Shown piece by piece: positions 1 to 64,000 of a DNA stretch of 64,000 bases. The stretch spans positions 62,001 to 126,000 of the forward strand of contig CALVEC010000004.1 of NCBI GenBank assembly GCA_944326475.1, given 5' to 3'. Made by a program: the position numbers and the translations under genes. This DNA is from Candidatus Gastranaerophilales bacterium. GTDB taxonomy: Bacteria > Cyanobacteriota > Vampirovibrionia > Gastranaerophilales > Gastranaerophilaceae. Under the pieces are notes generated by a model. That model had not been told where the DNA came from. It saw nothing but the letters and a program-made list of their open reading frames with translations, and ran no database searches. Position 1 is the stretch's first letter. Each line of letters begins with the position of its first letter.

Positions 1-797
1 TGATGACTTCAATCCTGAACGCACTGAACAATCTCAACCTTGGCGGTTCAATCGGCGGCGGCGACGGAGATGTTACAGTTAACGTTGACCTCTCAACCAT
101 CGAAGGCTTGCTCAATGATTTGATTAACAAATTTGACCAGGGCAGAATCGATGAAACAGAACTTCTTGAAGAAATCAGCGGAAAATTAGACAATATGGTA
201 ACTGTTGAAGATCTTGACGGTCTCCTCAACAAATACTACTCACAGCTCAAAGCTGACAGCGACGAACATACCGCTAACATACTCGATGCAATCAAAGACA
301 TCACTATAACAGGCGGTACAGGCGTTGATATGGACGCACTTGAAGAACTGATTGCAAAATACGCAAACAACAATGACGATGTCGTTAACGCTCTTGATAA
401 AATCTACGAAAAAATGGATGAACTTGCTCAAAACAGCGGCGGCGGTTCAGGCTCAGGTATTACTATCAGAGAAATAGAAAACCTGATTCAGCAATACTAC
501 AAAGATCCGACTCCTATCTTGAGTGAAATCAAAGGTCTTCTTGAAGATTTAGGCACAGGCGACAGAATCACAATGGATCAACTTGAACAATTGCTTGAAG
601 CAAACAAAACAGACCTTACTAAAGTTACACAGTTAATGACTTCCATATTGAATGCATTACAGAACAATTCCGGTAACGGTGTTGATATGAGCAGTCTCGA
701 AAGCAAAATCAATTCACTCATTAACACCTACAACAACGGTAACGCAGATTTAAGTGCAACACTTGAAAAAATCCTTGATGCAATTAGATCTCTATAA
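1..797 (+). CDS. C-terminal part of a coiled-coil repeat protein (5' end outside window)
   Basis: The frame is already open at the window edge. The string MTSILNAL at the first ATG (base 3) recurs as LMTSILNAL around residue 212, so this ATG is probably internal and the protein starts upstream. The visible 264 residues are made of loosely repeated units of roughly 40-50 residues. Each has a leucine/isoleucine heptad helix (for example LEELIAKY, IENLIQQYY, LESKINSLINTY) followed by a Gly/Asn/Ser-rich linker such as NSGGGSGSG. There is no membrane segment, LPxTG-type anchor or catalytic motif. The composition suggests an extended surface or structural protein, but no family was recognised. The gene stops at TAA and is followed by a strong terminator. 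Confidence 0.8.
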   Translation, partial: MTSILNALNNLNLGGSIGGGDGDVTVNVDLSTIEGLLNDLINKFDQGRIDETELLEEISGKLDNMVTVEDLDGLLNKYYSQLKADSDEHTANILDAIKDITITGGTGVDMDALEELIAKYANNNDDVVNALDKIYEKMDELAQNSGGGSGSGITIREIENLIQQYYKDPTPILSEIKGLLEDLGTGDRITMDQLEQLLEANKTDLTKVTQLMTSILNALQNNSGNGVDMSSLESKINSLINTYNNGNADLSATLEKILDAIRSL

Positions 798-819
798 TCA
801 AAGGAAGTCAAATAAAACA

Positions 820-848
820 AAAACCCTCTTGTATAAAGAGGGTTTTTT
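820..848 (+). terminator. Rho-independent terminator of the repeat protein gene
   Basis: An 11-bp stem (AAAACCCTCTT / AAGAGGGTTTT) with a 5-base loop runs directly into a T tract, 22 bases after the stop codon of the repeat protein. Confidence 0.9.
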
Positions 849-1000
849 GTTATCAATTTTGACAGACCGCTCTGTTGTGCAAATTTTATACTAACCCAAC
901 CTGATATCATACGCTGTTAGGAAAATACAATTTACATATTGAGAGTTCTTCATACTTCATAAAAATGGAAGATTTGAATAAAATTGATTACAAAAAATAC

Positions 1001-1038
1001 AAAGTCAGAGCCTGAAAATTTGCTCTGACTTTTGTTTT
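1001..1038 (-). terminator. Terminator after tRNA-Pro, probably bidirectional
   Basis: An 11-bp perfect stem (AAAGTCAGAGC / GCTCTGACTTT) lies just downstream of the 3' end of tRNA-Pro on the minus strand. T-rich runs follow on both sides. A 16-codon ATG frame at 965-1015 on the plus strand runs into it but has no other support. Confidence 0.75.
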
Positions 1039-1041
1039 AAA

Positions 1042-1118
<77 letters not shown>

Positions 1119-1179
1119 TCTTTGGTCGCTTTTGTTTAGATTTTCAACAAAATTATATTAAGTCAAAATCGAAAACATT

Positions 1180-4100
1180 TCAAGTCTGCATGTTCGTAGC
1201 TGCAACCTGCATCAATTTTTTCTTATAAAATTCTACCGCGTGGGGGTCTTTTTCGTTGCCCATCAGCCATTTGTAAATTTCTGTAAGCATGTTTGAAATA
1301 TGCGAAAGGTTAAGTCCAAGATGGTGTTTTGAAATTATTTCAAAGGACTGATTTGCACAAAACAAAGCTTTTTCAACCTCATGATTGGCTAAAAGCAACT
1401 CAGCATACATCGTCTTAAACATCATAATAAAATATGGCGAAACATTTTCATCTTTTTCTATATTTAACAAGGCGTTATTTAAAATACCCATTGCAGTGTC
1501 ATTATTGCCTTCAAGCCTTTCTGCCTGAGCAATCAAATACCAGCAAAGATATGTAATATTTTTTATAGCCTTAGCTGATGAAGAATCAAGTACACTGTAA
1601 TAAATCTGTTTTGCCTTTTTGAGATTGTCCATATTTTGATATGCAAAACCTATCATTAAATCGCAAAAATGTTCAATCTGATGCAGACAGTATGAATTAG
1701 ACACAAGTTTTGCCTGATAAATGTAATCTCCGAGAGAATCCCAATCCCTAAGCCTTAATGCTATCATTCCTCTTAATATAGGGTACAAAATCTGCGAATA
1801 TTTATCTTGTGAAAAATCTCTGTTCTCAAATTTATTAAGCTCCGGAGCTATGTTTTGTCCGGTCAGGAATTTTTGCAGCACAAGCAGCAGGTCAAAACAA
1901 GCGTATCTGTTTGCAACTGCGGGTATAATCTCTGAGATTTTTTTCGCAGCATCGGGTTTTAGCTGGATTATGCGGGAAAGTGACACAAAGAACAACGCAT
2001 CAGCAATTGCATCCTGGAACTGCTTTCGTGAGAACCCTTGCGGCAATATACTATCCGCAAAATTGCTTATATTTATGTGCTTAAACAGCTCATCACCAAG
2101 TTCTACACATTCGTTTAATCTGCCAAGATTATAATAAAGTTCCAGTGTAACCATATTTATCAGAAAATAATTCAGGTTAAAATTGCCGTCGTGCGGATTA
2201 AATGAACTTGTTCGCGTCCTTGATATAATTTTTCCTACATATTCCAGTGCGTTTGCATAATTACCGCTTAACAAACAGCTTTGAACAAGTTTGTTTGCAA
2301 CCGTTTTTATTTTCAAATCGTCTCCGCTTAGTTCAAGATTTTCAAGAAGCAGTTCCAGGAAGTTCAGTATTTTTTCAGGATAATATTTGTAGAGCATAAG
2401 ACTCATTTCTTCATAAACTTCCATCTTTACCTGCTCTACAGTTTTGTTTGATTCTTCATCTATGATATTGTCCGCAAAAGACAGATATTTGTTTGTACAA
2501 TTCAAATATGCGTTAAAATCTCCAAAATAGTTTGAAATTTCCGCTATCTTGTTCCAGTGTGCAAACGCCTCTTTTTTGTTGCCTGCTAACTCATAAACCT
2601 CGGCTTTCAGTTTTGTTTCTATCGGTATATATGAAATAATTTTCTGTAACAGATTTAAAGCGCATTCCTTCAATTTTTCAGAGTCAAGAGCCGCTGTCAT
2701 AGCTTGTTTATAGAGGTTATAATTAGTTATGTAGACCGTCCTGTCATTTTGAATTTGGATAAGTTTTATCTCAACAAGTCTCTTTACGAGTTTCAAAACA
2801 TCTTCATATCCAAGCAGCGATACAACCTCGACAGGTATTTTCTCACCCAGCATAAGCATTTGAACGTAAAGTTCCATAAGATTTTTTGTACCGCCGAGGG
2901 ATTGTATTCTTTTTTTTGCCAATTCTTCAAGCGAACCCGGTATAACTATCATTTTGTTCTTGTGGACACAGTACTGTCCGTCTTTATATTCAAGTATACC
3001 GTTGTCTAAAAGGTAATTTATTGCCTGATTGTAGAAGAAATTTGAACCTTTTGTATTTTCTATAACCTTTTCAAAGAAAAATGTTTTTTCAATATTTTTA
3101 AGACTTGCAGCGTGGTTGTTTATTATTGTCCTGTTTGAAGACAAACGCAGTTCAATCTCAAAGAAATTTGAGGAGGTTATGAGTTTATATATTTTTCTGT
3201 GAAGCGAATATTCCTGACAGTATGAGAAAATAAATGAAGCATTACCGAGAATATTGTTCTCAATAAGGTATTTTAGTATCTCAAGTGAACCCTCATCAAT
3301 ATTTTCAAAATTATCCACAATAAAAACTGTTTTTTCTGAAATATTTTTAAAGAATCCGGCAAAAGATTCAAAATACTCGTATCTGACATCTTCAGGGTGT
3401 CTGTTTTCCGGATATTTTAACAACAAAAGATTTTGCAAATAAGTGTCGCGTGTAATCGCATCTACACACTCCGGATGCAGCAGAACATCAGATTCCGTCG
3501 CATTAGTATATGAATACAAAAGCCCTTTCAAAAATCCAAGCGGAGTATATATAGCATTATTATCGCAAGAAAAACGACAAACCCTGCAGGAATTATTAAA
3601 TGCTTTTTCAAAATCTTTTACATATAAACCGCTGAGATTTCCGGCTCTTAGAGTGCTTTTCACGGCAATAATAGGGTTTTTAATACTGTCATTATTAACG
3701 ATTCTCGCAATTTCATCGAGAAGTGTATCGTATTTTGCCTTCAAAAACGAACAGTGCAAACTGGAAAAATTGATAAGTTGTTCATCCTCTGTCTCATCCG
3801 GTTCAAATTCAAGTTTTTTGGGAATTTCAACAAAATTTCCCTCAACAACTTCTTCTTCCTCTATTTTTATAAGCGACGGCAGTATGAGTTCAAAAAACAT
3901 AACCATCTGGTTTTTAATATATACTGCACTTAAAGACTGGTACGGATATTTGTTTTTCGTAACCTGATAAATGTATGAGTCGACCAAAACCTGAACATTA
4001 TTAAACAAGTGATCCATTTTTTTTGAACTATAAACAAGGTTTATATTCACACCGGCTTTGTATTCTGAAGGTTTACTGAAAACATCGCGTTTTTGTATAG

Positions 4101-4656
4101 CAATTTTTGCTTTTACAGTAATCCCTTTTGCCTCGTACAATTTTTTATTTATTTCAGTGACAGACTGGGCAACAAATATTGAAAAGTCCACCGCAGAAAG
4201 ACAAGATTCCAAAAAGCTGTAATCCTTACAAAATCTGATAATAAAAACATTGTCAACAAGTTGGACTCTAAGTTTTTTCTCCGCTCCTATTTTCTTTATC
4301 AGTGCATAGAAATTTGCACGAAAATGTCTTGCAAGTTTTTCACTGTTAAATGCCTCCTGAATCGCCTCATAGTTTTCGAGCTCAATTGTCATTGCTGCAA
4401 ATTCTTCTATAGTTGCTTCTCTCAAGAGAATACTGGCATCTATGTTCATTCCGCAAGACGGGCAAATTTCAAGCGACGTTGAATTTAAACGTCCGCATTT
4501 GTAACATTTGTTTATTATCGTATTTCCGCATCTGTCGCAAACAGCTTTTTTAGTGATATGACCACATTTCTGGCATTTTAATTTTAGAACCTTTTTACAG
4601 TTCGGACATACCAGATCTTTCTCGCTTATTTCTTGTTTACATTTCGGACAATTCAT
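1180..4656 (-). CDS. Large zinc-ribbon / cyclase-like / NTPase-like / TPR protein
   Basis: 1158 residues. The N terminus has six CxxC pairs (C3/C6, C17/C20, C28/C31, C40/C43, C51/C54, C65/C68), meaning about three tandem zinc ribbons. Residues ~80-260 have the length and alternation of a class III nucleotide cyclase domain (for example RVQLVDNVFIIRF) but no obvious catalytic metal aspartate pair. Residues ~310-560 resemble a STAND/AAA-type regulatory ATPase: the strand FIVDNFENID looks like Walker B, but the place of Walker A reads AVKSTLRAGNLSGL, without GxxxxGK[ST]. The rest is helical and TPR-like. The family is reminiscent of cyclase-ATPase-TPR signalling proteins. A regulatory or scaffolding role is an inference; the degraded P-loop argues against normal ATP hydrolysis. 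Weak ribosome site before ATG. Confidence 0.8.
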   Translation of the reverse strand: MNCPKCKQEISEKDLVCPNCKKVLKLKCQKCGHITKKAVCDRCGNTIINKCYKCGRLNSTSLEICPSCGMNIDASILLREATIEEFAAMTIELENYEAIQEAFNSEKLARHFRANFYALIKKIGAEKKLRVQLVDNVFIIRFCKDYSFLESCLSAVDFSIFVAQSVTEINKKLYEAKGITVKAKIAIQKRDVFSKPSEYKAGVNINLVYSSKKMDHLFNNVQVLVDSYIYQVTKNKYPYQSLSAVYIKNQMVMFFELILPSLIKIEEEEVVEGNFVEIPKKLEFEPDETEDEQLINFSSLHCSFLKAKYDTLLDEIARIVNNDSIKNPIIAVKSTLRAGNLSGLYVKDFEKAFNNSCRVCRFSCDNNAIYTPLGFLKGLLYSYTNATESDVLLHPECVDAITRDTYLQNLLLLKYPENRHPEDVRYEYFESFAGFFKNISEKTVFIVDNFENIDEGSLEILKYLIENNILGNASFIFSYCQEYSLHRKIYKLITSSNFFEIELRLSSNRTIINNHAASLKNIEKTFFFEKVIENTKGSNFFYNQAINYLLDNGILEYKDGQYCVHKNKMIVIPGSLEELAKKRIQSLGGTKNLMELYVQMLMLGEKIPVEVVSLLGYEDVLKLVKRLVEIKLIQIQNDRTVYITNYNLYKQAMTAALDSEKLKECALNLLQKIISYIPIETKLKAEVYELAGNKKEAFAHWNKIAEISNYFGDFNAYLNCTNKYLSFADNIIDEESNKTVEQVKMEVYEEMSLMLYKYYPEKILNFLELLLENLELSGDDLKIKTVANKLVQSCLLSGNYANALEYVGKIISRTRTSSFNPHDGNFNLNYFLINMVTLELYYNLGRLNECVELGDELFKHINISNFADSILPQGFSRKQFQDAIADALFFVSLSRIIQLKPDAAKKISEIIPAVANRYACFDLLLVLQKFLTGQNIAPELNKFENRDFSQDKYSQILYPILRGMIALRLRDWDSLGDYIYQAKLVSNSYCLHQIEHFCDLMIGFAYQNMDNLKKAKQIYYSVLDSSSAKAIKNITYLCWYLIAQAERLEGNNDTAMGILNNALLNIEKDENVSPYFIMMFKTMYAELLLANHEVEKALFCANQSFEIISKHHLGLNLSHISNMLTEIYKWLMGNEKDPHAVEFYKKKLMQVAATNMQT

Positions 4657-4752
4657 ATCACTACTTAATTACATTTATCCATACTTATACGTATAACAAT
4701 TATAGACCCCGAAAACAAAAAAAAACTCATCTTGATTGTGTAAATTGTGAAT

Positions 4753-4878
4753 ATGGCAATCTTTAAGAAAACCGGAGACACTTGTTTCAGAATCTTACCC
4801 GTGCAGTTATTTAAGGGTACAGTTCAATATAAAGCTACATATAGCGCAAGCCCGGCAGCGGATGTAAGTTTTCCCTGA
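4753..4878 (+). CDS. Possible 41-codon small ORF (doubtful)
   Basis: The ATG frame encodes MAIFKKTGDTCFRILPVQLF followed by KGTVQYKATYSASPAADVSFP and then TGA. It sits alone in the 239-base gap between two minus-strand genes. No convincing Shine-Dalgarno precedes it and no terminator follows. It could be a small gene, a decayed remnant, or chance. The string LFKG recalls the F-x-G tag seen in other proteins here, but it is not near the N terminus. Listed so that the gap is described. Confidence 0.2.
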   Translation: MAIFKKTGDTCFRILPVQLFKGTVQYKATYSASPAADVSFP

Positions 4879-4895
4879 ATAAAAAGAACAAAAGA

Positions 4896-5876
4896 CTATT
4901 TATTTAACAAAACAATAAATGTCGTTTTTGAATCTTTCTCTGAAACTACCTCAATTTTACCCTTATGGGCATCAATAATTTTATTTGACAAATAAAGCCC
5001 TAATCCGGTACCTATTTTTCTAAATTTTTTTGCAGAAGAATAGTATTTATCAAATATATGCTCAATCTCATTTTCATCAATACTTTTGCCGTAATTTGTT
5101 ATTTTGATTTTTACCGTATTTACATCAGATTCAGTTTCAATATCAATTGTTCCTCCGCTTTCTGTAAACGAAAGTCCGTTCAAGATTATATTTTTCAATA
5201 CTCTTTTTATATAAAACTTATCTGCATTTATAAAATCGTCATATTCAGAAGAAAAATTGATTTTCTGTGCATTTGCGTCAGCAATAGGTCTCATTTCATC
5301 AATGACAGTTTCTACAACATTGTTCACATCAATCCTTTCTTTGTTTAGGATTATATTTGTTTCGTTGAGTTTGTAGGTTTCAAGAATTATCTCCACAAGC
5401 TCAATCAATTCCTTATTTGAATTTTGAATGCGGACTATAACCTCGCGCTGCCTTTCCGTAAGCTCGTCAAACCGGCTCTCGAGCAAAAATTGAAGCATAT
5501 TTTTTTCTGCAATTATGGGTACTTTTAAATCATGTGTCAAAGTGGCGACAAAATCTTCTTTTAACTGCTCAATCTCCTTTAAAGCCTCTATCTTTTTGTT
5601 CAAGTCATTCTGGTATTCATTAATCATATTTTCTCTGTCGACAATTGACTCTATCATCCGGTTTATTCCTTCCGAAAAGTTCGGAAGCAATACAAAATTG
5701 TCAGGATTAACCCGTTCAAAAAGATTTCCGTACCTTACGGAATTAATAGTTTTTAGAATACTGCGCAAGGATTTTTTATGATTGCGAAATGTCTGCTTTA
5801 ACTTTCTATACTTAAAAAGCAAAGACAAAAAGCTTAAAAGCAATATTAAACATAATAAACTCAAAAATATGGACAT
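4896..5876 (-). CDS. Membrane histidine kinase, last gene of flhB-sigma operon
   Basis: One transmembrane helix lies at the very N terminus (SIFLSLLCLILLLSFLSLLF), then a coiled linker, a HisKA box ATLTHDLKVP whose histidine is the presumed phosphorylation site, an N box (LKNIILNG) and a G2 box GTGLGLYLSNK. The G1 box is altered: ITNYGKSIDENEIEHIF replaces the usual DxGxG, so nucleotide binding may be weakened. The ATG at 5874-5876 lies 1 base past the sigma-factor stop. In-frame ATG (5897) and TTG (5906) starts further upstream would overlap that gene. Position after flhB and a flagellar-type sigma factor suggests a motility-linked sensor; ligand unknown. Closely related in its C terminus to the kinase at 29.6 kb. 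Confidence 0.85.
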   Translation of the reverse strand: MSIFLSLLCLILLLSFLSLLFKYRKLKQTFRNHKKSLRSILKTINSVRYGNLFERVNPDNFVLLPNFSEGINRMIESIVDRENMINEYQNDLNKKIEALKEIEQLKEDFVATLTHDLKVPIIAEKNMLQFLLESRFDELTERQREVIVRIQNSNKELIELVEIILETYKLNETNIILNKERIDVNNVVETVIDEMRPIADANAQKINFSSEYDDFINADKFYIKRVLKNIILNGLSFTESGGTIDIETESDVNTVKIKITNYGKSIDENEIEHIFDKYYSSAKKFRKIGTGLGLYLSNKIIDAHKGKIEVVSEKDSKTTFIVLLNK

Positions 5877-5877
5877 A

Positions 5878-6552
5878 TTAATATCCGTAATGTTCATGCT
5901 GCACAAGATATTCGCGTACGTGATTCAGCGCAGACTGGACTATTCTTGTAATTCTTGATGAAGACAATCCGACCTGCTCTGCGATTTCTTTTACCTGCAT
6001 ATTTCTGTAAAATCTGTACTCTACAATAAGTCTGTCTTTTTGAGGTAATGTCGCAATAGCCTCTCTTATAGCCCTTCCGAGTTCTGAAATTTCTGCTTTT
6101 TCATCAGGCATTGCATGAGGGTCTTTTATAAAATCAAACGGCGAATCGTTATCAGATGACGCAGCAGCTATCGAATCAATCGAAAGAATTGTTTCATAAA
6201 TTGCTTCTCTGACCTTACCGGGAGAAACATCTATATCACCGCTTTCAACATCTGTTGAATCACCGTCAGAAGCATCATTTGTTTTTGTATGTTTAAGTGA
6301 ATACCATTTGTAGCGGCTTCTCAATTCATTTCTGATAGCCCATCGTACAGCCGTGCCAATGTAAGAACTGTTGTACTTTTCAAGCTGTTCGGGAGTTTTA
6401 TCTTTTATCATAGACTGAACAGCAATAATCCCTATACTTACAAGTTCCTCATAATCTACCATGTGGGAAGGTATACGCCTGTGTTCAACTTTCGCTACCT
6501 TTTCAACGATATCTATATATTCTTTAATTTTTGATTGAGCCTGATTAATCAT
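5878..6552 (-). CDS. fliA: Sigma-70 family factor, FliA/sigma-28-like
   Basis: Region 2 is visible as DYEELVSIGIIAVQSMI and RWAIRNELRSRYKW. Region 4 is LPQKDRLIVEYRFYRNMQVKEIAEQVGLSSSRITRIVQSAL, a helix-turn-helix for -35 recognition. Region 1 is absent, as in alternative sigma factors. The central acidic stretch (about residues 95-160) is longer than in typical FliA. Location two bases after flhB supports a flagellar sigma role, directing late flagellar genes such as the flagellins in this window. Start: ATG at 6550-6552; an in-frame TTG two codons earlier would overlap flhB by 4 bases. The exact subclass (FliA versus general-stress type) is inferred from context. Confidence 0.8.
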   Translation of the reverse strand: MINQAQSKIKEYIDIVEKVAKVEHRRIPSHMVDYEELVSIGIIAVQSMIKDKTPEQLEKYNSSYIGTAVRWAIRNELRSRYKWYSLKHTKTNDASDGDSTDVESGDIDVSPGKVREAIYETILSIDSIAAASSDNDSPFDFIKDPHAMPDEKAEISELGRAIREAIATLPQKDRLIVEYRFYRNMQVKEIAEQVGLSSSRITRIVQSALNHVREYLVQHEHYGY

Positions 6553-6554
6553 TG

Positions 6555-7649
6555 TCAATTCTTGTCCATCTTAGTATCTATATTACTAGGTTTTTTTGAT
6601 TTTCGCAAATTATATACAAACAGTAAAATTTCAGCAACCGCTTTATACAAGTCCGGAGGGATTTCCCGGTTTATTTCAACCATTCTGAAAAGTGCTCTTG
6701 CAACCGGCGGATTTTCGATTACCGGTACAGAATGCCTCTCTGCTATTTCTATAATTTTTTTTGCAAACAGCTCCGTACCTTTTGCAACAAGCATCGGAGA
6801 TTCCATTTTTTCCGCATCATATTTCAAGGCACACGCAATATGGGTCGGATTCGTAACAACAAAATCCGCCTCCGGCACAGCATCCATCATACCTTGCTGA
6901 AGCATCTGCTGGCGTCTCTGTCTTAGTGCCGCTTTAACATGCGGATCACCTTCGGAGTTTTTATATTCATCTTTAACTTCTTTAAATGACATTTTCTGGT
7001 CTTGCATAAATTTCCATCTCGTAACCCCGTAGTCAGCTACAGATATAATCAAAAACGCAATCCCCGCCTTCATAACAAAGTCCATAATTAAATTTCCGAA
7101 CTCCTGCATAACCGCAAAGTTATTATCCATAGCAGCAAGACCCAGAATTACCTCAAAATGGGATTCATACACCATCCAGCCTATGTAACCGAGAATTATT
7201 ACCTTCAATATATTTTTTACCAGCTCAAACAGTGTTTTTATGCTCATTATGTTCTTAAAATATTTTGTAGGATTCAATTTATCGAGTTTAGGAGAAAGCG
7301 GAGTCATTGTTACAAGCGGTCCGACCTGTATCATATCCCCGAGCACACCTATAAAAGCAGCCAAAAGAAGAATGGGTCCGATAATCAAAACCGTCGGAAG
7401 AAGCGTTATAAAAAGCAAATACGGATACCCTATAGTCTCAAGATGCTGATTTGGTATTTGTTCATAACACAAAACAAAAAGCTTTGTTATTTGATCCCAA
7501 ATGAACGGAGCAGCTTTGGCTATAGCAAAAAACATAACTATCATGGCGAGCGCAGTTGAAAAGTCCTTTGACTTTACAACTTGTCCCTCTTTCCGTGCTT
7601 TTTCCAATTTTTGCTGGGAAGCCTCAAATTGCTTATCTTCATCACCCAT
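6555..7649 (-). CDS. flhB: Flagellar export apparatus protein FlhB
   Basis: 364 residues, normal length. Inner-membrane component of the flagellar type III export gate that switches substrate specificity from rod/hook to filament proteins. The N terminus EASQQKLEKARKEGQVVKS is typical of the family. Four hydrophobic segments lie between residues ~30 and ~205, followed by the cytoplasmic domain with the autocleavage motif NPTH at residues 267-270 and the family tail VARALFRMVEINREIPPDLYKAVAEIL. No non-flagellar type III secretion genes are nearby, so FlhB rather than an SctU paralogue is preferred. First gene of a tight operon with the sigma factor and kinase. Confidence 0.95.
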   Translation of the reverse strand: MGDEDKQFEASQQKLEKARKEGQVVKSKDFSTALAMIVMFFAIAKAAPFIWDQITKLFVLCYEQIPNQHLETIGYPYLLFITLLPTVLIIGPILLLAAFIGVLGDMIQVGPLVTMTPLSPKLDKLNPTKYFKNIMSIKTLFELVKNILKVIILGYIGWMVYESHFEVILGLAAMDNNFAVMQEFGNLIMDFVMKAGIAFLIISVADYGVTRWKFMQDQKMSFKEVKDEYKNSEGDPHVKAALRQRRQQMLQQGMMDAVPEADFVVTNPTHIACALKYDAEKMESPMLVAKGTELFAKKIIEIAERHSVPVIENPPVARALFRMVEINREIPPDLYKAVAEILLFVYNLRKSKKPSNIDTKMDKN

Positions 7650-7759
7650 CTGTGATATCTAACCTTACTTCGACATTACTCAACAAATATTATATAAACA
7701 TTCTATCATGAATTATAAAAAGCGTCTTAAATAATACAAACACTTTTCACCGACGAATT

Positions 7760-9613
7760 TTATTTGTTGAGCATGACCATAAGTACGGAAATATCAGCAG
7801 GCTTTACACCGCCTATACGAGACGCCTGTCCCAGAGTTGCAGGGCGTATTTTAGCCAGTTTTTCCCTTGTTTCAGTTGAGATATGATTCATTTGGGAATA
7901 ATCGATATCCTCGGGTATTTTGATTTTTTCAAGCTTATCAAGCATTTCTATCTGTTGATTCTGGCGTTTTATATACCCGTCATATTTTATTTCTATTTCA
8001 GCGGATTCATAAATATCTTTAGAAATATTCAACCCGGCAGTTTCCGGATGAATTTCTTTCAAAATCCTGTAATCAACAGACGGACGTTTTAAAAGCTCTG
8101 ACGCTTTCATACCCCGTTCCATCTTTTCGTTATATTTAGCAAGTATTGCGTTTGTTTCAGGAGATAGCGGTATTTTGGTTTCCTTTAAACGCTCAACTTC
8201 GTCTTTTATTTTTTTCTGTTTTTCACAGAACAATCTGTATTGTTCTTCAGAAACAAGCCCGAGTTTATATCCGATGGGGGTAAGCCTTTCATCGGCATTG
8301 TCCTGTCTTAAAATCAGTCGGTATTCAGACCTTGAAGTCAACATACGATAAGGTTCTTCTATGTCTTTTGTAACCAAATCATCTATAAGAGTACCGATGT
8401 ATGAATTGCTTCTTGTCAAAGTGAGCATTTCTGAATTGTTAAGATAATTAAATGCATTTACACCTGCAACCAAACCTTGCGCAGCAGCTTCTTCATAACC
8501 GCTTGTACCGTTAATCTGCCCTGCGCAGAAAAGTCCTTTTATTTTCTGAGTCATAAGAGTATGGGAAAGCTGTACAGCCGGTACATAGTCGTATTCAACA
8601 GCATAAGCTGGCTTTATAACATGGACTTTTTCAAGCCCGGGCAAGGAATGCAGCATTTGTATCTGCACATCTGCCGGAAGGCTTGTTGAAAAGCCCTGAA
8701 CATAAATTTCATAGGTGTCTTTGCCTTCAGGTTCTATAAATATATGATGCGACGGATTGTGTGCAAAACGAATAACTTTATCTTCAATTGACGGGCAATA
8801 CCTCGGTCCGACTCCGTGAATCAATCCTGAATACATCGGAGATTTGTCGAGATTACTCTTAATTATTTCATGCGTTTTTTCTGTAGTTTTTGTTAAATAG
8901 CAGGGATACTGCTTTCTTACCGGTCTATCAGGCGCAAAAGAAAAGAAATTAAGCTCCTCGTCTCCCGGTTGAATTTCCAGCGCGTTATAATTTATTGTTC
9001 GGGAGTCTACTCTTGCAGGAGTGCCTGTTTTTAATTTTTTAATAACAAGTCCGTGTTTTTTTAATGAAGAAGACAGCCCTGTTGCACTTCTTTCGCCCAT
9101 TCTGCCTGCAGGAACAGACTGCAGACCGACAAATATCCGTCCTTCGAGCGATGTACCGGTCGTTAAAATTACCGCAGGCGCATTGTAAACAAGTCCAAAT
9201 TCATCAACAATCCCCTTCACCTTGCCGTCTTCGACCAAAAGTTCAACAGCCATGGTCTGCTTTAGGGATATATTTTCCTGAGACTCAATTAAGTGTCTCA
9301 TGTACGCCATATATTCTTTTTTGTCGGATTGCGCTCTTAAAGCTCTAACGGCAGGACCTCTTGAAGAATTTAACATCTTCATCTGCATATATGTAGCATC
9401 CGCAGCAAGCCCCATTGCGCCGCCCATTGCGTCTATTTCCCTGACAAGACAAGACTTTGCCGGTCCGCCTATCGCCGGATTGCAAGGCATAAGAGCGATA
9501 TTATCAATATTAAGTGTTATTAATAATGTTTTTAGCCCCAGTTTTGCAGCAGACAACACCGCTTCACAACCGGCATGCCCGCCGCCTATTACTATCAAAT
9601 CATAATTAAACAT
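7760..9613 (-). CDS. mnmG: tRNA uridine-5-carboxymethylaminomethyl enzyme MnmG (GidA)
   Basis: FAD-dependent subunit that, with MnmE, installs the cmnm5 group on U34 of certain tRNAs. The FAD-binding motif VIGGGHAGCEAVLSAAKLG is at the N terminus, with family strings PCNPAIGGPAKS, SRGPAVRALRAQSDK, SRSEYRLILRQDNADERL and the C-terminal ATLGQASRIGGVKPADIS. Start chosen at the ATG at 9611-9613 (MFNYDLIVIGGG), giving 617 residues, the usual size. An in-frame extension to 9688 would add 25 residues without homology. No mnmE is in the window. Confidence 0.95.
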   Translation of the reverse strand: MFNYDLIVIGGGHAGCEAVLSAAKLGLKTLLITLNIDNIALMPCNPAIGGPAKSCLVREIDAMGGAMGLAADATYMQMKMLNSSRGPAVRALRAQSDKKEYMAYMRHLIESQENISLKQTMAVELLVEDGKVKGIVDEFGLVYNAPAVILTTGTSLEGRIFVGLQSVPAGRMGERSATGLSSSLKKHGLVIKKLKTGTPARVDSRTINYNALEIQPGDEELNFFSFAPDRPVRKQYPCYLTKTTEKTHEIIKSNLDKSPMYSGLIHGVGPRYCPSIEDKVIRFAHNPSHHIFIEPEGKDTYEIYVQGFSTSLPADVQIQMLHSLPGLEKVHVIKPAYAVEYDYVPAVQLSHTLMTQKIKGLFCAGQINGTSGYEEAAAQGLVAGVNAFNYLNNSEMLTLTRSNSYIGTLIDDLVTKDIEEPYRMLTSRSEYRLILRQDNADERLTPIGYKLGLVSEEQYRLFCEKQKKIKDEVERLKETKIPLSPETNAILAKYNEKMERGMKASELLKRPSVDYRILKEIHPETAGLNISKDIYESAEIEIKYDGYIKRQNQQIEMLDKLEKIKIPEDIDYSQMNHISTETREKLAKIRPATLGQASRIGGVKPADISVLMVMLNK

Positions 9614-9780
9614 ATAATTATTATATGCGTTGAAATTCAAATGTCTAACGAAAAATAGAACATTTGATGTATATATTTTTTCAATCAAGACTTGCTTTTT
9701 TTTATATAATGATTTATTATGATAGGGTAACTTTAGATAGTGTAAATTAAATACTTTTTTGATAGAAGAAAGAGGAAATT

Positions 9781-10293
9781 ATGAACAAAAAATCAGGTTT
9801 TACTTTGGCAGAAGTTCTTGTTACATTAATGATTATTGGTGTAATTGCAGCTATGACAATTCCGTCTTTGATGCAAAATACTGCACAACAGGAATATAAA
9901 GCAGGTTTCAAAAAAGCAGTTTCTATGCTTAACCAGGCTGTAACATTGAACTATGCATTAGACGGTGAAGACGCTACAAGCTTTACCGGTGCTAACATGT
10001 TCCATATGTTGACAAAAAGACTTAACGTTATGTCAACTGTTGGTACAAATGTTATCTACACGGCTGACGGTATGAAATTGACTGTATTAAATCAACAAAA
10101 TGATTGTCAAACAGACAACAACGATATTGATGGTTACTGCTCAGTTGTTGAAGTTGACGTAAACGGACCTAAAGGACCTAACAAAGTTACTACAGGTACT
10201 CAGGCTGTATACGATATCTTCACAGTCAGAATCTATCCGCAAAGAGCAGTTCCTGCTACACAACAACAGAGCGACGTTCTTTACAACAAGTAA
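9781..10293 (+). CDS. Type IV pilin-like / pseudopilin protein
   Basis: 170 residues with a class III signal: MNKKSG cleaved before FTLAEVLVTLMIIGVIAAM, with glycine at -1, phenylalanine at +1 and the conserved glutamate at +5. A single hydrophobic N-terminal helix would embed in the membrane or pilus core. The remainder is polar with a few cysteines (DCQTDNNDIDGYC). It could be a minor pilin, a type II secretion pseudopilin or a competence pilin; no other pilus genes are adjacent. A clear ribosome site (AGAGG) precedes the ATG and a terminator follows, so it is a monocistronic gene. Confidence 0.9.
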   Translation: MNKKSGFTLAEVLVTLMIIGVIAAMTIPSLMQNTAQQEYKAGFKKAVSMLNQAVTLNYALDGEDATSFTGANMFHMLTKRLNVMSTVGTNVIYTADGMKLTVLNQQNDCQTDNNDIDGYCSVVEVDVNGPKGPNKVTTGTQAVYDIFTVRIYPQRAVPATQQQSDVLYNK

Positions 10294-10313
10294 TAATTTA
10301 ACTATCTAAAATA

Positions 10314-10346
10314 AAAACAGCCTTCAAATATGAAGGCTGTTTTTTT
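10314..10346 (+). terminator. Terminator of the pilin-like gene
   Basis: Stem AAACAGCCTTCA / TGAAGGCTGTTT with a 4-base loop and a following T run. Confidence 0.9.
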
Positions 10347-10377
10347 ATTCTTTTACTCCGAATATCCCCGGTTTAAC

Positions 10378-10416
10378 AAAAGAGCCATTGTTTCTAATAC
10401 AAACAACGGCTCTTTC
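10378..10416 (-). terminator. Terminator of the small unknown gene
   Basis: A long stem (AAAGAGCC-TTGTTT paired with AAACAA-GGCTCTTT, one bulge) lies 17 bases past the minus-strand stop at 10433; read on that strand it ends in TTTTGTT. Confidence 0.8.
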
Positions 10417-10432
10417 TGTTGTCAAATTCCGA

Positions 10433-10729
10433 CTATTCTTCGTTTTCGTCGTCATCTTCTTCTTTCATACTTGCCTGAATTTCAGGGCGTTCATTTAGAG
10501 CATCGATAAAATGATTATATCTTTCCATTCTGAGTTTTAACCAAGAAAGCATTGTATCTGAACCGTATACTTCAATGATTCGTGTTCTTGAAAACTGTTT
10601 GTAAGTACGGTTGTACGTTTCATCAATGTAAGTCTTACATTTGCAGTTTAGTTCTTCAATCAAATCATAAAGCGTTTTTAGCCATGCCGGCTCAACGTGA
10701 ATTTCATTAACTTTGTACTCAAGAATCAT
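10433..10729 (-). CDS. Conserved-looking small protein of unknown function
   Basis: 98 residues, no membrane segment and no recognised domain. The N-terminal part is mixed alpha/beta (MILEYKVNEIHVEPAWLKTL) with C-x-C near residue 30. The C terminus ends in an acidic tail EEDDDENEE. A good Shine-Dalgarno (AAGGGAAG) about 6 bases before the ATG and a dedicated terminator support a real, independently transcribed gene. No function can be assigned. Confidence 0.75.
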   Translation of the reverse strand: MILEYKVNEIHVEPAWLKTLYDLIEELNCKCKTYIDETYNRTYKQFSRTRIIEVYGSDTMLSWLKLRMERYNHFIDALNERPEIQASMKEEDDDENEE

Positions 10730-11105
10730 AGTGCTTCCCTTGCTTTCTTTTATTTACTCTGGTGACGACTGACTTACTTTTTTTAAAGGGTAGGTTTCTT
10801 ATTAACAATATTTGTATCGGCTTTTTTGGTAAAAACTTTATACAAATTTATTATATTTGTAACATTTATTTACATTTTCCATATATTTAAACAAATACTA
10901 ACTCCAAAATACAAAACTCAAAACAGACCTTATTGCATACGGGACAAAGTTTTCAAACGATTGCACATATCTTCCTTTAAATTTTTTAACAGACAAAAAC
11001 CTTCTGAATTTTTATTTTAAAATTTTTATTTTTGTGCAAGAATTTTATAAGATAGCACAATTGCTGTTTAATTGTAGTAAATATATTGATAAAAGGAAGA
11101 AACAA
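10730..11105. other. Intergenic region between small gene and fusA
   Basis: 376 bases, very AT-rich. It must hold the divergent promoters of the minus-strand small gene and fusA. A 64-codon plus-strand frame at 10826-11020 is low-complexity and lacks a ribosome site, so it is not called. No RNA structure was recognised. Confidence 0.5.
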
Positions 11106-13190
11106 ATGGCAAGACAAGTTCCCTTAGAACGAGTAAGAAACTTTGGTATCGCTGCTCACATCGACGCAGGTAAAACCACAACTACCGAACGTATCTTATT
11201 CTACACAGGAAAAACTCACAAAATCGGTGAAGTTCACGACGGCGCAGCCGTAACCGACTTTATGGATCAAGAACGTGAACGCGGCATTACTATTCAGTCT
11301 GCAGCTGTTACAGCTATGTGGAAAAACTACCAGTTAAATATTATTGACACACCCGGTCACGTTGACTTCACTATTGAGGTAGAACGTTCTCTCCGTGTAC
11401 TGGATGGTGTTGTTGCTGTATTCTGTGCTGTAGGCGGTGTTCAATCACAGTCAGAAACAGTATGGAGACAGGCTAACAGATACGAAGTACCGAGAATGGT
11501 CTTTGTAAACAAAATGGACAGAACCGGTGCAAACTTCTATCGTGTAGTTGATCAGTTGAGAAACAGACTCAACGCTAATGCTCACCCGATTCAGCTTCCG
11601 ATTGGCGCAGAAGATCAGTTCACAGGTATTGTTGACCTTCTCGATATGAAAGCACATATTTATACAAACGACCTTGGTACGGATATAAAAGTTGAAGAAA
11701 TTCCGGCAGATATGCTTGACAAAGCAAACGAATACCATGCAGCTTTAGTTGAAGCAATTTCCGAACACGATGACGATTTGATGATGAAATTCCTTGAAGG
11801 CGAAGAACCGACAATGGAAGAACTCAAAAAAGTTTTGAGAAAAGCTACTTGCGAAAACAAAATCGTTCCGGTCTGCTGCGGCACCGCCTTCAAAAACAAA
11901 GGCGTACAGCTTCTCTTAGATGCAGTTGTAGATTATATGCCGTCACCGGTTGACGTTAAAGCTATCGAAGGTGAACTTCCTGACGGAAGCAAAGTCGAAA
12001 GACATTCGTCAGAAGACGAACCGTTTGCAGCATTGGCATTCAAAGTTATGACAGACCCTTACGTCGGTCGTTTAACATTCTTACGTGTATATTCAGGTAA
12101 ACTTACATCAGGTTCATACGTTCTTAATGCGACAAATGGTAAGAAAGAACGTATTTCCAGACTTGTACAAATGTATGCAGACCAGAGAAACGAAATTCAG
12201 GAAGTTTACGCAGGCGATATTTGTGCGGCAGTAGGTCTTAAAGATACTACTACAGGTGATACGCTGTGCGACGAAAAAGCACCGATTATCTTAGAAAAAA
12301 TGACATTCCCGGAACCTGTAATTTCAGTCGCTATTGAACCGAAAACAAAAGCTGACCAGGATAAAATGGGTATTGCACTTCAAAAACTTGCAGAAGAAGA
12401 TCCGTCATTCAGAGTTAAATCTGACACAGAAACAGGTCAGACCATTATTTCCGGTATGGGCGAACTTCACCTTGATATCATCGTTGACCGTCTGCTGAGA
12501 GAATTTAAAGTAGACGCAAACGTTGGTAAACCGCAGGTTGCCTACAGAGAAACCATCAGAGGTACTGCTGATCAGGATTCTAAATTCATTCGTCAGTCTG
12601 GCGGTAAAGGTCAGTACGGTCACGTTAAAATCAAAATTGAACCTGCTGAAGAAAATGCCGGATTTGTATTTGAAAACAAAATCGTCGGTGGTGCTATTCC
12701 GAAAGAATACATTGAACCTGCAAGAAAAGGTATGGAAGAAGCACTTGAAGGCGGTATCATAGCAGGATTCCCGATGATTGACGTTAAAGTAACATTGTAT
12801 GACGGTTCATACCACGAAGTCGACTCATCTGAAATGGCATTCAAAATTGCCGGTTCTATGGCTATCAAAGAAGGTACAAAGAAAGCAAGACCTTGCATAC
12901 TTGAACCTATGATGAAAGTAGAAATAGAAGTTCCTGAAGAAAATACAGGTGATATTATCGGTGATATTTCATCCAGACGCGGACGTGTTGAAGGTATGGA
13001 AATTATCGAAGGAACAGGTATTCAAAAAATCCGTGCGATTGTTCCTCTTGCTGAAATGTTCGGATATGCTACAGACATCCGTTCAAAAACACAGGGACGC
13101 GGAACATTCTCAATGGAATTCAACAAATACGAACAGGTTCCTGCTAATATCGAAACTGAAATTATTTCTAAATCAGGCGTAAACGCTTAA
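11106..13190 (+). CDS. fusA: Translation elongation factor G
   Basis: 694 residues. GTPase that moves tRNA and mRNA through the ribosome and helps recycle it. G1 is [13 protein letters not shown]2 region RGITIQSA, G3 DTPGHVDF, G4 NKMD, followed by domains II-V including the domain IV loop [10 protein letters not shown] and the RGRVEGME strand of domain V. The start at 11106 ([20 protein letters not shown]) has an AAGGAAG ribosome site; an in-frame upstream ATG at 11034 adds a non-homologous leader. The gene stands alone, without rpsL, rpsG or tuf beside it, unlike the classic str operon. Confidence 0.97.
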
Positions 13191-13211
13191 TTTAGCGGAT
13201 ACTAATACAAT

Positions 13212-13245
13212 AAAAGACCTTATCAAATTGATAAGGTCTTTTTTA
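13212..13245. terminator. Bidirectional terminator between fusA and the ATP-grasp gene
   Basis: Long near-perfect stem AAAAGACCTTATCAA / TTGATAAGGTCTTTT with T runs on both strands. Its right edge overlaps the stop codon of the converging ATP-grasp gene. Confidence 0.9.
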
Positions 13246-14169
13246 TTCTTTTAACAGTAAATTAACAATGCTTTCACTTATTGGATAATTGCAGCATTCT
13301 TCATCATACAAAAATACAGGAGTTGGATTTGCTTCAAAAAACACGTATTCGCCTGATGGTGTTCTTTTCATATCTATGCCCGAAAAAACTAGCCCGAGAA
13401 TATCGTTTATTTTAAAACAGTCTTCAATTACTGACTCTTCAAGTTTTATTGGAATACGTTTTGCATTATTCTCTGCTCTGAAGTCTATAGTCTTTGCGTT
13501 TATTTCTAATGCGTATATATCTTTATCAACAATGTATGCTCGTATATCCGTACCTTCGATTAGTTCCTGTGCTGTCACGGGTGAATTGGACAGTGATGCA
13601 AGATTTTCTGCGGTCAATTTGTCATCGGTTAAGATTGCTGTATTTGCCCAGCCTCTTACCGGTTTGTATATGACTTTTTTATTGTTTTTTTCATAAAAGT
13701 CGATTAATTCATCCGGATCATTTGTTATAATTGATTCAGGTATTCTAATGTTGTTTTGTTTCATTAATTTTAATTGGTAACCTTTGTATTTGTGCATTTC
13801 TACGGATTCATACGGATTTACCTGACGGCAGTCCAGACATTTTAAAAATGAACCTATTGCTGATTCTATATTCCAGTACACAATTTCCTGTAGTAATCTG
13901 TCTTCTTCAGGCTTAACACGCACACCGTTGCTCCATCTGCGGTAAACAGCATTAATCTCGGAAATGGGAATTTTTAAATTGCCGGAATTTTCTTGAATAT
14001 AACCGCAGGCAGGTGAGTTTGCGTCAAAAGTTATTTTTATTTCATATGGATATTTTGCCGTGTCAAATAGTATAACATGGGCATTTCTTGCAGCAAGTCG
14101 TTTTTGCATATCCATTGAAGATGTATCTTTTTCTGAGCCGATAAGTAAAATATTTTTTCCCATTTTCAT
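13243..14169 (-). CDS. Graspetide (microviridin/marinostatin-type) ATP-grasp macrocyclase
   Basis: 308 residues. Graspetide ligases activate Asp/Glu side chains of a precursor peptide with ATP and close them onto Thr/Ser (esters) or Lys (amides). Family marks seen: VYRRWS at 75-80 (the RR step of MvdC/MvdD-like ligases); VNPYESVEMHKYKGYQLKLM at 117-136, matching the NP..K..QL stretch; lysine in VIYKPVRGWA at 166-175; QELIEGTDIRAYIV (201-214) with DxR at 208-210; and the magnesium set D266 (SGIDMKRTPSGEYVFFE), E279 and N281 (EANPTP). The gene is divergent, across 147 bases, from a precursor whose repeats look like marinostatin cores, which strongly supports the assignment. Only one ligase is present, unlike microviridin loci with two. 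No acetyltransferase, protease or exporter lies adjacent. Alternative starts M1 and M3 cannot be separated. Confidence 0.88.
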   Translation of the reverse strand: MKMGKNILLIGSEKDTSSMDMQKRLAARNAHVILFDTAKYPYEIKITFDANSPACGYIQENSGNLKIPISEINAVYRRWSNGVRVKPEEDRLLQEIVYWNIESAIGSFLKCLDCRQVNPYESVEMHKYKGYQLKLMKQNNIRIPESIITNDPDELIDFYEKNNKKVIYKPVRGWANTAILTDDKLTAENLASLSNSPVTAQELIEGTDIRAYIVDKDIYALEINAKTIDFRAENNAKRIPIKLEESVIEDCFKINDILGLVFSGIDMKRTPSGEYVFFEANPTPVFLYDEECCNYPISESIVNLLLKE

Positions 14170-14316
14170 ATGCTAACTTATTTGTTACTAATTGTAAAGC
14201 CTGAAATGCTTGATATATAAGCAAGAAAAAATTTTTACTACTTTATGCAAAAAAAATCCTAAAGTGATTCAGAAAAATATCCGATATATATAAAGTCATA
14301 CAAACAGGAGAATGAT

Positions 14317-14841
14317 ATGAGTGATTATTTTTTGGATTATGTAAGAGCAAATCAAAGATTGAACTATGCCACAAAAAATCAGGAAAAAGTCGGAAATGAG
14401 GACAACCAGGCAACAACTCTTGCTTATCCAAGTGATGATGCTACCGGTGGGACGCCCACAACGGACAACAAGAATAATGAATTATCAGATATTGAAGTTA
14501 TTTCTGTTAGAGAAGAAATCGCAGAACTTTTAAACGATGTGCTGGAAGCACTGTTTAACTTTTTCAAAGAAAATGATGCTAATACATCGAATAAAGCTGA
14601 AACAAAAGCTTATCCAAGTGATGATGCGATGGGTGCAATGCCTCCTTCCGGAGATATTCACGATACAAAACCAAACGGTCCGGATAACAACTATCAAACT
14701 GATGATAAAAAACCCGCTACCAAAGCATTTCCCAGCGATGATGCAGTAGGATCTATGCCTCCGTCCTTTGGAACCGCAGGAAATTCCGGAATTTCTACAA
14801 TGGCTTATCCAAGTGATGATGCCATAGGCGGTATGCCATAG
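14317..14841 (+). CDS. Multi-core graspetide precursor peptide
   Basis: 174 residues, hydrophilic, no signal peptide. Four near-identical segments T-x-A-[YF]-P-S-D-D-A-x-G-x-[MT]-P occur at residues 34-47, 96-109, 135-148 and 161-174; the last is the exact C terminus. The string TxxYPSD matches the ring-forming heart of microviridins (TxKYPSD) and marinostatin (TMRYPSD), where Thr is esterified to the Asp six residues later. The first 33 residues (MSDYFLDYVRANQRLNYATK...) are the likely leader; the microviridin leader helix PFFARFL is absent. Residues ~56-86 between cores 1 and 2 form a second predicted helix (REEIAELLNDVLEALFNFF) that could be another recognition element. A strong ribosome site AGGAG at 14306-14310 and a terminator follow normal gene layout. 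Confidence 0.88.
   Translation: MSDYFLDYVRANQRLNYATKNQEKVGNEDNQATTLAYPSDDATGGTPTTDNKNNELSDIEVISVREEIAELLNDVLEALFNFFKENDANTSNKAETKAYPSDDAMGAMPPSGDIHDTKPNGPDNNYQTDDKKPATKAFPSDDAVGSMPPSFGTAGNSGISTMAYPSDDAIGGMP
14416..14838 (+). repeat. Four graspetide core repeats inside the precursor gene
   Basis: Cores lie at 14416-14457, 14602-14643, 14719-14760 and 14797-14838. Spacers shrink: 48, 25 and 12 residues. Cores 1, 2 and 4 share identical codons over AYPSDDA; core 3 encodes AFPSDDA with several synonymous changes, so the peptide has been kept while the DNA drifted. The residue after the ring threonine varies: L, K, K, M. Confidence 0.9.
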
Positions 14842-14854
14842 TTAAAGTTTTTTT

Positions 14855-14886
14855 ATACCCGATATGCAAAAGACATATCGGGTATT
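14855..14886 (+). terminator. Terminator of the precursor gene
   Basis: Perfect 12-bp stem ATACCCGATATG / CATATCGGGTAT with a 7-base loop, 13 bases after the precursor stop. The T tract is short (TTATTAT). Confidence 0.75.
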
Positions 14887-14902
14887 ATTATATAAAATTG
14901 CA

Positions 14903-14930
14903 TAAAAAAAAGGGAGTTTTTAAACCTCCC
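14903..14930 (-). terminator. Terminator of cobO
   Basis: Read on the minus strand: GGGAGG, short AT loop, CTCCC, then eight T. It lies about 40 bases after the cobO stop. Confidence 0.85.
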
Positions 14931-14969
14931 GTATTTCCCCATTTCTCCGTATATTAAAGTTTCAAAACC

Positions 14970-15503
14970 TTAATATTCGATACCTTGTCTAGCCATAACA
15001 CCTATATCAAAGTAGTGTTTAACAGGCTTCATTTCAGTAACAAGATGTGCAAGAGCTATAAGCTCAGGATGTGCATATCTTCCTGTCAAAACTATTTCAA
15101 GGTTTTCCGGCTTATTAAGCAGAACTTCTTTGATTTCTGAAACTTTTATCATATTCATTGCAGCACAGATATTTAATTCATCGAGAATAATAAGCTGATA
15201 TTCACCGCTGTTAATAGCCTGTTTTGCTAATTCCCAGCCTTTTTTTGCTTCTTTATAATCTTCCATGCAGATATTGTGTTTGTACACAACTCTATCCATA
15301 CCGCATTGAACAACTTTAAATCTGTCACCGAAATTACATGCAGAAGCTATTTCTCCGTATGTAGTTCCCTGATCACCTTTTGTAAACTGGATAACAAGAA
15401 CTTTCCAACCATGCCCGAGGGCTCTTAAAGCCAAACCCAAAGATGCTGTTGTTTTACCTTTTCCATCGCCAGTGTAAATTTGAATGTATCCATGTTCTAA
15501 CAA
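14970..15503 (-). CDS. cobO: Cob(I)alamin adenosyltransferase, CobO/BtuR type
   Basis: 177 residues. Transfers adenosyl from ATP to cob(I)alamin or corrinoids to make the coenzyme form of B12. P-loop GDGKGKTT at residues 12-19, then ASLGLALRALGHGWKVLVIQFTKG, ILDELN and LTGRYAHPELI, all typical. The start is TTG at 15501-15503: GGAGG lies 8 bases upstream (minus-strand equivalent of 15512-15516) and there is no suitable ATG. No other cobalamin genes are nearby, so a role in salvage is plausible. I looked for a cobalamin riboswitch upstream and did not find a convincing B12 box. Confidence 0.93.
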   Translation of the reverse strand: MLEHGYIQIYTGDGKGKTTASLGLALRALGHGWKVLVIQFTKGDQGTTYGEIASACNFGDRFKVVQCGMDRVVYKHNICMEDYKEAKKGWELAKQAINSGEYQLIILDELNICAAMNMIKVSEIKEVLLNKPENLEIVLTGRYAHPELIALAHLVTEMKPVKHYFDIGVMARQGIEY

Positions 15504-16112
15504 TGTAATTTCCTCCGGTTAGCAGGCTTTTCATCCTATCTAACATTATAAACTTATCTCTTTACATTTTTATCGATTAAATGGTGTATTCTCTCAAACC
15601 CTACCATTTAAATTCGGTACTCAAAAACACCCCATAATACTATCGGGCTTCTCCCTCCGAACGATTTTTATTTTTTATAAACTCAAGAATTAATCTTTTG
15701 AATTAATTACCTCGAATGTAATACTTATATTAAAACAAAATTTGCATGAGTGGTCAATTTTACACTTAAGCATGCTTTTTATTTTACAATTTTACCATTG
15801 TAGCAATGACAAAAACAAGCACCACACAAGGATTACAGACAATAAAAAAAACTTTTACAATATTTTCTTTTATAATTCTTAACGAACCCTTGAAACCATG
15901 GTTATCAGGCTATCATAGTTATTATTAAATAAATATTTTCAGTTAATTATTTTTAATTTTATAATTCTGTCAAGTCTTTTTTAAAAAAAGTTATTAGATT
16001 TTTTTAAATTGTACAAAATACATTAAATTGTTAACCCTTTTTAACTATTTTCTTTCAAAAAAGTGAAAACAATGATACCATTGTATATAGAACACTTTTT
16101 TCGGAGAAATAC
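15504..16112. other. Divergent intergenic region cobO / ilvB
   Basis: 609 bases without a gene. A perfect 9-bp inverted repeat TTAAATGGT / ACCATTTAA at 15577-15585 and 15603-15611 lies in the cobO leader. The middle is AT-rich, with ACCATGGT at about 15895. The right end carries a hairpin directly before ilvB (16057-16101). No known riboswitch was identified. Confidence 0.5.
16057..16101 (+). promoter_or_regulatory. Hairpin with T run just before ilvB, possible attenuator
   Basis: AAAAAAGTG and CACTTTTTT form the outer stem, CAATG / CATTG the inner stem; the T run ends one base before the ilvB Shine-Dalgarno GGAG. A terminator-like structure placed there would block ilvB unless readthrough is controlled. 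No leader peptide rich in Ile, Val or Leu was found. Confidence 0.45.
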
Positions 16113-17843
16113 ATGATTGAAACTACTGACAAAAAAGAATTGATGAACGGCGCCCAGATGTTTCTTGAATGTCTAAAAAAGGAAGGCATTAAAGAAATAT
16201 TCGGATACCCCGGCGGCGTTATAATACCCATATACGAAGCGCTTTATCACGACAAATCAATAAAACATTACCTTGTGCGCCATGAACAGGCAGCAATCCA
16301 TGCAGCAGAAGGTTTTGCGCGCGTAACGGGCAAACCCGGGGTTGCCCTGGTAACATCAGGACCCGGCGCTACTAATGCAATTACCGGTATTGCGAATGCA
16401 TACTATGACGGATATCCCATCATTGTTTTTACAGGTCAGGTCGGTTTAAATCAAATAGGCAACGACGCTTTTCAGGAAGCAGACATCGTTGGAATAACCC
16501 GCTCTTGCTGCAAACATAATTATCTTGTAAAAAGCATAAAAGAACTGCCGCGAATAATAAAAGAAGCTTTTCATATTGCAACCACAGGGAAACCCGGACC
16601 TGTTGTGGTGGATTTACCAAAAGATATCTTAACTGCTCGTGCAGCTTTTGAATATCCGGAGACAGTTAAATTACCCGGATATAATCCAAATTACTTCGGG
16701 CATCCAAGACAAATTTCAAAAGCACTTGAGCTTCTATGTGAAGCTGAAAGACCTGTCATTATTGCAGGAGGCGGAGTAATTGCAGCTGAAGCGTGTAAAG
16801 AATTAACAGAACTTGCAGAAAGACTGAACATCCCTGTTACAAATACCCTTATGGGAATGGGAGCTTATCCTGCAACACGTGAAAAATCTCTCGGCATGCT
16901 TGGTATGCACGGAAATTTCTGGGCAAACCATGCTGTATGCAACTGTGACGTCTTGTTCGCTATCGGAACAAGGTTTAATGATAGAATCACAGGATGTTTG
17001 AAAAGATTTGCAAAAGATGCACAAGTCATTCATATCGACATAGACCCCTGTTCTATAAGTAAAAATGTTGCTGTTGATATTCCGATAGTCGGAGATGCAA
17101 AAAACGTTCTTACGGCAATGCTTGAAGAACTAAACAATAAAAATTATGAAATAAATAAAGATGTTAAACAAGCCTGGCTCGAACAGATTGAAGAATGGAA
17201 GAAAAAACGGACTCTGCCTTCTGTACAGTCTGAAAAACTCAATCCGCATACTGTTATTGAAAAAATGTATGAATTTTTAAAAGACAAAGATGCAATAATT
17301 GCCACAGAAGTAGGTCAGCACCAAATGTGGGCAGCACAGACTTTTAAATTTACAGAACCCAGAAGATTTATCACATCAGGCGGTTTGGGGACAATGGGCT
17401 TTGGCTTTCCGGCGGCAATAGGAGCGGCTGTTGCAAAACCGGAAAAGCTTATTTTTGATATAGCCGGTGACGGCAGTATTCAGATGAATATTCAAGAACT
17501 CGCAACTTGTGTTGAATACAATTTGCCGGTTATTGTTGCAATTATAAACAACGGTTATCTGGGTATGGTACGCCAGTGGCAGGAAAAATTATTTAACAAA
17601 CATTATTCCGAAACAAAAATCTCCGGACCGGATTTTGTAAAAGTTGCAGAAGCTTACGGAGCAGCAGGTTTTAGGGTCACCAAAGAAGAAGAAATCATTC
17701 CCGTACTGGAACAGGCAGTCGCTTGCAAAAAACCCGTATTTATAGATTTTGTTGTAGAAGAATTTGAGATGGTTTATCCTTGGGTCCTTGCCGGCAACCC
17801 TCTCAACAAAATTCTTCTCTCAAATGACTCACCAGTTAATTAA
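16113..17843 (+). CDS. ilvB: Acetolactate synthase large (catalytic) subunit
   Basis: 576 residues. Thiamine-diphosphate enzyme joining two pyruvates, or pyruvate and 2-ketobutyrate, at the first common step of valine/leucine and isoleucine synthesis. Seen: the N-terminal domain with FGYPGGVIIPIYEAL and the catalytic glutamate in RHEQAAIHAAEGFAR; the FAD-binding middle domain with GMLGMHGNFWANHA; and the C-terminal ThDP motif GDGSIQMNIQELAT ending in IINNGYLGMVRQWQ. Ribosome site GGAG at 16103-16106. The small subunit gene follows after 20 bases. Confidence 0.97.
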   Translation: MIETTDKKELMNGAQMFLECLKKEGIKEIFGYPGGVIIPIYEALYHDKSIKHYLVRHEQAAIHAAEGFARVTGKPGVALVTSGPGATNAITGIANAYYDGYPIIVFTGQVGLNQIGNDAFQEADIVGITRSCCKHNYLVKSIKELPRIIKEAFHIATTGKPGPVVVDLPKDILTARAAFEYPETVKLPGYNPNYFGHPRQISKALELLCEAERPVIIAGGGVIAAEACKELTELAERLNIPVTNTLMGMGAYPATREKSLGMLGMHGNFWANHAVCNCDVLFAIGTRFNDRITGCLKRFAKDAQVIHIDIDPCSISKNVAVDIPIVGDAKNVLTAMLEELNNKNYEINKDVKQAWLEQIEEWKKKRTLPSVQSEKLNPHTVIEKMYEFLKDKDAIIATEVGQHQMWAAQTFKFTEPRRFITSGGLGTMGFGFPAAIGAAVAKPEKLIFDIAGDGSIQMNIQELATCVEYNLPVIVAIINNGYLGMVRQWQEKLFNKHYSETKISGPDFVKVAEAYGAAGFRVTKEEEIIPVLEQAVACKKPVFIDFVVEEFEMVYPWVLAGNPLNKILLSNDSPVN

Positions 17844-17863
17844 ACAACAATAAGGAAGTATAA

Positions 17864-18364
17864 ATGAACCATATAATCTCAATTTTAGTAAAAGACGATG
17901 CCGGTATTCTCTCCAGAGTAAGCGGGCTGTTCAGCGGACGCGGATACAGCATAGAAAGTATAACTGCAGCACCTACGCTTGACAGAGAATATGCGCGTTT
18001 GACTATAGTCACAAACGGAGATGAAAAAGTTATTGAACAAATAACAAAACAACTCAATAGACTTGTTCCGGTTATAAAAGTGGTCGATTTAATAACTGTT
18101 GAATCAATTGAAAGAGAACTGATTCTTTGCAAAGTAAACGCAAAAGACGAAGACCGTTCTGAAATATTAAGAATTGCAGAAATATTTAATGCAAAAATTA
18201 TTGATGTTTCACCTAAAAGCTATACGCTGCAAGCAATTGGCGATGAACGCCAGATACGGTCTCTGATTGAACTTTTAAGACCAATCGGAATAAAAGAACT
18301 TGTCCGTTCCGGAAAAGTCGGTATTACCAGAGAAAATCAGTTTAGTAATATTAAAAATTTATAA
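17864..18364 (+). CDS. ilvN: Acetolactate synthase small (regulatory) subunit
   Basis: 166 residues. ACT domain at the N terminus (ISILVKDDAGILSRVSGLFSGRGYSIESITAAPT) that binds valine for feedback inhibition and activates the large subunit. The C-terminal domain (ILRIAEIFNAKIIDVSPKSYTLQ) is of normal length. AAGGAAG ribosome site. Pairing with ilvB is the standard arrangement; ilvC is not nearby. Confidence 0.96.
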   Translation: MNHIISILVKDDAGILSRVSGLFSGRGYSIESITAAPTLDREYARLTIVTNGDEKVIEQITKQLNRLVPVIKVVDLITVESIERELILCKVNAKDEDRSEILRIAEIFNAKIIDVSPKSYTLQAIGDERQIRSLIELLRPIGIKELVRSGKVGITRENQFSNIKNL

Positions 18365-18369
18365 TCAAT

Positions 18370-19749
18370 ATGAAAAAGTATGCACTTATTCCAATAGATA
18401 ATCGTCCGGTCTGCTACACACTGCCTATGCAGATTTCTGACATTGATAACGACACTGAGCTTTTTCTTCCCGAAAGACAATTTCTCGGTGATTTAACAAA
18501 AAATGCAGACACCAAAGCAATATTGAACTGGATGGAATCTCTGCCAAACGGTCTTGATGCAATTATTATATCACTGGACACAATAGCTTACGGCGGGCTT
18601 ATTCCGTCGCGGCGTTCAAACGATACAACAGAAGACATAAAAAAAAGACTTGATGCATTAAAGAATATTATTAAAACAAAAAATACTAAAATCTATGCAT
18701 TCTCAAGCATCATGCGTATTTCAAATAACAATATAAACGAAGAAGAAAAAGAATACTGGAGTGAATACGGCAAAAAAATATTTCAATACTCATACGAATG
18801 CCACCAAAAAGGGCTGGTTACAACAGACATCCCCCCGCAGATATTGCAGGATTATCTGAATACAAGACAGAGAAATTTTGAAATAAATAAGCTGTATCTT
18901 GATTGGGCAAAAGAGGGTATTATTGATACACTTGTTTACTCAAAAGACGACTGTGCAGAGTTTGGGTTTAATGTAATGGAGGCACAGCAGCTTCAAAAAT
19001 TGATTAAAGAAAACAATGTAAATGCACTGGTAAAAACAGGAGCCGATGAAATTCCTCTAAGTCTCTTATCCCGTGCAATTACATCAGGAAAAAATTTAAA
19101 AATTGCTCCTGTGTTTACGCAAAAGGATTACACAAATAAAATTTCAAAATATGAAGATATTTCAGTCTTTGAATCCGTAAAAGGACAAATAGAACTTGCC
19201 GGATGCGAATGCTGTGACGAGACGCAGGCTGATATAATTCTCCTGGTTAATAACTTTAAAAATGAACAGGGCGAACTCGTTATGGGAGTTGACGTTGAAG
19301 GCTTTTCAGGACAACTCAACCTTCCTCAAAAACCGTATTTAATCGCGGATATACTTAATGCAAACGGTGCAGATAACAATTTTGTCAAAAAATTTCTGGA
19401 AAAAGATATTGATTTTACAACCTTTTTGGGCTATGCCGGCTGGAATACAACAGGCAATACACTGGGCAGCGCAATCTGCTGTGCATTAATGAAACATTTC
19501 TCAACGAATCTTAACCTTTCTTCATTTAAAAAATTACAATTAATTCGATTTTCAGATGACTGGGCATATCAGGCAAACATAAGAAACACGCTAAAAAAAG
19601 AGAACGCCGGTACGAATATAAATCTTGTTTCAGAAAAAATGAAACCTTATGAACAAATACTGATAAAAAAATTTAATGCAAAATTTCATGAAATAGGTTA
19701 TAATTTTCCTTGGCAAAGACTATTTGAAATCGAAGTTAGTATAAGTTAA
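18370..19749 (+). CDS. DUF4127 family protein
   Basis: 459 residues. Family strings: YALIPIDNRPVCYTLP at the N terminus, ISLDTIAYGGLIPSRRS and GADEIPLSLLSRAI. DUF4127 proteins are cytoplasmic, of unknown biochemical role; several conserved Asp/Asn/Arg positions (DNRP, LDT-GGLIPSR) suggest an enzyme active site. The gene begins 5 bases after ilvN, so it may be co-transcribed, though a link to branched-chain amino acids is not established. No signal peptide. Confidence 0.85.
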   Translation: MKKYALIPIDNRPVCYTLPMQISDIDNDTELFLPERQFLGDLTKNADTKAILNWMESLPNGLDAIIISLDTIAYGGLIPSRRSNDTTEDIKKRLDALKNIIKTKNTKIYAFSSIMRISNNNINEEEKEYWSEYGKKIFQYSYECHQKGLVTTDIPPQILQDYLNTRQRNFEINKLYLDWAKEGIIDTLVYSKDDCAEFGFNVMEAQQLQKLIKENNVNALVKTGADEIPLSLLSRAITSGKNLKIAPVFTQKDYTNKISKYEDISVFESVKGQIELAGCECCDETQADIILLVNNFKNEQGELVMGVDVEGFSGQLNLPQKPYLIADILNANGADNNFVKKFLEKDIDFTTFLGYAGWNTTGNTLGSAICCALMKHFSTNLNLSSFKKLQLIRFSDDWAYQANIRNTLKKENAGTNINLVSEKMKPYEQILIKKFNAKFHEIGYNFPWQRLFEIEVSIS

Positions 19750-19825
19750 GTAATATAATTTACCCCAACAAAGATTTATTTAATCTTTCTCTATTATGTT
19801 CATCAACAGTCGAAAGGGATTTACT

Positions 19826-20458
19826 ATGAGCAGAATCGGAGCAATAGGTTTTAAAGGCATAAACACAAATATGTATCCAAGCTGTAAAAATAAACAAACA
19901 AGCTTTGGACAAGAAGCGATTGCAATACCTGCCCGGGTTGCGGCAAGAAGCAGTTTTGCAATGTTAGCTGCATCGGCTATTTTTATGAGAAATAAAATAG
20001 CTGCTTCAAAATTATACAGAAATATGGAAATACTGGCGCTTCAATTATCTAACACAATCAGAAAATCCAAAGGTGCAGCTGCCTCAAATTTAAAAAAACA
20101 AATCCCTGAAGTACCAAAATTTCTCGATGAAGAAAAAGTAATTATCGCAAAATATAAGAAACACACCGGAAACGAGGACAGAATTTTTGCAATTCTGCAA
20201 GGTCACGGGTTAAACGATGAAAGTCTTAAATACATAAAAGAAACCTCCGGCATGATGCAATCAAAAAGCAAAAGTGCAATGTCTCTCAGAGACCATCTAA
20301 AAATTGCTCTCAATAAAGAAACACCGCTGGAAGTCATCGAAGATTTGTTGACACGTTCCGCTATGTACCGAAAAATTTGGAAACTGGATTTAATTCCCCA
20401 GAAAAACAATACGGAACTGGCTAATTTGCTTTTGAACAGAAAAGTTTTATCTGCTTAA
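19826..20458 (+). CDS. Unknown protein with N-terminal F-x-G tag
   Basis: 210 residues from the ATG at 19826, preceded by AAAGGGA at good distance; an ATG 30 bases earlier lacks this. The N terminus MSRIGAIGFKGINTN carries the F-x-G tag seen in several unrelated proteins here, and TSFGQEA a little further on repeats it. A hydrophobic Ala-rich stretch (ARSSFAMLAASAIFM) lies around residues 38-55. The C-terminal half is helical and charged. No family recognised; a secreted or membrane-associated protein is possible. Confidence 0.7.
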   Translation: MSRIGAIGFKGINTNMYPSCKNKQTSFGQEAIAIPARVAARSSFAMLAASAIFMRNKIAASKLYRNMEILALQLSNTIRKSKGAAASNLKKQIPEVPKFLDEEKVIIAKYKKHTGNEDRIFAILQGHGLNDESLKYIKETSGMMQSKSKSAMSLRDHLKIALNKETPLEVIEDLLTRSAMYRKIWKLDLIPQKNNTELANLLLNRKVLSA

Positions 20459-20482
20459 TGTTGTTTTGCTATAATAAATTGT

Positions 20483-21400
20483 ATGGATAAAAATGATTTA
20501 CTTAATCTGTACAATCTGGAACTTGACACACTTTTGCAAAAATCCGCAAAATTAATGTCTGATAATATTGAATTTTGTTCTCTCGTAAATGCAAGAAACG
20601 GAAAATGTTCCCAGGACTGCAAGTACTGCGCGCAGAGTTCTTATTACAGAACAGATATAGACTCTTTTCCGCTTATAGATGCGGTGACTGCGAAAAATGC
20701 CGCTATTGACGCAAAAAAACATAAAGCTTCACGTTTTGCAATCGTTACTTCCGGAAAAACACCGGAAGAAAGCGACTTTGACAAAATGCTTGATATGATA
20801 AAAGAAATCAACAAAATAGACGGTCTGCAAAGTTGTGCGTCTATCGGAATTTTAAATGAAGAACAGGCAAAAAAACTTGCGCACTCAGGATTAAAAAGAT
20901 TCCATCACAATATTAATACGTGCAAATCATATTATCCTGAAATTTGTTCAACACATACCTACGAAGACCGCATAAATACTTGTAAATTGGTTAAAAAATA
21001 CGGAATGGAACTATGCTGCGGAGTGATTCTCGGCATGGGAGAAACAATTGAACAGCGGGTGGAAATGGCTCTTGAACTTTCAGAAATAGAACCTGATTCT
21101 ATTCCGATTAATATTCTTATGCCTATACCCAAAACTCCGTTTGAAAATTATTATGACAAAATAGATGAAGAAAATATATTAAGAACACTTGCAGTGTTTA
21201 AAATTGCCAATCCAAAATCTGTTTTGCGTTTTTGCGGAGGAAGGATGAGATTATCTGAAAAAAATCAGGAATTGGCTTTGAAATGCTGCGTTGAAGGAAT
21301 TTTAACAGGTAATTACCTGACGACCACTGGCAAAAAACCGGAAGAAGATATAAAAACAGCTAAAAAACTTGGAAAGAGAATACTATGTACGACTACATAA
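20483..21400 (+). CDS. bioB: Biotin synthase
   Basis: 305 residues. Radical-SAM enzyme inserting sulfur into dethiobiotin. The [4Fe-4S] motif CSQDCKYC has cysteines at 42, 46 and 49, preceded by LVNARNGKCS. Further family strings: HHNINTCKSYYPEI, GVILGMGET, IPINILMPIPKTPFE and RFCGGRMRL. The gene overlaps ruvA by 16 bases, suggesting translational coupling. The other biotin genes seen here, bioG and bioC, lie about 37 kb away. Confidence 0.96.
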   Translation: MDKNDLLNLYNLELDTLLQKSAKLMSDNIEFCSLVNARNGKCSQDCKYCAQSSYYRTDIDSFPLIDAVTAKNAAIDAKKHKASRFAIVTSGKTPEESDFDKMLDMIKEINKIDGLQSCASIGILNEEQAKKLAHSGLKRFHHNINTCKSYYPEICSTHTYEDRINTCKLVKKYGMELCCGVILGMGETIEQRVEMALELSEIEPDSIPINILMPIPKTPFENYYDKIDEENILRTLAVFKIANPKSVLRFCGGRMRLSEKNQELALKCCVEGILTGNYLTTTGKKPEEDIKTAKKLGKRILCTTT

Positions 21401-22020
21401 AAGGAACGCTTGTTTCAAAACAAACCGCAAAAGGTGCAACTATAACTATTGAATGCGGAAATATCGGATATTTAATTAATACAACCTTACGAACGGTAAA
21501 CCTTTCCGGTGAAGAAAATTCACAGATAAAAGTTTACACAACGCTTATCCACAGGGAAGACTCTATGACGCTTTGCGGATTTTTAAGTAAAGAAGATCGT
21601 GATATTTTCAATATACTTCTCAGTGTCTCCGGTGTTGGAATGAAAGTAGCACTCGTACTTCTTGATGAATTTTCAGGTTATGACTTGATTTCAGCTGTTA
21701 TAAGGGGTGATTATAAAGAGCTTTCAAGAGCAAAAGGTGTCGGACCCAAAATGGCACAAAAAATTGTTATCGAATTGAAAGACAAACTTATTAACTGGCA
21801 AAAAACAGCACCTGTCGACATATCAGATATAAAAGACACCTCTAAAAATGAAAATATTTCAAATGAGTGTGTTTCAGAAGTTCAGGCAGTGCTTTTATCC
21901 CTCGGTTATTCGCCTGAAGAAACCAAAAAAGCTATAAAACTTGCTTTAAACACGATAGAAAAAAATGATTCCCCAGAACAAATTTTAAAACAAGCTCTCC
22001 AATATCTTGCTCAAAATTAA
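21385..22020 (+). CDS. ruvA: Holliday junction helicase subunit RuvA
   Basis: 211 residues. Binds four-way junctions and loads the RuvB motor for branch migration. The N-terminal OB domain (MYDYIKGTLVSKQTAKGATI), two helix-hairpin-helix motifs (LLSVSGVGMKVAL and LSRAKGVGPKMAQKIVIELKDKL) and the C-terminal RuvB-binding helical domain (VQAVLLSLGYSPEETKKAI) are all present. Starts inside the end of bioB. No ruvB or ruvC nearby. Confidence 0.95.
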   Translation: MYDYIKGTLVSKQTAKGATITIECGNIGYLINTTLRTVNLSGEENSQIKVYTTLIHREDSMTLCGFLSKEDRDIFNILLSVSGVGMKVALVLLDEFSGYDLISAVIRGDYKELSRAKGVGPKMAQKIVIELKDKLINWQKTAPVDISDIKDTSKNENISNECVSEVQAVLLSLGYSPEETKKAIKLALNTIEKNDSPEQILKQALQYLAQN

Positions 22021-22041
22021 ATGATTAAAAAAGACAAAAGG

Positions 22042-22076
22042 AAAAGTCCGAATTAATTGAATTAATTTGGACTTTT
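22042..22076 (+). terminator. Terminator-like hairpin after ruvA
   Basis: AAAAGTCC and GGACTTTT enclose an inner AATTAAT/ATTAATT pairing, 21 bases after the ruvA stop. The terminal T run is part of the stem, so efficiency is uncertain. Confidence 0.6.
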
Positions 22077-22138
22077 AGTGCTAGTCGAACTGCAATCGTA
22101 ATGAAGATGCCAACTCTCTTTACAAGGACGAACCTGTG

Positions 22139-22951
22139 TTAAATCAAGTTAAGCAGCAATTTCTGTGACTGCATTGACGACTTTAGTACCTGTATCAGGC
22201 TTTCCTGTGTGATTCCCGCTTGTTTAAATTTCAGAAATGCACTCAGGTAATCTGCGTCTGTCATCGAACTCTTTGAAGCTGTCGAGTTCATCATGTTAGT
22301 CATTTGCTGTTCAATTGAGCTTTCAAGCTTAGCGTTCGTGGCTCCGAGTTCTCCCCGTTTGGTATTAATGTCTCCCAATATATTATCTATAGACTCCAGC
22401 GCGGTGCGTGCACCGTCAGGTGTTGTCACATCAAAATTCATTTCATCAAGGGAGACGTTCGGATCATACGAAACCGTTGACTCCGAACCGGATCCGGTAC
22501 CGACCTGAAAACGTATCTCCGGTGCCGGATTTTCCCCTGTTGAAACTACATTTAAAACATCTTTTCCATTAAATGTAGCATTACCCAGAGTTTGCCTGAT
22601 TTGTTCAACATTGTGGTTAATTTCCATTTGAATAGCGTTACGCTGGCTGTCAGAATATATACCGTTAGCTGCCTGAACAGCCAGCTCGCGTATTCTGCCC
22701 AATGACTGGGAAACATTATTCAGAGCTGCGTCGGCTACAGCCGTAACGTTAATGCCTGTTTGGGCATTTTCCATTGCTTGATTTGCAGCACGAATTTCTG
22801 TTTCCAGACCTTGCGAGATATACTCATCAGCAGGATTTACGTTCGCAAGTAATCCGCTGGCGATTTCCTGAATCGCCTCTTGTTGGGCTTCCTGCGCTTT
22901 GGTAATCCCTGTTTGGGCAATATATATAGGCATTACTGCACTTAGTGACAT
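22139..22951 (-). CDS. Divergent flagellin-like protein
   Basis: 270 residues with the flagellin heptad layout at both ends. In the N-terminal half AMENAQTGINVTAVADAALN and LGRIRELAVQAANGIYSDSQRNAI match the D1 spoke helices of flagellins. The N terminus (MSLSAVMPIYIAQTGITKAQ) lacks the usual INTN...LNT start, and the C terminus (LKFKQAGITQESLIQVLKSSMQSQKLLLNLI) replaces the standard QILQQ..S.LAQAN ending. It could be a minor flagellin or a FlgL-like hook-filament junction protein; total length is closer to flagellin. Transcribed alone, divergently from murC. Confidence 0.8.
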   Translation of the reverse strand: MSLSAVMPIYIAQTGITKAQEAQQEAIQEIASGLLANVNPADEYISQGLETEIRAANQAMENAQTGINVTAVADAALNNVSQSLGRIRELAVQAANGIYSDSQRNAIQMEINHNVEQIRQTLGNATFNGKDVLNVVSTGENPAPEIRFQVGTGSGSESTVSYDPNVSLDEMNFDVTTPDGARTALESIDNILGDINTKRGELGATNAKLESSIEQQMTNMMNSTASKSSMTDADYLSAFLKFKQAGITQESLIQVLKSSMQSQKLLLNLI

Positions 22952-23132
22952 AGCATATATCTCATAAATTTTCAGTACATTATTTTATATTCCCAGTTTG
23001 AATATTTTTTATTCATAAAAAAACAAACACTGTTACATTTCTATACTCTAAAAATTTTAAATACGGCTCTCTAAAAAAGGTTTTTTGTAATAAAATATAA
23101 TTAAAACATTTAAACGGATTGATGAGTTAAAT

Positions 23133-24524
23133 ATGGATATGAAAAATAAAAAATTTCACTTTATTGCCATCGGTGGAATCGGAATGAGCGGTTTGGCAAA
23201 ATACTTACTTGAACTGGGCTGCAGCGTAAGCGGCTCTGATATAAAAGACAGCAAATACATAAAAACGCTTGAAAAGTTAGGCGCAAAAATCACAATTGGT
23301 CACAGCGCGCAAAATATTCAGCCGGAAATGATTGTTGTTGCTTCCTCCGCAATCAGAGACAACAATCCGGAAAAAGTCAGAGCAAAAGAGCTTGGACTCA
23401 AAATTTATCATCGTTCTGATATTTTAAAAATGATTTCAGAAGGTTTGGGTAAAGAAAAGAAACCGAAGTTTTTTGGATTTTCGGGAACACACGGAAAAAC
23501 TACAACGAGCGGATTATGTGCTTATGTCTTGGAAAAAGCAGGACTTCATCCGTCATACTGTGTAGGCGGAATAATTCCGGAATTAAACACAAATGCAAAA
23601 GCTTCAAACGGAGACTTTTTTGTGGCTGAACTTGATGAATCAGACGGTACAATAGTAAAATATTCTCCGTATATAAGCGTTATTAACAACCTTGAAATTG
23701 ACCATGTAGATTTTTACAAAGACGGGTTTCAAGAACTTCTTGATACCTTTAAAACACATCTTTCACACGTTGAAAAAAACGGCAAGGTTGTTGTAAACAA
23801 TGATTGCAGCGGGATTCAAAAGCTTATGGAGCAAAATCCCCAGTGCAAATTCATAACCTTTGGTCTAAAAGACGCAGATTATATGGCTGACAATATAACA
23901 TACCACGAATTTGGCTCAGAATTTTCATTAAAAAAATCCGGTCAGTTTATCGGCAAACTAAAACTCACTATCCCGGGCAGACATAATGTCTGCAATGCAG
24001 TTGCTGTTTGTGCGGCATTGATGGAAAGCGGAGTTGATTTTGAAACAATCCGACCTCATTTTGAACATTTTTCGGGAATGGGAAGACGATTCCAGCTTGT
24101 TTCAGAATTTAACGGAATAACAATAATAGATGACTACGCCCACCATCCGTCAGAGATAAAAACAACTCTTGAAAGTGCAAAAAATGCAGCAAACGGACGG
24201 GTTGTTGCCATATTCCAACCCCACAGATATTCACGGCTTAAAGGATTATGGAACAATTTCATAAAATGTTTTGATTCCGTCGACAAACTTTATGTAACTG
24301 ATGTTTATGCAGCCTCTGAAGATCCGATAGATGGTATAAATTCAGAAAAATTTGTGCAAGCGCTAAATACGGATAAAGCACAATACATCTCCGGCACAAT
24401 TGAAGAAGCTGCGAAAAAAATTGCCCCCGCTCTAAAAAGCGGAGATTTTGTAATTACTCTCGGCGCAGGAGATATTACCAAAATCGGAAACGCAATAGAA
24501 TCAGCAAGAAAAGCCGGTGTCTAA
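23133..24524 (+). CDS. murC: UDP-N-acetylmuramate-L-alanine ligase
   Basis: 463 residues. Adds L-Ala to UDP-MurNAc in cytoplasmic peptidoglycan precursor synthesis. N-terminal dinucleotide-like motif AIGGIGMSGLA, ATP loop FSGTHGKTTT (G118-T124), ELDESDG, the UDP-sugar segment NNLEIDHVDFY, and the C-terminal DDYAHHPSEI with FQPHRYSR. First gene of a murC-murB-ddl-ftsQ run; its stop codon shares one base with the murB start. Confidence 0.97.
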   Translation: MDMKNKKFHFIAIGGIGMSGLAKYLLELGCSVSGSDIKDSKYIKTLEKLGAKITIGHSAQNIQPEMIVVASSAIRDNNPEKVRAKELGLKIYHRSDILKMISEGLGKEKKPKFFGFSGTHGKTTTSGLCAYVLEKAGLHPSYCVGGIIPELNTNAKASNGDFFVAELDESDGTIVKYSPYISVINNLEIDHVDFYKDGFQELLDTFKTHLSHVEKNGKVVVNNDCSGIQKLMEQNPQCKFITFGLKDADYMADNITYHEFGSEFSLKKSGQFIGKLKLTIPGRHNVCNAVAVCAALMESGVDFETIRPHFEHFSGMGRRFQLVSEFNGITIIDDYAHHPSEIKTTLESAKNAANGRVVAIFQPHRYSRLKGLWNNFIKCFDSVDKLYVTDVYAASEDPIDGINSEKFVQALNTDKAQYISGTIEEAAKKIAPALKSGDFVITLGAGDITKIGNAIESARKAGV

Positions 24525-25438
24525 TGGATATAAAAGATATAAAAAGTTTTGAAAATTATGAATTAAAGAAACATACTACCTTTAAAATAGGCGGATGTGC
24601 AAAAAAAGTATGGTTTCCAAAGACAGAAGAAGAATTTGTATATCTGTTGAGTACACTTAAAGAACCGATAGTACTAGGCGGATGTTCAAACGTTTTAGTC
24701 TCATCTGCAGGAGTGGATAACGATGTTATTTTAACTACAGATTTACGGGATTTTAGCATTGAAGGTAATATTATAACCGCACAATGCGGCGTTAAAGCAC
24801 CTTTGCTTTCTCAAAAAGCACAAAAGCATGGTTTAAGCGGTTTTGAGTTTATGATAGGATTTCCCGGAACTGTCGGAGGGATTGTTCACATGAATGCATC
24901 TGCCCACAGTCAATCCGTATCTGACACATGTTTCAACGCAAAAGTATTCGACGCAGACAGCAAAAGCGTTTTAAATTTGAGCAAGACGGAACTCGCTTTC
25001 AAATACAGAAGTTCAATTCTGGATAAAAAAAATTATATCCTCTTAAGCGCAAAATTTGAACTTAAAATAGACGATAAAGAACAAATACAAACACTTATGA
25101 AAAGGAATCTGGAGTTTAGAAAAACAAAACAGCCTAATCTGACTACTCCAAACGCCGGAAGTACCTTTAAAAATCCTCCGAATGACTCAGCGGGAAGACT
25201 TTTAGAACTTGCCGGCGCCAAAACCCTCTCTGTCGGCGGAGCAAAAGTCTGGAGCGGACATGCAAATTTTGTTGTCAATACCGGAAATGCCGTTTCTAAA
25301 GATATTTCACATATAATGAATAAAATGTATAATATGGTTAAAGAAAAATACACTATAGAATTAGAACCGGAAGTTAAATTTATAGGAATCAGAGATAAAG
25401 AAGAAGAAGAATTATGGAATACGATGTTAAAAAAATAA
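24524..25438 (+). CDS. murB: UDP-N-acetylenolpyruvoylglucosamine reductase
   Basis: 304 residues. FAD/NADPH enzyme producing UDP-MurNAc. Seen: KKHTTFKIGGCAKKVWFP, VLGGCSNVLVS, the FAD segment GFEFMIGFPGTVGGIVHMNA, YRSSIL with the catalytic serine region, and PNAGSTFKNPP plus SGHANFVVN near the C terminus. The lack of the long extra loop places it in the shorter type II class. Overlaps murC by 1 base and ddl by 25 bases. Confidence 0.96.
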   Translation: MDIKDIKSFENYELKKHTTFKIGGCAKKVWFPKTEEEFVYLLSTLKEPIVLGGCSNVLVSSAGVDNDVILTTDLRDFSIEGNIITAQCGVKAPLLSQKAQKHGLSGFEFMIGFPGTVGGIVHMNASAHSQSVSDTCFNAKVFDADSKSVLNLSKTELAFKYRSSILDKKNYILLSAKFELKIDDKEQIQTLMKRNLEFRKTKQPNLTTPNAGSTFKNPPNDSAGRLLELAGAKTLSVGGAKVWSGHANFVVNTGNAVSKDISHIMNKMYNMVKEKYTIELEPEVKFIGIRDKEEEELWNTMLKK

Positions 25439-26373
25439 AAAAACTGATTGATGAAGATAAAAAAATAGCAGTATTATGCGGAGGACCATCAAGCGAAAGA
25501 GAAGTGTCACTTCGTTCCGGAAAAAATGTTTTTGAAGCACTCAAAAGACTCGGTTACAAAAACGCAGAACTTATTGACATAGACAAAAACATTGCACAAG
25601 TTCTGCAGGAAAAAAAGATAGAAATAGCATACAATGCAATGCATGGCAGATTCGGAGAAGATGGTTGCGTTCAGGGACTTTTGGAAATTCTTGAAATACC
25701 TTATACAGGCTGCGGAGTCTGTGCCAGTTCTGTTTGTATGAACAAAGACTATACAAAAAATGTTTTGAGAAATTTCGATATTCCGCTAATCAAATCCGTT
25801 CTTGTAAAAAAAGACGAAAACTGCAATGAAAAAATAAAAGGATTAAAGTACCCGCTCATGCTAAAACCTGTCTCGGAAGGCTCAAGCCTGGGTATGTTTA
25901 AAGTTTCAAACGAAAAAGAACTGAATGAATGTTTTAAAAAATCACTCGAATTTAATCAAGACGTACTTGTCGAAGAATATCTGGAAGGTAAAAGCTTGAC
26001 GGTAGGCGTTTTAGAAAATGGAGAGGAACGTTTTGCAACAGAAATTCTTGAATTTAGAACAAAAACAGAATGGTACGATTACGAAGCCAAGTATACTGCA
26101 GGTATGACAGAATTTATTCTGCCGGCAGAGCTTTCCGGTGAAATGACAAAAAGAGTTAAAGAAATTGCAATAAGAGCATTTGAGGCTTGCGGCTGCAGAG
26201 GAGTAAGCAGAGTGGATTTTCTTATTAGCGATGGTGTACCTTATGTATTAGAAATCAACACAAGTCCGGGAATGACGGATTTAAGTGATTTACCCGCACA
26301 ATCGAAGGCTATGGGAATAAGTTATGACAATCTTGTTCAAATTATTTTAAACGGTGCCGGTTTGAATAAATAG
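25414..26373 (+). CDS. ddl: D-alanine-D-alanine ligase
   Basis: 319 residues. ATP-grasp enzyme making the D-Ala-D-Ala terminus of peptidoglycan stems. CGGPSSEREVSLRSG at the N terminus, HGRFGEDG(C)VQGLLE, PYTGCGVCASSVCMNK, the ATP loop KPVSEGSSLGM, and the metal-binding VLEINTSPGMTDLSDLP. The tyrosine in the substrate loop region supports D-Ala rather than D-Lac specificity, but that is inference. Start codon lies within the end of murB. Confidence 0.96.
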   Translation: MEYDVKKIKKLIDEDKKIAVLCGGPSSEREVSLRSGKNVFEALKRLGYKNAELIDIDKNIAQVLQEKKIEIAYNAMHGRFGEDGCVQGLLEILEIPYTGCGVCASSVCMNKDYTKNVLRNFDIPLIKSVLVKKDENCNEKIKGLKYPLMLKPVSEGSSLGMFKVSNEKELNECFKKSLEFNQDVLVEEYLEGKSLTVGVLENGEERFATEILEFRTKTEWYDYEAKYTAGMTEFILPAELSGEMTKRVKEIAIRAFEACGCRGVSRVDFLISDGVPYVLEINTSPGMTDLSDLPAQSKAMGISYDNLVQIILNGAGLNK

Positions 26374-26376
26374 AAT

Positions 26377-27240
26377 ATGAAGAAACGACTAAAAAAATAC
26401 GACAACAATATAAATATTGACAGGCGAGTCAAAATCAATCAGATGCAGCGACATGTGCGCCGCAGTCAGATTACTTTGAAACGTGTTCGTATTTTTATAA
26501 GACTTTTGATTGTATTATTACTTATATTTGCCGGTTATAAAGTCTATAAACTTCCGCAATGGTACCTGGACAAAGGCGCTTTTAATAACCCTCACAACAG
26601 AGCACTTGAAATAGTCGGAAACAGAATTACTCCGACATACAGGATAATGTCCATCTTACAGCGTACACCTGTTCCGCAGCGTCCGATTTATTTATTCAAT
26701 ACAAAAAAACTCGAAAAAGAACTGGAAACACTGGATCCGATTAAAGAAGTTTATATCAGAAGATTCTGGTTTCCGGCTCGTCTGGATATCATAATTATAG
26801 AAAGAACGCCTATCCTTTCTATCTCTCCCGCCGAAAATGTTGCACCCATTGCATTTTTTGCGGAAGGCGGAAAATTCATAGGACGGGAATATATGCCATT
26901 GAATCCGGCGTTTAAAACAATTCTTGTTTTATCATACGGAACAAAAGGTGATGATTACAAAGAATGGGATGCAGTAAAAATAAAACGCATTGAAAACCTT
27001 GCCAAAACGCTTGAATATTACAGTCATGAAAAAGTTAAATATCTTGACTTTAGAAATCCAAAAGATATATATGCACAGCTCCAATCGGTAAAAGTCAGAA
27101 TAGGTGAACTAAACAGTACAACTTTGCCGAGAATAACACGAATCACATCGATTTTACCGGAAGTAAAAACTCTGAACAAAAAAGTAAAATATATTGATTT
27201 ACGTTGGGAAGATACGCCATACATAAAACTTGAGGAGTAA
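26377..27240 (+). CDS. ftsQ: Cell division protein FtsQ/DivIB
   Basis: 287 residues. Basic N-terminal cytoplasmic segment, a single membrane helix IFIRLLIVLLLIFAGYKVY (about residues 44-62), then a periplasmic POTRA-like domain (LEIVGNRITPTYRIMSIL) and the FtsQ domain with IKEVYIRRFWFPARLDIIIIER. It bridges early and late divisome proteins. Placement after ddl is the classic dcw order. Begins 3 bases after the ddl stop. Its stop codon abuts that of the convergent transglycosylase gene with no spacer. Confidence 0.92.
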   Translation: MKKRLKKYDNNINIDRRVKINQMQRHVRRSQITLKRVRIFIRLLIVLLLIFAGYKVYKLPQWYLDKGAFNNPHNRALEIVGNRITPTYRIMSILQRTPVPQRPIYLFNTKKLEKELETLDPIKEVYIRRFWFPARLDIIIIERTPILSISPAENVAPIAFFAEGGKFIGREYMPLNPAFKTILVLSYGTKGDDYKEWDAVKIKRIENLAKTLEYYSHEKVKYLDFRNPKDIYAQLQSVKVRIGELNSTTLPRITRITSILPEVKTLNKKVKYIDLRWEDTPYIKLEE

Positions 27241-29340
27241 TTAGTAAATATTTGTGTAAATCCAGTAAGTTCTGAACACTTTTTTTATATAATCTCTTGT
27301 TTCAGAGTAAGGAATGTTCTCAACAAACTCATCAAAGTTGTCATAATCCATATTTTCTTTCCAGTTCGTAACCGCGTTCGGACCGCCGTTGTAAGCAGCA
27401 ATAGCAAATAAATCATTGTGCTTATGAGTATCTCTTAAATAATTAATATATGCGCATCCTAGTTTTATATTGTCTTCAGGATTAAGAAGATAGTTATATC
27501 TGATACCGGCTTTATGTGCTATATAGTTTGCGGTAGACGGCATAAGCTGCATAAGTCCTTTAGCACCTGCACCGCTTCCTGCTTTGGCATTGTAGTAGCT
27601 TTCTTCTCTAATCAATGCAGCTATTAAATATGAATCTATATTATACTGCTGTCCGTATTTGTTAATCAAATCCTGATAGTGAAGCTGGTATGCAAGTTTG
27701 TATACACTGTCTGAAAATGACGGTTTTTCTGCCATTTTTTCTATTGCGTCACGTGCAAGTGTTCCTGATGTTGCAAATTTCCCTCTTTTATAATTCAGCC
27801 AGCTTTGAAGTATCTCATTGTCGTCTTCAATACCGTTTAAAAGTTCATAGTCTCCGGTTTTTAAAATTGTATCTATTAAAGTAGATTTTTCATTTGTTAA
27901 GTTCGTATACTCAATAGGAAATCGTATCACAACATCTTCATCCGGAAGGCGCCTGTACGGTTTTGTTGCCCATTCTGTCGACCGATGAATACCAAGTTTT
28001 TTGTGTGCCCTGTATGCATAGTATGTATCCGGGTATTTTGAACGCACACGCTGATAATATGTTTTTGCAAGATTTCTGTTATCAAGCTTTTCGTATATTC
28101 TGGCTGTCCAGTAAGTTACTTTCGGTGCAGACAAAGAATCAGGATAATTATTTATATGCACCCTGCCGATTTTAAGTGCTTCTTTATAGTTTTCGTTTTT
28201 ATATTCATTCCAGAACAAATTAGCTACAGCTTCCGGTGCAAATTTGCTGTGGGGAAAATCCGTAAAAATTTCTTTATAAAAGATATTTTTTACAGACCCG
28301 TCTTCAAGCTGGGAAAGTTTGTAGAGTATATAGTCACCGCCTTTTGCCTTGTTTTCTTTTGCAAGCTCCAGTTCTCTGTACCATCCGTGTTTTTCACCGG
28401 CTGTATATGCAGAAGCAAATGTATCCAACGTTTTATAGAGTTCTTTGTCTTCTATATTTGTTGAATAGTTCGTAAATCCTTTGACAAATATTTCATCAGC
28501 TTTTTCATTTTGTTTCCGGTTTTTATAAATTATGTACAAATAGTGCCAATTTGTTTTTAAATCAGCAAGATTAAGATATTCAAGAGCATCGTTGTACATA
28601 CCGTTCAAGAAAAAAGTTCTGCCGATTAATTTATTCTCATACTGACTAAACTTCATTTCTCCGATATTTTTTTCCTGATTTTGAGTTTCTTCATCTTTTT
28701 GAAGATTCAAATTGTCAAAAAGAGTATTTTCCTGTTCTTCCGGCTGGATTTTAAGCGTCATTAGTTCCTGTACACAGTTCATCGCAAACCTTCCGTCAGG
28801 TGCATCTTTTATATAAGAAAGAAAATACATTTTCGCTCTTTGCGGATTTTTGTCTTTGCAAATAAGTCCGAGATAGTAGTTTGATGCTGTCTTGTAATCG
28901 CTTTCAGGATAATTTTTAACTATGGCATTAAAAGTTTTTTCTGCTTTTTTATACTCTCCCTGCCTAAAATAGTTTTGAGCAAGTGCATAGTATACCTTCT
29001 CAATAAACATTGAATCGGGAAATCTCTCGATAAAAAAGTGGTATTTTTTTACGGCAGTATCTGTATCCTTAAGCTCATCAGCACAAAGAGCCTGTCTCAA
29101 CAAAGCTATCTCGTACAAAGCCGAAGTTTTGGACACATTGCTAAAATTAAAATAAGCATTTTCATAATCGTGTTTTTCCAGATATTCAAGACCTTGATGA
29201 TATGTAATCAAATCCCTGTCAGAAATAACTGACATATTAAATACTTTATAAAATGCAATGAATATAAGCACAGCAAATGCCGAGGTTATAACTATAAACT
29301 TTAATACTTTTTTCCAATCCTGCATATTATTCTTTTTCAT
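27241..29340 (-). CDS. slt: Soluble lytic murein transglycosylase with TPR domain
   Basis: 699 residues. Cleaves peptidoglycan glycan strands to 1,6-anhydroMurNAc ends. One N-terminal membrane anchor (FIVITSAFAVLIFIAFYKVF), a long series of TPR-like helix pairs (EHDYENAYFNFSNVS, RQGEYKKAEKTFNAIVKNYP), and the C-terminal SLT domain with the catalytic glutamate in ALIREESYYNAKAGSGAGA, followed by GLMQLMPSTA, NIKLGCAYI and AAYNGGP. Convergent with ftsQ with no gap or terminator between them. Confidence 0.94.
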   Translation of the reverse strand: MKKNNMQDWKKVLKFIVITSAFAVLIFIAFYKVFNMSVISDRDLITYHQGLEYLEKHDYENAYFNFSNVSKTSALYEIALLRQALCADELKDTDTAVKKYHFFIERFPDSMFIEKVYYALAQNYFRQGEYKKAEKTFNAIVKNYPESDYKTASNYYLGLICKDKNPQRAKMYFLSYIKDAPDGRFAMNCVQELMTLKIQPEEQENTLFDNLNLQKDEETQNQEKNIGEMKFSQYENKLIGRTFFLNGMYNDALEYLNLADLKTNWHYLYIIYKNRKQNEKADEIFVKGFTNYSTNIEDKELYKTLDTFASAYTAGEKHGWYRELELAKENKAKGGDYILYKLSQLEDGSVKNIFYKEIFTDFPHSKFAPEAVANLFWNEYKNENYKEALKIGRVHINNYPDSLSAPKVTYWTARIYEKLDNRNLAKTYYQRVRSKYPDTYYAYRAHKKLGIHRSTEWATKPYRRLPDEDVVIRFPIEYTNLTNEKSTLIDTILKTGDYELLNGIEDDNEILQSWLNYKRGKFATSGTLARDAIEKMAEKPSFSDSVYKLAYQLHYQDLINKYGQQYNIDSYLIAALIREESYYNAKAGSGAGAKGLMQLMPSTANYIAHKAGIRYNYLLNPEDNIKLGCAYINYLRDTHKHNDLFAIAAYNGGPNAVTNWKENMDYDNFDEFVENIPYSETRDYIKKVFRTYWIYTNIY

Positions 29341-29485
29341 TTAAAAAATCTAATTCAAATCCATATATTAAGTATCCTTAAAATCTGCCAAAAGAGCAAG
29401 GCGTTATACAACATTTAATCAGATATTGTAAAAGTAATCAAACGGAACAAATAAATTTATGAGTGAGAGAACAAAATACAAACCG

Positions 29486-29529
29486 GATGCCGGAGTCAGA
29501 CCTCAACAAAATCCGGCATCTGTTTTTTT
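29486..29529. terminator. Strong terminator in the gap between slt and the hybrid kinase
   Basis: Nine-bp stem GATGCCGGA / TCCGGCATC with a 17-base loop. On the plus strand it is followed by seven T; on the minus strand by a looser T-rich stretch. It most likely ends the minus-strand kinase transcript (stop 60 bases away). The better T tract points the other way, so a small plus-strand transcript from ~29341 is possible. Confidence 0.7.
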
Positions 29530-29588
29530 AAACAAAAAATTTAAAAACAACTTAATAAAAAATTATATTTATGACAACACTGTATACG

Positions 29589-31007
29589 TCATACGCACAG
29601 ACTTTTCTCTAACGGAAGCAAAATTGTAAATTCACTGCCCTCCCCGTATGTTGACTCCACTGAAATTGAACCATTGTGCGCTTCTATAATTTTTTTTGTT
29701 ATAAACAATCCAAGTCCTGAACCTACTTTCCTAAAACGCTTTGCTGATGAATAAAATTCATCAAATATATGTTCGATTTCATCGTCAGGTATACCGTAAC
29801 CGTTATCTTTTACCTTTAACTGCAGTTTATTATCTTCTTCTAAAATAGTGAAAATAATATTTTTGCCCGTTTTAGAATACTCGGAAGCATTGGATATCAA
29901 ATTTATAATTACACGGCTAAATTCAATTTCATCATATATAAAATATTCATTTGCCGTATTGTAATTAATTTTTAATGTTTGATTTTTTGATTCAAGGATA
30001 TATTTTATATTTTCAACACATTTTTCTATTGTATTTTTCAAAGAATTTAATTCTTTATTTAATCTAAAACTGTCATTTTCTATTTTGTATCTGGTAAGAA
30101 GATTGTCTGTCATTCTTCCCATAAATTTTGAAGACGACAAGATTTCTTTCAAAATTTCTTTTTGCTCCTCCTGAATTTCTCCAAAATTTCCGTCAATCAG
30201 CATTTTAATCGCACGTTCTTCAGCCCTCACCGGCGTTTTTAAATCATGAGTTAATGTTGCAATAAACTGTTTTTTCTGACGCTCAACCATAACTGACTGG
30301 GTTATATCTCTTATAATTATTAAAAAACCGATTCTGACGCCTTTTGTGTCGTAAATTTTGGACAGGTTAGCATTCGTGCAATACCCGGGAATATTTATAT
30401 CAAGAGAAGTATGCTTCTGCCGTGAGCTAATAAACTGTTTTATCAAATCAATTTCCTTTTTCAAGCGAAAAGATTTTAATGTTTCCAAAAAGTTTTTCAT
30501 ATTAATTGGAAAAAATCTGTTATTTTTTGTAATAATATCAAAATTTCCGTCGGTCAAAATTATTTCATCACTGGAAAATCTAAATATATTGTCAAGCTTC
30601 TCCTTCTCTCTTAACAATTCGTCTTTTAAAAGTTTTGTTTTAATTATATTTTTAATTTTAGCCTTAATAGTTTTTGCATTCAAAGGTTTTTGGATATATC
30701 CGAATGAACCCATATCATAACTCTTTATCTGGTTTTTTTCGGTATTTCCATAACCGCTTATAAATACAACCGGAGTCTCAGGATGGTTTAAGGCAAAAGA
30801 TTTTGCAAATTCAAATCCGTCCATCTCCGGCATCACAATATCTACGAGCAATATATCGTATTTTTTTCTTTCAGTATAAATAAGAGCATCTACCGGATTT
30901 GTATATGACTCTATTTCATAGTTTTCATCCGTAAAAATTTGTTTTATCAGAAGTCCGCTGGAAATATTGTCATCAACAATTAGAATTTTGTTTGGCTTTT
31001 TTTTCAT
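29589..31007 (-). CDS. Response regulator-histidine kinase hybrid
   Basis: 472 residues, soluble. The N-terminal receiver has the acidic pair D12/D13, phospho-acceptor D56 in LLVDIVMPEMDG and lysine in YIQKPLNA. A PAS-like middle region (ILTDGNFDIITKNNRF ... FLIIIRDITQ) leads to HisKA with FIATLTHDLKTP (H about 254). An intact ATPase domain follows: LINLISNASEYS, DNGYGIPD and GSGLGLFITKK. The start at the ATG at 31007 has GGAAG nine bases upstream; an in-frame ATG at 31052 is less likely. The kinase half is a clear paralogue of the membrane kinase at 4.9 kb. Signal and target are unknown. Confidence 0.9.
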   Translation of the reverse strand: MKKKPNKILIVDDNISSGLLIKQIFTDENYEIESYTNPVDALIYTERKKYDILLVDIVMPEMDGFEFAKSFALNHPETPVVFISGYGNTEKNQIKSYDMGSFGYIQKPLNAKTIKAKIKNIIKTKLLKDELLREKEKLDNIFRFSSDEIILTDGNFDIITKNNRFFPINMKNFLETLKSFRLKKEIDLIKQFISSRQKHTSLDINIPGYCTNANLSKIYDTKGVRIGFLIIIRDITQSVMVERQKKQFIATLTHDLKTPVRAEERAIKMLIDGNFGEIQEEQKEILKEILSSSKFMGRMTDNLLTRYKIENDSFRLNKELNSLKNTIEKCVENIKYILESKNQTLKINYNTANEYFIYDEIEFSRVIINLISNASEYSKTGKNIIFTILEEDNKLQLKVKDNGYGIPDDEIEHIFDEFYSSAKRFRKVGSGLGLFITKKIIEAHNGSISVESTYGEGSEFTILLPLEKSLCV

Positions 31008-31061
31008 ACAAATTTCTTCCATATTGTATTTCAGATAACCTATCAGGTGCATTAAAAGGAA

Positions 31062-31087
31062 AATAAAAGAGTTATTTTTAACTCTTT
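31062..31087 (-). terminator. Terminator of the permease gene
   Basis: AAAGAGTTA / TAACTCTTT stem with a 4-base loop; read on the minus strand it is followed by TTATTTT. Confidence 0.7.
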
Positions 31088-31171
31088 CGGACTATAAATT
31101 GTAATTCTTATTTTAAAACTTTTATATTCCCTACCCGGGCAATCTTTCTTTTTTTATCAAATTAAAATATT

Positions 31172-31996
31172 CTATTCTTTCAACCCGCCTGCTATAACAT
31201 CGTTAATAAAATACTTTTTCCCGAGAATAAACACAACCAGTACAGGCAAGGAAAGAATGACGGAACACGCCATTAAATCTCCCCACTGTATCACTTCACG
31301 GAAACTTCCTTTAAATTGAGCCAGCGCAACCGGAAGCGTCGTAACCGATTCTGAATTTGTTACAATTAAAGGCCACATAAAGCTATTCCATGAAGTAATA
31401 AAAGTGAATATCGCGAGTGTAACCAAAGCCGGCAGCGATGAGGGAAGCGCTATTTGAAAAAATATACGCGCAAAATTACATCCGTCAATCTTTGCAGCAT
31501 CTTCAATCTCCGAACTCATACCCAAAAACCATTGCCGCATTAGAAAAACTCCGAATCCGCCAAAAAGCCCCGGAAGTATAAGCGCCTGATATGTGTCTAT
31601 CCAGTTAAATGTTCTCATAAGAAAAAACAGAGGGATTATGTTTACTTGAGGCGGCACCATCATTGTAACAAGAAACAGAAAAAATAGAACATTACTGTAC
31701 TTAAATTTAGCTCTCGCAAATGCATACCCTGCCATTGCCGAAAACAAAACCTGAAAAATAGTTGTCAAAACAGATACTATCGCGCTGTTTAAAAAATATG
31801 CAGCAAATGGAATTTTATGAAAAATATGTACATAGTTTGAAAACATAAACGGGTTTGGTATAATCTCAGGCGGATTAGCAAATATTTGTCCTTCCGTCAT
31901 AAAAGATACGCTAATCATCCACAAAAACGGCACAATCATAGATATCGCACCGATAATTAAAATAATATAACCCGCAATTTTTAATCCTCTGTTCAT
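31172..31996 (-). CDS. Sugar ABC transporter permease, MalG/AraQ type
   Basis: 274 residues, six hydrophobic segments, beginning IAGYIILIIGAISMIVPFLWMISVSFM. The cytoplasmic EAA loop reads EIEDAAKIDGCNFARIFFQIALPSS, the ATPase contact site. The ending DVIAGGLKE is typical of carbohydrate uptake (CUT1) permeases. It would normally pair with a MalF-type permease, a binding protein and an ATPase, but none is adjacent. It may share partners encoded elsewhere. Confidence 0.93.
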   Translation of the reverse strand: MNRGLKIAGYIILIIGAISMIVPFLWMISVSFMTEGQIFANPPEIIPNPFMFSNYVHIFHKIPFAAYFLNSAIVSVLTTIFQVLFSAMAGYAFARAKFKYSNVLFFLFLVTMMVPPQVNIIPLFFLMRTFNWIDTYQALILPGLFGGFGVFLMRQWFLGMSSEIEDAAKIDGCNFARIFFQIALPSSLPALVTLAIFTFITSWNSFMWPLIVTNSESVTTLPVALAQFKGSFREVIQWGDLMACSVILSLPVLVVFILGKKYFINDVIAGGLKE

Positions 31997-32119
31997 TAGC
32001 GCTATTTTATCATAAATCTGTTAAAAATACGTAAAGAAAGTTTAATACAAAGGGTTTTAAGGGTTAATTTTTTTATAAAAATATGTTATACTACAAGTGT
32101 AATAAAGGAAAAACAGATT

Positions 32120-32623
32120 ATGGGCAAAGTGCTTTTGTTAAGTTCTGAAAACAAACCGTTACGGATTTGCAGCTGGAAACGGGCACTTGTTTTATTAATG
32201 AAAGGGAAAGCCAGATGGGATGAGAGTATCAGGAATATTGAAGACATGATTAATATAGACAACACTCTTATACCCAGAGTAATAAAGCTAAACTATGAAG
32301 TCGCAGTTCCACCTTTGGAACTGCCTTTTAGTAAGGAAAATATCTTTGCTCGGGATGATTATACCTGTCAGTATTGCGGCAGAAAGTTCAGCGCTAAAGA
32401 ACTGACCCTTGATCATGTATATCCAAAATCCAGGCTCGGACCTGATATATGGGAAAATATAGTCACATGCTGTAAAGAGTGCAACCAGTACAAAGCAGAC
32501 AAAACACCAAAAGAAGCAGGAATGAAGTTAATGAAACGACCTTGCCGTCCTAAAGACTATATGAAATTTGAAATGCAAAAATGTTTAGACGACTCAGAAT
32601 ACTGGGGACAATGGGCATCATAA
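32120..32623 (+). CDS. HNH endonuclease family protein
   Basis: 167 residues. The N-terminal domain (MGKVLLLSSENKPLRICSWKRALVLLMKGKARW) is the one found on many cyanobacterial HNH proteins. The C-terminal HNH finger has CQYCGRKF, LTLDHVYPKS, ENIVTCCKECN and KADKTP: two CxxC zinc pairs and the catalytic DH pair. Cellular substrate unknown; it may be a housekeeping nuclease rather than a restriction enzyme. AAGGA ribosome site. Its 3' end overlaps the convergent endonuclease IV gene by 6 bases. Confidence 0.9.
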   Translation: MGKVLLLSSENKPLRICSWKRALVLLMKGKARWDESIRNIEDMINIDNTLIPRVIKLNYEVAVPPLELPFSKENIFARDDYTCQYCGRKFSAKELTLDHVYPKSRLGPDIWENIVTCCKECNQYKADKTPKEAGMKLMKRPCRPKDYMKFEMQKCLDDSEYWGQWAS

Positions 32624-33448
32624 GCTTTCATAGTACGTTTTTAATAAAACCGCATCTTTTTCCATAATAGGACTTTCGCAAACAACAACTCCTTTTACGT
32701 CAAAGTCTTTAAATGCTTTCATCAAATCTTTGTAATTCATATCGCTTTCTTCAAGAAGCAAATGTTTTTTTTCACCCTTTTCCCCGTATTCTATGCCGGC
32801 TATATGCGCATGGAAATTTTCGAGAGCATATTGTCCTATTTCATTACCGATTGTTTCAAAAACTTTTGCAAACTCGTCATAGGTATTGTATTTTCCGTTT
32901 GTTCTGGCATGAAGGTGAGAAAAATCTACACACGGAAGCACCTGCTCAAACGTTTTTGACAGCCTTACTATTTCCTCAACATCGCCCCATTGTGTACCTT
33001 TGCCGGTTGTTTCCGGTCTAATCCATATCCTCACGTTTTCTTTTTGAAGCGTTTCAACTATTTCTGCTGTTGATTTTTCAATTCTGTTATAAACATCTTT
33101 TTTATCCATGCCCATATAAAATGCAGCGTGATAGGTAATACTGTATCCTCCAATAGATTCCGCCATTTTTGCGGTGTCAATTATACGTTTTTTGCTAGCC
33201 TCAATTTTTTCATCTTCTTTTGAATTTAGATTTATGTAATACGGTCCGTGGGCTGTCAACACCATATCTTTTGCTTTAGAGAGTTCTTTTACAAGCTTTT
33301 GGTTTGGCGGAGACATCCTGACCCCATGTACAAACTCCAGCTCCATTCCGTCAAGTTTCAATTCTTCCAATATTTGAAAAGCCCTCTCATAACCTGCACC
33401 TTCCGTGCAAATAGGCTGACCTGCTGTTGTAAATCTGAGTTTATCCAT
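32618..33448 (-). CDS. nfo: Endonuclease IV family (AP endonuclease) protein
   Basis: 276 residues. TIM-barrel metal enzyme that cuts DNA 5' of abasic sites. Candidate zinc ligands: LTAHGPYYINL, TYHAAFYMG, RPETTGKGTQWG, CVDFSHLHAR, FHAHIAGIEYG and CESP. These match the order of histidine/glutamate/aspartate ligands in endonuclease IV. Slightly divergent, so a related sugar-isomerase-like function cannot be fully excluded. Starts where the formyltransferase ends (1-base overlap), suggesting one transcript. Confidence 0.85.
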   Translation of the reverse strand: MDKLRFTTAGQPICTEGAGYERAFQILEELKLDGMELEFVHGVRMSPPNQKLVKELSKAKDMVLTAHGPYYINLNSKEDEKIEASKKRIIDTAKMAESIGGYSITYHAAFYMGMDKKDVYNRIEKSTAEIVETLQKENVRIWIRPETTGKGTQWGDVEEIVRLSKTFEQVLPCVDFSHLHARTNGKYNTYDEFAKVFETIGNEIGQYALENFHAHIAGIEYGEKGEKKHLLLEESDMNYKDLMKAFKDFDVKGVVVCESPIMEKDAVLLKTYYESL

Positions 33449-34386
33449 TATCTTAAAGTTTCTCCCGGCTGTGGTTTAAATGTATTTATAAATTCTTTCG
33501 CATCCGTAATCATATACGAACCAAACTGCAATGTCTTTATTTCAAGAATCCCGTCTCCTGTCGCAACACCGAGCACATCTTTTGCATAACAAACTGCTCC
33601 TGGCGGATATTTGGCTTTTTTGTGAACAACATCCGCAGAATAGATTTTAACAAAAATTCCTCTGAAAGTTGACATTGCAGATATAAACGGGTTTAGTGCA
33701 CGTATAAAGCGCTCTATTTTCTCTGCGCTTTCCCGCCAATTTATATAGTTCTGGTATTTTTTGTTGTCAATAACCGGAGCTTTTTTAAAGTCCCCCTGCG
33801 GCTGCGGAGTAGATACAGGGTTCGGGTTTGTTTCATATTTTTTAAAAAATTCCGCAATCATATCAGCAGCAATATAATTCTGCTTATTAAACAGTGTTCC
33901 CATCGTTTCTTTCGGTGATATTGCAACTTTACGCTGCCAAATTATGTTTCCGGTATCAAAATTTTCATCCATGTAATGAAGTGTTATGCCGGTTTCTTTT
34001 TCTCCGTTTAAAATTACGTTAGAATAAGGATTGCCTCCCCTGTAATCAGGAAGCAGCGACGGATGACAGTTTATAATCCCGCCCCTAACCGCTTTTAATA
34101 AAGCCGGAGGAAATTTTCGATTGTATGAACATACTATGCCGACATCAGCATTAAGAATTTTAATTTTATTCAAAAAATCAGGTTCATCTAAAGATTTTTC
34201 ATAATTGATAATATTAAGCCCGCAGTTATTTGTGTACTGGCACATCAGGTTATACGTCGGGTCGCTGCAATGAGGCGGCACTACACCTATAACATTCAGC
34301 CCTTCCTGAACAAGTTTGCTCAAGCATACTAAAGCCATATCCGGCATTCCAAAAAATAAAATTTTTGTTTTATAAGTACTTTCCAA
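33448..34386 (-). CDS. Formyltransferase family protein (Fmt-like)
   Basis: 312 residues. The N-terminal formyl-THF transferase fold contains the catalytic set N106, H108 (INCHPSLLPDYRGGNP) and D144 (FDTGNII). The C-terminal Fmt_C-like domain reads YPPGAVCYAKDVLGVATGDGILEIKTLQ. It could be methionyl-tRNA formyltransferase or a nucleotide-sugar formyltransferase; no def gene is adjacent to decide. The start is TTG at 34384-34386, with GGAGG five bases upstream inside fluC (minus-strand equivalent of 34392-34396). Overlaps fluC by 17 bases. Confidence 0.85.
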   Translation of the reverse strand: MESTYKTKILFFGMPDMALVCLSKLVQEGLNVIGVVPPHCSDPTYNLMCQYTNNCGLNIINYEKSLDEPDFLNKIKILNADVGIVCSYNRKFPPALLKAVRGGIINCHPSLLPDYRGGNPYSNVILNGEKETGITLHYMDENFDTGNIIWQRKVAISPKETMGTLFNKQNYIAADMIAEFFKKYETNPNPVSTPQPQGDFKKAPVIDNKKYQNYINWRESAEKIERFIRALNPFISAMSTFRGIFVKIYSADVVHKKAKYPPGAVCYAKDVLGVATGDGILEIKTLQFGSYMITDAKEFINTFKPQPGETLR

Positions 34387-34756
34387 TACAACCTCCGAGG
34401 CAGTATCCGGCTCCCGCTGCAGTTACACAAGCAGCAACACTTACAAGCATATACAAAAAGCCTATTAAAACCTGTCCGTTTTTTAAAATTTCAAACGCTT
34501 CAACAGAAAAAGTGGAAAAGGTGGTCAATCCGCCGCAAAATCCGACTGAAAGCGCCAAACGCCATGCCGGATGCAAATCTGTTTTTTGTATAAAAAATAC
34601 GAAAAGCATTCCCAATATAAAACTGCCTATTATATTTACGCATAACGTTGCATAGGGAAGATTCAACAGACTGTATCTGGCAAATATCGTATTAACCAGA
34701 TATCTGAGCAGTGAACCTATACCGCCGCCAATAAATACTGAAATAACGTTTAACAT
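34370..34756 (-). CDS. crcB: Fluoride ion channel FluC/CrcB
   Basis: 128 residues, four hydrophobic helices. Family marks: GGGIGSLLRYLVNT at the N terminus, TLCVNIIGSFILG, and GFCGGLTTFSTFSVE in the third helix, which lines the fluoride pathway. Exports fluoride as a dual-topology dimer. No fluoride riboswitch is visible in the short 40-base upstream gap. Lies between the HTH gene and the formyltransferase on the same strand. Confidence 0.95.
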   Translation of the reverse strand: MLNVISVFIGGGIGSLLRYLVNTIFARYSLLNLPYATLCVNIIGSFILGMLFVFFIQKTDLHPAWRLALSVGFCGGLTTFSTFSVEAFEILKNGQVLIGFLYMLVSVAACVTAAGAGYCLGGCIGKYL

Positions 34757-34795
34757 ACATCAATATTACTATATAATGCGGTTTTTGTACAATTT

Positions 34796-35236
34796 TTAAC
34801 CTTTTATCTGAAACGGACACTTCTCACATCTGGCTTTCGGAACAAGAATAAGGTTGTCTTCCAGGTCATACATCTTTGCAATTCTGGTTATTAATTTTGA
34901 ATCGCACACCGGACATCGCAAATCCTCTACATCGTGATGGAGTATACGCTCTTTTATAATTGCAATCTGCTCAGTCTCAGGCAGCAAAGATAAATCCGGA
35001 TGCTTCTCATGAACTTTTATATCAGAAGGATTCAGCTTCAAACCTCGTGCAAGTTTTTGTCTTATGGTCGATGCAAGAAACAGTTCCTCTCCGCTTTCGA
35101 TTTCTTCAATCGTTTTTAAAGGCAGACTGCTCTTTTTTGCAAGACCTGTCTGAGAAAGACCTATTTTTTCTCTTGTTTCAGACACAAACTGTGCCAGGGA
35201 CATATCTGATTTTTTAAGTTTTTTTTCACAAGACAT
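34796..35236 (-). CDS. HTH-XRE regulator with C-terminal zinc ribbon
   Basis: 146 residues. Helix-turn-helix at residues ~15-70 (FVSETREKIGLSQTGLAKKSSLPLKTIEEIESG). C-terminal zinc ribbon CPVCDSKL ... ARCEKCPF. The mix of an XRE domain with a ribbon suggests a DNA-binding regulator; target unknown. Begins 3 bases after the secF stop, so it may be co-transcribed with secDF. Confidence 0.82.
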   Translation of the reverse strand: MSCEKKLKKSDMSLAQFVSETREKIGLSQTGLAKKSSLPLKTIEEIESGEELFLASTIRQKLARGLKLNPSDIKVHEKHPDLSLLPETEQIAIIKERILHHDVEDLRCPVCDSKLITRIAKMYDLEDNLILVPKARCEKCPFQIKG

Positions 35237-35239
35237 GCT

Positions 35240-36271
35240 CTAGGCAATTGCTCCTTCTTTAGCTTTTGCTGAACCGGATGATTTGCCGCTGTTTGAATCT
35301 TGTCTTTCTCTCCACCAGTCAAGCAGTGTACTTGCAAAGAAAATACTGGAGTATGTACCTATTGCAATACCGACAATCATTGCAAATACAAACTCTTTTG
35401 TTGTCTCGCCGCCGAACAGGTACAATGCAGCAAGTGTGATTAAAGTTGTTAAAGAGGTGTTTATACTTCTTGCTAAAGTCTGGTTAACACTGGCATTTAC
35501 AATTTCAGGAAAACTTGCTTTCTTGGCTAAAAATCTGCAGTTTTCTCTGATACGGTCAAAAACAACGATTGTATCGTGGTTTGAAAAACCAATAACCGTT
35601 AAAACCGCAGTGATGAACAATGCATCAATATGCACGTCGAACAGCAAACCCAATATTGAAAAAACACCAAGCACAAACAGAGCGTCGTGCGCCAGTGAAA
35701 TAAGCGCGATTACCGCATAATCAAGCTGAAAACGGATAGTCAAATACGCAACAATACCGACAAACGCCAGCACGAGCGCAAACATTGAATTTTTAAACAA
35801 CTCACTTCCCAGAGTAGGTCCTATAGAACTAACCTGAACAAGCTCTGCTTTAGGGTAGTCTTTTTTGATGACATCGGCTATTTTTTGTTCTGATTGTTTA
35901 TCATTGCTCTGAAATGCTGTTTTTATAGAAATAATGCTGCCTATATTATTTTCTTTGTCCGTATTTTTAGTAATAGCAGTATTTGATTTTAAAACCTGAA
36001 TAACAGGATTTTCAATACCAGCTTTTTCAAGATTTGTTCTTATATTTCCGATTTCATCGTTACTTACATTGTCGGAGACAGTGTATTGTGTAATTGTACC
36101 GCCCGTAAAATCAATACCGACTTTTACAGGGAAATGTGTCGGGTATTTAAGCATTGAATATCCCATTGCCAGAAGTCCGGGTACAACCAGTAAAAACGAA
36201 AGGCTAAACCACACCCATCTGTATTTTACAACGTCTATTATTTTTTTATCATGCAGGATTGTTTCATTCAT
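35240..36271 (-). CDS. secF: Protein translocase subunit SecF
   Basis: 343 residues, six membrane helices with a periplasmic domain after the first. Seen: GIDFTGGT, SSIGPTLGSEL, DYAVIALISLAHDALFVLGVFSI and GFSNHDTIVVFDRIREN, then RSINTSLTTLITLAALYLFGG. Works with SecD to drive late steps of Sec export using the proton gradient. AAGGAG ribosome site. Follows secD directly. Confidence 0.96.
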   Translation of the reverse strand: MNETILHDKKIIDVVKYRWVWFSLSFLLVVPGLLAMGYSMLKYPTHFPVKVGIDFTGGTITQYTVSDNVSNDEIGNIRTNLEKAGIENPVIQVLKSNTAITKNTDKENNIGSIISIKTAFQSNDKQSEQKIADVIKKDYPKAELVQVSSIGPTLGSELFKNSMFALVLAFVGIVAYLTIRFQLDYAVIALISLAHDALFVLGVFSILGLLFDVHIDALFITAVLTVIGFSNHDTIVVFDRIRENCRFLAKKASFPEIVNASVNQTLARSINTSLTTLITLAALYLFGGETTKEFVFAMIVGIAIGTYSSIFFASTLLDWWRERQDSNSGKSSGSAKAKEGAIA

Positions 36272-36305
36272 TGTTTATATTCTCCTTAATAAATTTCAAG
36301 TCTGA

Positions 36306-37613
36306 TTAGTCTAATACACCGAATTTGGCTTTTTCTCTTTTGGTTTCCTGAACTTCATAAGCCTTTCCGATGTCGCTCTGTTTAAGACCAAACCAGCCCG
36401 GATGTTTAAGTTGACCGGCGCCAAACATCAGGTGCATAAAGTTTTTCGTAACGGTAATTGCCGTAAACATACTGACCAAAACACCGATAACCAGAGTCAG
36501 CGCAAAACCTTTGATAATGCTTGTACCTAAGAAATACAAGATTACACAAGTGATAATAGTCGTCATGTTTGAATCGAAAATACTGGTAAATGCACGGTCA
36601 AAACCAGCATTAATCGCAGTAAACAACGTTCTTCCCGATCTCAGTTCTTCCTTTGTTCTTTCAAAAATAAGGATATTTGCGTCAACCGCCATACCGATAC
36701 TGAGGATAAAACCGGCAATTCCGGCAAGTGTCAATGTTACGGGAACTATTTTAAAAATTGCGAAAACAAGAAGGCTGTAAATAATAAGTGCCATATCCGC
36801 AATTAAACCTGGTAATCTATAGTACAAAAGCATAAATATCATAACAAGACTTATACCGATAAATCCGGCTGTCTTGCTTTTTTCAATACTATCAGCTCCA
36901 AGTGTCGGACCGACAAGGCTTTCTTCAATAATTTTAGCGGGAACAGGAAGCGCACCTGCATTAATCAAATCAACCATTTTCTTTGCTTCTTCATAAGCAA
37001 AACCGCTGTCACCGCCTGAGATTTGAGCATGCCCGCCAAGAATAGGTTCTTGAATAACAGGAGCAGATTGCATTTCTCCGTTAAAGAAAATTGCCATAGG
37101 CTTGCCTACAAGTTCCTGAGTCAATTTTCCGAATTTTTTAGCCCCTTCCGGCTTAAATTCAAGTGACACAACCCATTGTCCGTTATTGCTTGTTGAAACC
37201 ATTGCTTTTGAAACATCTTTACCGCTCAAACCTGTTGAAATCCAATTTGTTGTACCGTTAAAGCCTTGAGCTTCTTTTTTAAATTCAAGTTCAGCTGTTT
37301 CGCCAAGAAATTCTTTGGCTTTCGCAGGGTCTTTAATGCTTGGAATTTCAATCATTAAACGTTTTTCACCGATTTGTTGAACAGTCGTTTCTGAAACACC
37401 AAGCGCATTAACACGGTTTTCTATCGCATACTGCAAGCTATCCATCATCTCCGGTGTAATTTTTGCTATTGTTTCAGTAGTTTGAGCTTCAAGAATAAGT
37501 CTTGAACCACCCACAAGGTCAAGCCCGAGTTTTGTCGGTTTGTGGAATATAGTGATTACTGCCGCTATGACGAGCAACATTATAGCCCAAAACATAATTT
37601 TTTTATTTTTCAT
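36306..37613 (-). CDS. secD: Protein translocase subunit SecD
   Basis: 435 residues, shorter than the E. coli protein but normal for many phyla. Motifs: LGLDLVGGSRLILEA, ENRVNALGVSE, SLVGPTLGADSIEKS, and the C-terminal SIGMAVDANILIFERTKEELR with the conserved membrane aspartate. Six predicted membrane helices. First gene of the secD-secF pair; ribosome site AGGGG. Confidence 0.96.
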   Translation of the reverse strand: MKNKKIMFWAIMLLVIAAVITIFHKPTKLGLDLVGGSRLILEAQTTETIAKITPEMMDSLQYAIENRVNALGVSETTVQQIGEKRLMIEIPSIKDPAKAKEFLGETAELEFKKEAQGFNGTTNWISTGLSGKDVSKAMVSTSNNGQWVVSLEFKPEGAKKFGKLTQELVGKPMAIFFNGEMQSAPVIQEPILGGHAQISGGDSGFAYEEAKKMVDLINAGALPVPAKIIEESLVGPTLGADSIEKSKTAGFIGISLVMIFMLLYYRLPGLIADMALIIYSLLVFAIFKIVPVTLTLAGIAGFILSIGMAVDANILIFERTKEELRSGRTLFTAINAGFDRAFTSIFDSNMTTIITCVILYFLGTSIIKGFALTLVIGVLVSMFTAITVTKNFMHLMFGAGQLKHPGWFGLKQSDIGKAYEVQETKREKAKFGVLD

Positions 37614-37712
37614 AAGTCATGCCCCTAAATCTAGTAATTGACTTCATTATTTTAACAAAAAAAATAAATTAAAGCCAATAAAATTAGAGAAATTGCCATG
37701 TTGGATATCAGT

Positions 37713-38492
37713 CTATACTTTGGGGTCATGCATAATTTTGTTTATATGATAGACAATATGTTCAGCCCAAACTTGCGATTCAGCGTATTTTCCGTTTATC
37801 TTTTCAATCGTTTTCAAGTCTTCTTTAATATAATTTTTACTCAAATTGGCAGCTAACGATTCTAAACATTCATCAACATTTTTAAATCTTTTTATGACGT
37901 ATTTTCCGTTTTCACGTATTCTTATGCCTGCTACATTATATTTTTCCCTTGCTGCCTTACTTTTGCCGCCGCCTGATTCAACAAGGGTAATTGCAGCAAG
38001 GAAAAGAGCATTTATCCCGTATTTATCTTGAAGTTCAATAAGCTTTGCGCCTTTTCCTTCAAGTACACCACCTTCAAAATATTTGTTGAACACCTCCGCT
38101 CTGCCCAAATATCTCGTTTTTGAAACATCAAGATTTGTAGTTACCGTCCCATAGGTACCCATTTTCGCCATTTGTTCCTTCTTAAATTTTTCAAGCAGTT
38201 TAGCAAATCTTTGGGATATATCATTCACTTGTTGGCGATTCAACGTACGAACGTATGTTCCGTCTTCTTGCATAATGAGATTATGATTAAAATTAGGATT
38301 TATTTCCAGTTTAGGATTTTTTATATCAAGAATATCTTCGTCATGTTTTGACACTTTCGGAAGCGGCTGCGCAATAGATAGAGCAACAGCAACCGGTATA
38401 ACTTTAATCATTCGCATTTTTCGATGCGGATTATTTTTTTCATCGCCTTTAAAATTAATATTATGATTATAGAAAATATTTTTAATATTCAT
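37713..38492 (-). CDS. Glucosaminidase-like protein with N-terminal F-x-G tag
   Basis: 259 residues. The C-terminal half has GVLEGKGAKLIELQDKYGINALFLAAITLVESGGGKS, the signature of glucosaminidase/lysozyme-like (Flg_hook/Bax-type) domains, with the catalytic glutamate in VESGG, followed by NVAGI and FKNVDECLESLAANL. The N terminus NINFKGDEKNN carries the F-x-G tag and is followed by a short hydrophobic stretch (MIKVIPVAVALSIAQPL) that could act as a signal or anchor. Clear paralogue of the 53.0 kb protein. Likely cleaves peptidoglycan outside the membrane; this is inferred. Confidence 0.8.
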   Translation of the reverse strand: MNIKNIFYNHNINFKGDEKNNPHRKMRMIKVIPVAVALSIAQPLPKVSKHDEDILDIKNPKLEINPNFNHNLIMQEDGTYVRTLNRQQVNDISQRFAKLLEKFKKEQMAKMGTYGTVTTNLDVSKTRYLGRAEVFNKYFEGGVLEGKGAKLIELQDKYGINALFLAAITLVESGGGKSKAAREKYNVAGIRIRENGKYVIKRFKNVDECLESLAANLSKNYIKEDLKTIEKINGKYAESQVWAEHIVYHINKIMHDPKV

Positions 38493-38601
38493 TTTGCACC
38501 TTTTAATCTTTCCGTTTCTTTAAATACCGTAAATATTTTTTTTTGACAATTTTTTTGCAGTTTTTACAAAAAATTAATACTATTTATGCTAAAATCGTTT
38601 T

Positions 38602-39156
38602 ATGCAAATTACCGGCGGTTATTTAAAATCAAGAAAAATTAACTCTCCAAAAGGTACGAATGTCCGTCCGACGCTTTCTCAGATAAGGGAGAGTGTTTTT
38701 AGTATTTTAAAGAGTTTGATGGATTTTGAAGGAGCCTTATTTTTAGACGCATTTGCAGGTTCCGGAATAATGGGGTTTGAGGCAATTTCCCGCGGTTTTG
38801 AAAATACTGTTTTTATTGAAAAAGACAGAAAAACTTTTTTTCTGTTAAAAGAAAATGCCGTAAAACTGGAACTGAATCCTATTTTTTATTCAGGGGATAC
38901 AAAAAAAATTCTTGAAAAAACAGATAAAAAATTTGATGTTATCTATATTGACCCTCCATACAGAGAAGGGCTTTATGAAATTATTTTGCACATAATAAAA
39001 CAAAAATCATTATTGCATCCGGAGGGATTTGTTGTACTTGAACATTTAAAAGAAACGAAAATCGACTTTTGCGGCTTTAATATAGTGAAACAAAAAGTAT
39101 ACGGCGAAAAGACTATAACTGTTTTGAATATTGGGAATCAGGATATGTTATTTTAA
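38602..39156 (+). CDS. rsmD: 16S rRNA (guanine-N2) methyltransferase RsmD
   Basis: 184 residues. Methylates G966 of 16S rRNA in E. coli numbering. ITGGYLKSRKINSPKGTNVRPTLSQIRESVFSIL at the start, the SAM loop LDAFAGSGIMGFEAISRG, and catalytic VIYIDPPYREG. Full family length. Monocistronic, with a bidirectional terminator about 100 bases downstream. Confidence 0.95.
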   Translation: MQITGGYLKSRKINSPKGTNVRPTLSQIRESVFSILKSLMDFEGALFLDAFAGSGIMGFEAISRGFENTVFIEKDRKTFFLLKENAVKLELNPIFYSGDTKKILEKTDKKFDVIYIDPPYREGLYEIILHIIKQKSLLHPEGFVVLEHLKETKIDFCGFNIVKQKVYGEKTITVLNIGNQDMLF

Positions 39157-39252
39157 TTAATTTAATTTTTTATAAAATGTAGTTCAAATGTATGGTTTTT
39201 CTAAATATAACCTTCGTTTTGACCGGCATTTTTCACTTCCGCATGCTTTTTC

Positions 39253-39292
39253 GTAACAAAAAACGAGGCACAAGCCTCGTAATTTTTGTTAC
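39253..39292. terminator. Long hairpin terminator between rsmD and tRNA-Glu
   Basis: GTAACAAAAA-ACGAGGC / GCCTCGT-TTTTTGTTAC, over 15 paired bases with a 4-base loop. It serves converging transcripts of rsmD and tRNA-Glu. Confidence 0.85.
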
Positions 39293-39302
39293 TTCAAAAG
39301 AT

Positions 39303-39374
39303 CGGCGGCAACGGGATTTGAACCCGTGTCAACAGAATGAGAATCTGCTATCCTGACCCCTAGACGATGCCGCT
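39303..39374 (-). tRNA. tRNA-Glu (anticodon CTC), CCA not encoded
   Basis: The minus strand reads AGCGGCA-TC-GTCTAGGGGTCAGGA, anticodon stem GCAGA/TCTGT around loop TTCTCAT (CTC at 34-36), T arm ACGGG-TTCAAAT-CCCGT, and the 3' side TGCCGCC with discriminator G. Six acceptor pairs are standard; the first would be A1-C72. Unlike tRNA-Pro in this window, the 3' CCA is not encoded. Confidence 0.92.
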
Positions 39375-39447
39375 ATGGTTCAAAATCTTTACTTTTTTAC
39401 TATACCACCAAAACAAATAAATAATGCAAGAAAATTTTACATATAAT

Positions 39448-40320
39448 TTATTCTGTTTCAGAATTTGCAGCAGCAGCAACAGCTTCCACCTCAGACATAT
39501 CAAAATCTGATTGGCTGTCTGAGAGTAAAATAAGATATTCGATATTTCCTGCGGGACCTTTGATAGGCGAATATGTGAGCTTTTGGGGATAAAGCCCTAT
39601 TGTTTTTGCGTATTCTATAACATTATTAATAACCAGTTCATGCGTACTTTTTTCTCTGACAACACCGTGTTTTCCGACTAATTCTTTTCCCGCCTCAAAC
39701 TGCGGTTTTATAAGCGCCGCAATCTCAATATTCTCCGGCTGCATAAGTTTTTTTATGTTTTCAAGAACTTTTGTTATAGAAATAAAAGACAAATCCATAG
39801 CACAAAAGTCGGGCAGTTCATCGTTTCTGTCGTAGATATCAGCTTTTGTGCAATTTTTTATATTTGTCCGCTCAACTGTTTTAACGCGTTTGTCGCTCCT
39901 TATTTTCCAGGCAATCTGTCCATATCCGACATCAACAGCATAGACTTTGCGTGCACCGTTTTGCAGCATGCAGTCGGTAAACCCGCCTGTAGATGCACCC
40001 GCATCAAGACAAACCCTGTCTTTTAAATTTATTTCAAATTCTTTTATCGCCTTTTCAATTTTCAGTCCGCCGCGCGAAACATAGGGAAATGTTTTTACCT
40101 CTATTTTTGTGTTGTCCTTAAGTTCAAACAAATGACCTGATTTTGTTATAACTTCGTCATTCACTTTGACATCACCTGCCATTATAGCACCTTGCGCTTT
40201 GCTTTTTGTATCAAAATATCCTTTGTCTACAAGTATTTTATCCAGTCTTTCTTTTTTTGGCATTTTGCTTTTTTTCTTTCGATATTTAAATCCGCTAAAA
40301 CTTATTGCATCAATTCTCAT
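39448..40320 (-). CDS. tlyA: TlyA-type rRNA methyltransferase with N-terminal F-x-G tag
   Basis: 290 residues. The S4 RNA-binding domain (RLDKILVDKGYFDTKSKAQGAIMAGDVKVN) starts at about residue 25. The methyltransferase domain follows, with YVSRGGLKIEKAI, LDAGASTGGFTDCML and KPQFEAGKELVGKHGVVRE. TlyA proteins 2'-O-methylate rRNA. The first 19 residues, MRIDAISFSGFKYRKKKSK, are an extension ahead of the usual start at M20 and carry the F-x-G tag. The upstream start is supported by a 4-base ATGA overlap with tatD. Confidence 0.92.
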   Translation of the reverse strand: MRIDAISFSGFKYRKKKSKMPKKERLDKILVDKGYFDTKSKAQGAIMAGDVKVNDEVITKSGHLFELKDNTKIEVKTFPYVSRGGLKIEKAIKEFEINLKDRVCLDAGASTGGFTDCMLQNGARKVYAVDVGYGQIAWKIRSDKRVKTVERTNIKNCTKADIYDRNDELPDFCAMDLSFISITKVLENIKKLMQPENIEIAALIKPQFEAGKELVGKHGVVREKSTHELVINNVIEYAKTIGLYPQKLTYSPIKGPAGNIEYLILLSDSQSDFDMSEVEAVAAAANSETE

Positions 40321-41084
40321 TCTATATGAAAAACTTTCATTGCATTTTTAGTTGTCGCATCAGAAATTTCTTCAAGGGTTGTGCCTCTCAATCTTGCAAT
40401 TTCTTCTGCAGAATATTTTACATAAGATGGTTCGTTTCTTTTGCCCCTGTACGGTACGGGTGTCAGATAAGGCGAATCTGTTTCCACAAGCAAATTTTCA
40501 AGCGGCACAACTTGGGCAACCTCTTTCATTTTCTTTGCATTTTTAAATGTGACAACACCGCCGAGCGCAATATAAAAACCCTCTTTTACACATTGAAGCG
40601 CAAATTCCGGACTGCCTGAAAAGCAATGCATAACTACTCCGGTTTCTTTTGCACCGGTTTTTTTCAAAATTTCAAACGTGTCCGGATGAGCTTCTCTGTC
40701 GTGCACAACAATAGGCTTTTTGCATTCTTTTGCAATATATATTTGTTTTTCAAAAATTTCTTTTTGTAAATCCACCCGGCTTTTGTCCCAATAATAGTCC
40801 AGCCCGACTTCTCCCAGAGCTACTATTTTTTCTTTTTTGAGATAGTATTTAATTTTTTCCTGCGCTTCTTCAGTGTAAGAATCGAGTTCTTCAGGATGTA
40901 CACCAACACAACCGTATATATTGCCGTATTTTTCAGTAAGCTGGAAAATACGCTCAAAAGAAGACGGTTCAACACCCGGAACAATAATTTTTTTTACACC
41001 GTTTTGCTCCGCTCTTTTCAGCATCTGTGAAAAATCAGCAGAATAGTCATCCATATCAATATGTGCATGCGTGTCTATAAGCAT
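40317..41084 (-). CDS. tatD: TatD family metal-dependent DNase
   Basis: 255 residues, TIM barrel. Metal ligands in DTHAHIDM (H6, H8), GEVGLDYY, VVHDREAH, MHCFSG and ETDSPYLTP. Family members are 3'-5' exonucleases acting on single-stranded DNA or RNA. Middle gene of a HEAT protein-tatD-tlyA run, with a 4-base gap upstream and a 4-base overlap downstream. Confidence 0.95.
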   Translation of the reverse strand: MLIDTHAHIDMDDYSADFSQMLKRAEQNGVKKIIVPGVEPSSFERIFQLTEKYGNIYGCVGVHPEELDSYTEEAQEKIKYYLKKEKIVALGEVGLDYYWDKSRVDLQKEIFEKQIYIAKECKKPIVVHDREAHPDTFEILKKTGAKETGVVMHCFSGSPEFALQCVKEGFYIALGGVVTFKNAKKMKEVAQVVPLENLLVETDSPYLTPVPYRGKRNEPSYVKYSAEEIARLRGTTLEEISDATTKNAMKVFHIE

Positions 41085-41088
41085 AAAA

Positions 41089-42315
41089 TCATGTTAATAC
41101 AAACATATTTAAAATAATGGCTTTTATGTTTTCATCTTTTATTTTGTTTAAAATCTCATCTTTAGAAACTTCATTGAGCTTGCCGATAGACTTTAACGCT
41201 GATACCGTTTCACAAAGGACAATTTCATCACTGTTGTCCAGGAGAGTTTTAAGCCTGTCAAACGCATTGATGAGTTTTAATTCTGAAATAACATGCAGCG
41301 CAGGCAATACCCTGAATTTTTCTTTTTCGAGTTCTTTCAAAACAAGGCTCTTTTGTTCGTTCCAGAAAGATTCCGACTGTTTTTTGAGCAGTTCATATAT
41401 TGCATTCAATTCTTGTTTTGTATTTTTGTCTTCATCAAATGTGTAGCTTTCGATTTCACATATTGTGGTAAACTGAATCAATGCCCTGAGCAATATCAGC
41501 GCAATCTGACTGTCTTTTTCAGTTTTATTCTTTTCAATTAAATCCGAAAGTACACAGTACAACTCAAAATCAAAAACCTGCGATAAAGGTAAAATTTCTG
41601 TCAAACCCGACAGAATATAATAAACGCAAGGCAAAACAGATTCTCTCGGTTTTGTTAATATTGTTTCCGTAAGCGGTTCCAAAAACGGCAGTTCACCCGA
41701 TATGTTTTCCGGCATGGTTGTCATTTTCAACGCTTCAAGTATAGGCAGGACTGCATTTTTGTTTCCGTATGCAACAAGAAATTTTACTGCATTAAACTTT
41801 TTGAAATCGTCTTCCTCATGAAGCAATGACAGTGCTTTTTCGTATGAATCTTGGTCTTCCATTTTACCTAAAGCCTGAGCCGCATTAAAAGCAAGTGATT
41901 CATTTTCAGAAAAAGCATATTCTGAAAGGTTTTCTGCCGCAATTGTATCAGGTATATAAGAAAAGTACTTTGCCGCATAAGTTTTCTGGCTTTCCGTTCC
42001 GTTTTGCAGAAGTTCAAAAAACTCATCAGTCAAATCTTCATCAGCATATTTTGCAAAGGAGGAAGCAATAAAATCCTCATAGTCAGAACTATAGCTGTTT
42101 AAAAAATTAAATAAATTTCTGTAATTTGAGTCAGTTAAAGCAGAAGCAAGACGTTTATTCACATTTTGTTTTACAAACTCAAACAAAAATTCGCTCTTTT
42201 TCAAAAGCACCTCGAACATATCGGAATTACCTGAATCCAAGAGCAATTTAGCTGATTTTAATGCAGCCTTTTCATCTTTTGATGTTAAATTTTTAACCTC
42301 TGCCTCAATATCCAT
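41089..42315 (-). CDS. HEAT-repeat-like helical protein of unknown function
   Basis: 408 residues, soluble, nearly all helix. Repeated pairs such as LAFNAAQALGKMEDQDSYEKALSLL, KFNAVKFLVAYGNKNAVLPILEAL and IVLCETVSALKSIGKLNEV match HEAT or PBS-lyase-like repeats, which usually form protein-binding solenoids. No catalytic motif. It precedes tatD by 4 bases, so the two are probably co-transcribed; function unknown. Confidence 0.8.
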   Translation of the reverse strand: MDIEAEVKNLTSKDEKAALKSAKLLLDSGNSDMFEVLLKKSEFLFEFVKQNVNKRLASALTDSNYRNLFNFLNSYSSDYEDFIASSFAKYADEDLTDEFFELLQNGTESQKTYAAKYFSYIPDTIAAENLSEYAFSENESLAFNAAQALGKMEDQDSYEKALSLLHEEDDFKKFNAVKFLVAYGNKNAVLPILEALKMTTMPENISGELPFLEPLTETILTKPRESVLPCVYYILSGLTEILPLSQVFDFELYCVLSDLIEKNKTEKDSQIALILLRALIQFTTICEIESYTFDEDKNTKQELNAIYELLKKQSESFWNEQKSLVLKELEKEKFRVLPALHVISELKLINAFDRLKTLLDNSDEIVLCETVSALKSIGKLNEVSKDEILNKIKDENIKAIILNMFVLT

Positions 42316-42358
42316 AAAAACATTATAGCTTTATTTGGAACGAAAAGAAAGCAGAAAT

Positions 42359-43756
42359 TTAATTTTTATCAAAATATTCAACAATACCGTTTTCTATTTT
42401 CTCCACCAAGGCTTTTTTAAAATATCCGGCATTCAAATGCTGTATATCTTCTTTACTTTGAAGATTTCCGGTTTCTATCAAAACTGCAGGCATTGAAAGG
42501 GTCTTAAGTTTTGAAGCACTCAAAACATCTTCAGAACGACCTTTTTGTTCATTTATACCGCGAAGTCTTGCACTTGATTCAAAATTGCTTTGCAATACAT
42601 CAGCAAGCTGTTTATCCTTTTTGTCCAAACCGCCTCGAATATTGTAAAAAATTTGAATACCTGTATCGTTTTCATCAGAGTTGCTGTGTAAACTGATAAG
42701 CATATCAGCTTTCGTTTTCCGGATTTCTTTTTCAGCAAGATTTGCATCGCCTGTAATGAAAACAACCTTTGCGCCTTGTTTGCAGAGTGCTTCCGCAACA
42801 TCAAGCCCCATGTCTTTGTTGACTTTCCATTCTTCAAGAGCCTTACCTCTGTTACCAATAAAATTAGTCGTTTCTACAATTTTACCGTCTTTATTTTCAG
42901 CAAGCACTGCATTGCTTTTTCCTGCGTCAAATTCTCCGTTTGCTTTGTAGCCATGACCCGTGTTTATTATGATAGTTTTACCAGTAAGCTTACCGTTGCC
43001 TGCCGGCTCGTATATCTTTACTTCTGCTGAGATTCTGCTGTTCTTATTAACCGGAGGAAGCGGTCTGTTTGCCGGTCTTCCGTTTTCAAGCGCCGTTTTT
43101 TGGACATGTTCATGCAAAGATTGAACTGTCCATTTTTTGCCTGCTGACGTGTAAATAATTTTGTTTGCATTATCAGCAGCAACTGTTGTTTCAGAGTGTC
43201 TTACGGCTGATGTTTTTTTGGAAGGAACAGCATTTGGCAGTATAAAAATGTATTCTCCAGGTTTTAGAGCCGCATCTTTTTCCATATCAATATCGTTAAT
43301 CTGTGCGAGCAATTTCACATCCATCTTGTACATTTTTGCAATAGATGAAAGTGTTTCACCGTTATCAACCTTATGAGAAGGCACTTTAAAAACATATCCG
43401 CGCTTCACTCCGCTCAGCGGAACATCAAATGTTTCGCTGAATTTCTCAGGTGTCATGTTAAACCTTTTGGCAAGTCCGTAAACACTTCTGTCGTCAGTAG
43501 TTTTTCCGACAACCCAATCCGATGTAGTAACAACTTTATATTGCTGAGAATGGACAGTCAGAGGTGCAGAGGCTATTCCAAGAGTTAAAGCTAACGCAGC
43601 AAGCGCACTTTTAAACCTTCCGCCGGAATGCACAGTCGGTTTTGAATACTCAAAAGTATCGGGTATAGACGACAATTTTGCATTTTCCCGTCTTTCAGGA
43701 ATTTGGGTTCTGTTTTCTTTTACAGCGCCGAAGCTTATTTTATGGATTTTAGACAT
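42359..43756 (-). CDS. LysM N-acetylmuramoyl-L-alanine amidase with N-terminal F-x-G tag
   Basis: 465 residues. The start MSKIHKISFGAVKEN carries the tag, followed 35 residues later by a signal-like hydrophobic stretch FKSALAALALTLGIASAPLTVHS. Two LysM-like domains follow (VYGLAKRFNMTPEKFSETFDV; HKVDNGETLSSIAKMYKMDVKLLAQIND). The C-terminal Amidase_3 domain shows IIINTGHGYKANGEFDAG, LISLHSNSDEN and VLIETGNLQS, with the expected His, His and Glu metal/catalytic residues. It removes peptide stems from peptidoglycan outside the cell. The tag lies ahead of the apparent signal sequence, giving an unusually long N region. Confidence 0.92.
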   Translation of the reverse strand: MSKIHKISFGAVKENRTQIPERRENAKLSSIPDTFEYSKPTVHSGGRFKSALAALALTLGIASAPLTVHSQQYKVVTTSDWVVGKTTDDRSVYGLAKRFNMTPEKFSETFDVPLSGVKRGYVFKVPSHKVDNGETLSSIAKMYKMDVKLLAQINDIDMEKDAALKPGEYIFILPNAVPSKKTSAVRHSETTVAADNANKIIYTSAGKKWTVQSLHEHVQKTALENGRPANRPLPPVNKNSRISAEVKIYEPAGNGKLTGKTIIINTGHGYKANGEFDAGKSNAVLAENKDGKIVETTNFIGNRGKALEEWKVNKDMGLDVAEALCKQGAKVVFITGDANLAEKEIRKTKADMLISLHSNSDENDTGIQIFYNIRGGLDKKDKQLADVLQSNFESSARLRGINEQKGRSEDVLSASKLKTLSMPAVLIETGNLQSKEDIQHLNAGYFKKALVEKIENGIVEYFDKN

Positions 43757-43813
43757 GTTTATTACCTTTCATTTTTTTACAATAACGACGCTCAAGAAAA
43801 AAATTTGCGCTGT

Positions 43814-46270
43814 CTATTCTCTGAAGCTCAATTCAGCCACTGATTTTTTCAATGCATCTCTTACCGCATTCATCTGTTCTTCAACCGACTCATCCGTCAG
43901 AGTGGCTTCTTTGTCTTGAAGTTTTATTCTGTAAGCAACGCTTTTAAAGCCGTCTTTGACATGTTCACCCTGATAAACATCGAACAGTTCCTGACCGTTG
44001 TAAAGATTACTTTTAACCGCCTTTTTAATAATTCTGGAAATTTCTTCATGGCTGACACTTTCAGGGACGATAAAAGCAATATCTCTTTGAACTTCCGGGA
44101 ATTGCGGAAGTTTTTTGTATCTGGGAACAGAATGATGAACAGCAGAAAGAAGTTTTTCGAGGTTTACCTCAAAAACATATACCTCCTGCAAGAATTTTTG
44201 TTTGTCTTTTAAAATAGGATGTACTTGTCCAAAATAGCCTATTTCTTCGGGTTGTTTTCCGAGAAGAACTATTTTGGCACTCTTTCCCGGATGCAAAAAT
44301 TCCCTGTCAGAACAAGGTTTGTATTGTATACGGTTTTCTACACCGAGAAGTTCAAAAAGATTCTCAAGCAATCCTTTAATAAAGAAGAAATCCGACTCCT
44401 GTCTTTTTGTCCATTTATCATTTGCCAAAGAACCGGTTACAGCACCTGAAAGCATTCTGCTTTCCCTAACGCCTGTATATTTTTCGTCAGCTTGGGATTC
44501 GACAAAATATGTCTTTCCGGTCTCGTAAATCCATATATTTTTCTGCCCGTTAGAAAGATTGTATTTTACTGTGTTAAGTATATTTGCCATCAAAGTTTGG
44601 CGGAGCATGGTATGTTCTTCACTTTGCGGATTTTGCACCTTAACGGCTTTTTCATCATCAAACGGAACAGAAAACTCTTTGTATATCGGAGCACCGACAA
44701 GAGAAGAAGTAACCGCTTCATAAAAACCGCAGCCGAGGAACAAATCGTGAATCTGTTTTAAAATCCTTGATTCGTTTGTTATTTCAGGTGATTGGGTATT
44801 TTTCGGCAGAGTCGGAGCAATCTTATCATACCCGTATATTCTCGATATTTCTTCGATTAAGTCTATTTCTCTGTACACATCGTTAGCCCTGAATGACGGA
44901 ACTTTAAATTTTGCAGCAATGTCATTTTTGCCAAGCAGTTCAAATCCAAGCCTTTCAGCTATTTCGATACATCTTTCTTTCTCAATTTCCGAGCCCAGAA
45001 TCCTTTTTATTTGAGCAAATCTTAAAGTAATTTCAATATCATCGAGTTTATTCTTCCCTGTTTCAACAATACCGTCGACTTTTGCATCGGCAAGCTCTAC
45101 CATAAGCTGCATAGCTCTAAGCAGTGCAGGTTTTGTTGACTCGATATCAACACCTCGTTCATATCTTGCACTGGCTTCGCTTCTGTAGCCTATACTTCTT
45201 GCAGAGCGGCGGTTTGTTGCCGGAGTAAAGTAAGCCGATTCAAGCGCAATATTTTTTGTGTTTTCATCTACTTCGCTGTTTTCACCGCCAAAAACTCCTG
45301 CTGCGCAAACGCCTTTTTCTCTCGTGGCAATTAACACTGTATCACTCGTCAGATTTCTTTCCACACCGTCTAAAGTAGTGAGTTTTTCACCTTCTTTTGC
45401 ACGTCTGACACAGAGATATCCGTTTAATTTGTCCATATCAAAAGCATGCAAAGGATTTCCGTACTCCAAAAGTACATAATTTGTGATATCGACAATGTTG
45501 TTTATAGCACGAATACCGCAAGCCACAAGCCGTCTTTGCATCCACTCCGGAGACGGTTTTATAACGACATCTTTAAGAAGCCCTAAAGAATAGTATTTAC
45601 AGGTATCTTCATCAATTATCTCAACTTCAAAATCAGCAGCTTTGCGATTTTCTGTGTCTTGCAGCGGCGAAAAATTAAGTTTTCTGTTAAATATTGATGA
45701 AAGCTCTCTTGCCACACCGATTACAGACATTTCATCCCCGCGGTTTGCAGTAGGTGCAACATCAAAAACGATATCCTCTTTTATATTAAGAACATTTTCA
45801 AGCGGCTCGCCAAGTTTCAAATCTTTGTAAAGCCTGTTCAAAATTAATATGCCGTCTTCTTCCTGAAGCCCGTCAAGCCCGAGTTCATCTTGAGAACAGA
45901 GCATGCCTTGCGATTCCACACCACGAATTTTCGCCGGCGTGAGTTCAAATTGTTCACCGGTTTTCCTGTTCAAAACCTTTGAACCGACAGAGGCATAAGG
46001 AATAATCTGACCTTCTTCTATATTCTGTGCACCGCAAACTACAGTTTTTTCAACATTTCCAAGGTCTACGGTAACAAGGTGGAGTTTGTCAGCGTTAGGG
46101 TGCTGGGAGATATTTTTGATTTGTGCAGTGATAATATTTGTAAATTTTGCACCGATTTTTTCGATTTCTTCAACCTCTAATCCGCTCATTGTAAGCTCAT
46201 GAGCAATTTGTTCAGGTTCGATATCAGTCAAATCAATATATTCGTTCAGCCACTCTAATGAAATTCGCAT
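43814..46270 (-). CDS. pheT: Phenylalanine-tRNA ligase beta subunit
   Basis: 818 residues. N-terminal MRISLEWLNEYIDLTDIEPEQIAHELTMSG, the tRNA-binding EMAP-like domain (KIGAKFTNIITAQIKNISQHPNADKLHLVTVDLG), the B3/B4 editing domain (VFDVAPTANRGDEMSVIGVARELSS), the B5 domain, and the C-terminal FDX-ACB domain (YKKLPQFPEVQRDIAFIV). Start at ATG 46270 with AAGGAAA upstream; an in-frame extension to 46324 is non-homologous. The alpha subunit gene pheS is not adjacent upstream, which is less common. Confidence 0.96.
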   Translation of the reverse strand: MRISLEWLNEYIDLTDIEPEQIAHELTMSGLEVEEIEKIGAKFTNIITAQIKNISQHPNADKLHLVTVDLGNVEKTVVCGAQNIEEGQIIPYASVGSKVLNRKTGEQFELTPAKIRGVESQGMLCSQDELGLDGLQEEDGILILNRLYKDLKLGEPLENVLNIKEDIVFDVAPTANRGDEMSVIGVARELSSIFNRKLNFSPLQDTENRKAADFEVEIIDEDTCKYYSLGLLKDVVIKPSPEWMQRRLVACGIRAINNIVDITNYVLLEYGNPLHAFDMDKLNGYLCVRRAKEGEKLTTLDGVERNLTSDTVLIATREKGVCAAGVFGGENSEVDENTKNIALESAYFTPATNRRSARSIGYRSEASARYERGVDIESTKPALLRAMQLMVELADAKVDGIVETGKNKLDDIEITLRFAQIKRILGSEIEKERCIEIAERLGFELLGKNDIAAKFKVPSFRANDVYREIDLIEEISRIYGYDKIAPTLPKNTQSPEITNESRILKQIHDLFLGCGFYEAVTSSLVGAPIYKEFSVPFDDEKAVKVQNPQSEEHTMLRQTLMANILNTVKYNLSNGQKNIWIYETGKTYFVESQADEKYTGVRESRMLSGAVTGSLANDKWTKRQESDFFFIKGLLENLFELLGVENRIQYKPCSDREFLHPGKSAKIVLLGKQPEEIGYFGQVHPILKDKQKFLQEVYVFEVNLEKLLSAVHHSVPRYKKLPQFPEVQRDIAFIVPESVSHEEISRIIKKAVKSNLYNGQELFDVYQGEHVKDGFKSVAYRIKLQDKEATLTDESVEEQMNAVRDALKKSVAELSFRE

Positions 46271-46344
46271 AACTTTTTCCTTACTTTCCTTAGTTTCTAT
46301 AATCCTATTGCTATATTTGCACAAACAACGGGGCTGTTCAACAA

Positions 46345-46794
46345 CTATAATTTTATTTTTACGACAGCCTTCTTAACATTCTCCTGTTTTTCATTGCTTA
46401 TACAGGGCATGTGCGCATCTTGCGGGAAAAATACGAGAAAATCTCCGGCGTGAGCAACTGCAAACTGACCGTCACCTTTTAAAAATAAAATATCATTTTC
46501 CCCGTTATATTCCGTTTCCGGAATCAAGTCCCTGGCATCCGTATAGCCAAGTTTTTCCGTACCTTTTATCAAAAACTGTATATCCGCATATTTTCTGTGT
46601 GCTTCCCATCTGCCTTCTTCAATCGGTTTTGTTGTATATTCTTGTACCGAAACAAAAATATTATCACCGTCAATTTCATATTTACCGTTTTCGAGTTTAT
46701 TCATATCGGTTGATTTTAAATACTCAAAAGCAGTTTTGAATCTTTCTCCGAGTTTATAGTAATATTCTGCATTTTCGAGTTTATCTATAATCAT
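46345..46794 (-). CDS. YhcH/YjgK/YiaL family protein
   Basis: 149 residues. Cupin-like beta-sandwich family; EGRWEAHRKYADIQFLIKGTEKLGY, the acidic patch and FLVFFPQDAHMPCI are characteristic, with H and E residues forming a metal site. Members are linked to sialic acid or other sugar catabolism, but no such genes are present here. AAGGAG ribosome site lies inside the end of the hydrolase gene (14-base overlap). Confidence 0.9.
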   Translation of the reverse strand: MIIDKLENAEYYYKLGERFKTAFEYLKSTDMNKLENGKYEIDGDNIFVSVQEYTTKPIEEGRWEAHRKYADIQFLIKGTEKLGYTDARDLIPETEYNGENDILFLKGDGQFAVAHAGDFLVFFPQDAHMPCISNEKQENVKKAVVKIKL

Positions 46795-47548
46795 TTTGGC
46801 TCTCCTTTATCCAGTCAACACAAATTTCTAAAAAATTTTCTCTGTCTTCTAAATACAAATCTTCTGCGTGTTTTCCCTGTTGAAAAATTTTCAGCATTTT
46901 GGGACAGACTGCTTTTTCGTACAAAACTCTCGTATGCCAGGGATATACAATCGGGTCTTTTTCACCGAGAATAAAGAGTGTCGGACAGCTTATATTTTTC
47001 ACAACATCAACGGGTGCGGTTTTTTTATGGAACAAAGACCCGGGGCGGACAGTGCACCACCTTTTCGGCTCAAATTTTTTAAACAACGTTGGTATCCACG
47101 CCTCAGGTTTCCACACATGGTTTTCAATTTTTTTAAAATCAGACGGAGGACTTACCGCAACAACCGATGTAACGGGATTTTTTGCCGCAAAGTTCAACAC
47201 TTGCGCACCGCCCATTGAAAAACCGAGCAGATGAATATTTTTATACCCGCATTTTTTAGCATAATCAATTACAACCGCCAGATCGTTTTCTTCTTTTGCG
47301 CTAAACGTATAACATCCGCTGCTTTTTCCGTGCCCCCGGAAATCAAAACTTATCACATCAAAATACTGAGCCAGCTCCTCGGACAAGCAGGAAAAAGCCC
47401 TGGAATCTTTTGTCATAAACCACCCGTGACAGACCACAACAACACTGTCGCAGTCTGTCTTGTAGTGATTCATTGCTATATCAATATTATCTGCGGTTTT
47501 TAATGTTTTAGAATCTTTTTGTAACTTCTTCCGTCGCAGCTGCATCAT
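46781..47548 (-). CDS. Alpha/beta hydrolase
   Basis: 255 residues. Oxyanion-side HGWFMTKDSRAF, FDFRGHGKSSG, nucleophile elbow GFSMGG, acid in LGEKDPIVYP and the histidine in GKHAEDLY complete a catalytic triad. Serine aminopeptidase/esterase-like; substrate unknown. No signal peptide. The start at 47548 overlaps the small membrane-protein gene by 41 bases; a shorter start near residue 27 (MNHYKTD) is possible. Confidence 0.9.
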   Translation of the reverse strand: MMQLRRKKLQKDSKTLKTADNIDIAMNHYKTDCDSVVVVCHGWFMTKDSRAFSCLSEELAQYFDVISFDFRGHGKSSGCYTFSAKEENDLAVVIDYAKKCGYKNIHLLGFSMGGAQVLNFAAKNPVTSVVAVSPPSDFKKIENHVWKPEAWIPTLFKKFEPKRWCTVRPGSLFHKKTAPVDVVKNISCPTLFILGEKDPIVYPWHTRVLYEKAVCPKMLKIFQQGKHAEDLYLEDRENFLEICVDWIKESQNDYR

Positions 47549-47702
47549 TGTTTCTGGTATTTATAACCTTTTGAATTGTTTTTTCCTGTTTAATTGCGTT
47601 TTCAGATTTTTCCATATCCACATTTTTTGTTACACTGCCCCAGTTTGTGTATGCAAACCAGCCTATTGCAGCAATCACGATAATAGCTATTAATCTAATC
47701 AT
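47508..47702 (-). CDS. Small single-pass membrane protein
   Basis: 64 residues. N-terminal membrane helix MIRLIAIIVIAAIGWFAYTN followed by a charged helical tail. The 41-base overlap with the hydrolase is long, but the hydrophobic start is typical of a genuine small membrane protein and no other gene occupies this stretch. No family recognised. Confidence 0.6.
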   Translation of the reverse strand: MIRLIAIIVIAAIGWFAYTNWGSVTKNVDMEKSENAIKQEKTIQKVINTRNNDAAATEEVTKRF

Positions 47703-47894
47703 TTTTCAAACTCCGTTTTTCTACAAAAAATATTATAATACTTTTTTTTAATCAATACAAAATATAATGCTCATACCGCAAAAATACAAACTGTGTAAAT
47801 TGTTAAGAGAATAAAATATTCATCTATGTAAAGGGTTTACTTTTTTAAAAACACCATTAAACTAATCATGGATAAAAATAGTTAGGAGCAAAAT

Positions 47895-48458
47895 ATGAGC
47901 AGACTTAATGGTAACGGACTATTTTCGACAGCATTGTATGGTCTGACAAACACATATTCAATACTGGCGCAAAACTCAAAAAACGGTATCACCTATGAAG
48001 ATTTGACGAATCCTTCGGCTGAAACCCTGCAGCAGTTAGGTTACAACACATCATTTTCGTCATATCTTGCACAAAATTTTTCATCACTTGACGAAGACGG
48101 AGACGGAAAAATAAACGCCTCTGACGTTAGCAATCTTACATCAAAGCTCTCATCACAAGGGCTTTCATACAATGAAATTGTTCAGCTTTGTTCCTCCGGC
48201 GCTCTGGGAAGCAGCAGCCTGACAAATACCGTTTTAAGTTACTTTGATCAAATTGATAAGAATAACGACGGACGAATTACCAGTTCAGAAATTCAGGCAT
48301 TCGGTATAGAAGCAGAAGTTGAAAAAGCAAAAACCGAGTACGGAACTCCGAGAAGCAGTGATATGACTGTCTTTTACGGCAGTGACAGCAATGAAGAACC
48401 ATCAAGCCTGCTCGACAACAGATATCCTGATAACGACGATGATGAAAAAAATAGCTAA
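47895..48458 (+). CDS. EF-hand calcium-binding protein
   Basis: 187 residues. Two canonical EF-hand loops, DEDGDGKINASD (about residue 60) and DKNNDGRITSSE (about residue 118), with correct 1-3-5-12 oxygen ligands. The rest is Ser/Asn-rich, with an acidic tail NDDDEKN. No signal peptide is evident. The calcium-related role is unknown. AGGAG ribosome site before ATG and a terminator after. Unrelated to its neighbours. Confidence 0.87.
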   Translation: MSRLNGNGLFSTALYGLTNTYSILAQNSKNGITYEDLTNPSAETLQQLGYNTSFSSYLAQNFSSLDEDGDGKINASDVSNLTSKLSSQGLSYNEIVQLCSSGALGSSSLTNTVLSYFDQIDKNNDGRITSSEIQAFGIEAEVEKAKTEYGTPRSSDMTVFYGSDSNEEPSSLLDNRYPDNDDDEKNS

Positions 48459-48462
48459 AGCA

Positions 48463-48488
48463 AGCCCTGATTAAATCAGGGCTATTTT
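48463..48488. terminator. Terminator shared by the EF-hand gene and the small gene
   Basis: Nine-bp stem AGCCCTGAT / ATCAGGGCT with T-rich flank. It overlaps the stop codon of the converging 61-residue gene. Confidence 0.85.
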
Positions 48489-48667
48489 ACATCATCTTTT
48501 ATCACAATAAGGTTTTGCATAATCTTCATTGCACAGGTAGGAAGGACAACATCGTTGAGTCCGTTAGCTATGCTTAATACGCTGCCTGCTTTCAATGTAA
48601 CTTCTTCGCCTTTGTACATAAATTTGTAGTCGCTGTTTCTGTCAGATCTGATAGTAATTTTATCCAT
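48482..48667 (-). CDS. Small conserved-looking protein of unknown function
   Basis: 61 residues: MDKITIRSDRNSDYKFMYKG then EEVTLKAGSVLSIANGLNDV and a short C terminus. Mostly beta, no membrane segment. AAAGGGA ribosome site at correct distance supports expression. No family recognised. Confidence 0.7.
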   Translation of the reverse strand: MDKITIRSDRNSDYKFMYKGEEVTLKAGSVLSIANGLNDVVLPTCAMKIMQNLIVIKDDVK

Positions 48668-48927
48668 AACGTCCCTTTCTGTGATAGTAAAAATTATACC
48701 AGAAAATAATTGTAAAAACTAAAAATATGTGTAAAAATAATATTACTCTATACAGGTATTAATTTTGTTCCTACATTTATTAATATCGGGAGAGCCGACT
48801 CTGATACATTGAAGTAGACCTGCCATAGCAGCAGGAAACGGATTTGCTAAGGCGCTCACCCACCTGCGAGCCGCGCAGGTAACAAAATCGTACTTGTATA
48901 GGGTTTTTTAAAAATCTTACAGGCGCT

Positions 48928-48959
48928 GCGTTCAGCGCAAAACGCGAAGTGTGTAAGAT
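48928..48959 (+). repeat. 32-bp direct repeat, copy 1
   Basis: From GCGTTCAGCGCAAAACGCG to GTGTGTAAGAT; identical to 49355-49386. Contains the imperfect palindrome GCGTT...AACGC. Confidence 0.9.
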
Positions 48960-48971
48960 GCTGAACACAAG

Positions 48972-49090
48972 CGTCTTGGATTTTCTTCTCGCTCGCTGCT
49001 GTCGCAGACTACGCTGCGCTGCCGTCTGCTTCGCGCTCGCTCCCCGGGCTGGGTTCACTTCGTTCACACGGCGCCCGTCCGAAAATCCGC
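48972..49090 (+). repeat. Hairpin-bounded small insert, copy 1 (119 bp)
   Basis: Begins CGTCTTGGATTTTC and ends CGTCCGAAAATCCGC. Ends pair as GGATTTTC / GAAAATCC. It splits a palindromic repeat whose intact form, AGATGCTGAAACAAGTTCAG, is seen at 52571. Confidence 0.75.
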
Positions 49091-49198
49091 TTCAGGATGA
49101 CAGAAGTTACTTGCGGAAAAATACGATTGTCAGCATATCGTAGAAAGCAAAGTAGGTTGGGCTAATATGCTCAACCTACATGATTTCACGCATGTAGC

Positions 49199-49290
49199 AC
49201 CCCTCCGACGGGAGAGGGGCTGGGGTGAGGCTATTGAATTTTTCTTAATTATTCTCCCTCGCCCTTTAGGGAGAGGGCTGGGGTGAGGGT
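49199..49290 (+). repeat. Two GAGAGGG...GGGGTGAGG palindromic repeats
   Basis: Copies at 49199-49230 and 49254-49290 share GGGAGAGGG(G)CTGGGGTGAGG; an interrupted, inverted third copy flanks the insert at 52686-52804. Confidence 0.7.
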
Positions 49291-49320
49291 TAGCACTGCG
49301 TACTTTTCTCTTAAAACAAT

Positions 49321-49342
49321 CTGTCATGCTGAACTTGTTTCA
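49321..49342 (+). repeat. CTGTCATGCTGAACTTGTTT repeat, copy 1 (partial)
   Basis: The first 22 bases match 49601-49622, then the sequence diverges. Confidence 0.8.
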
Positions 49343-49354
49343 ATTACCGGCGCG

Positions 49355-49386
49355 GCGTTCAGCGCAAAACGCGAAGTGTGTAAGAT
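49355..49386 (+). repeat. 32-bp direct repeat, copy 2
   Basis: Exact match to 48928-48959. Confidence 0.9.
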
Positions 49387-49480
49387 CCTGAATACACACG
49401 ATTATCACTGCGCTCCCAATTTAACGCTTCAGGATGACAGAAGTTGCTTGCTAAAAAATACGATTATTGAGATTTAATCA

Positions 49481-49570
49481 CTCCCCATCCCAACCTTCCC
49501 CAAGCCGGGGAAGGAGTTCTACAAGCTTATTTTGTTCCCTCCCCAACTTGGGGAGGGATAGGGTGGGGGG
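49481..49570 (+). repeat. Uninterrupted G/C palindromic repeat pair
   Basis: CTCCCCATCCCAACCTT-CCCCAAGCCGGGGAAGGAG followed by CCCTCCCC-AACTT-GGGGAGGGATAGGGTGGGG. This is the empty version of the site occupied at 49695-49893. Confidence 0.8.
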
Positions 49571-49600
49571 CGGCATGACGGACTTTTCTCTTAAAATTAG

Positions 49601-49628
49601 CTGTCATGCTGAACTTGTTTCAGCATCT
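49601..49628 (+). repeat. CTGTCATGCTGAACTTGTTT repeat, copy 2 (complete)
   Basis: Full palindromic unit ending CAGCATCT. An inverted relative lies at 52571-52596. Confidence 0.85.
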
Positions 49629-49694
49629 GTACCAACGTGATGTGTAGTGCAAAATGTGGAATTAAGTTAAAATTTAAAAAATACGATTATTGAC

Positions 49695-49893
49695 ATTTAA
49701 TCACTCCCCATCCCAACCTTGTCTTGAATTTCCTTCCCGCTCAGCTCTGTCACTCGTTTGGCTTCGCCAGTACTCGCTTCGAGCTTCGCTCCCCGGGTTT
49801 CACCCGTCCGAAAATTCGCTCCCCAAGTCGGGGAAGGAGTTGCGCCAAGCTTATTTAGCTCCCTCCCCAGCTCGGGGAGGGGTAGGGTGGGGA
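49695..49893 (+). repeat. G/C palindromic repeat pair interrupted by an insert
   Basis: Same order of blocks as 49481-49570, but with 100 extra bases (49721-49820) between CCCAACCTT and CCCCAAGTCGGGG. Confidence 0.8.
49721..49820 (+). repeat. Hairpin-bounded small insert, copy 2 (100 bp)
   Basis: Begins GTCTTGAATTTCC and ends CGTCCGAAAATTCGCT; ends pair as GAATTTCC / GAAAATTC with one mismatch. Exact boundaries come from comparison with the empty site at 49481-49570. Confidence 0.8.
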
Positions 49894-49917
49894 ACGGCAT
49901 GACGGGGAAAGGAAGCG

Positions 49918-51462
49918 CTACCCTATCAGCGACAAAACTATTGACGCGTGGAGGTTTTGGGATTGCGCGAGGAGGGCGGAGGAGGTCTGCTGCAATATTT
50001 GATTCTTCACAAAATCCGCCGACTCATTCGCAATATCTGCATCCATAATCGTCGATTTTGCCGAGGTAAAGTTCTGTATCGTCGTGGTTTGTGACTCAAG
50101 AATCGAGGATAGACGGTTAATCACAGCACCGAACTCTGAGCGTTTTGTGTTTATGCGCGACAATACCTCGTCAATGTCTTCAATCGCTGCTGCGCAGGAG
50201 TCTGCAGACGAAAAGTCAACATCAAACGCGCCAAGGTCAAATGATGTGTCGACATAAATGGCAGATGTTGAACTCGAGTCCGAACCAATCTGCAGCCGGA
50301 CAGCACCAGGAATAGGCTCATCACCCGCCCCGCCGCCTCCAGGTTTGTCAGGGTCAGTATCACCGCCAGGGTTTGTAGACGCTGAACTCTTTGGCATATT
50401 CTTCAAAGTCGGCGGATAAGAAGAAAAGTCCCAAATATTTGAATCCCAACCAGACCAGTTAGATGGGGCTTTCATTTCAGATGTGCTTAAGCCCTGCACG
50501 TTATCTACTTGCCCCACATTTGAACTATTGCCAATTGCGTCCGTAACTCCGCTTGTATCTTTATTGTAATAACAATTTTTTATTGAATCTACACCATTAC
50601 CAACCAATGCTCCATTTTTTCTCGGCGATGTTCCAACTTCTATAATTTTCATTATACTGTAGCAGTTTGAAATAGTTCCGTTAAAACCATCTACTAGACC
50701 ACCGCTCATCTGATTAGTTTCAATAGTCCCAGTTGTATAACAATTTTTTATTTCTCCTGACCCTGTACACACTAGCCCACCAGCACCACCAGCACCAATT
50801 GGTGCATTTACATCAATTAAACTTATATTACAATTTGTATAACAATTTTCAACTACGGAATTTTCCATGACACCAATCAATCCCCCGCTATACAATTGTT
50901 GTTCAATATTTCCTGTTACGTAACAATTAGTTACTGTACTATTTTCCATACTACCAACCAAACCGCCGAGATAACCAAAACCATATATATCAACATTTTC
51001 AATACCTAAATTTTTTACCTCACCATCACCAATAGCTCTGAATAAACCAAGATTATTATAATTCATCAAGTCATTCGGATTGAGTGTATCAAAATCACTA
51101 ACTTCAGGATGTCTAATTGTCATGTTCTTTATGACATGCCCATTTCCGTCAAAAATTCCGCTAAAAGGGGTTATATCACCAGAATCTAAATCAATATGCC
51201 CTATCGGATCCCAATTTCCATAGCCGGAAAGGTCAATATCATTCATCAATATATAATTTCCGGAAAGATTGTTGTTGATGTTTTTTAGGTCTTCGGCGGT
51301 ATAGATGGCAGTGTAACCGGGCGGAACTGTATCTGTTGAAAGGGTTGAGACGGTGGCAGTACCCGCTAAAGAGTTGGTATTACTGACATTACCGGTATAC
51401 CCCCCCCCCCCGATAGGGTGGAGATGGTTGCAGTTCCTGTGTTTTGGGTGGTTAGATTCCAT
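49918..51462 (-). CDS. Out-of-frame C-terminal part of a GLUG-domain flagellin
   Basis: The meaningful reading begins at 51399, just after the G12 tract; the first 16 or so codons (MESNHPKHRNCNHL...) are the wrong frame of the upstream flagellin. The insert domain has GLUG-type repeats: GGLVGSMENSTVTNCYVTGN, GGLIGVMENSVVENCYT, GGLVCTGSGEIKNCYTTGTI, GGLVDGFNGTISNCYS. These are known from surface proteins and IgA-protease-type adhesins. A Pro/Gly linker follows (NPGGDTDPDKPGGGGAGDEP), then a flagellin C terminus: FTSAKSTIMDADIANES, KNQILQQTSSALLAQ and LSLIG. Joined with the N-terminal part, the flagellin would have about 656 residues. No ribosome site lies before this frame, so in the state shown it is probably not translated. 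Confidence 0.85.
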   Translation of the reverse strand: MESNHPKHRNCNHLHPIGGGGYTGNVSNTNSLAGTATVSTLSTDTVPPGYTAIYTAEDLKNINNNLSGNYILMNDIDLSGYGNWDPIGHIDLDSGDITPFSGIFDGNGHVIKNMTIRHPEVSDFDTLNPNDLMNYNNLGLFRAIGDGEVKNLGIENVDIYGFGYLGGLVGSMENSTVTNCYVTGNIEQQLYSGGLIGVMENSVVENCYTNCNISLIDVNAPIGAGGAGGLVCTGSGEIKNCYTTGTIETNQMSGGLVDGFNGTISNCYSIMKIIEVGTSPRKNGALVGNGVDSIKNCYYNKDTSGVTDAIGNSSNVGQVDNVQGLSTSEMKAPSNWSGWDSNIWDFSSYPPTLKNMPKSSASTNPGGDTDPDKPGGGGAGDEPIPGAVRLQIGSDSSSTSAIYVDTSFDLGAFDVDFSSADSCAAAIEDIDEVLSRINTKRSEFGAVINRLSSILESQTTTIQNFTSAKSTIMDADIANESADFVKNQILQQTSSALLAQSQNLHASIVLSLIG

Positions 51463-51887
51463 GTTGCGTTTGCATTAAAAATGCCTTTGCCGTTAAACAT
51501 TGTGCCCTGTTGGATTTGTTTTAGTTGGGCAACTAGTGAGTCTGCTTCGTTTTGCATTGCATCTAAGGAGTTTTCGTCATAAACGCCGTTTGCACCCTGG
51601 ACTGCGAGGTCTCTCAGGCGGTTGAGGATGTTTGTCATGTTAGACAATGAGCCTTCGGCGGTGTTTAGGAGGGATATGCCGTCCTGGGCATTTTTCTGGG
51701 CTTGTTTGAGACCGCGTATGTTGGCGTTAAGGTTTGAAGCGACAAACATGCCTGCAGCGTCGTCGGCAGCACAATTCACCTTATACCCCGTGCTCATGCG
51801 TTCTAATGCCGTGTTTAGGCTGAACGATGCGAGGTTAAGGTTTCTTTGGGTTGTCAGCACTGATGGGTTGTAGTTTGTGCTTATCAT
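51366..51887 (-). CDS. N-terminal part of a frameshifted GLUG-domain flagellin
   Basis: 173 residues in the current frame. Residues 1-159 are a normal flagellin N terminus: TTQRNLNLASFSLNTALERM, STGYKVNCAADDAAGMFVAS and LNRLRDLAVQGANGVYDENS. At the run of 12 G the frame goes to GGGGIPVMSVIPTL and stops. One extra G (13), or two fewer (10), would join it to the GLUG/C-terminal part. AGGAG lies 8-9 bases before the ATG, so initiation looks intact. As it stands the product lacks the C-terminal domain needed for filament assembly. Confidence 0.88.
   Translation of the reverse strand: MISTNYNPSVLTTQRNLNLASFSLNTALERMSTGYKVNCAADDAAGMFVASNLNANIRGLKQAQKNAQDGISLLNTAEGSLSNMTNILNRLRDLAVQGANGVYDENSLDAMQNEADSLVAQLKQIQQGTMFNGKGIFNANATWNLTTQNTGTATISTLSGGGGIPVMSVIPTL
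51400..51411 (-). repeat. Poly-G (12) tract inside a flagellin gene
   Basis: Twelve C on the plus strand, 12 G in the coding direction, exactly at the junction of the two flagellin reading frames. Homopolymeric G runs of this length are classic sites of slipped-strand phase variation. Confidence 0.9.
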
Positions 51888-52062
51888 TCCTGTATACTCC
51901 TGTGATTGTTACGATACTTTTTTGTTTTTTTGTTTTTGGGTTTGTTGCCGGTGTCCGGCGGGATTTATTGCCGGTGCGTCAAACGACGCACCCTGCTTTG
52001 ATTTACTCTGCTTTATTTTAACGAGTTTAGGCATCCCCGCCGACCTCTGTGAAGCGAATTAC

Positions 52063-52199
52063 CAGAAAGTTAATTAAACAACAATTAGTCTCATCTGTTT
52101 GAGCAGCCCGTAGTTATTTCCAAGGTCTTCGCTCTCCGTTCTGTTCTGCGCTCAATTTTGGGCTGCGAGTTATGAGACTCGGGTTTAATTTACTTTCTG
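52063..52199. repeat. 137-bp nested hairpin element
   Basis: Outer arms CAGAAAGTTAATTAAAC (52063-52079) and GTTTAATTTACTTTCTG (52183-52199) pair at 16 of 17 positions. Inside, GTCTCAT (52088-52094) pairs with ATGAGAC (52172-52178), and CAGCCC (52104-52109) with GGGCTG (52160-52165). The order is consistent with one long stem-loop. It could be a small RNA or a MITE-like element. Confidence 0.7.
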
Positions 52200-52570
52200 T
52201 TTGAGCGGAACAACAGGTCGGCATGTTTGCCTTCTTTTCTTAGCGAGCTGGGGCGAGCTAAAGAAAATGGCGTCACGACTTTACGCTAAGCGGGCATATT
52301 CACAGTGGTCTGTAAATAGTGACACTGGGCTCCACAAACATTCTACGGCACGGAGAAACTTCGTTTCTCACTTTGCCTGCCTCTAAAAAAACGATACTTA
52401 ATCGTTTTTTCAGAGTTCTTGTCAAAGAATGGGTGGAACAAAAAGCCAAAAACGTATTTTTTAGCTTTTCTATTTTGATATTCACTTTTCAATTTGCGAT
52501 TTTTGCCGGATACCGGCGGGGTTGTTTTTTTCGTCACGCGGGGGATTATTGCTACCCTCTGCGTTTGTAC

Positions 52571-52596
52571 AGATGCTGAAACAAGTTCAGGATGAC
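52571..52596 (-). repeat. GATGCTGAA palindromic repeat, inverted copy
   Basis: AGATGCTGAAACAAGTTCAG then GATGAC; the inverse of the 49601 unit and the empty form of the site split at 48972-49090. Confidence 0.8.
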
Positions 52597-52685
52597 GTCA
52601 TATTGGTTGCCGGATACCGGCGGGATTGTTGCCTTTGCTTTTTGTTACTGAGTGAAAGACATTGACGCCCTCACCCCTGCCCTCT

Positions 52686-52804
52686 GTCTTGGATTTACTT
52701 CACGCTCACAGAGTTTCACCTTTTGTGCTTTGCACAAGCCGGCTCAATCTGTTCGCTACCCGGACTAACTCCCTTCTGTCGTGTCGTCCGTCCGTAAATC
52801 CGTT
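52686..52804 (+). repeat. Hairpin-bounded small insert, copy 3 (119 bp)
   Basis: Begins GTCTTGGATTTAC and ends CGTCCGTAAATCCGTTC; ends pair as GGATTTAC / GTAAATCC. It interrupts CCTCACCCCTGCCCTCT ... AGGAGAGGGAG, an inverted copy of the repeat family at 49199-49290. Confidence 0.75.
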
Positions 52805-53032
52805 CCCCCAGGAGAGGGAGTTGGGTTTATATTTGTTTTTCAGGATTTCTTTTCATCCCTTATATTATCATTCTATCTCTTTTTCCTCTCATGACCATTC
52901 TTATTTAGTTGGATTTTTTTCATACTTTAGTTGGAAAATTTTTGAAAAATTTACTTTTAGCAATTTTTGAAAAGTATTTGTTTTTATATATATAAGGTAT
53001 ATTATGAGGATTGAAAAGAGGGACATAACAGA

Positions 53033-53845
53033 ATGAGTTTTGAACTTTCGCCGCTTGCAAAACAAATTTTCTTAAAAGGTTATGACGCACCCATGCAGCA
53101 AAAGACAGACACTGCACAACAAATGCCGTTGTTCGGTATGGATTTATATTCATCTCAAATGTCTCCGTTCGGCATGAATTTTACATCATTTCAAATGCCG
53201 TCTTTAAATTACAGTCTGCAATTTGACTCAATTAACAACATGTTTTCCTCAATGCAAAATATGATGACTCAATACGCGGCTGCAATACAACAAATTATGT
53301 CAAATATCAATGATATTACTTCAAAAGCACAAGCAACGCCAGATGCTAATTCCTCCACGCCGGCAGCAGCAAACACCCCTGTGTCAGACAGCAGCAACAA
53401 AAGAGGATACAACCATAAATATTCAAATATATCTGTCACAACAAAATACACGGGAACAGCAGAAGAATTGAACGAACACCTGAAAGGCAAGGGCTTGCTT
53501 GAGGGCAAGGGTGAAAAACTCCTTGAACTCCAAGAAAAATACGGCATAAATGCCGCCTTCCTCGCTGCAATTGCCAGAGCAGAATCCGGCGGATTCAGTT
53601 CAACAAACAATCTTACCGGAATAACCAACCCAGGCGGTAAAAGTTTCAGAAAATTTAACAGTGTAGATGAATGTCTTGAATTTACGGCAAAAATGCTAAA
53701 AGAAGATTACATAGGCAGAAATCTGACAACTATTGCACAAATCCACGAAAAATATTGTCCTATCGGCGCAAACAATGACCCCGATAATAAAAATCCAAAC
53801 TGGGGCTATGTAGTCGGAAGTTGCATGACAGAAATGACAGCGTAA
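53033..53845 (+). CDS. Glucosaminidase-like protein, paralogue of the 37.7 kb gene
   Basis: 270 residues. The first ~110 are Met/Gln/Ser-rich and low in structure (FGMDLYSSQMSPFGMNFTSF). The C-terminal domain has GLLEGKGEKLLELQEKYGIN, AAFLAAIARAESGGFSS, LTGITNPGGKSF and NSVDECLEFTAKMLKEDYIG. The glutamate in AESGG is the likely catalytic acid. No signal peptide is seen, which fits a flagellum- or non-classically exported peptidoglycan hydrolase. It lies between flagellin genes, so a role in filament assembly or cap growth is possible but only inferred. AGAGGGA ribosome site. Confidence 0.82.
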   Translation: MSFELSPLAKQIFLKGYDAPMQQKTDTAQQMPLFGMDLYSSQMSPFGMNFTSFQMPSLNYSLQFDSINNMFSSMQNMMTQYAAAIQQIMSNINDITSKAQATPDANSSTPAAANTPVSDSSNKRGYNHKYSNISVTTKYTGTAEELNEHLKGKGLLEGKGEKLLELQEKYGINAAFLAAIARAESGGFSSTNNLTGITNPGGKSFRKFNSVDECLEFTAKMLKEDYIGRNLTTIAQIHEKYCPIGANNDPDNKNPNWGYVVGSCMTEMTA

Positions 53846-53867
53846 AAACACCGCCATTAGTTATGTT

Positions 53868-54740
53868 TTACTGAGGCAGGAGGCTTAAGGCAAGCATTGA
53901 GCGTGTATTTGCCTGAGCCATCATTGATGCCGCCGTCTGCTGCAGTATCATATTCCTTGTATAATTAGCCGTCTCTGTCGCTATATCAGCCTCCATAACA
54001 GTTGAATATGCCGCTGTATAGTTTTCATATTTTGTGTTAAGAGACGCTAAGACAGACTCCATGCGATTCTGGGCAATACCTGCCATAGAAATCTGCTGTT
54101 TAACTATGTCTGTAGCTGCGTCAATTTGCTCTATAAATTTTGCCGCAGATGAAGCCGCAGCAAATGCCTCATTTACAGTTGCAAACATTGCCGCAGAACC
54201 TGTAATATTCAGTGATTCTGTGTCAGTTTTCATAAAAACATCTTTTATTTGCAGCGAATTTAAGGTCGGGTCTGAATTTGCGCCAATCTGTATTCTTACA
54301 CCCGTACCGGCATCTATAGAGCCATCCAGCAATTTTATATCACCAAAGCTTGATTCTTTAGCAAGTCTGTTGATTTCATCAACACGGGATTGGGCTTCGT
54401 TTATGATTTCAGTCTTTTGAGCATCAGTTAGTGTCTCACTGGACGCCATTGTTGCCAAATCTCTGATTCGCTCCAATTCATCGTTAATACATTGCAAATC
54501 ACCTACAGCCGTCTCTGCCATATTAAAGCCCATCTGTACGTTTGAATACGCAACACGCATTCCGCTTAGCTGAGTATTTAGCTTCGACGCATAGTAAAAT
54601 CCCGCAGGATCATCAGCTGCAGAATTTATTCTGTAGCCGGTCGTAAGACGCTGCAGACTGGTGTTTAAATCATTGCCAGCCGTATTAAATGCGTTTGTGG
54701 CACGCAAATACGCCATATTCGTATTTATTGAAATAGACAT
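53868..54740 (-). CDS. Flagellin
   Basis: 290 residues from MSISINTNMAYLRATNAFN; AAGGAA lies 6-7 bases before this ATG, while an in-frame ATG 54 bases upstream lacks homology. N-terminal D0/D1 with TSLQRLTTGYRINSAADDPAG and NDELERIRDLATMASSETL. C-terminal TVMEADIATETANYTRN followed by MILQQTAASMMAQANTRS. Short hypervariable region. It differs from the 59.5 kb flagellin in ADDPAGFYYAS versus ADDAAGMFVAS. A sigma-28-like promoter is suggested about 140 bases upstream. Confidence 0.94.
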   Translation of the reverse strand: MSISINTNMAYLRATNAFNTAGNDLNTSLQRLTTGYRINSAADDPAGFYYASKLNTQLSGMRVAYSNVQMGFNMAETAVGDLQCINDELERIRDLATMASSETLTDAQKTEIINEAQSRVDEINRLAKESSFGDIKLLDGSIDAGTGVRIQIGANSDPTLNSLQIKDVFMKTDTESLNITGSAAMFATVNEAFAAASSAAKFIEQIDAATDIVKQQISMAGIAQNRMESVLASLNTKYENYTAAYSTVMEADIATETANYTRNMILQQTAASMMAQANTRSMLALSLLPQ

Positions 54741-55200
54741 TTTAAATTCCTTTTTGTTTTTACCGTTCTCATCCTGAGAACGGGCGATACGCATACACTA
54801 AAACGCTCCTGTCCTTTGCCCCATTGCAAAAGACCGGCACGAATCAGCCCTGTATACTGTCGTTTTATTTTGTAGATAAGTTATGGGGAAGGGGTTTCAA
54901 TCCCTTTACATATACAGTATAGAATTTTTTTCAAAATACATGAAGACAATTTGATATAATATTTACAATTTGCAATATAATTTTTATATATATTACTAAT
55001 ACAAAGCTAATACTGTTTACTATTAATGTAACATTTTGTGTCGTTTGATAAATCAAGCCGAAAGATAATAGCAAAATTTATTTTTTCGCTTTTTCTATCA
55101 TATAAACAAGAAATAATAATAAACAATTTTGCAATATTCCATGCAAAATAAAATACTTGTTGCTATAATTTACATGTAATATTTAAAGGAAGGAATTGAC
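54741..55200. other. Divergent intergenic region flagellin / prs
   Basis: 460 bases. The left third is the long leader of the minus-strand flagellin, with a possible sigma-28 promoter at 54881-54908. The remainder is strongly AT-rich and must hold the prs promoter. No gene or known RNA seen. Confidence 0.5.
54881..54908 (-). promoter_or_regulatory. Possible sigma-28 promoter of flagellin
   Basis: On the minus strand: TAAAGGGA, 12 bases, CCCCATAA. The flagellar consensus is TAAAGTTT-N11-GCCGATAA, so TAAA and ATAA match and spacing is off by one. Confidence 0.4.
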
Positions 55201-56211
55201 ATGGAATTGACAATGGATTTCCCCCAGCGCGAAAAAGTTATAAATCCGACACACGATATTAAACTTTTCGCCGGGCGTTCGCATATGAAACTGGCTAATG
55301 AAATAGCCGAATATCTCGGTACAACAGTCGGACCTATGATAATAAAGAATTTTGCGGACGGTGAAATCTATGTTCAGGTGCAGCAAAGTATCCGCGGAGA
55401 CGATGTTTTTGTTATACAGCCTTTATCAAACCCTGTTAATGAAAACCTGATGGAGCTTTTGATTATCATTGACGCATTCAAAAGAGCCAGTGCAAAGTCT
55501 ATCACTGCAGTAATTCCCTACTACGGTTATGCAAGACAGGACAGAAAAACCTCAGGCAGAGAAGCTATCACGGCAAAACTCGTGGCTGATTTACTCACAA
55601 CCGCAGGAACTGACAGAGTACTCGCTATGGATTTGCACACCGGTCAGATTCAAGGATTCTTCAATATTCTTGTTGACCATGTTTATGCAACTCCCGTTCT
55701 TACGGAATATTTTAAAAACCTTAATATTGACAAATCAAAACTTGTTGCCGTAAGCCCCGATACAGGCGGAGTACAAAGAACAAGATATTTTGCAAAAACG
55801 CTTGACTGCCCGCTCGCTATTGTCGACAAAAGACGTGACAAACATAATGAAGCTATTGCCGACCATGTTATCGGAGATGTTAAAGGTAAAACTTGCGTAC
55901 TTGTAGATGACATGATTGATACTGCAGGTACTATATGCGAAGCCTCAAAACTCTTAAAACGGGAAGGTGCAGAAAAAGTATACGTCTGTGCAGCACACGG
56001 TGTATTCTCCGGTCCCGCTTTGCAAAGACTGGAAGAAGCCCCTGTCGAGGAAGTTATTGTAACAAACTCTATTCCGCTTGAAAGAAACTATATTCCATCA
56101 AAAATAAAACAGCTCAGTGTCGCTCCGATACTTGGTGAAGCTATTTCAAGGATTCACGATAATGAATCCGTAAGTTCACTGTTCGGGTTTGAAAAAGAGT
56201 ACAAATCATAG
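55201..56211 (+). CDS. prs: Ribose-phosphate pyrophosphokinase
   Basis: 336 residues. Makes PRPP from ribose-5-phosphate and ATP for nucleotide, histidine and tryptophan synthesis. Family marks: IKLFAGRSHMKLANEIAEYLG, FADGEIYVQVQQSIRG, PYYGYARQDRKTSGREAITAK, MDLHTGQIQGFF, and the PRPP loop VLVDDMIDTAGTI. AAGGAAGG ribosome site; monocistronic with a strong terminator. Confidence 0.96.
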   Translation: MELTMDFPQREKVINPTHDIKLFAGRSHMKLANEIAEYLGTTVGPMIIKNFADGEIYVQVQQSIRGDDVFVIQPLSNPVNENLMELLIIIDAFKRASAKSITAVIPYYGYARQDRKTSGREAITAKLVADLLTTAGTDRVLAMDLHTGQIQGFFNILVDHVYATPVLTEYFKNLNIDKSKLVAVSPDTGGVQRTRYFAKTLDCPLAIVDKRRDKHNEAIADHVIGDVKGKTCVLVDDMIDTAGTICEASKLLKREGAEKVYVCAAHGVFSGPALQRLEEAPVEEVIVTNSIPLERNYIPSKIKQLSVAPILGEAISRIHDNESVSSLFGFEKEYKS

Positions 56212-56240
56212 ACTTCTGAGCTTAATAATAAGAGAGAGTC

Positions 56241-56279
56241 GGCAGGTAAAATGTTTACCTGCCTTTCTCTTTGTTTTTT
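56241..56279 (+). terminator. Terminator of prs
   Basis: Perfect 10-bp stem GGCAGGTAAA / TTTACCTGCC with a 3-base loop and a T-rich tail. Confidence 0.9.
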
Positions 56280-56348
56280 CGATTGTTGTATTAAATTTGT
56301 TTGATGTAAAATTAAGTCAGAAAAATAATTAATCAGGAGTATCAAAAA

Positions 56349-57803
56349 ATGGATAATAAGGAAGTAAGAGTAAGAATAGCTCCGTCACCAAGCGGAAATT
56401 TACACATCGGAACAGCAAGAACAGCTTTGTTCAACTATCTTTTTGCCAAGAAAAACCACGGAAAGTACGTTCTCAGAATTGAAGACACAGACCTTGACCG
56501 TTCCAGCCAGGCTTACATTCAAAATATATACGATAGTTTAAAAGCTCTGGGTTTAAACTGGGATGAAGGTCCTGATGTTGGCGGTCCTTACGGTCCTTAC
56601 CAGCAGTCAGAAAGATTCGACATATATCCTAAATATGCACAAAAGCTTATTGACGCGGGATACGCTTACGAATGCTTCTGCACTCAGGAAGAACTTGAGG
56701 CTGAAAAACAAGAGTCTATAAAAAATAAAAAACCTCATGTTTATTCCGGCAAATGCCGTCATCTTACTGAAGAACAAAAAGCAAAATACAGAGCAGAAGG
56801 CAGAAAACCGTCTATAAGATTCCATGTTCCGGATTCCGGCGAAACAAAATTTACGGACATGGTTAAGGGTGATTTAAAATTCGACAACAGCCTTATCGGT
56901 GATTTTGTAATTATGAAATCAAACGGCACACCGACATATAATTTTGCAGTTGTAATTGATGATATGGAAATGAAAATTTCACACATCATAAGAGGAGAAG
57001 ACCATATTTCAAATACCGCAAAACAAATTCTTATCTATGAAGCATTAGGAGCTGAAATTCCGCAGTTCGGACACCTCGGCATGATTCTTGCGCCGGACAG
57101 AAGCAAACTCTCAAAACGCCACGGTGCTACTGCCGTATCAGAGTTTGTCGAAAAAGGATATTTAACAGAAGCTCTTGTCAATTTTGTTGCACTTCTCGGA
57201 TGGTCGCCCTCTGACGGTCATGAAATAAAAACACTTGATGAAATTATTCAGGATTTCAGAATCCACGATGTTTCATCTTCAAACTCCATATTTGAATATG
57301 ACAAATTGAACTGGATGAACGGTCAATATATTAAAAAAATGGATATTAAAAAGCTTGCAGACCTTGCCAGACCTTTTCTTTCAATGTACGACCTGTCAGA
57401 AATGACAGAAGAAAACTATGAAAGAATGATTGAAGTAACAAGAGAACCTATCACCATTCTCTCTGATTTAGTCAACGATGTTAAGTATTTCTTCGGTCAG
57501 GATGCAGAAATAGAACCTGATGTTCAGACAAAAATCCTTGACAGCGAAGACGGTCAAAAAGTTTTGAGATACGTCGTAGATAATGAGCTTGAAAAATGGG
57601 ATTTTGAGGACTCTGAAAAATTACACGAGCAGCTCGCAGATCTCAGAGCTTACTTTAAAGAACAGGGCATCAAGCCTAAAGAAACTATGTGGGCAATCAG
57701 AGCTGCAGTAACAGGAAGAACGCACGGTGCCGATATGGTTGCAATACTCCAGATTCTCGGTAAAGAACGCTCGATACGCAGAATAAAAGCAGCTACAAAG
57801 TAA
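56349..57803 (+). CDS. gltX: Glutamate-tRNA ligase
   Basis: 484 residues. Class I synthetase: RIAPSPSGNLHIGTARTALF (HIGH-type motif), YVLRIEDTDLDRSS, the zinc-like knuckle region CFCTQEELEAEK, IIRGEDHISNT, and KLSKRHGATAV (KMSKS-type). C-terminal anticodon-binding domain present. AGGAG ribosome site. Leads into bioG with a single-base gap. Confidence 0.96.
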   Translation: MDNKEVRVRIAPSPSGNLHIGTARTALFNYLFAKKNHGKYVLRIEDTDLDRSSQAYIQNIYDSLKALGLNWDEGPDVGGPYGPYQQSERFDIYPKYAQKLIDAGYAYECFCTQEELEAEKQESIKNKKPHVYSGKCRHLTEEQKAKYRAEGRKPSIRFHVPDSGETKFTDMVKGDLKFDNSLIGDFVIMKSNGTPTYNFAVVIDDMEMKISHIIRGEDHISNTAKQILIYEALGAEIPQFGHLGMILAPDRSKLSKRHGATAVSEFVEKGYLTEALVNFVALLGWSPSDGHEIKTLDEIIQDFRIHDVSSSNSIFEYDKLNWMNGQYIKKMDIKKLADLARPFLSMYDLSEMTEENYERMIEVTREPITILSDLVNDVKYFFGQDAEIEPDVQTKILDSEDGQKVLRYVVDNELEKWDFEDSEKLHEQLADLRAYFKEQGIKPKETMWAIRAAVTGRTHGADMVAILQILGKERSIRRIKAATK

Positions 57804-57804
57804 T

Positions 57805-58455
57805 ATGAAAGAGTTTTTTTTAAACAACAACAGTGATACACTAATTTTGTTTTTTTGCGGCTGGGGAATGGATGAAAAGCCATTCATGCCGCTAAAAACA
57901 AAGTATGATTTGCTGGTGTTATACAATTACAGCGAACTTTCATTGAATTTTGATTTTTCAAGGTATAAAACAGTACATTTGTTGTCATATTCTTACGGAG
58001 TATTCACAGCAGCAATGCTGGATAAAAAACTTCCCGTAAAACCGGTTTCAAAAACTGCGATAAACGGAACACTAAAACCTATAGACAACAACTACGGTAT
58101 TCCTCAAAAAATATTTGACCTGACACTCGGCAGCATGACACTTGAAACGGCAGTAAAGTTCAGAGAACGGCTGTTTAACCATCAGGAACACTTTAGACTT
58201 TTCAACAAAAATCTTCCTTTAAGGGATATTGACGATTCTATGCACGAACTTGCACAGCTTAAAGAATATTTTAAAAATGAAGTATACTGTAATTATGATA
58301 AAGTCTTAATTGCAGAAGAAGACAGAATTATACCAACAAGAAATCAAAAAAAGTACTGGCTGGAGTTACAAAATCATCAGAACGTGAAATTAATACAAGG
58401 CGGACATTTTCCGTTCTATAATTATGAATTTCTTGAAGATTTGATAGAACTATGA
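57805..58455 (+). CDS. bioG: Pimeloyl-ACP methyl ester esterase BioG
   Basis: 216 residues. DUF452-type alpha/beta hydrolase: LFFCGWGMDEKPF at the oxyanion side, the nucleophile region LLSYSYGVFTAAML, INGTLKPIDNNYGIP, EEDRIIPTRNQ (acid) and GGHFPFYN (histidine). It removes the methyl group that BioC added, ending pimeloyl-ACP synthesis. Placement one base after gltX and overlapping bioC by 4 bases makes the pathway role secure. Confidence 0.92.
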   Translation: MKEFFLNNNSDTLILFFCGWGMDEKPFMPLKTKYDLLVLYNYSELSLNFDFSRYKTVHLLSYSYGVFTAAMLDKKLPVKPVSKTAINGTLKPIDNNYGIPQKIFDLTLGSMTLETAVKFRERLFNHQEHFRLFNKNLPLRDIDDSMHELAQLKEYFKNEVYCNYDKVLIAEEDRIIPTRNQKKYWLELQNHQNVKLIQGGHFPFYNYEFLEDLIEL

Positions 58456-59201
58456 TTAACAAAGAACTTGTAAGATCAAGATTTGAAAAAAGCATACAAA
58501 CCTATGATAAAACAGCAATAGTACAAAAAAATATGGCAGAGGAGCTTGCTGAAAAAATATGTCAACATTGCGGCAAAAATTTTTCAGATATTTTCGAGTT
58601 TGGTTCAGGTACAGGATTTTTAACAAACTGCTTAGCCGGCAAACTTAATTTTTCAAAATACTATGCCAATGATATTGTTGAAAAATCAAAGGGTTTTGTA
58701 CAAAACATATTACCGGATAGCTGTTTCATACCGGGAGACATTGAAACAATTGAACTTTCAACAGAGTTTGATTTAATTGTTTCAAACGCATCAATGCAAT
58801 GGATTTGTGATATTGATACGCTGTTTAATAAACTAAAGTCGGCTCTAAAACCTGACGGTGTTCTGGCGTTTACTACATTCGGAGAAAAAAACTACAGAGA
58901 GATAAAAGAAACGACAGGACTTGCGCTAAACTATTTAAAAACAGATACTCTGGCGCAATTATGTGAAAAATATTTCAAAATGGAATATTTGGAAGAAAAA
59001 ACAGAAACACTGCTGTTTGATTCCCCTATGGACATACTAAAACATATAAAAGACTCCGGCACAAACGGTATACAAACCATAAATTGGACAGTTAAAAAAC
59101 TGAGAGATTTTGAACGTTTTTATACACTGAAATTTAACGAAAATGAAAAAGTTCGGCTTACTTACAATCCAATCTACGTCATTCTGAAAAACAACAAATA
59201 A
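58452..59201 (+). CDS. bioC: Malonyl-ACP O-methyltransferase BioC
   Basis: 249 residues. SAM-dependent methyltransferase: RFEKSIQTYDKTAIVQKNMA at the start, the SAM loop FEFGSGTGFLTNCL, DLIVSNASMQWICD, and FTTFGEKNYREIKETTG. It masks malonyl-ACP so that fatty-acid enzymes can build pimeloyl-ACP for biotin. 4-base ATGA overlap with bioG. Confidence 0.94.
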   Translation: MINKELVRSRFEKSIQTYDKTAIVQKNMAEELAEKICQHCGKNFSDIFEFGSGTGFLTNCLAGKLNFSKYYANDIVEKSKGFVQNILPDSCFIPGDIETIELSTEFDLIVSNASMQWICDIDTLFNKLKSALKPDGVLAFTTFGEKNYREIKETTGLALNYLKTDTLAQLCEKYFKMEYLEEKTETLLFDSPMDILKHIKDSGTNGIQTINWTVKKLRDFERFYTLKFNENEKVRLTYNPIYVILKNNK

Positions 59202-59259
59202 TTTTGCATGCCAAATTGTACATAATTTTCTCTTTTTTTGTATAAAATTTACAGAATAC

Positions 59260-59276
59260 TTGAGAGTAACTCTCAA
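59260..59276. promoter_or_regulatory. 7-bp perfect inverted repeat upstream of a flagellin gene
   Basis: TTGAGAG-TAA-CTCTCAA, about 200 bases before the flagellin start. Could be an operator or the end of the bioC transcript; no T run follows. Confidence 0.35.
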
Positions 59277-59472
59277 ATTTTGGCAAAAAATCATACTTTA
59301 GTATTGAAAATTCCATACTAAATAAGAATTAAGTTCTTTTATATAGGGGTTATTATGTATATGTAAGGATGATTAATTCCTCTTTCACAAAATAAAAGTT
59401 AAAAAACAAAAAAACTGAATAGAAATATTACAGGAAGTAATAGTACAGATAAATGTCGAAAGGAGTACGACA

Positions 59473-60351
59473 ATGGCAATTATCGTTAACACCAATATGT
59501 CTGCGCTCAAAACGCAGGCAAACTTAAACAGTGCTACAAATTCTTTGAATACAGCACTCAACAGAATGTCCACAGGTTTGAAAATTAACTCGGCAGCTGA
59601 CGACGCAGCCGGTATGTTCGTTGCTTCAAACTTGAACACACAAATCAGGGGTTCAAAAGTAGCACAATCTAACGTAGCTACAGGGATAAACGTATTGCAA
59701 ACAGCAGAAGGAGACTACGGAGTAATCGAAGATAACCTTCTCCGTATCAGAGACCTTGCTACTCAGGCAGCAAACGGTGTCTATGATGAAAAATCATTGA
59801 AAGCAATGAAAGACGAAGTTGATGCACGTGTTGCCGAAATTAACAGAATCGCAAAATCATCAAACTTTAACGGTTTGAGTCTGTTAGACGGAAAAGGTAT
59901 ACCTGATACCGGTCTCAGACTGCAAGTCGGTGCAAACTCTGACTCGGCAATGAACGCAATTACTGTAGATCCGGAAGTATTTGCAAACGCTTCCGTTCAG
60001 GCTCTCGGTCTTTACGGAGCTGAAAGTGTCAACAAATTTGACAGTATTGATAAGGCTTTTGAAAGCTCATCAAACGCAGCTTTATTTATCGCTGACGTTG
60101 ACGCCGCACTGCAAAACGTTACCACAAGAAAGGCTACAATCGGTGCTGTACAAAACAGGTTGAATTCAGCAGCAGATTCACTGGTAACAACAGTTGAAAA
60201 CGCTACATCAGCTAAATCAACCATTATGGACGCTGATATCGCAGAAGAAAGTGCTAACTACACGAAAGCGCAGATTCTGCAGCAGACATCAGCAACACTG
60301 CTTGTTCAAGCTAACCAACTGCCTTCATTGGCATTGAACTTGATTCAATAA
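59473..60351 (+). CDS. fliC: Flagellin (probable major filament protein)
   Basis: 292 residues. IIVNTNMSALKTQANLNSAT, LNRMSTGLKINSAADDAAGM and DNLLRIRDLATQAANGVYDE at the N terminus. C terminus NATSAKSTIMDADIAEES then YTKAQILQQTSATLLVQANQ and LALNLIQ. A compact flagellin with a short variable region. AAAGGAG ribosome site, long 5' leader and a strong terminator point to high expression. Its ends are close to those of the split GLUG flagellin, so they share an ancestor. Confidence 0.95.
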   Translation: MAIIVNTNMSALKTQANLNSATNSLNTALNRMSTGLKINSAADDAAGMFVASNLNTQIRGSKVAQSNVATGINVLQTAEGDYGVIEDNLLRIRDLATQAANGVYDEKSLKAMKDEVDARVAEINRIAKSSNFNGLSLLDGKGIPDTGLRLQVGANSDSAMNAITVDPEVFANASVQALGLYGAESVNKFDSIDKAFESSSNAALFIADVDAALQNVTTRKATIGAVQNRLNSAADSLVTTVENATSAKSTIMDADIAEESANYTKAQILQQTSATLLVQANQLPSLALNLIQ

Positions 60352-60415
60352 TTAAAAAAATAACAGACATTTTAAATATAGTAGATAAGTTTACAATAAT
60401 AGGTGATGGCAACTT

Positions 60416-60443
60416 GCCCGAAGGAAACTTCGGGCTTTTTTTT
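60416..60443 (+). terminator. Terminator of the major flagellin
   Basis: GCCCGAAG / CTTCGGGC stem with a 4-base GAAA loop and eight T. Confidence 0.95.
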
Positions 60444-60481
60444 ATTTGTACGATTATAGATTTTTATATAGAATTAGTATT

Positions 60482-61609
60482 ATGTTAATAAAGTCTCTCA
60501 GCCTAAAAAACTACAGAAACTACAAAGACCAGAGTCTTGACTTTCATTCAAAAAAGATTTTGTTTATCGGCAAAAATGCACAGGGAAAAACAAATCTGCT
60601 TGAATCAGTTCATTATCTTTCCTGCCTGAGTTCTCCGAGGGCAAAAACAGACTCAGAGCTTATTTTGTGGGGTGAAGAAGCAGCAATGTTGACTGCAGTT
60701 GTTGAAAAAGCAGGATTTGATGCCGAACTTACGGTAAAAATAAACCCGCCAAAGCGAAAAGAACTAAAAGTTAACCAGGTTAAAAAGTCAAAATCATCAG
60801 AATTTTGTTCAAATCTGTCTGTTGTTTCTTTTTCCGTAAACGACCTGCTGCTCTTAAGAGGGGTGCCCGAAGACAGAAGAAACTGGCTTGATATGGCTAT
60901 AAGCCAAATATATCCGGCATACCTTGACCGCATTTCACAGTATAACAAAATTCGCACACAAAAAAACAATTATCTTAAAGATATCAAAGGCAATATAAAC
61001 GCAAACACGGAACTTTTGGAAGTTTGGAACACACAGCTTTGTATTGCGGGCAGCAACATAATCTACCTCAGAATAAAATTCTTACGGGAATTGCAGAAAA
61101 TAGCGGTTGAAAAACACTTCCAGATAGCCCCGGAGGAATATTTTTCAATGGTGTATAACTCGACCGTGCTTGAAGACGTAACCCTTGAAAAAGAACCGGA
61201 TATATCCATAGAAAAAATAGCCGAAACATTTGAAAAAAAACTCGAAGAAAGAAAGCTTGAAGAAATTATCAGAGCCCAATCCCTGGTCGGACCTCACCGT
61301 GACGATGTTTCCTTTTTTATAAATAATATTGAGGCAAAAAAATTTGCCTCCCAAGGTCAGCAAAGAACAATCGTTCTAAGCCTTAAGCTTGCCGAACTCG
61401 AACTTATAAAAGAAAAAATAGGAGACAATCCTGTCCTTCTGCTTGACGATGTCCTTGCAGAACTCGACAACAACCGTCAAAATTATCTGTTAAATGCCAT
61501 CGGCACTGAAACACAAACCATTATAACCTCAGTAGATACTGTACTTTTCGGAGAAAAATACCTTAAAGATGTGGAAGTATTTAATGTTGAAAACGGTAAA
61601 GTCCGATAG
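60482..61609 (+). CDS. recF: DNA replication and repair protein RecF
   Basis: 375 residues from MLIKSLSLKNYRNYKDQSLDF; 12 further in-frame codons upstream are not homologous. Walker A IGKNAQGKTNLLESVHYL, signature SQGQQRTIVLSLKLAELELI, Walker B LLLDDVLAELDNNRQNYLL. SMC-like ATPase that loads RecA at single-strand gaps with RecO and RecR. recA lies 1 kb downstream, separated by a minus-strand gene. Confidence 0.95.
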   Translation: MLIKSLSLKNYRNYKDQSLDFHSKKILFIGKNAQGKTNLLESVHYLSCLSSPRAKTDSELILWGEEAAMLTAVVEKAGFDAELTVKINPPKRKELKVNQVKKSKSSEFCSNLSVVSFSVNDLLLLRGVPEDRRNWLDMAISQIYPAYLDRISQYNKIRTQKNNYLKDIKGNINANTELLEVWNTQLCIAGSNIIYLRIKFLRELQKIAVEKHFQIAPEEYFSMVYNSTVLEDVTLEKEPDISIEKIAETFEKKLEERKLEEIIRAQSLVGPHRDDVSFFINNIEAKKFASQGQQRTIVLSLKLAELELIKEKIGDNPVLLLDDVLAELDNNRQNYLLNAIGTETQTIITSVDTVLFGEKYLKDVEVFNVENGKVR

Positions 61610-61658
61610 TGTATTATAGTATTAAAATTACAATAGTATCTATTTGATACTTTAGTTT

Positions 61659-62450
61659 CTAAAGGACATTATTCTTTTGCAGAATAAGATAGCCGACAGC
61701 TCTTTTCATGGACTCCATTTTTTCTTCATTAAAAGTAGCTATAGCTTCATCAAATTCTTTTTCCTCTAAATTCGTACCCAAATATTCCTGTAATCTGTTA
61801 ACCAGTGCCAAATATGCCTGTCTTGCGTTTATAAGTCTAGGCGCAGCGAAAATAGGATCAGGCATATCCACATTTCCGTCAAGATAAAACAGTGTTTTTG
61901 TAAGGATTTTTTCAAGACTCTGGAACTGACCTATCGGCTTATTGGAAAGCTCAACCCAATCCATTTCTAATCTGCTGTCATTACCTATATGATAATCCCG
62001 TCTAAGCGTCTGCTGTATTCTTTTCAGAGCAACCCTTGCCGCTTCTTTGCGTTCCTCCGGTTCAAGTGCATCCACAGTAACGTCTATGGAGTTTTTCAGT
62101 ATGCCTTCATCAACTTCTTTGTAAAAAATCTTTTTGTATGCTGAATTGTATTTTTCAGCATTTGTAATATCCTCGGGCACACCGCCTATAGCCAATATTT
62201 TCAACCCTTTAGGGAAAAACTGTTTGAGCGGTTTATTGGTAATTTCTTCAATCTTTTCTCTAAATTCAGTAACATCCGAAGCTTTTATATCTTTTCTGAA
62301 CCCGAGATTTTGAAGTGTAGTTTGGGCAATATTAAACAATTCTTCATCTTGTTTTTTTGAAGTATGGTATTGCTCCTGATATGTAATTCTTCCGTCAATA
62401 TTTTTAGAAATAGTTAAAGTTCCCTTAAACGACACCGGGGATATGTGCAT
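61659..62450 (-). CDS. Unknown helical protein with N-terminal F-x-G tag
   Basis: 263 residues. Begins MHISPVSFKGTLTISKNIDG with the tag at residues 8-10. The rest is charged and mainly helical (REKIEEITNKPLKQFFP; RKEAARVALKRIQQTLRRDY), with no signal peptide or membrane segment. No family recognised. It sits alone, antisense between recF and recA. Confidence 0.75.
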   Translation of the reverse strand: MHISPVSFKGTLTISKNIDGRITYQEQYHTSKKQDEELFNIAQTTLQNLGFRKDIKASDVTEFREKIEEITNKPLKQFFPKGLKILAIGGVPEDITNAEKYNSAYKKIFYKEVDEGILKNSIDVTVDALEPEERKEAARVALKRIQQTLRRDYHIGNDSRLEMDWVELSNKPIGQFQSLEKILTKTLFYLDGNVDMPDPIFAAPRLINARQAYLALVNRLQEYLGTNLEEKEFDEAIATFNEEKMESMKRAVGYLILQKNNVL

Positions 62451-62608
62451 ACTTTCTGCTCCTATGTTTTACTTTAGTCATTTAAAAAACGAAGAAAAAA
62501 ATTTTTGTTGGTTTATAATTTCAATTTTTACTTTTGTTTACAAAATAATTTGAATAAAATTGTCAAATAAGCTATGATTATATGTAAAACTAGACAAGGA
62601 GAGAAGAA

Positions 62609-63631
62609 ATGGCAGTTAAAGACAAAGAAGAAGTATCTGTTTCAGAAGAAAAAAGCAAAGCCCTAAAGATGGCAATTGATAAGATAGAAAAGGATTTCGG
62701 CAAAGGCTCCATTATGAAACTCGGAGACAAAACCGCTGTTGCTTGTGAAGTAATACCGACAGGTGCATTGTCTCTCGACATAGCGCTTGGAATCGGAGGA
62801 GTTCCTAGAGGCAGAGTAATTGAGATATACGGACCTGAATCCTCAGGTAAAACAACTCTGGCGCAGCATATTGTTGCAGAATGCCAGAAAAGAGGCGGTA
62901 TTGCCGCATTTGTAGATGCAGAGCATGCTTTAGACCCTGAATATGCAAGAAATCTCGGCGTAAATGTTGACGAACTTCTGATTTCACAGCCTGACACAGG
63001 TGAACAAGCTCTGGAAATTGCAGAAGAACTCGTACGTTCATCTGCTGTTGATGTCGTAGTAATTGACTCTGTAGCAGCACTTGTTCCGAAGGCAGAAATT
63101 GAAGGTGCAATGGAAGACCAACAAATGGGCTTGCAGGCTCGTTTAATGAGTAAAGCGCTCAGAAAATTGACCGGTATTGTCGGTAAAACAAATACAACCG
63201 TCATTTTCATTAACCAGCTTCGCCAAAAAATCGGTGTTATGTACGGAAACCCCGAAACAACTACCGGTGGAAACGCTCTCAAATATTATGCCAGCGTAAG
63301 ACTTGATATCAGACGTATTGAAACAATTAAACGTGAAGACAAAGACATAGGAAACCGCGTAAGAGTTAAGGTTGTAAAAAACAAAGTTGCTCCTCCGTTT
63401 AAGCAGGCTGAATTTGATATTATCTTCGGCAAAGGTATTTGCAAACTCGGCTGTATACTGGATGTTGCGGTCAGCTTTGATATTGTAAAAAAAGCCGGCG
63501 CATGGTTCAGTTACAATGATGAAAAACTCGGACAGGGCAGAGAAAAAGCAAAAGAATTTCTTGAACTTAATCCTGAACTTTTATCTGAAATTGAAACAAA
63601 AGTAAGAGAAAAATTAGCAGAAAAAGCGTAA
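62609..63631 (+). CDS. recA: Recombinase RecA
   Basis: 340 residues. Walker [30 protein letters not shown], Walker [19 protein letters not shown], loop L2 region [32 protein letters not shown]. Full family length; AAGGAGAGAAG ribosome site. Coats single-stranded DNA for recombination and induces the SOS response. No LexA-type box was identified by eye upstream. Confidence 0.97.
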
Positions 63632-63649
63632 AATACTCTAATACATTCA

Positions 63650-63675
63650 GCACCGGGCAACCGTCCGGTGCTTTT
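63650..63675 (+). terminator. Terminator of recA
   Basis: GCACCGG / CCGGTGC stem with a T4 tail, 18 bases after the stop. Confidence 0.85.
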
Positions 63676-63683
63676 ACTTATTT

Positions 63684-63830
63684 TGTCTGAGAGTGACCTC
63701 GCTTGTAGAAGTGGTACACTGAGTGCTGGTGGAACCTTGTCCGGCATTTTGCACTCTGCCGAAGAAACAATTAAGTATTGTTTCTGAGAGGGTGACCCCA
63801 TGTACTTGTTGCTTGTGCCGGTATTATAAA
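63684..63830. other. Possible structured RNA region after recA
   Basis: Two related segments, CTGAGAGTGACCTCGC-TTGTA (about 63687) and CTGAGAGGGTGACCCCATGTA (about 63784), lie 97 bases apart, with a stem GAAACAAT/ATTGTTTC between them. No reading frame explains the conservation. I could not match it to a named RNA family. Confidence 0.35.
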
Positions 63831-63840
63831 AACAAAGATT

Positions 63841-63868
63841 GAACTTGTTTTATGCACAAGTTCAATAA
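63841..63868 (-). terminator. Terminator of the last, partial gene
   Basis: Perfect TTGAACTTG / CAAGTTCAA stem; read on the minus strand it is followed by TCTTTGTTTTT. Confidence 0.8.
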
Positions 63869-63878
63869 GTTATCGGGG

Positions 63879-64000
63879 TCAGTTGACTATATGAAAATTT
63901 TTGTAAATTTTTTTGACAAATTCAACTGCTTCTTCTTTAGTAACAACGTCAGAAGAAATCTGTGCTTCATAGAGCATGTTGACAATTCTGCCAAGCTCTC
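63879..64000 (-). CDS. C-terminal end of a gene running off the window
   Basis: 39 codons of an open minus-strand frame ending in TGA: ELGRIVNMLYEAQISSDVVT then KEEAVEFVKKIYKNFHIVN. The helical, charged composition and the downstream terminator support a real gene. Too little is present to assign a family. Confidence 0.65.
   Translation of the reverse strand, partial: ELGRIVNMLYEAQISSDVVTKEEAVEFVKKIYKNFHIVN

Follow-up and report, generated by a model that had tools for sequence, protein, structure and literature searches.

A probable minimal graspetide locus in a Gastranaerophilales bacterium that pairs YPSD-type cores with a ligase on the plesiocin side of the family

The locus and its neighbours

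The window, by which we mean the whole 64,000-nucleotide stretch that was analysed, carries two divergent single-gene units between fusA and cobO, a ligase gene on the minus strand and a precursor gene on the plus strand. The coordinates, lengths and motifs given for them in the initial annotation proved exact. The features are as follows.

13212 to 13242, no strand assigned: bidirectional terminator-like hairpin in the gap between fusA and the ligase gene
13243 to 14169, minus strand: putative graspetide synthetase (ATP-grasp ligase), 308 aa, ATG start
14317 to 14841, plus strand: precursor protein, 174 aa, four cores; called from the ORF, ribosome-binding site and orthologues
14317 to 14367, plus strand: leader MSDYFLDYVRANQRLNY, in which FLDY fits [FY][VIL]x[FY], a motif common to Vampirovibrionia precursors
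14416 to 14448, plus strand: core 1, TLAYPSDDATG, with a Thr before it and Leu after the core Thr
14485 to 14580, plus strand: helical spacer between cores 1 and 2, residues ~57-88 (...SVREEIAELLNDVLEALFNFFKEN...), conserved in the genus
14602 to 14634, plus strand: core 2, TKAYPSDDAMG, Lys after the Thr
14719 to 14751, plus strand: core 3, TKAFPSDDAVG, Lys after the Thr
14797 to 14829, plus strand: core 4, TMAYPSDDAIG, Met after the Thr
14855 to 14885, plus strand: terminator-like hairpin 3' of the precursor gene

The precursor gene has an AGGAG ribosome-binding site, and the hairpins at the ends of both genes are strong. The flanking genes are mnmG, a prepilin-like gene, fusA, cobO, ilvB, ilvN and a DUF4127 gene; the immediate surroundings are housekeeping. 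The list of neighbour genes bore out the earlier statement that no dedicated protease, acetyltransferase or exporter lies near the locus, and the description as a minimal graspetide locus made up of a ligase and a multi-core precursor was supported, as was a melainabacterial host (Gastranaerophilales), the nearest MAGs being Candidatus Gastranaerophilales. The claim of one ligase stands for the locus and falls for the genome, where a different contig bears another ligase together with a precursor of its own.

The precursor

The four cores begin at precursor residues 34, 96, 135 and 161. The pattern T.A[YF]PSDD occurred four times in the six-frame translation of the window, every time inside the 174-aa precursor, and once in total among 20,000 shuffles of the precursor. 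A search of the genome for further PSDD precursors returned none. The cores keep T..YPSD, but the microviridin Lys/Arg position is occupied by Ala, and the profile NF033738 matched the precursor at 22.8 bits (E = 1.2e-4), under its cut-off of 26. Three residues after the Ser (i+3), every core has Ala or Gly and no acid. The second Asp of the core is invariant, without a conserved partner, and the core Thr is preceded by T, E, A, S or V, with TT in core 1 only. In the window, core 1 (TTLAYPSDDATGG) has the look of an intermediate; the precursor of a related locus (L015) mixes MTMAYPSDSG, ITSMAIGEEGGGG and MQTLAYPEGG.

PFFARFL is absent from the leader of the window precursor (MSDYFLDYVRAN). The motif [FY][VIL]x[FY] was present in 18 of 20 Vampirovibrionia pre-core regions as compared to 1.1 in shuffles (maximum 6 in 2000), a count taken as support and not as proof, the motif having been spotted before testing, the sequences being related and one row being partial. 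The AF2 model of the precursor (mean pLDDT 52) contained two helices only, at residues 3-25 (leader) and 57-88 (spacer, mid pLDDT ~75-87), and was otherwise mostly disordered. Amphipathic-looking helical spacers directly before cores recur in Gastranaerophilales precursors (window 14485-14580, L048, L050 and L002), examples being EIAELLNDVLEALFNFFKEN, EIAELLDKYLKG and PPELQELIDKIKDNP. These segments could be extra docking sites for the ligase.

Co-occurrence in related genomes had been proposed at the outset as a check, and each of the four species of the genus was found to have the ligase and a PSDD precursor at this site, flanked by fusA and cobO; three species have four cores and one has three. 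Comparison of the window with species BN gave pN values of 0.052 for the cores, 0 for the leading 17 residues and 0.172 for the rest (spacers), with pS ~0.75 in cores and spacers alike. The nonsynonymous values against species KF were 0.188, 0.093 and 0.405 for the same three parts. Because nonsynonymous divergence is low in the cores and the leader and higher elsewhere, these are the parts that selection maintains. The residue after the Thr is unchanged, core by core, between the window and BN.

The ligase

The ligase contains the motifs VYRRW, NPYESVEMHKYKGYQL, DIR and EANP. TIGR04185 was the best NCBIfam profile (E = 2.7e-35), and TIGR04187 and TIGR04184 also scored far above the RimK models, all three matches lying under the curated cut-offs; the Pfam domain PF21068 (MvdD pre-ATP-grasp domain) was found above cut-off. 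A PDB sequence search gave PsnB as the top match (4.5e-26) and MdnC as the next (6.8e-20). Fold comparison of the AF2 model (pLDDT 93.5) gave Z values of 29.8 for MdnC, 29.7 for PsnB, 29.2 for AMdnB, 28.5 for MdnB, 27.8 for CdnC, 27.7 for PruB and 24.2 for RimK. Residues K169, Q201, R210, D229, R231, D266, E279 and N281 are invariant in all graspetide ligases compared, position 129 is K or R across them, and the ATP-grasp and core-contact residues (K, Q, R, DxR, D, ExN) are intact in the window's enzyme. An identity as RimK, LysX or glutathione synthetase was ruled out, the graspetide ligases being closer in sequence and fold; the profile search proposed in the initial annotation, together with the PDB and fold comparisons, excluded the RimK or glutathione-synthetase clade that was named there as the refuting outcome. 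Judged by sequence, AlphaFold fold and conserved catalytic residues, the 308-aa protein is very likely a graspetide synthetase, and the 174-aa protein is very likely a multi-core graspetide precursor.

Eleven positions (E88, L93, W99, N100, Y128, W174, R238, F278, T283, V285 and D289) are fixed in the clade of YPSD-type ligases and differ in nearly all other ligases, and the subclade is marked by KPVRG[W]A and YWN. W174, directly after the KPVRG loop, corresponds to Gly in every TTxAxGEE and PsnB ligase compared, and to Phe, Leu or Ile in microviridin ligases, where the alignment is less certain. The microviridin ligases have a long K-x-L insert, in contrast to the KPVRGWA loop seen here. N100 stands where every other ligase compared has an acid, and F278, T283, V285 and D289 flank E279 and N281, the metal-binding residues of ATP-grasp enzymes. 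The eleven positions are candidates for core recognition.

Proposed product and its function

Taking these data together, we think it probable that the two genes form a minimal graspetide (omega-ester peptide) system that makes a Thr-Asp ring in each core and yields a multi-headed serine-protease inhibitor. For the chemistry and topology of the rings, the target, and processing and export, we infer the following. The ligase would recognise the N-terminal leader of the precursor (YFLDY) and, in an ATP-dependent step, phosphorylate an Asp in each T-x-A-[YF]-P-S-D-D core; the core Thr would attack the activated Asp to give a macrolactone in each of the four cores, with 18 Da lost per ring. The most likely ring would link the Thr with the first of the two Asp residues (i to i+6), a spacing that matches the first lactone of microviridin and marinostatin, and some cores may gain a second ring. 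One Thr-Asp ester per core is predicted because the acid partner of the Ser in marinostatin is missing: with Ala or Gly at i+3, the second ring of marinostatin (Ser to Asp, i+3) would be impossible. From the residue before the Thr, the outer ring of plesiocin would be possible only in core 1 and perhaps core 4. The predicted minimum is one ring per core (-72 Da overall).

The locked loop would present the residue after the Thr (Leu, Lys, Lys and Met) as its reactive site, and the product would have chymotrypsin/elastase-like, trypsin-like and subtilisin-like heads. Our best guess for the function is a multi-headed serine-protease inhibitor, and the variable residue after the Thr, at the specificity position of microviridins, points to it. 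The corresponding position 5 of microviridins occupies the S1 pocket and sets protease specificity (PMC7823629), and all graspetides characterised by 2022 were reported as protease inhibitors (PMC8939145). The active form could be one uncleaved protein or released pieces, and the four products per precursor given in the initial annotation are only a possible outcome. Cleavage may not be needed, because the modified microviridin B precursor, leader included, is an inhibitor of elastase (PMC11672978). A bicyclic microviridin is ~100-fold weaker than the tricyclic form (PMC11672978), and since the Ser ring would be impossible here, the single-ring loops could be weak inhibitors.

No match to the C39 peptidase (PF03412) was obtained in the window's own genome, which is 98.65% complete (control positive in 8 of 14), and within the genus PF03412 matched in one genome only (G002). 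C39/GG-type maturation was set aside on this result. C39 genes typically lie outside graspetide loci (Makarova et al., PMC8939145), so the missing C39 gene is not decisive. The precursor has no apparent signal peptide, and no exporter was found among the neighbour genes of the locus and no C39 peptidase in the genome, all of which counts against an inhibitor that has to reach its protease.

A rival reading is a stapled structural or surface protein that is never cut, its loops cross-linked by the ligase, with a mechanical or adhesive role. The 400-500 aa precursors of relatives, the fusion of cores to DUF3060/RTX-like repeats in L016, the helical spacers between cores and the lack of a peptidase in the locus and of C39 in the genome are all in keeping with such a protein. 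Yet the only place at which the cores vary is the one that governs protease specificity in microviridins, the modelled precursor of the window is largely disordered, and a signal peptide is not apparent in it; we consider the structural role unlikely.

Placement of the ligase among graspetide synthetases

In a 93-row tree, the ligases of the window's genus formed one clade with L022, L023 and L124 (support 100/99). This YPSD clade fell on the PsnB side, among ligases from non-photosynthetic cyanobacteria, cyanobacteria and planctomycetes, with MdnB, MdnC, AMdnB and CdnC beyond a long branch (100/100). In a 40-row tree that lacked the intermediate ligases, a joint clade with the microviridin ligases was not rejected (p = 0.457). 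When the tree was enlarged with MvdC/MvdD ligases from cyanobacteria and a third group of NPNGQW type, the joint clade was rejected (AU p = 7e-8), and the YPSD ligases as first branch of the PsnB side were not (p = 0.159). Direct microviridin descent of the ligase was ruled out by this result, and kinship with the microviridin ligases is excluded under the enlarged-tree model.

A true microviridin or marinostatin pathway would have a ligase of MvdC/MdnC descent that sets Thr-Asp and Ser-Asp rings on released peptides. The T..YPSD core, the NF033738 match just under cut-off, TIGR04185 as best NCBIfam model and MdnC as top fold match (tied with PsnB) argue for it, as does a sister locus (L023, TAKFPSDNE cores) whose precursor scored 61.4 bits with the NCBI microviridin model (cut-off 26); the ligase of that locus is itself on the PsnB side. 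Against these stand the well-supported PsnB-side placement and the rejection of the joint clade, the lack of PFFARFL and of an acid at i+3 of the Ser, which leaves no acceptor for a Ser ring, and the KPVRGWA loop in place of the long K-x-L insert. Such a pathway is thus improbable, and the kinship with microviridin and marinostatin that the initial annotation implied did not hold.

Another ATP-grasp reaction, e.g. RimK-like addition of a free amino acid to acidic residues, would share the superfold and explain the weak RimK-family model matches, but it is very improbable, as the graspetide ligases match far better in sequence, fold and tree, and the co-conserved Thr-Asp spacing of the cores fits known lactone rings. 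A relative with a broken ligase and no adjacent precursor (L129) and the patchy presence in the family could speak for a locus that is decaying or silent and has ceased to yield its product. That reading is just as hard to credit, as the locus is intact in each of the four species of the genus, its cores and leader are under purifying selection, and the ribosome-binding site and terminators are good.

The enzyme of this graspetide system is of another kind than is usual for its loop sequence. Most likely, as far as sequence can tell, the locus is a YPSD-core variant on the plesiocin side, with predicted chemistry and probably a multi-headed protease inhibitor as product. Tentatively, a plesiocin-type ligase lineage might have evolved the YPSD core independently (or alone kept it), with its active site re-tuned at W99, N100, W174, F278, T283, V285 and D289, and in gut melainabacteria it would make protease inhibitors that stay uncleaved and have four heads of one ring each; the microviridin loop would then be convergent on a different enzyme line.

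Comparison with known systems

The system resembles that of plesiocin and its ligase PsnB in the best PDB sequence match, the PsnB-side position in the tree, the single ligase, the multi-core precursor and a short hydrophobic leader motif. The leader motif of plesiocin is LFIEDL, and LFIRDL is present in L090. The T-x-A-[YF]-P-S-D-D cores differ from those of plesiocin in a spacing one residue longer, in Asp for Glu and in an outer Thr in core 1 only, and the ligase differs at the 11 subclade-specific positions. TTxxxxEE is reportedly the plesiocin pattern (group 2 in the grouping of Lee et al.), and the window cores do not have it. An NHLM/C39 peptidase transporter is frequent in group 2, common but not strictly defining (PMC13097080), and with no PF03412 this plesiocin-typical transporter was not found in the window's genome.

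Marinostatin and microviridin (group 1; MvdC/MvdD, MdnB/MdnC) share with the window T..YPSD, the i to i+6 Thr-Asp spacing and the superfold. They differ in ligase clade, in the PFFARFL leader, in Lys where the window has Ala and in the acid at i+3 of the Ser, and their second ligase, acetyltransferase and transporter are all missing at this locus. In the multi-core microviridin system AMdnA/AMdnC, several YPSD-type cores likewise lie on one precursor, and the single ligase AMdnC works on them distributively; its ligase and leader, however, are of the microviridin clade and the AMdnA cores have the full acid set (PMC5934393). Long precursors with repeated core motifs are also known from RODEO groups 34/35, and group 35 loci consist of synthetase and precursor only (PMC13097080). 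This likeness is by description; the main text of that paper, supplement aside, does not name melainabacteria.

A YPSD loop usually comes with a ligase of the microviridin clade; here the two are separated, and the natural pair with its 11 candidate residues lets one ask whether core or ligase sets the ring pattern. Many two-gene graspetide loci are present in the non-photosynthetic cyanobacteria of the gut, and in these loci the apparent reactive-site residue varies from core to core, a ready candidate set of multi-target protease inhibitors from the animal gut. We found no report of graspetides from these bacteria in the papers searched, supplements aside.

Related loci

A scan of GTDB species genomes gave 80 loci. 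Some match was found in 72 of the 382 genomes of the class, and in at least 32 of these it was strong (best E of 1e-60 or lower). Presence is patchy across the family, the flanks of the loci of related Gastranaerophilales are mostly housekeeping genes too, and no relatives were found in the viral contigs searched. Homologous ligases in Vampirovibrionia, in Nostocales and other cyanobacteria and in planctomycetes adjoin precursors with TT-x-A-x-G-E-E-G-G repeats, for which NCBIfam has no model. These repeats follow the plesiocin pattern TTxxxxEE. Across 217 TT-x-A-x-GEE cores from three groups, the flanks are nearly fixed and the residue after TT is widely variable.

The second ligase of the window's own genome, at the start of contig C2, is 40% identical to the window's. 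Its locus (L002 1-1652; L133 1976-6670) has a divergent precursor with a helix and YTTxAVGEEGG repeats that runs off the contig, and TolC-like, MarR, HlyD and MFS efflux genes lie beside it. At the end of contig C20 (L128 1513-1689), LSVQQFIEMIQNYQSTTTKAIGEEGG repeats run off the end beside a miaB-like gene. These may be the other (3') end of the precursor on C2, in which case the two contigs would be joined.

The YPSD-clade ligase of L129 (4721-6400) is broken, its N-terminal part lying in another frame. No core-bearing precursor was found in the surroundings of L022 or L129, and in L129 ligase and precursor seem to have been lost together. No core-bearing ORF was found beside the ligases of four loci from related members of the order (L008, L009, L029 and L030), possibly orphan ligases that act on distant precursors.

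The Vampirovibrio precursor (L023 2-379; L130 5979-6357) has 22-aa repeats, QT[RAL]K[FA]PSDNESG[NS]LPP, and its gene precedes that of the ligase, both in the same orientation. Two neighbouring ligases, with a large protein near each, were seen in L016 (2070-3563) and L017 (2576-3376), and the DUF3060/RTX-like repeats of L016 are fused to TTMADGEEDDGG cores. Planctomycete-type precursors (L094 4379-4957, L085 6169-6867, L087 4415-5215 and L080), one of which comes from a MAG with the label Rhizobium, carry an HPF leader, then a twin-arginine-like signal (TRRSLFGRLLAGAAAA) and then TTxAxGEEGG cores, hinting at Tat export of the finished product. A cyanobacterial MvdC-type locus (L151 1216-1488) combines a PFFVRYLE leader with a TMAYPSDSDTADGG core that is marinostatin-like, with Ala for Lys.
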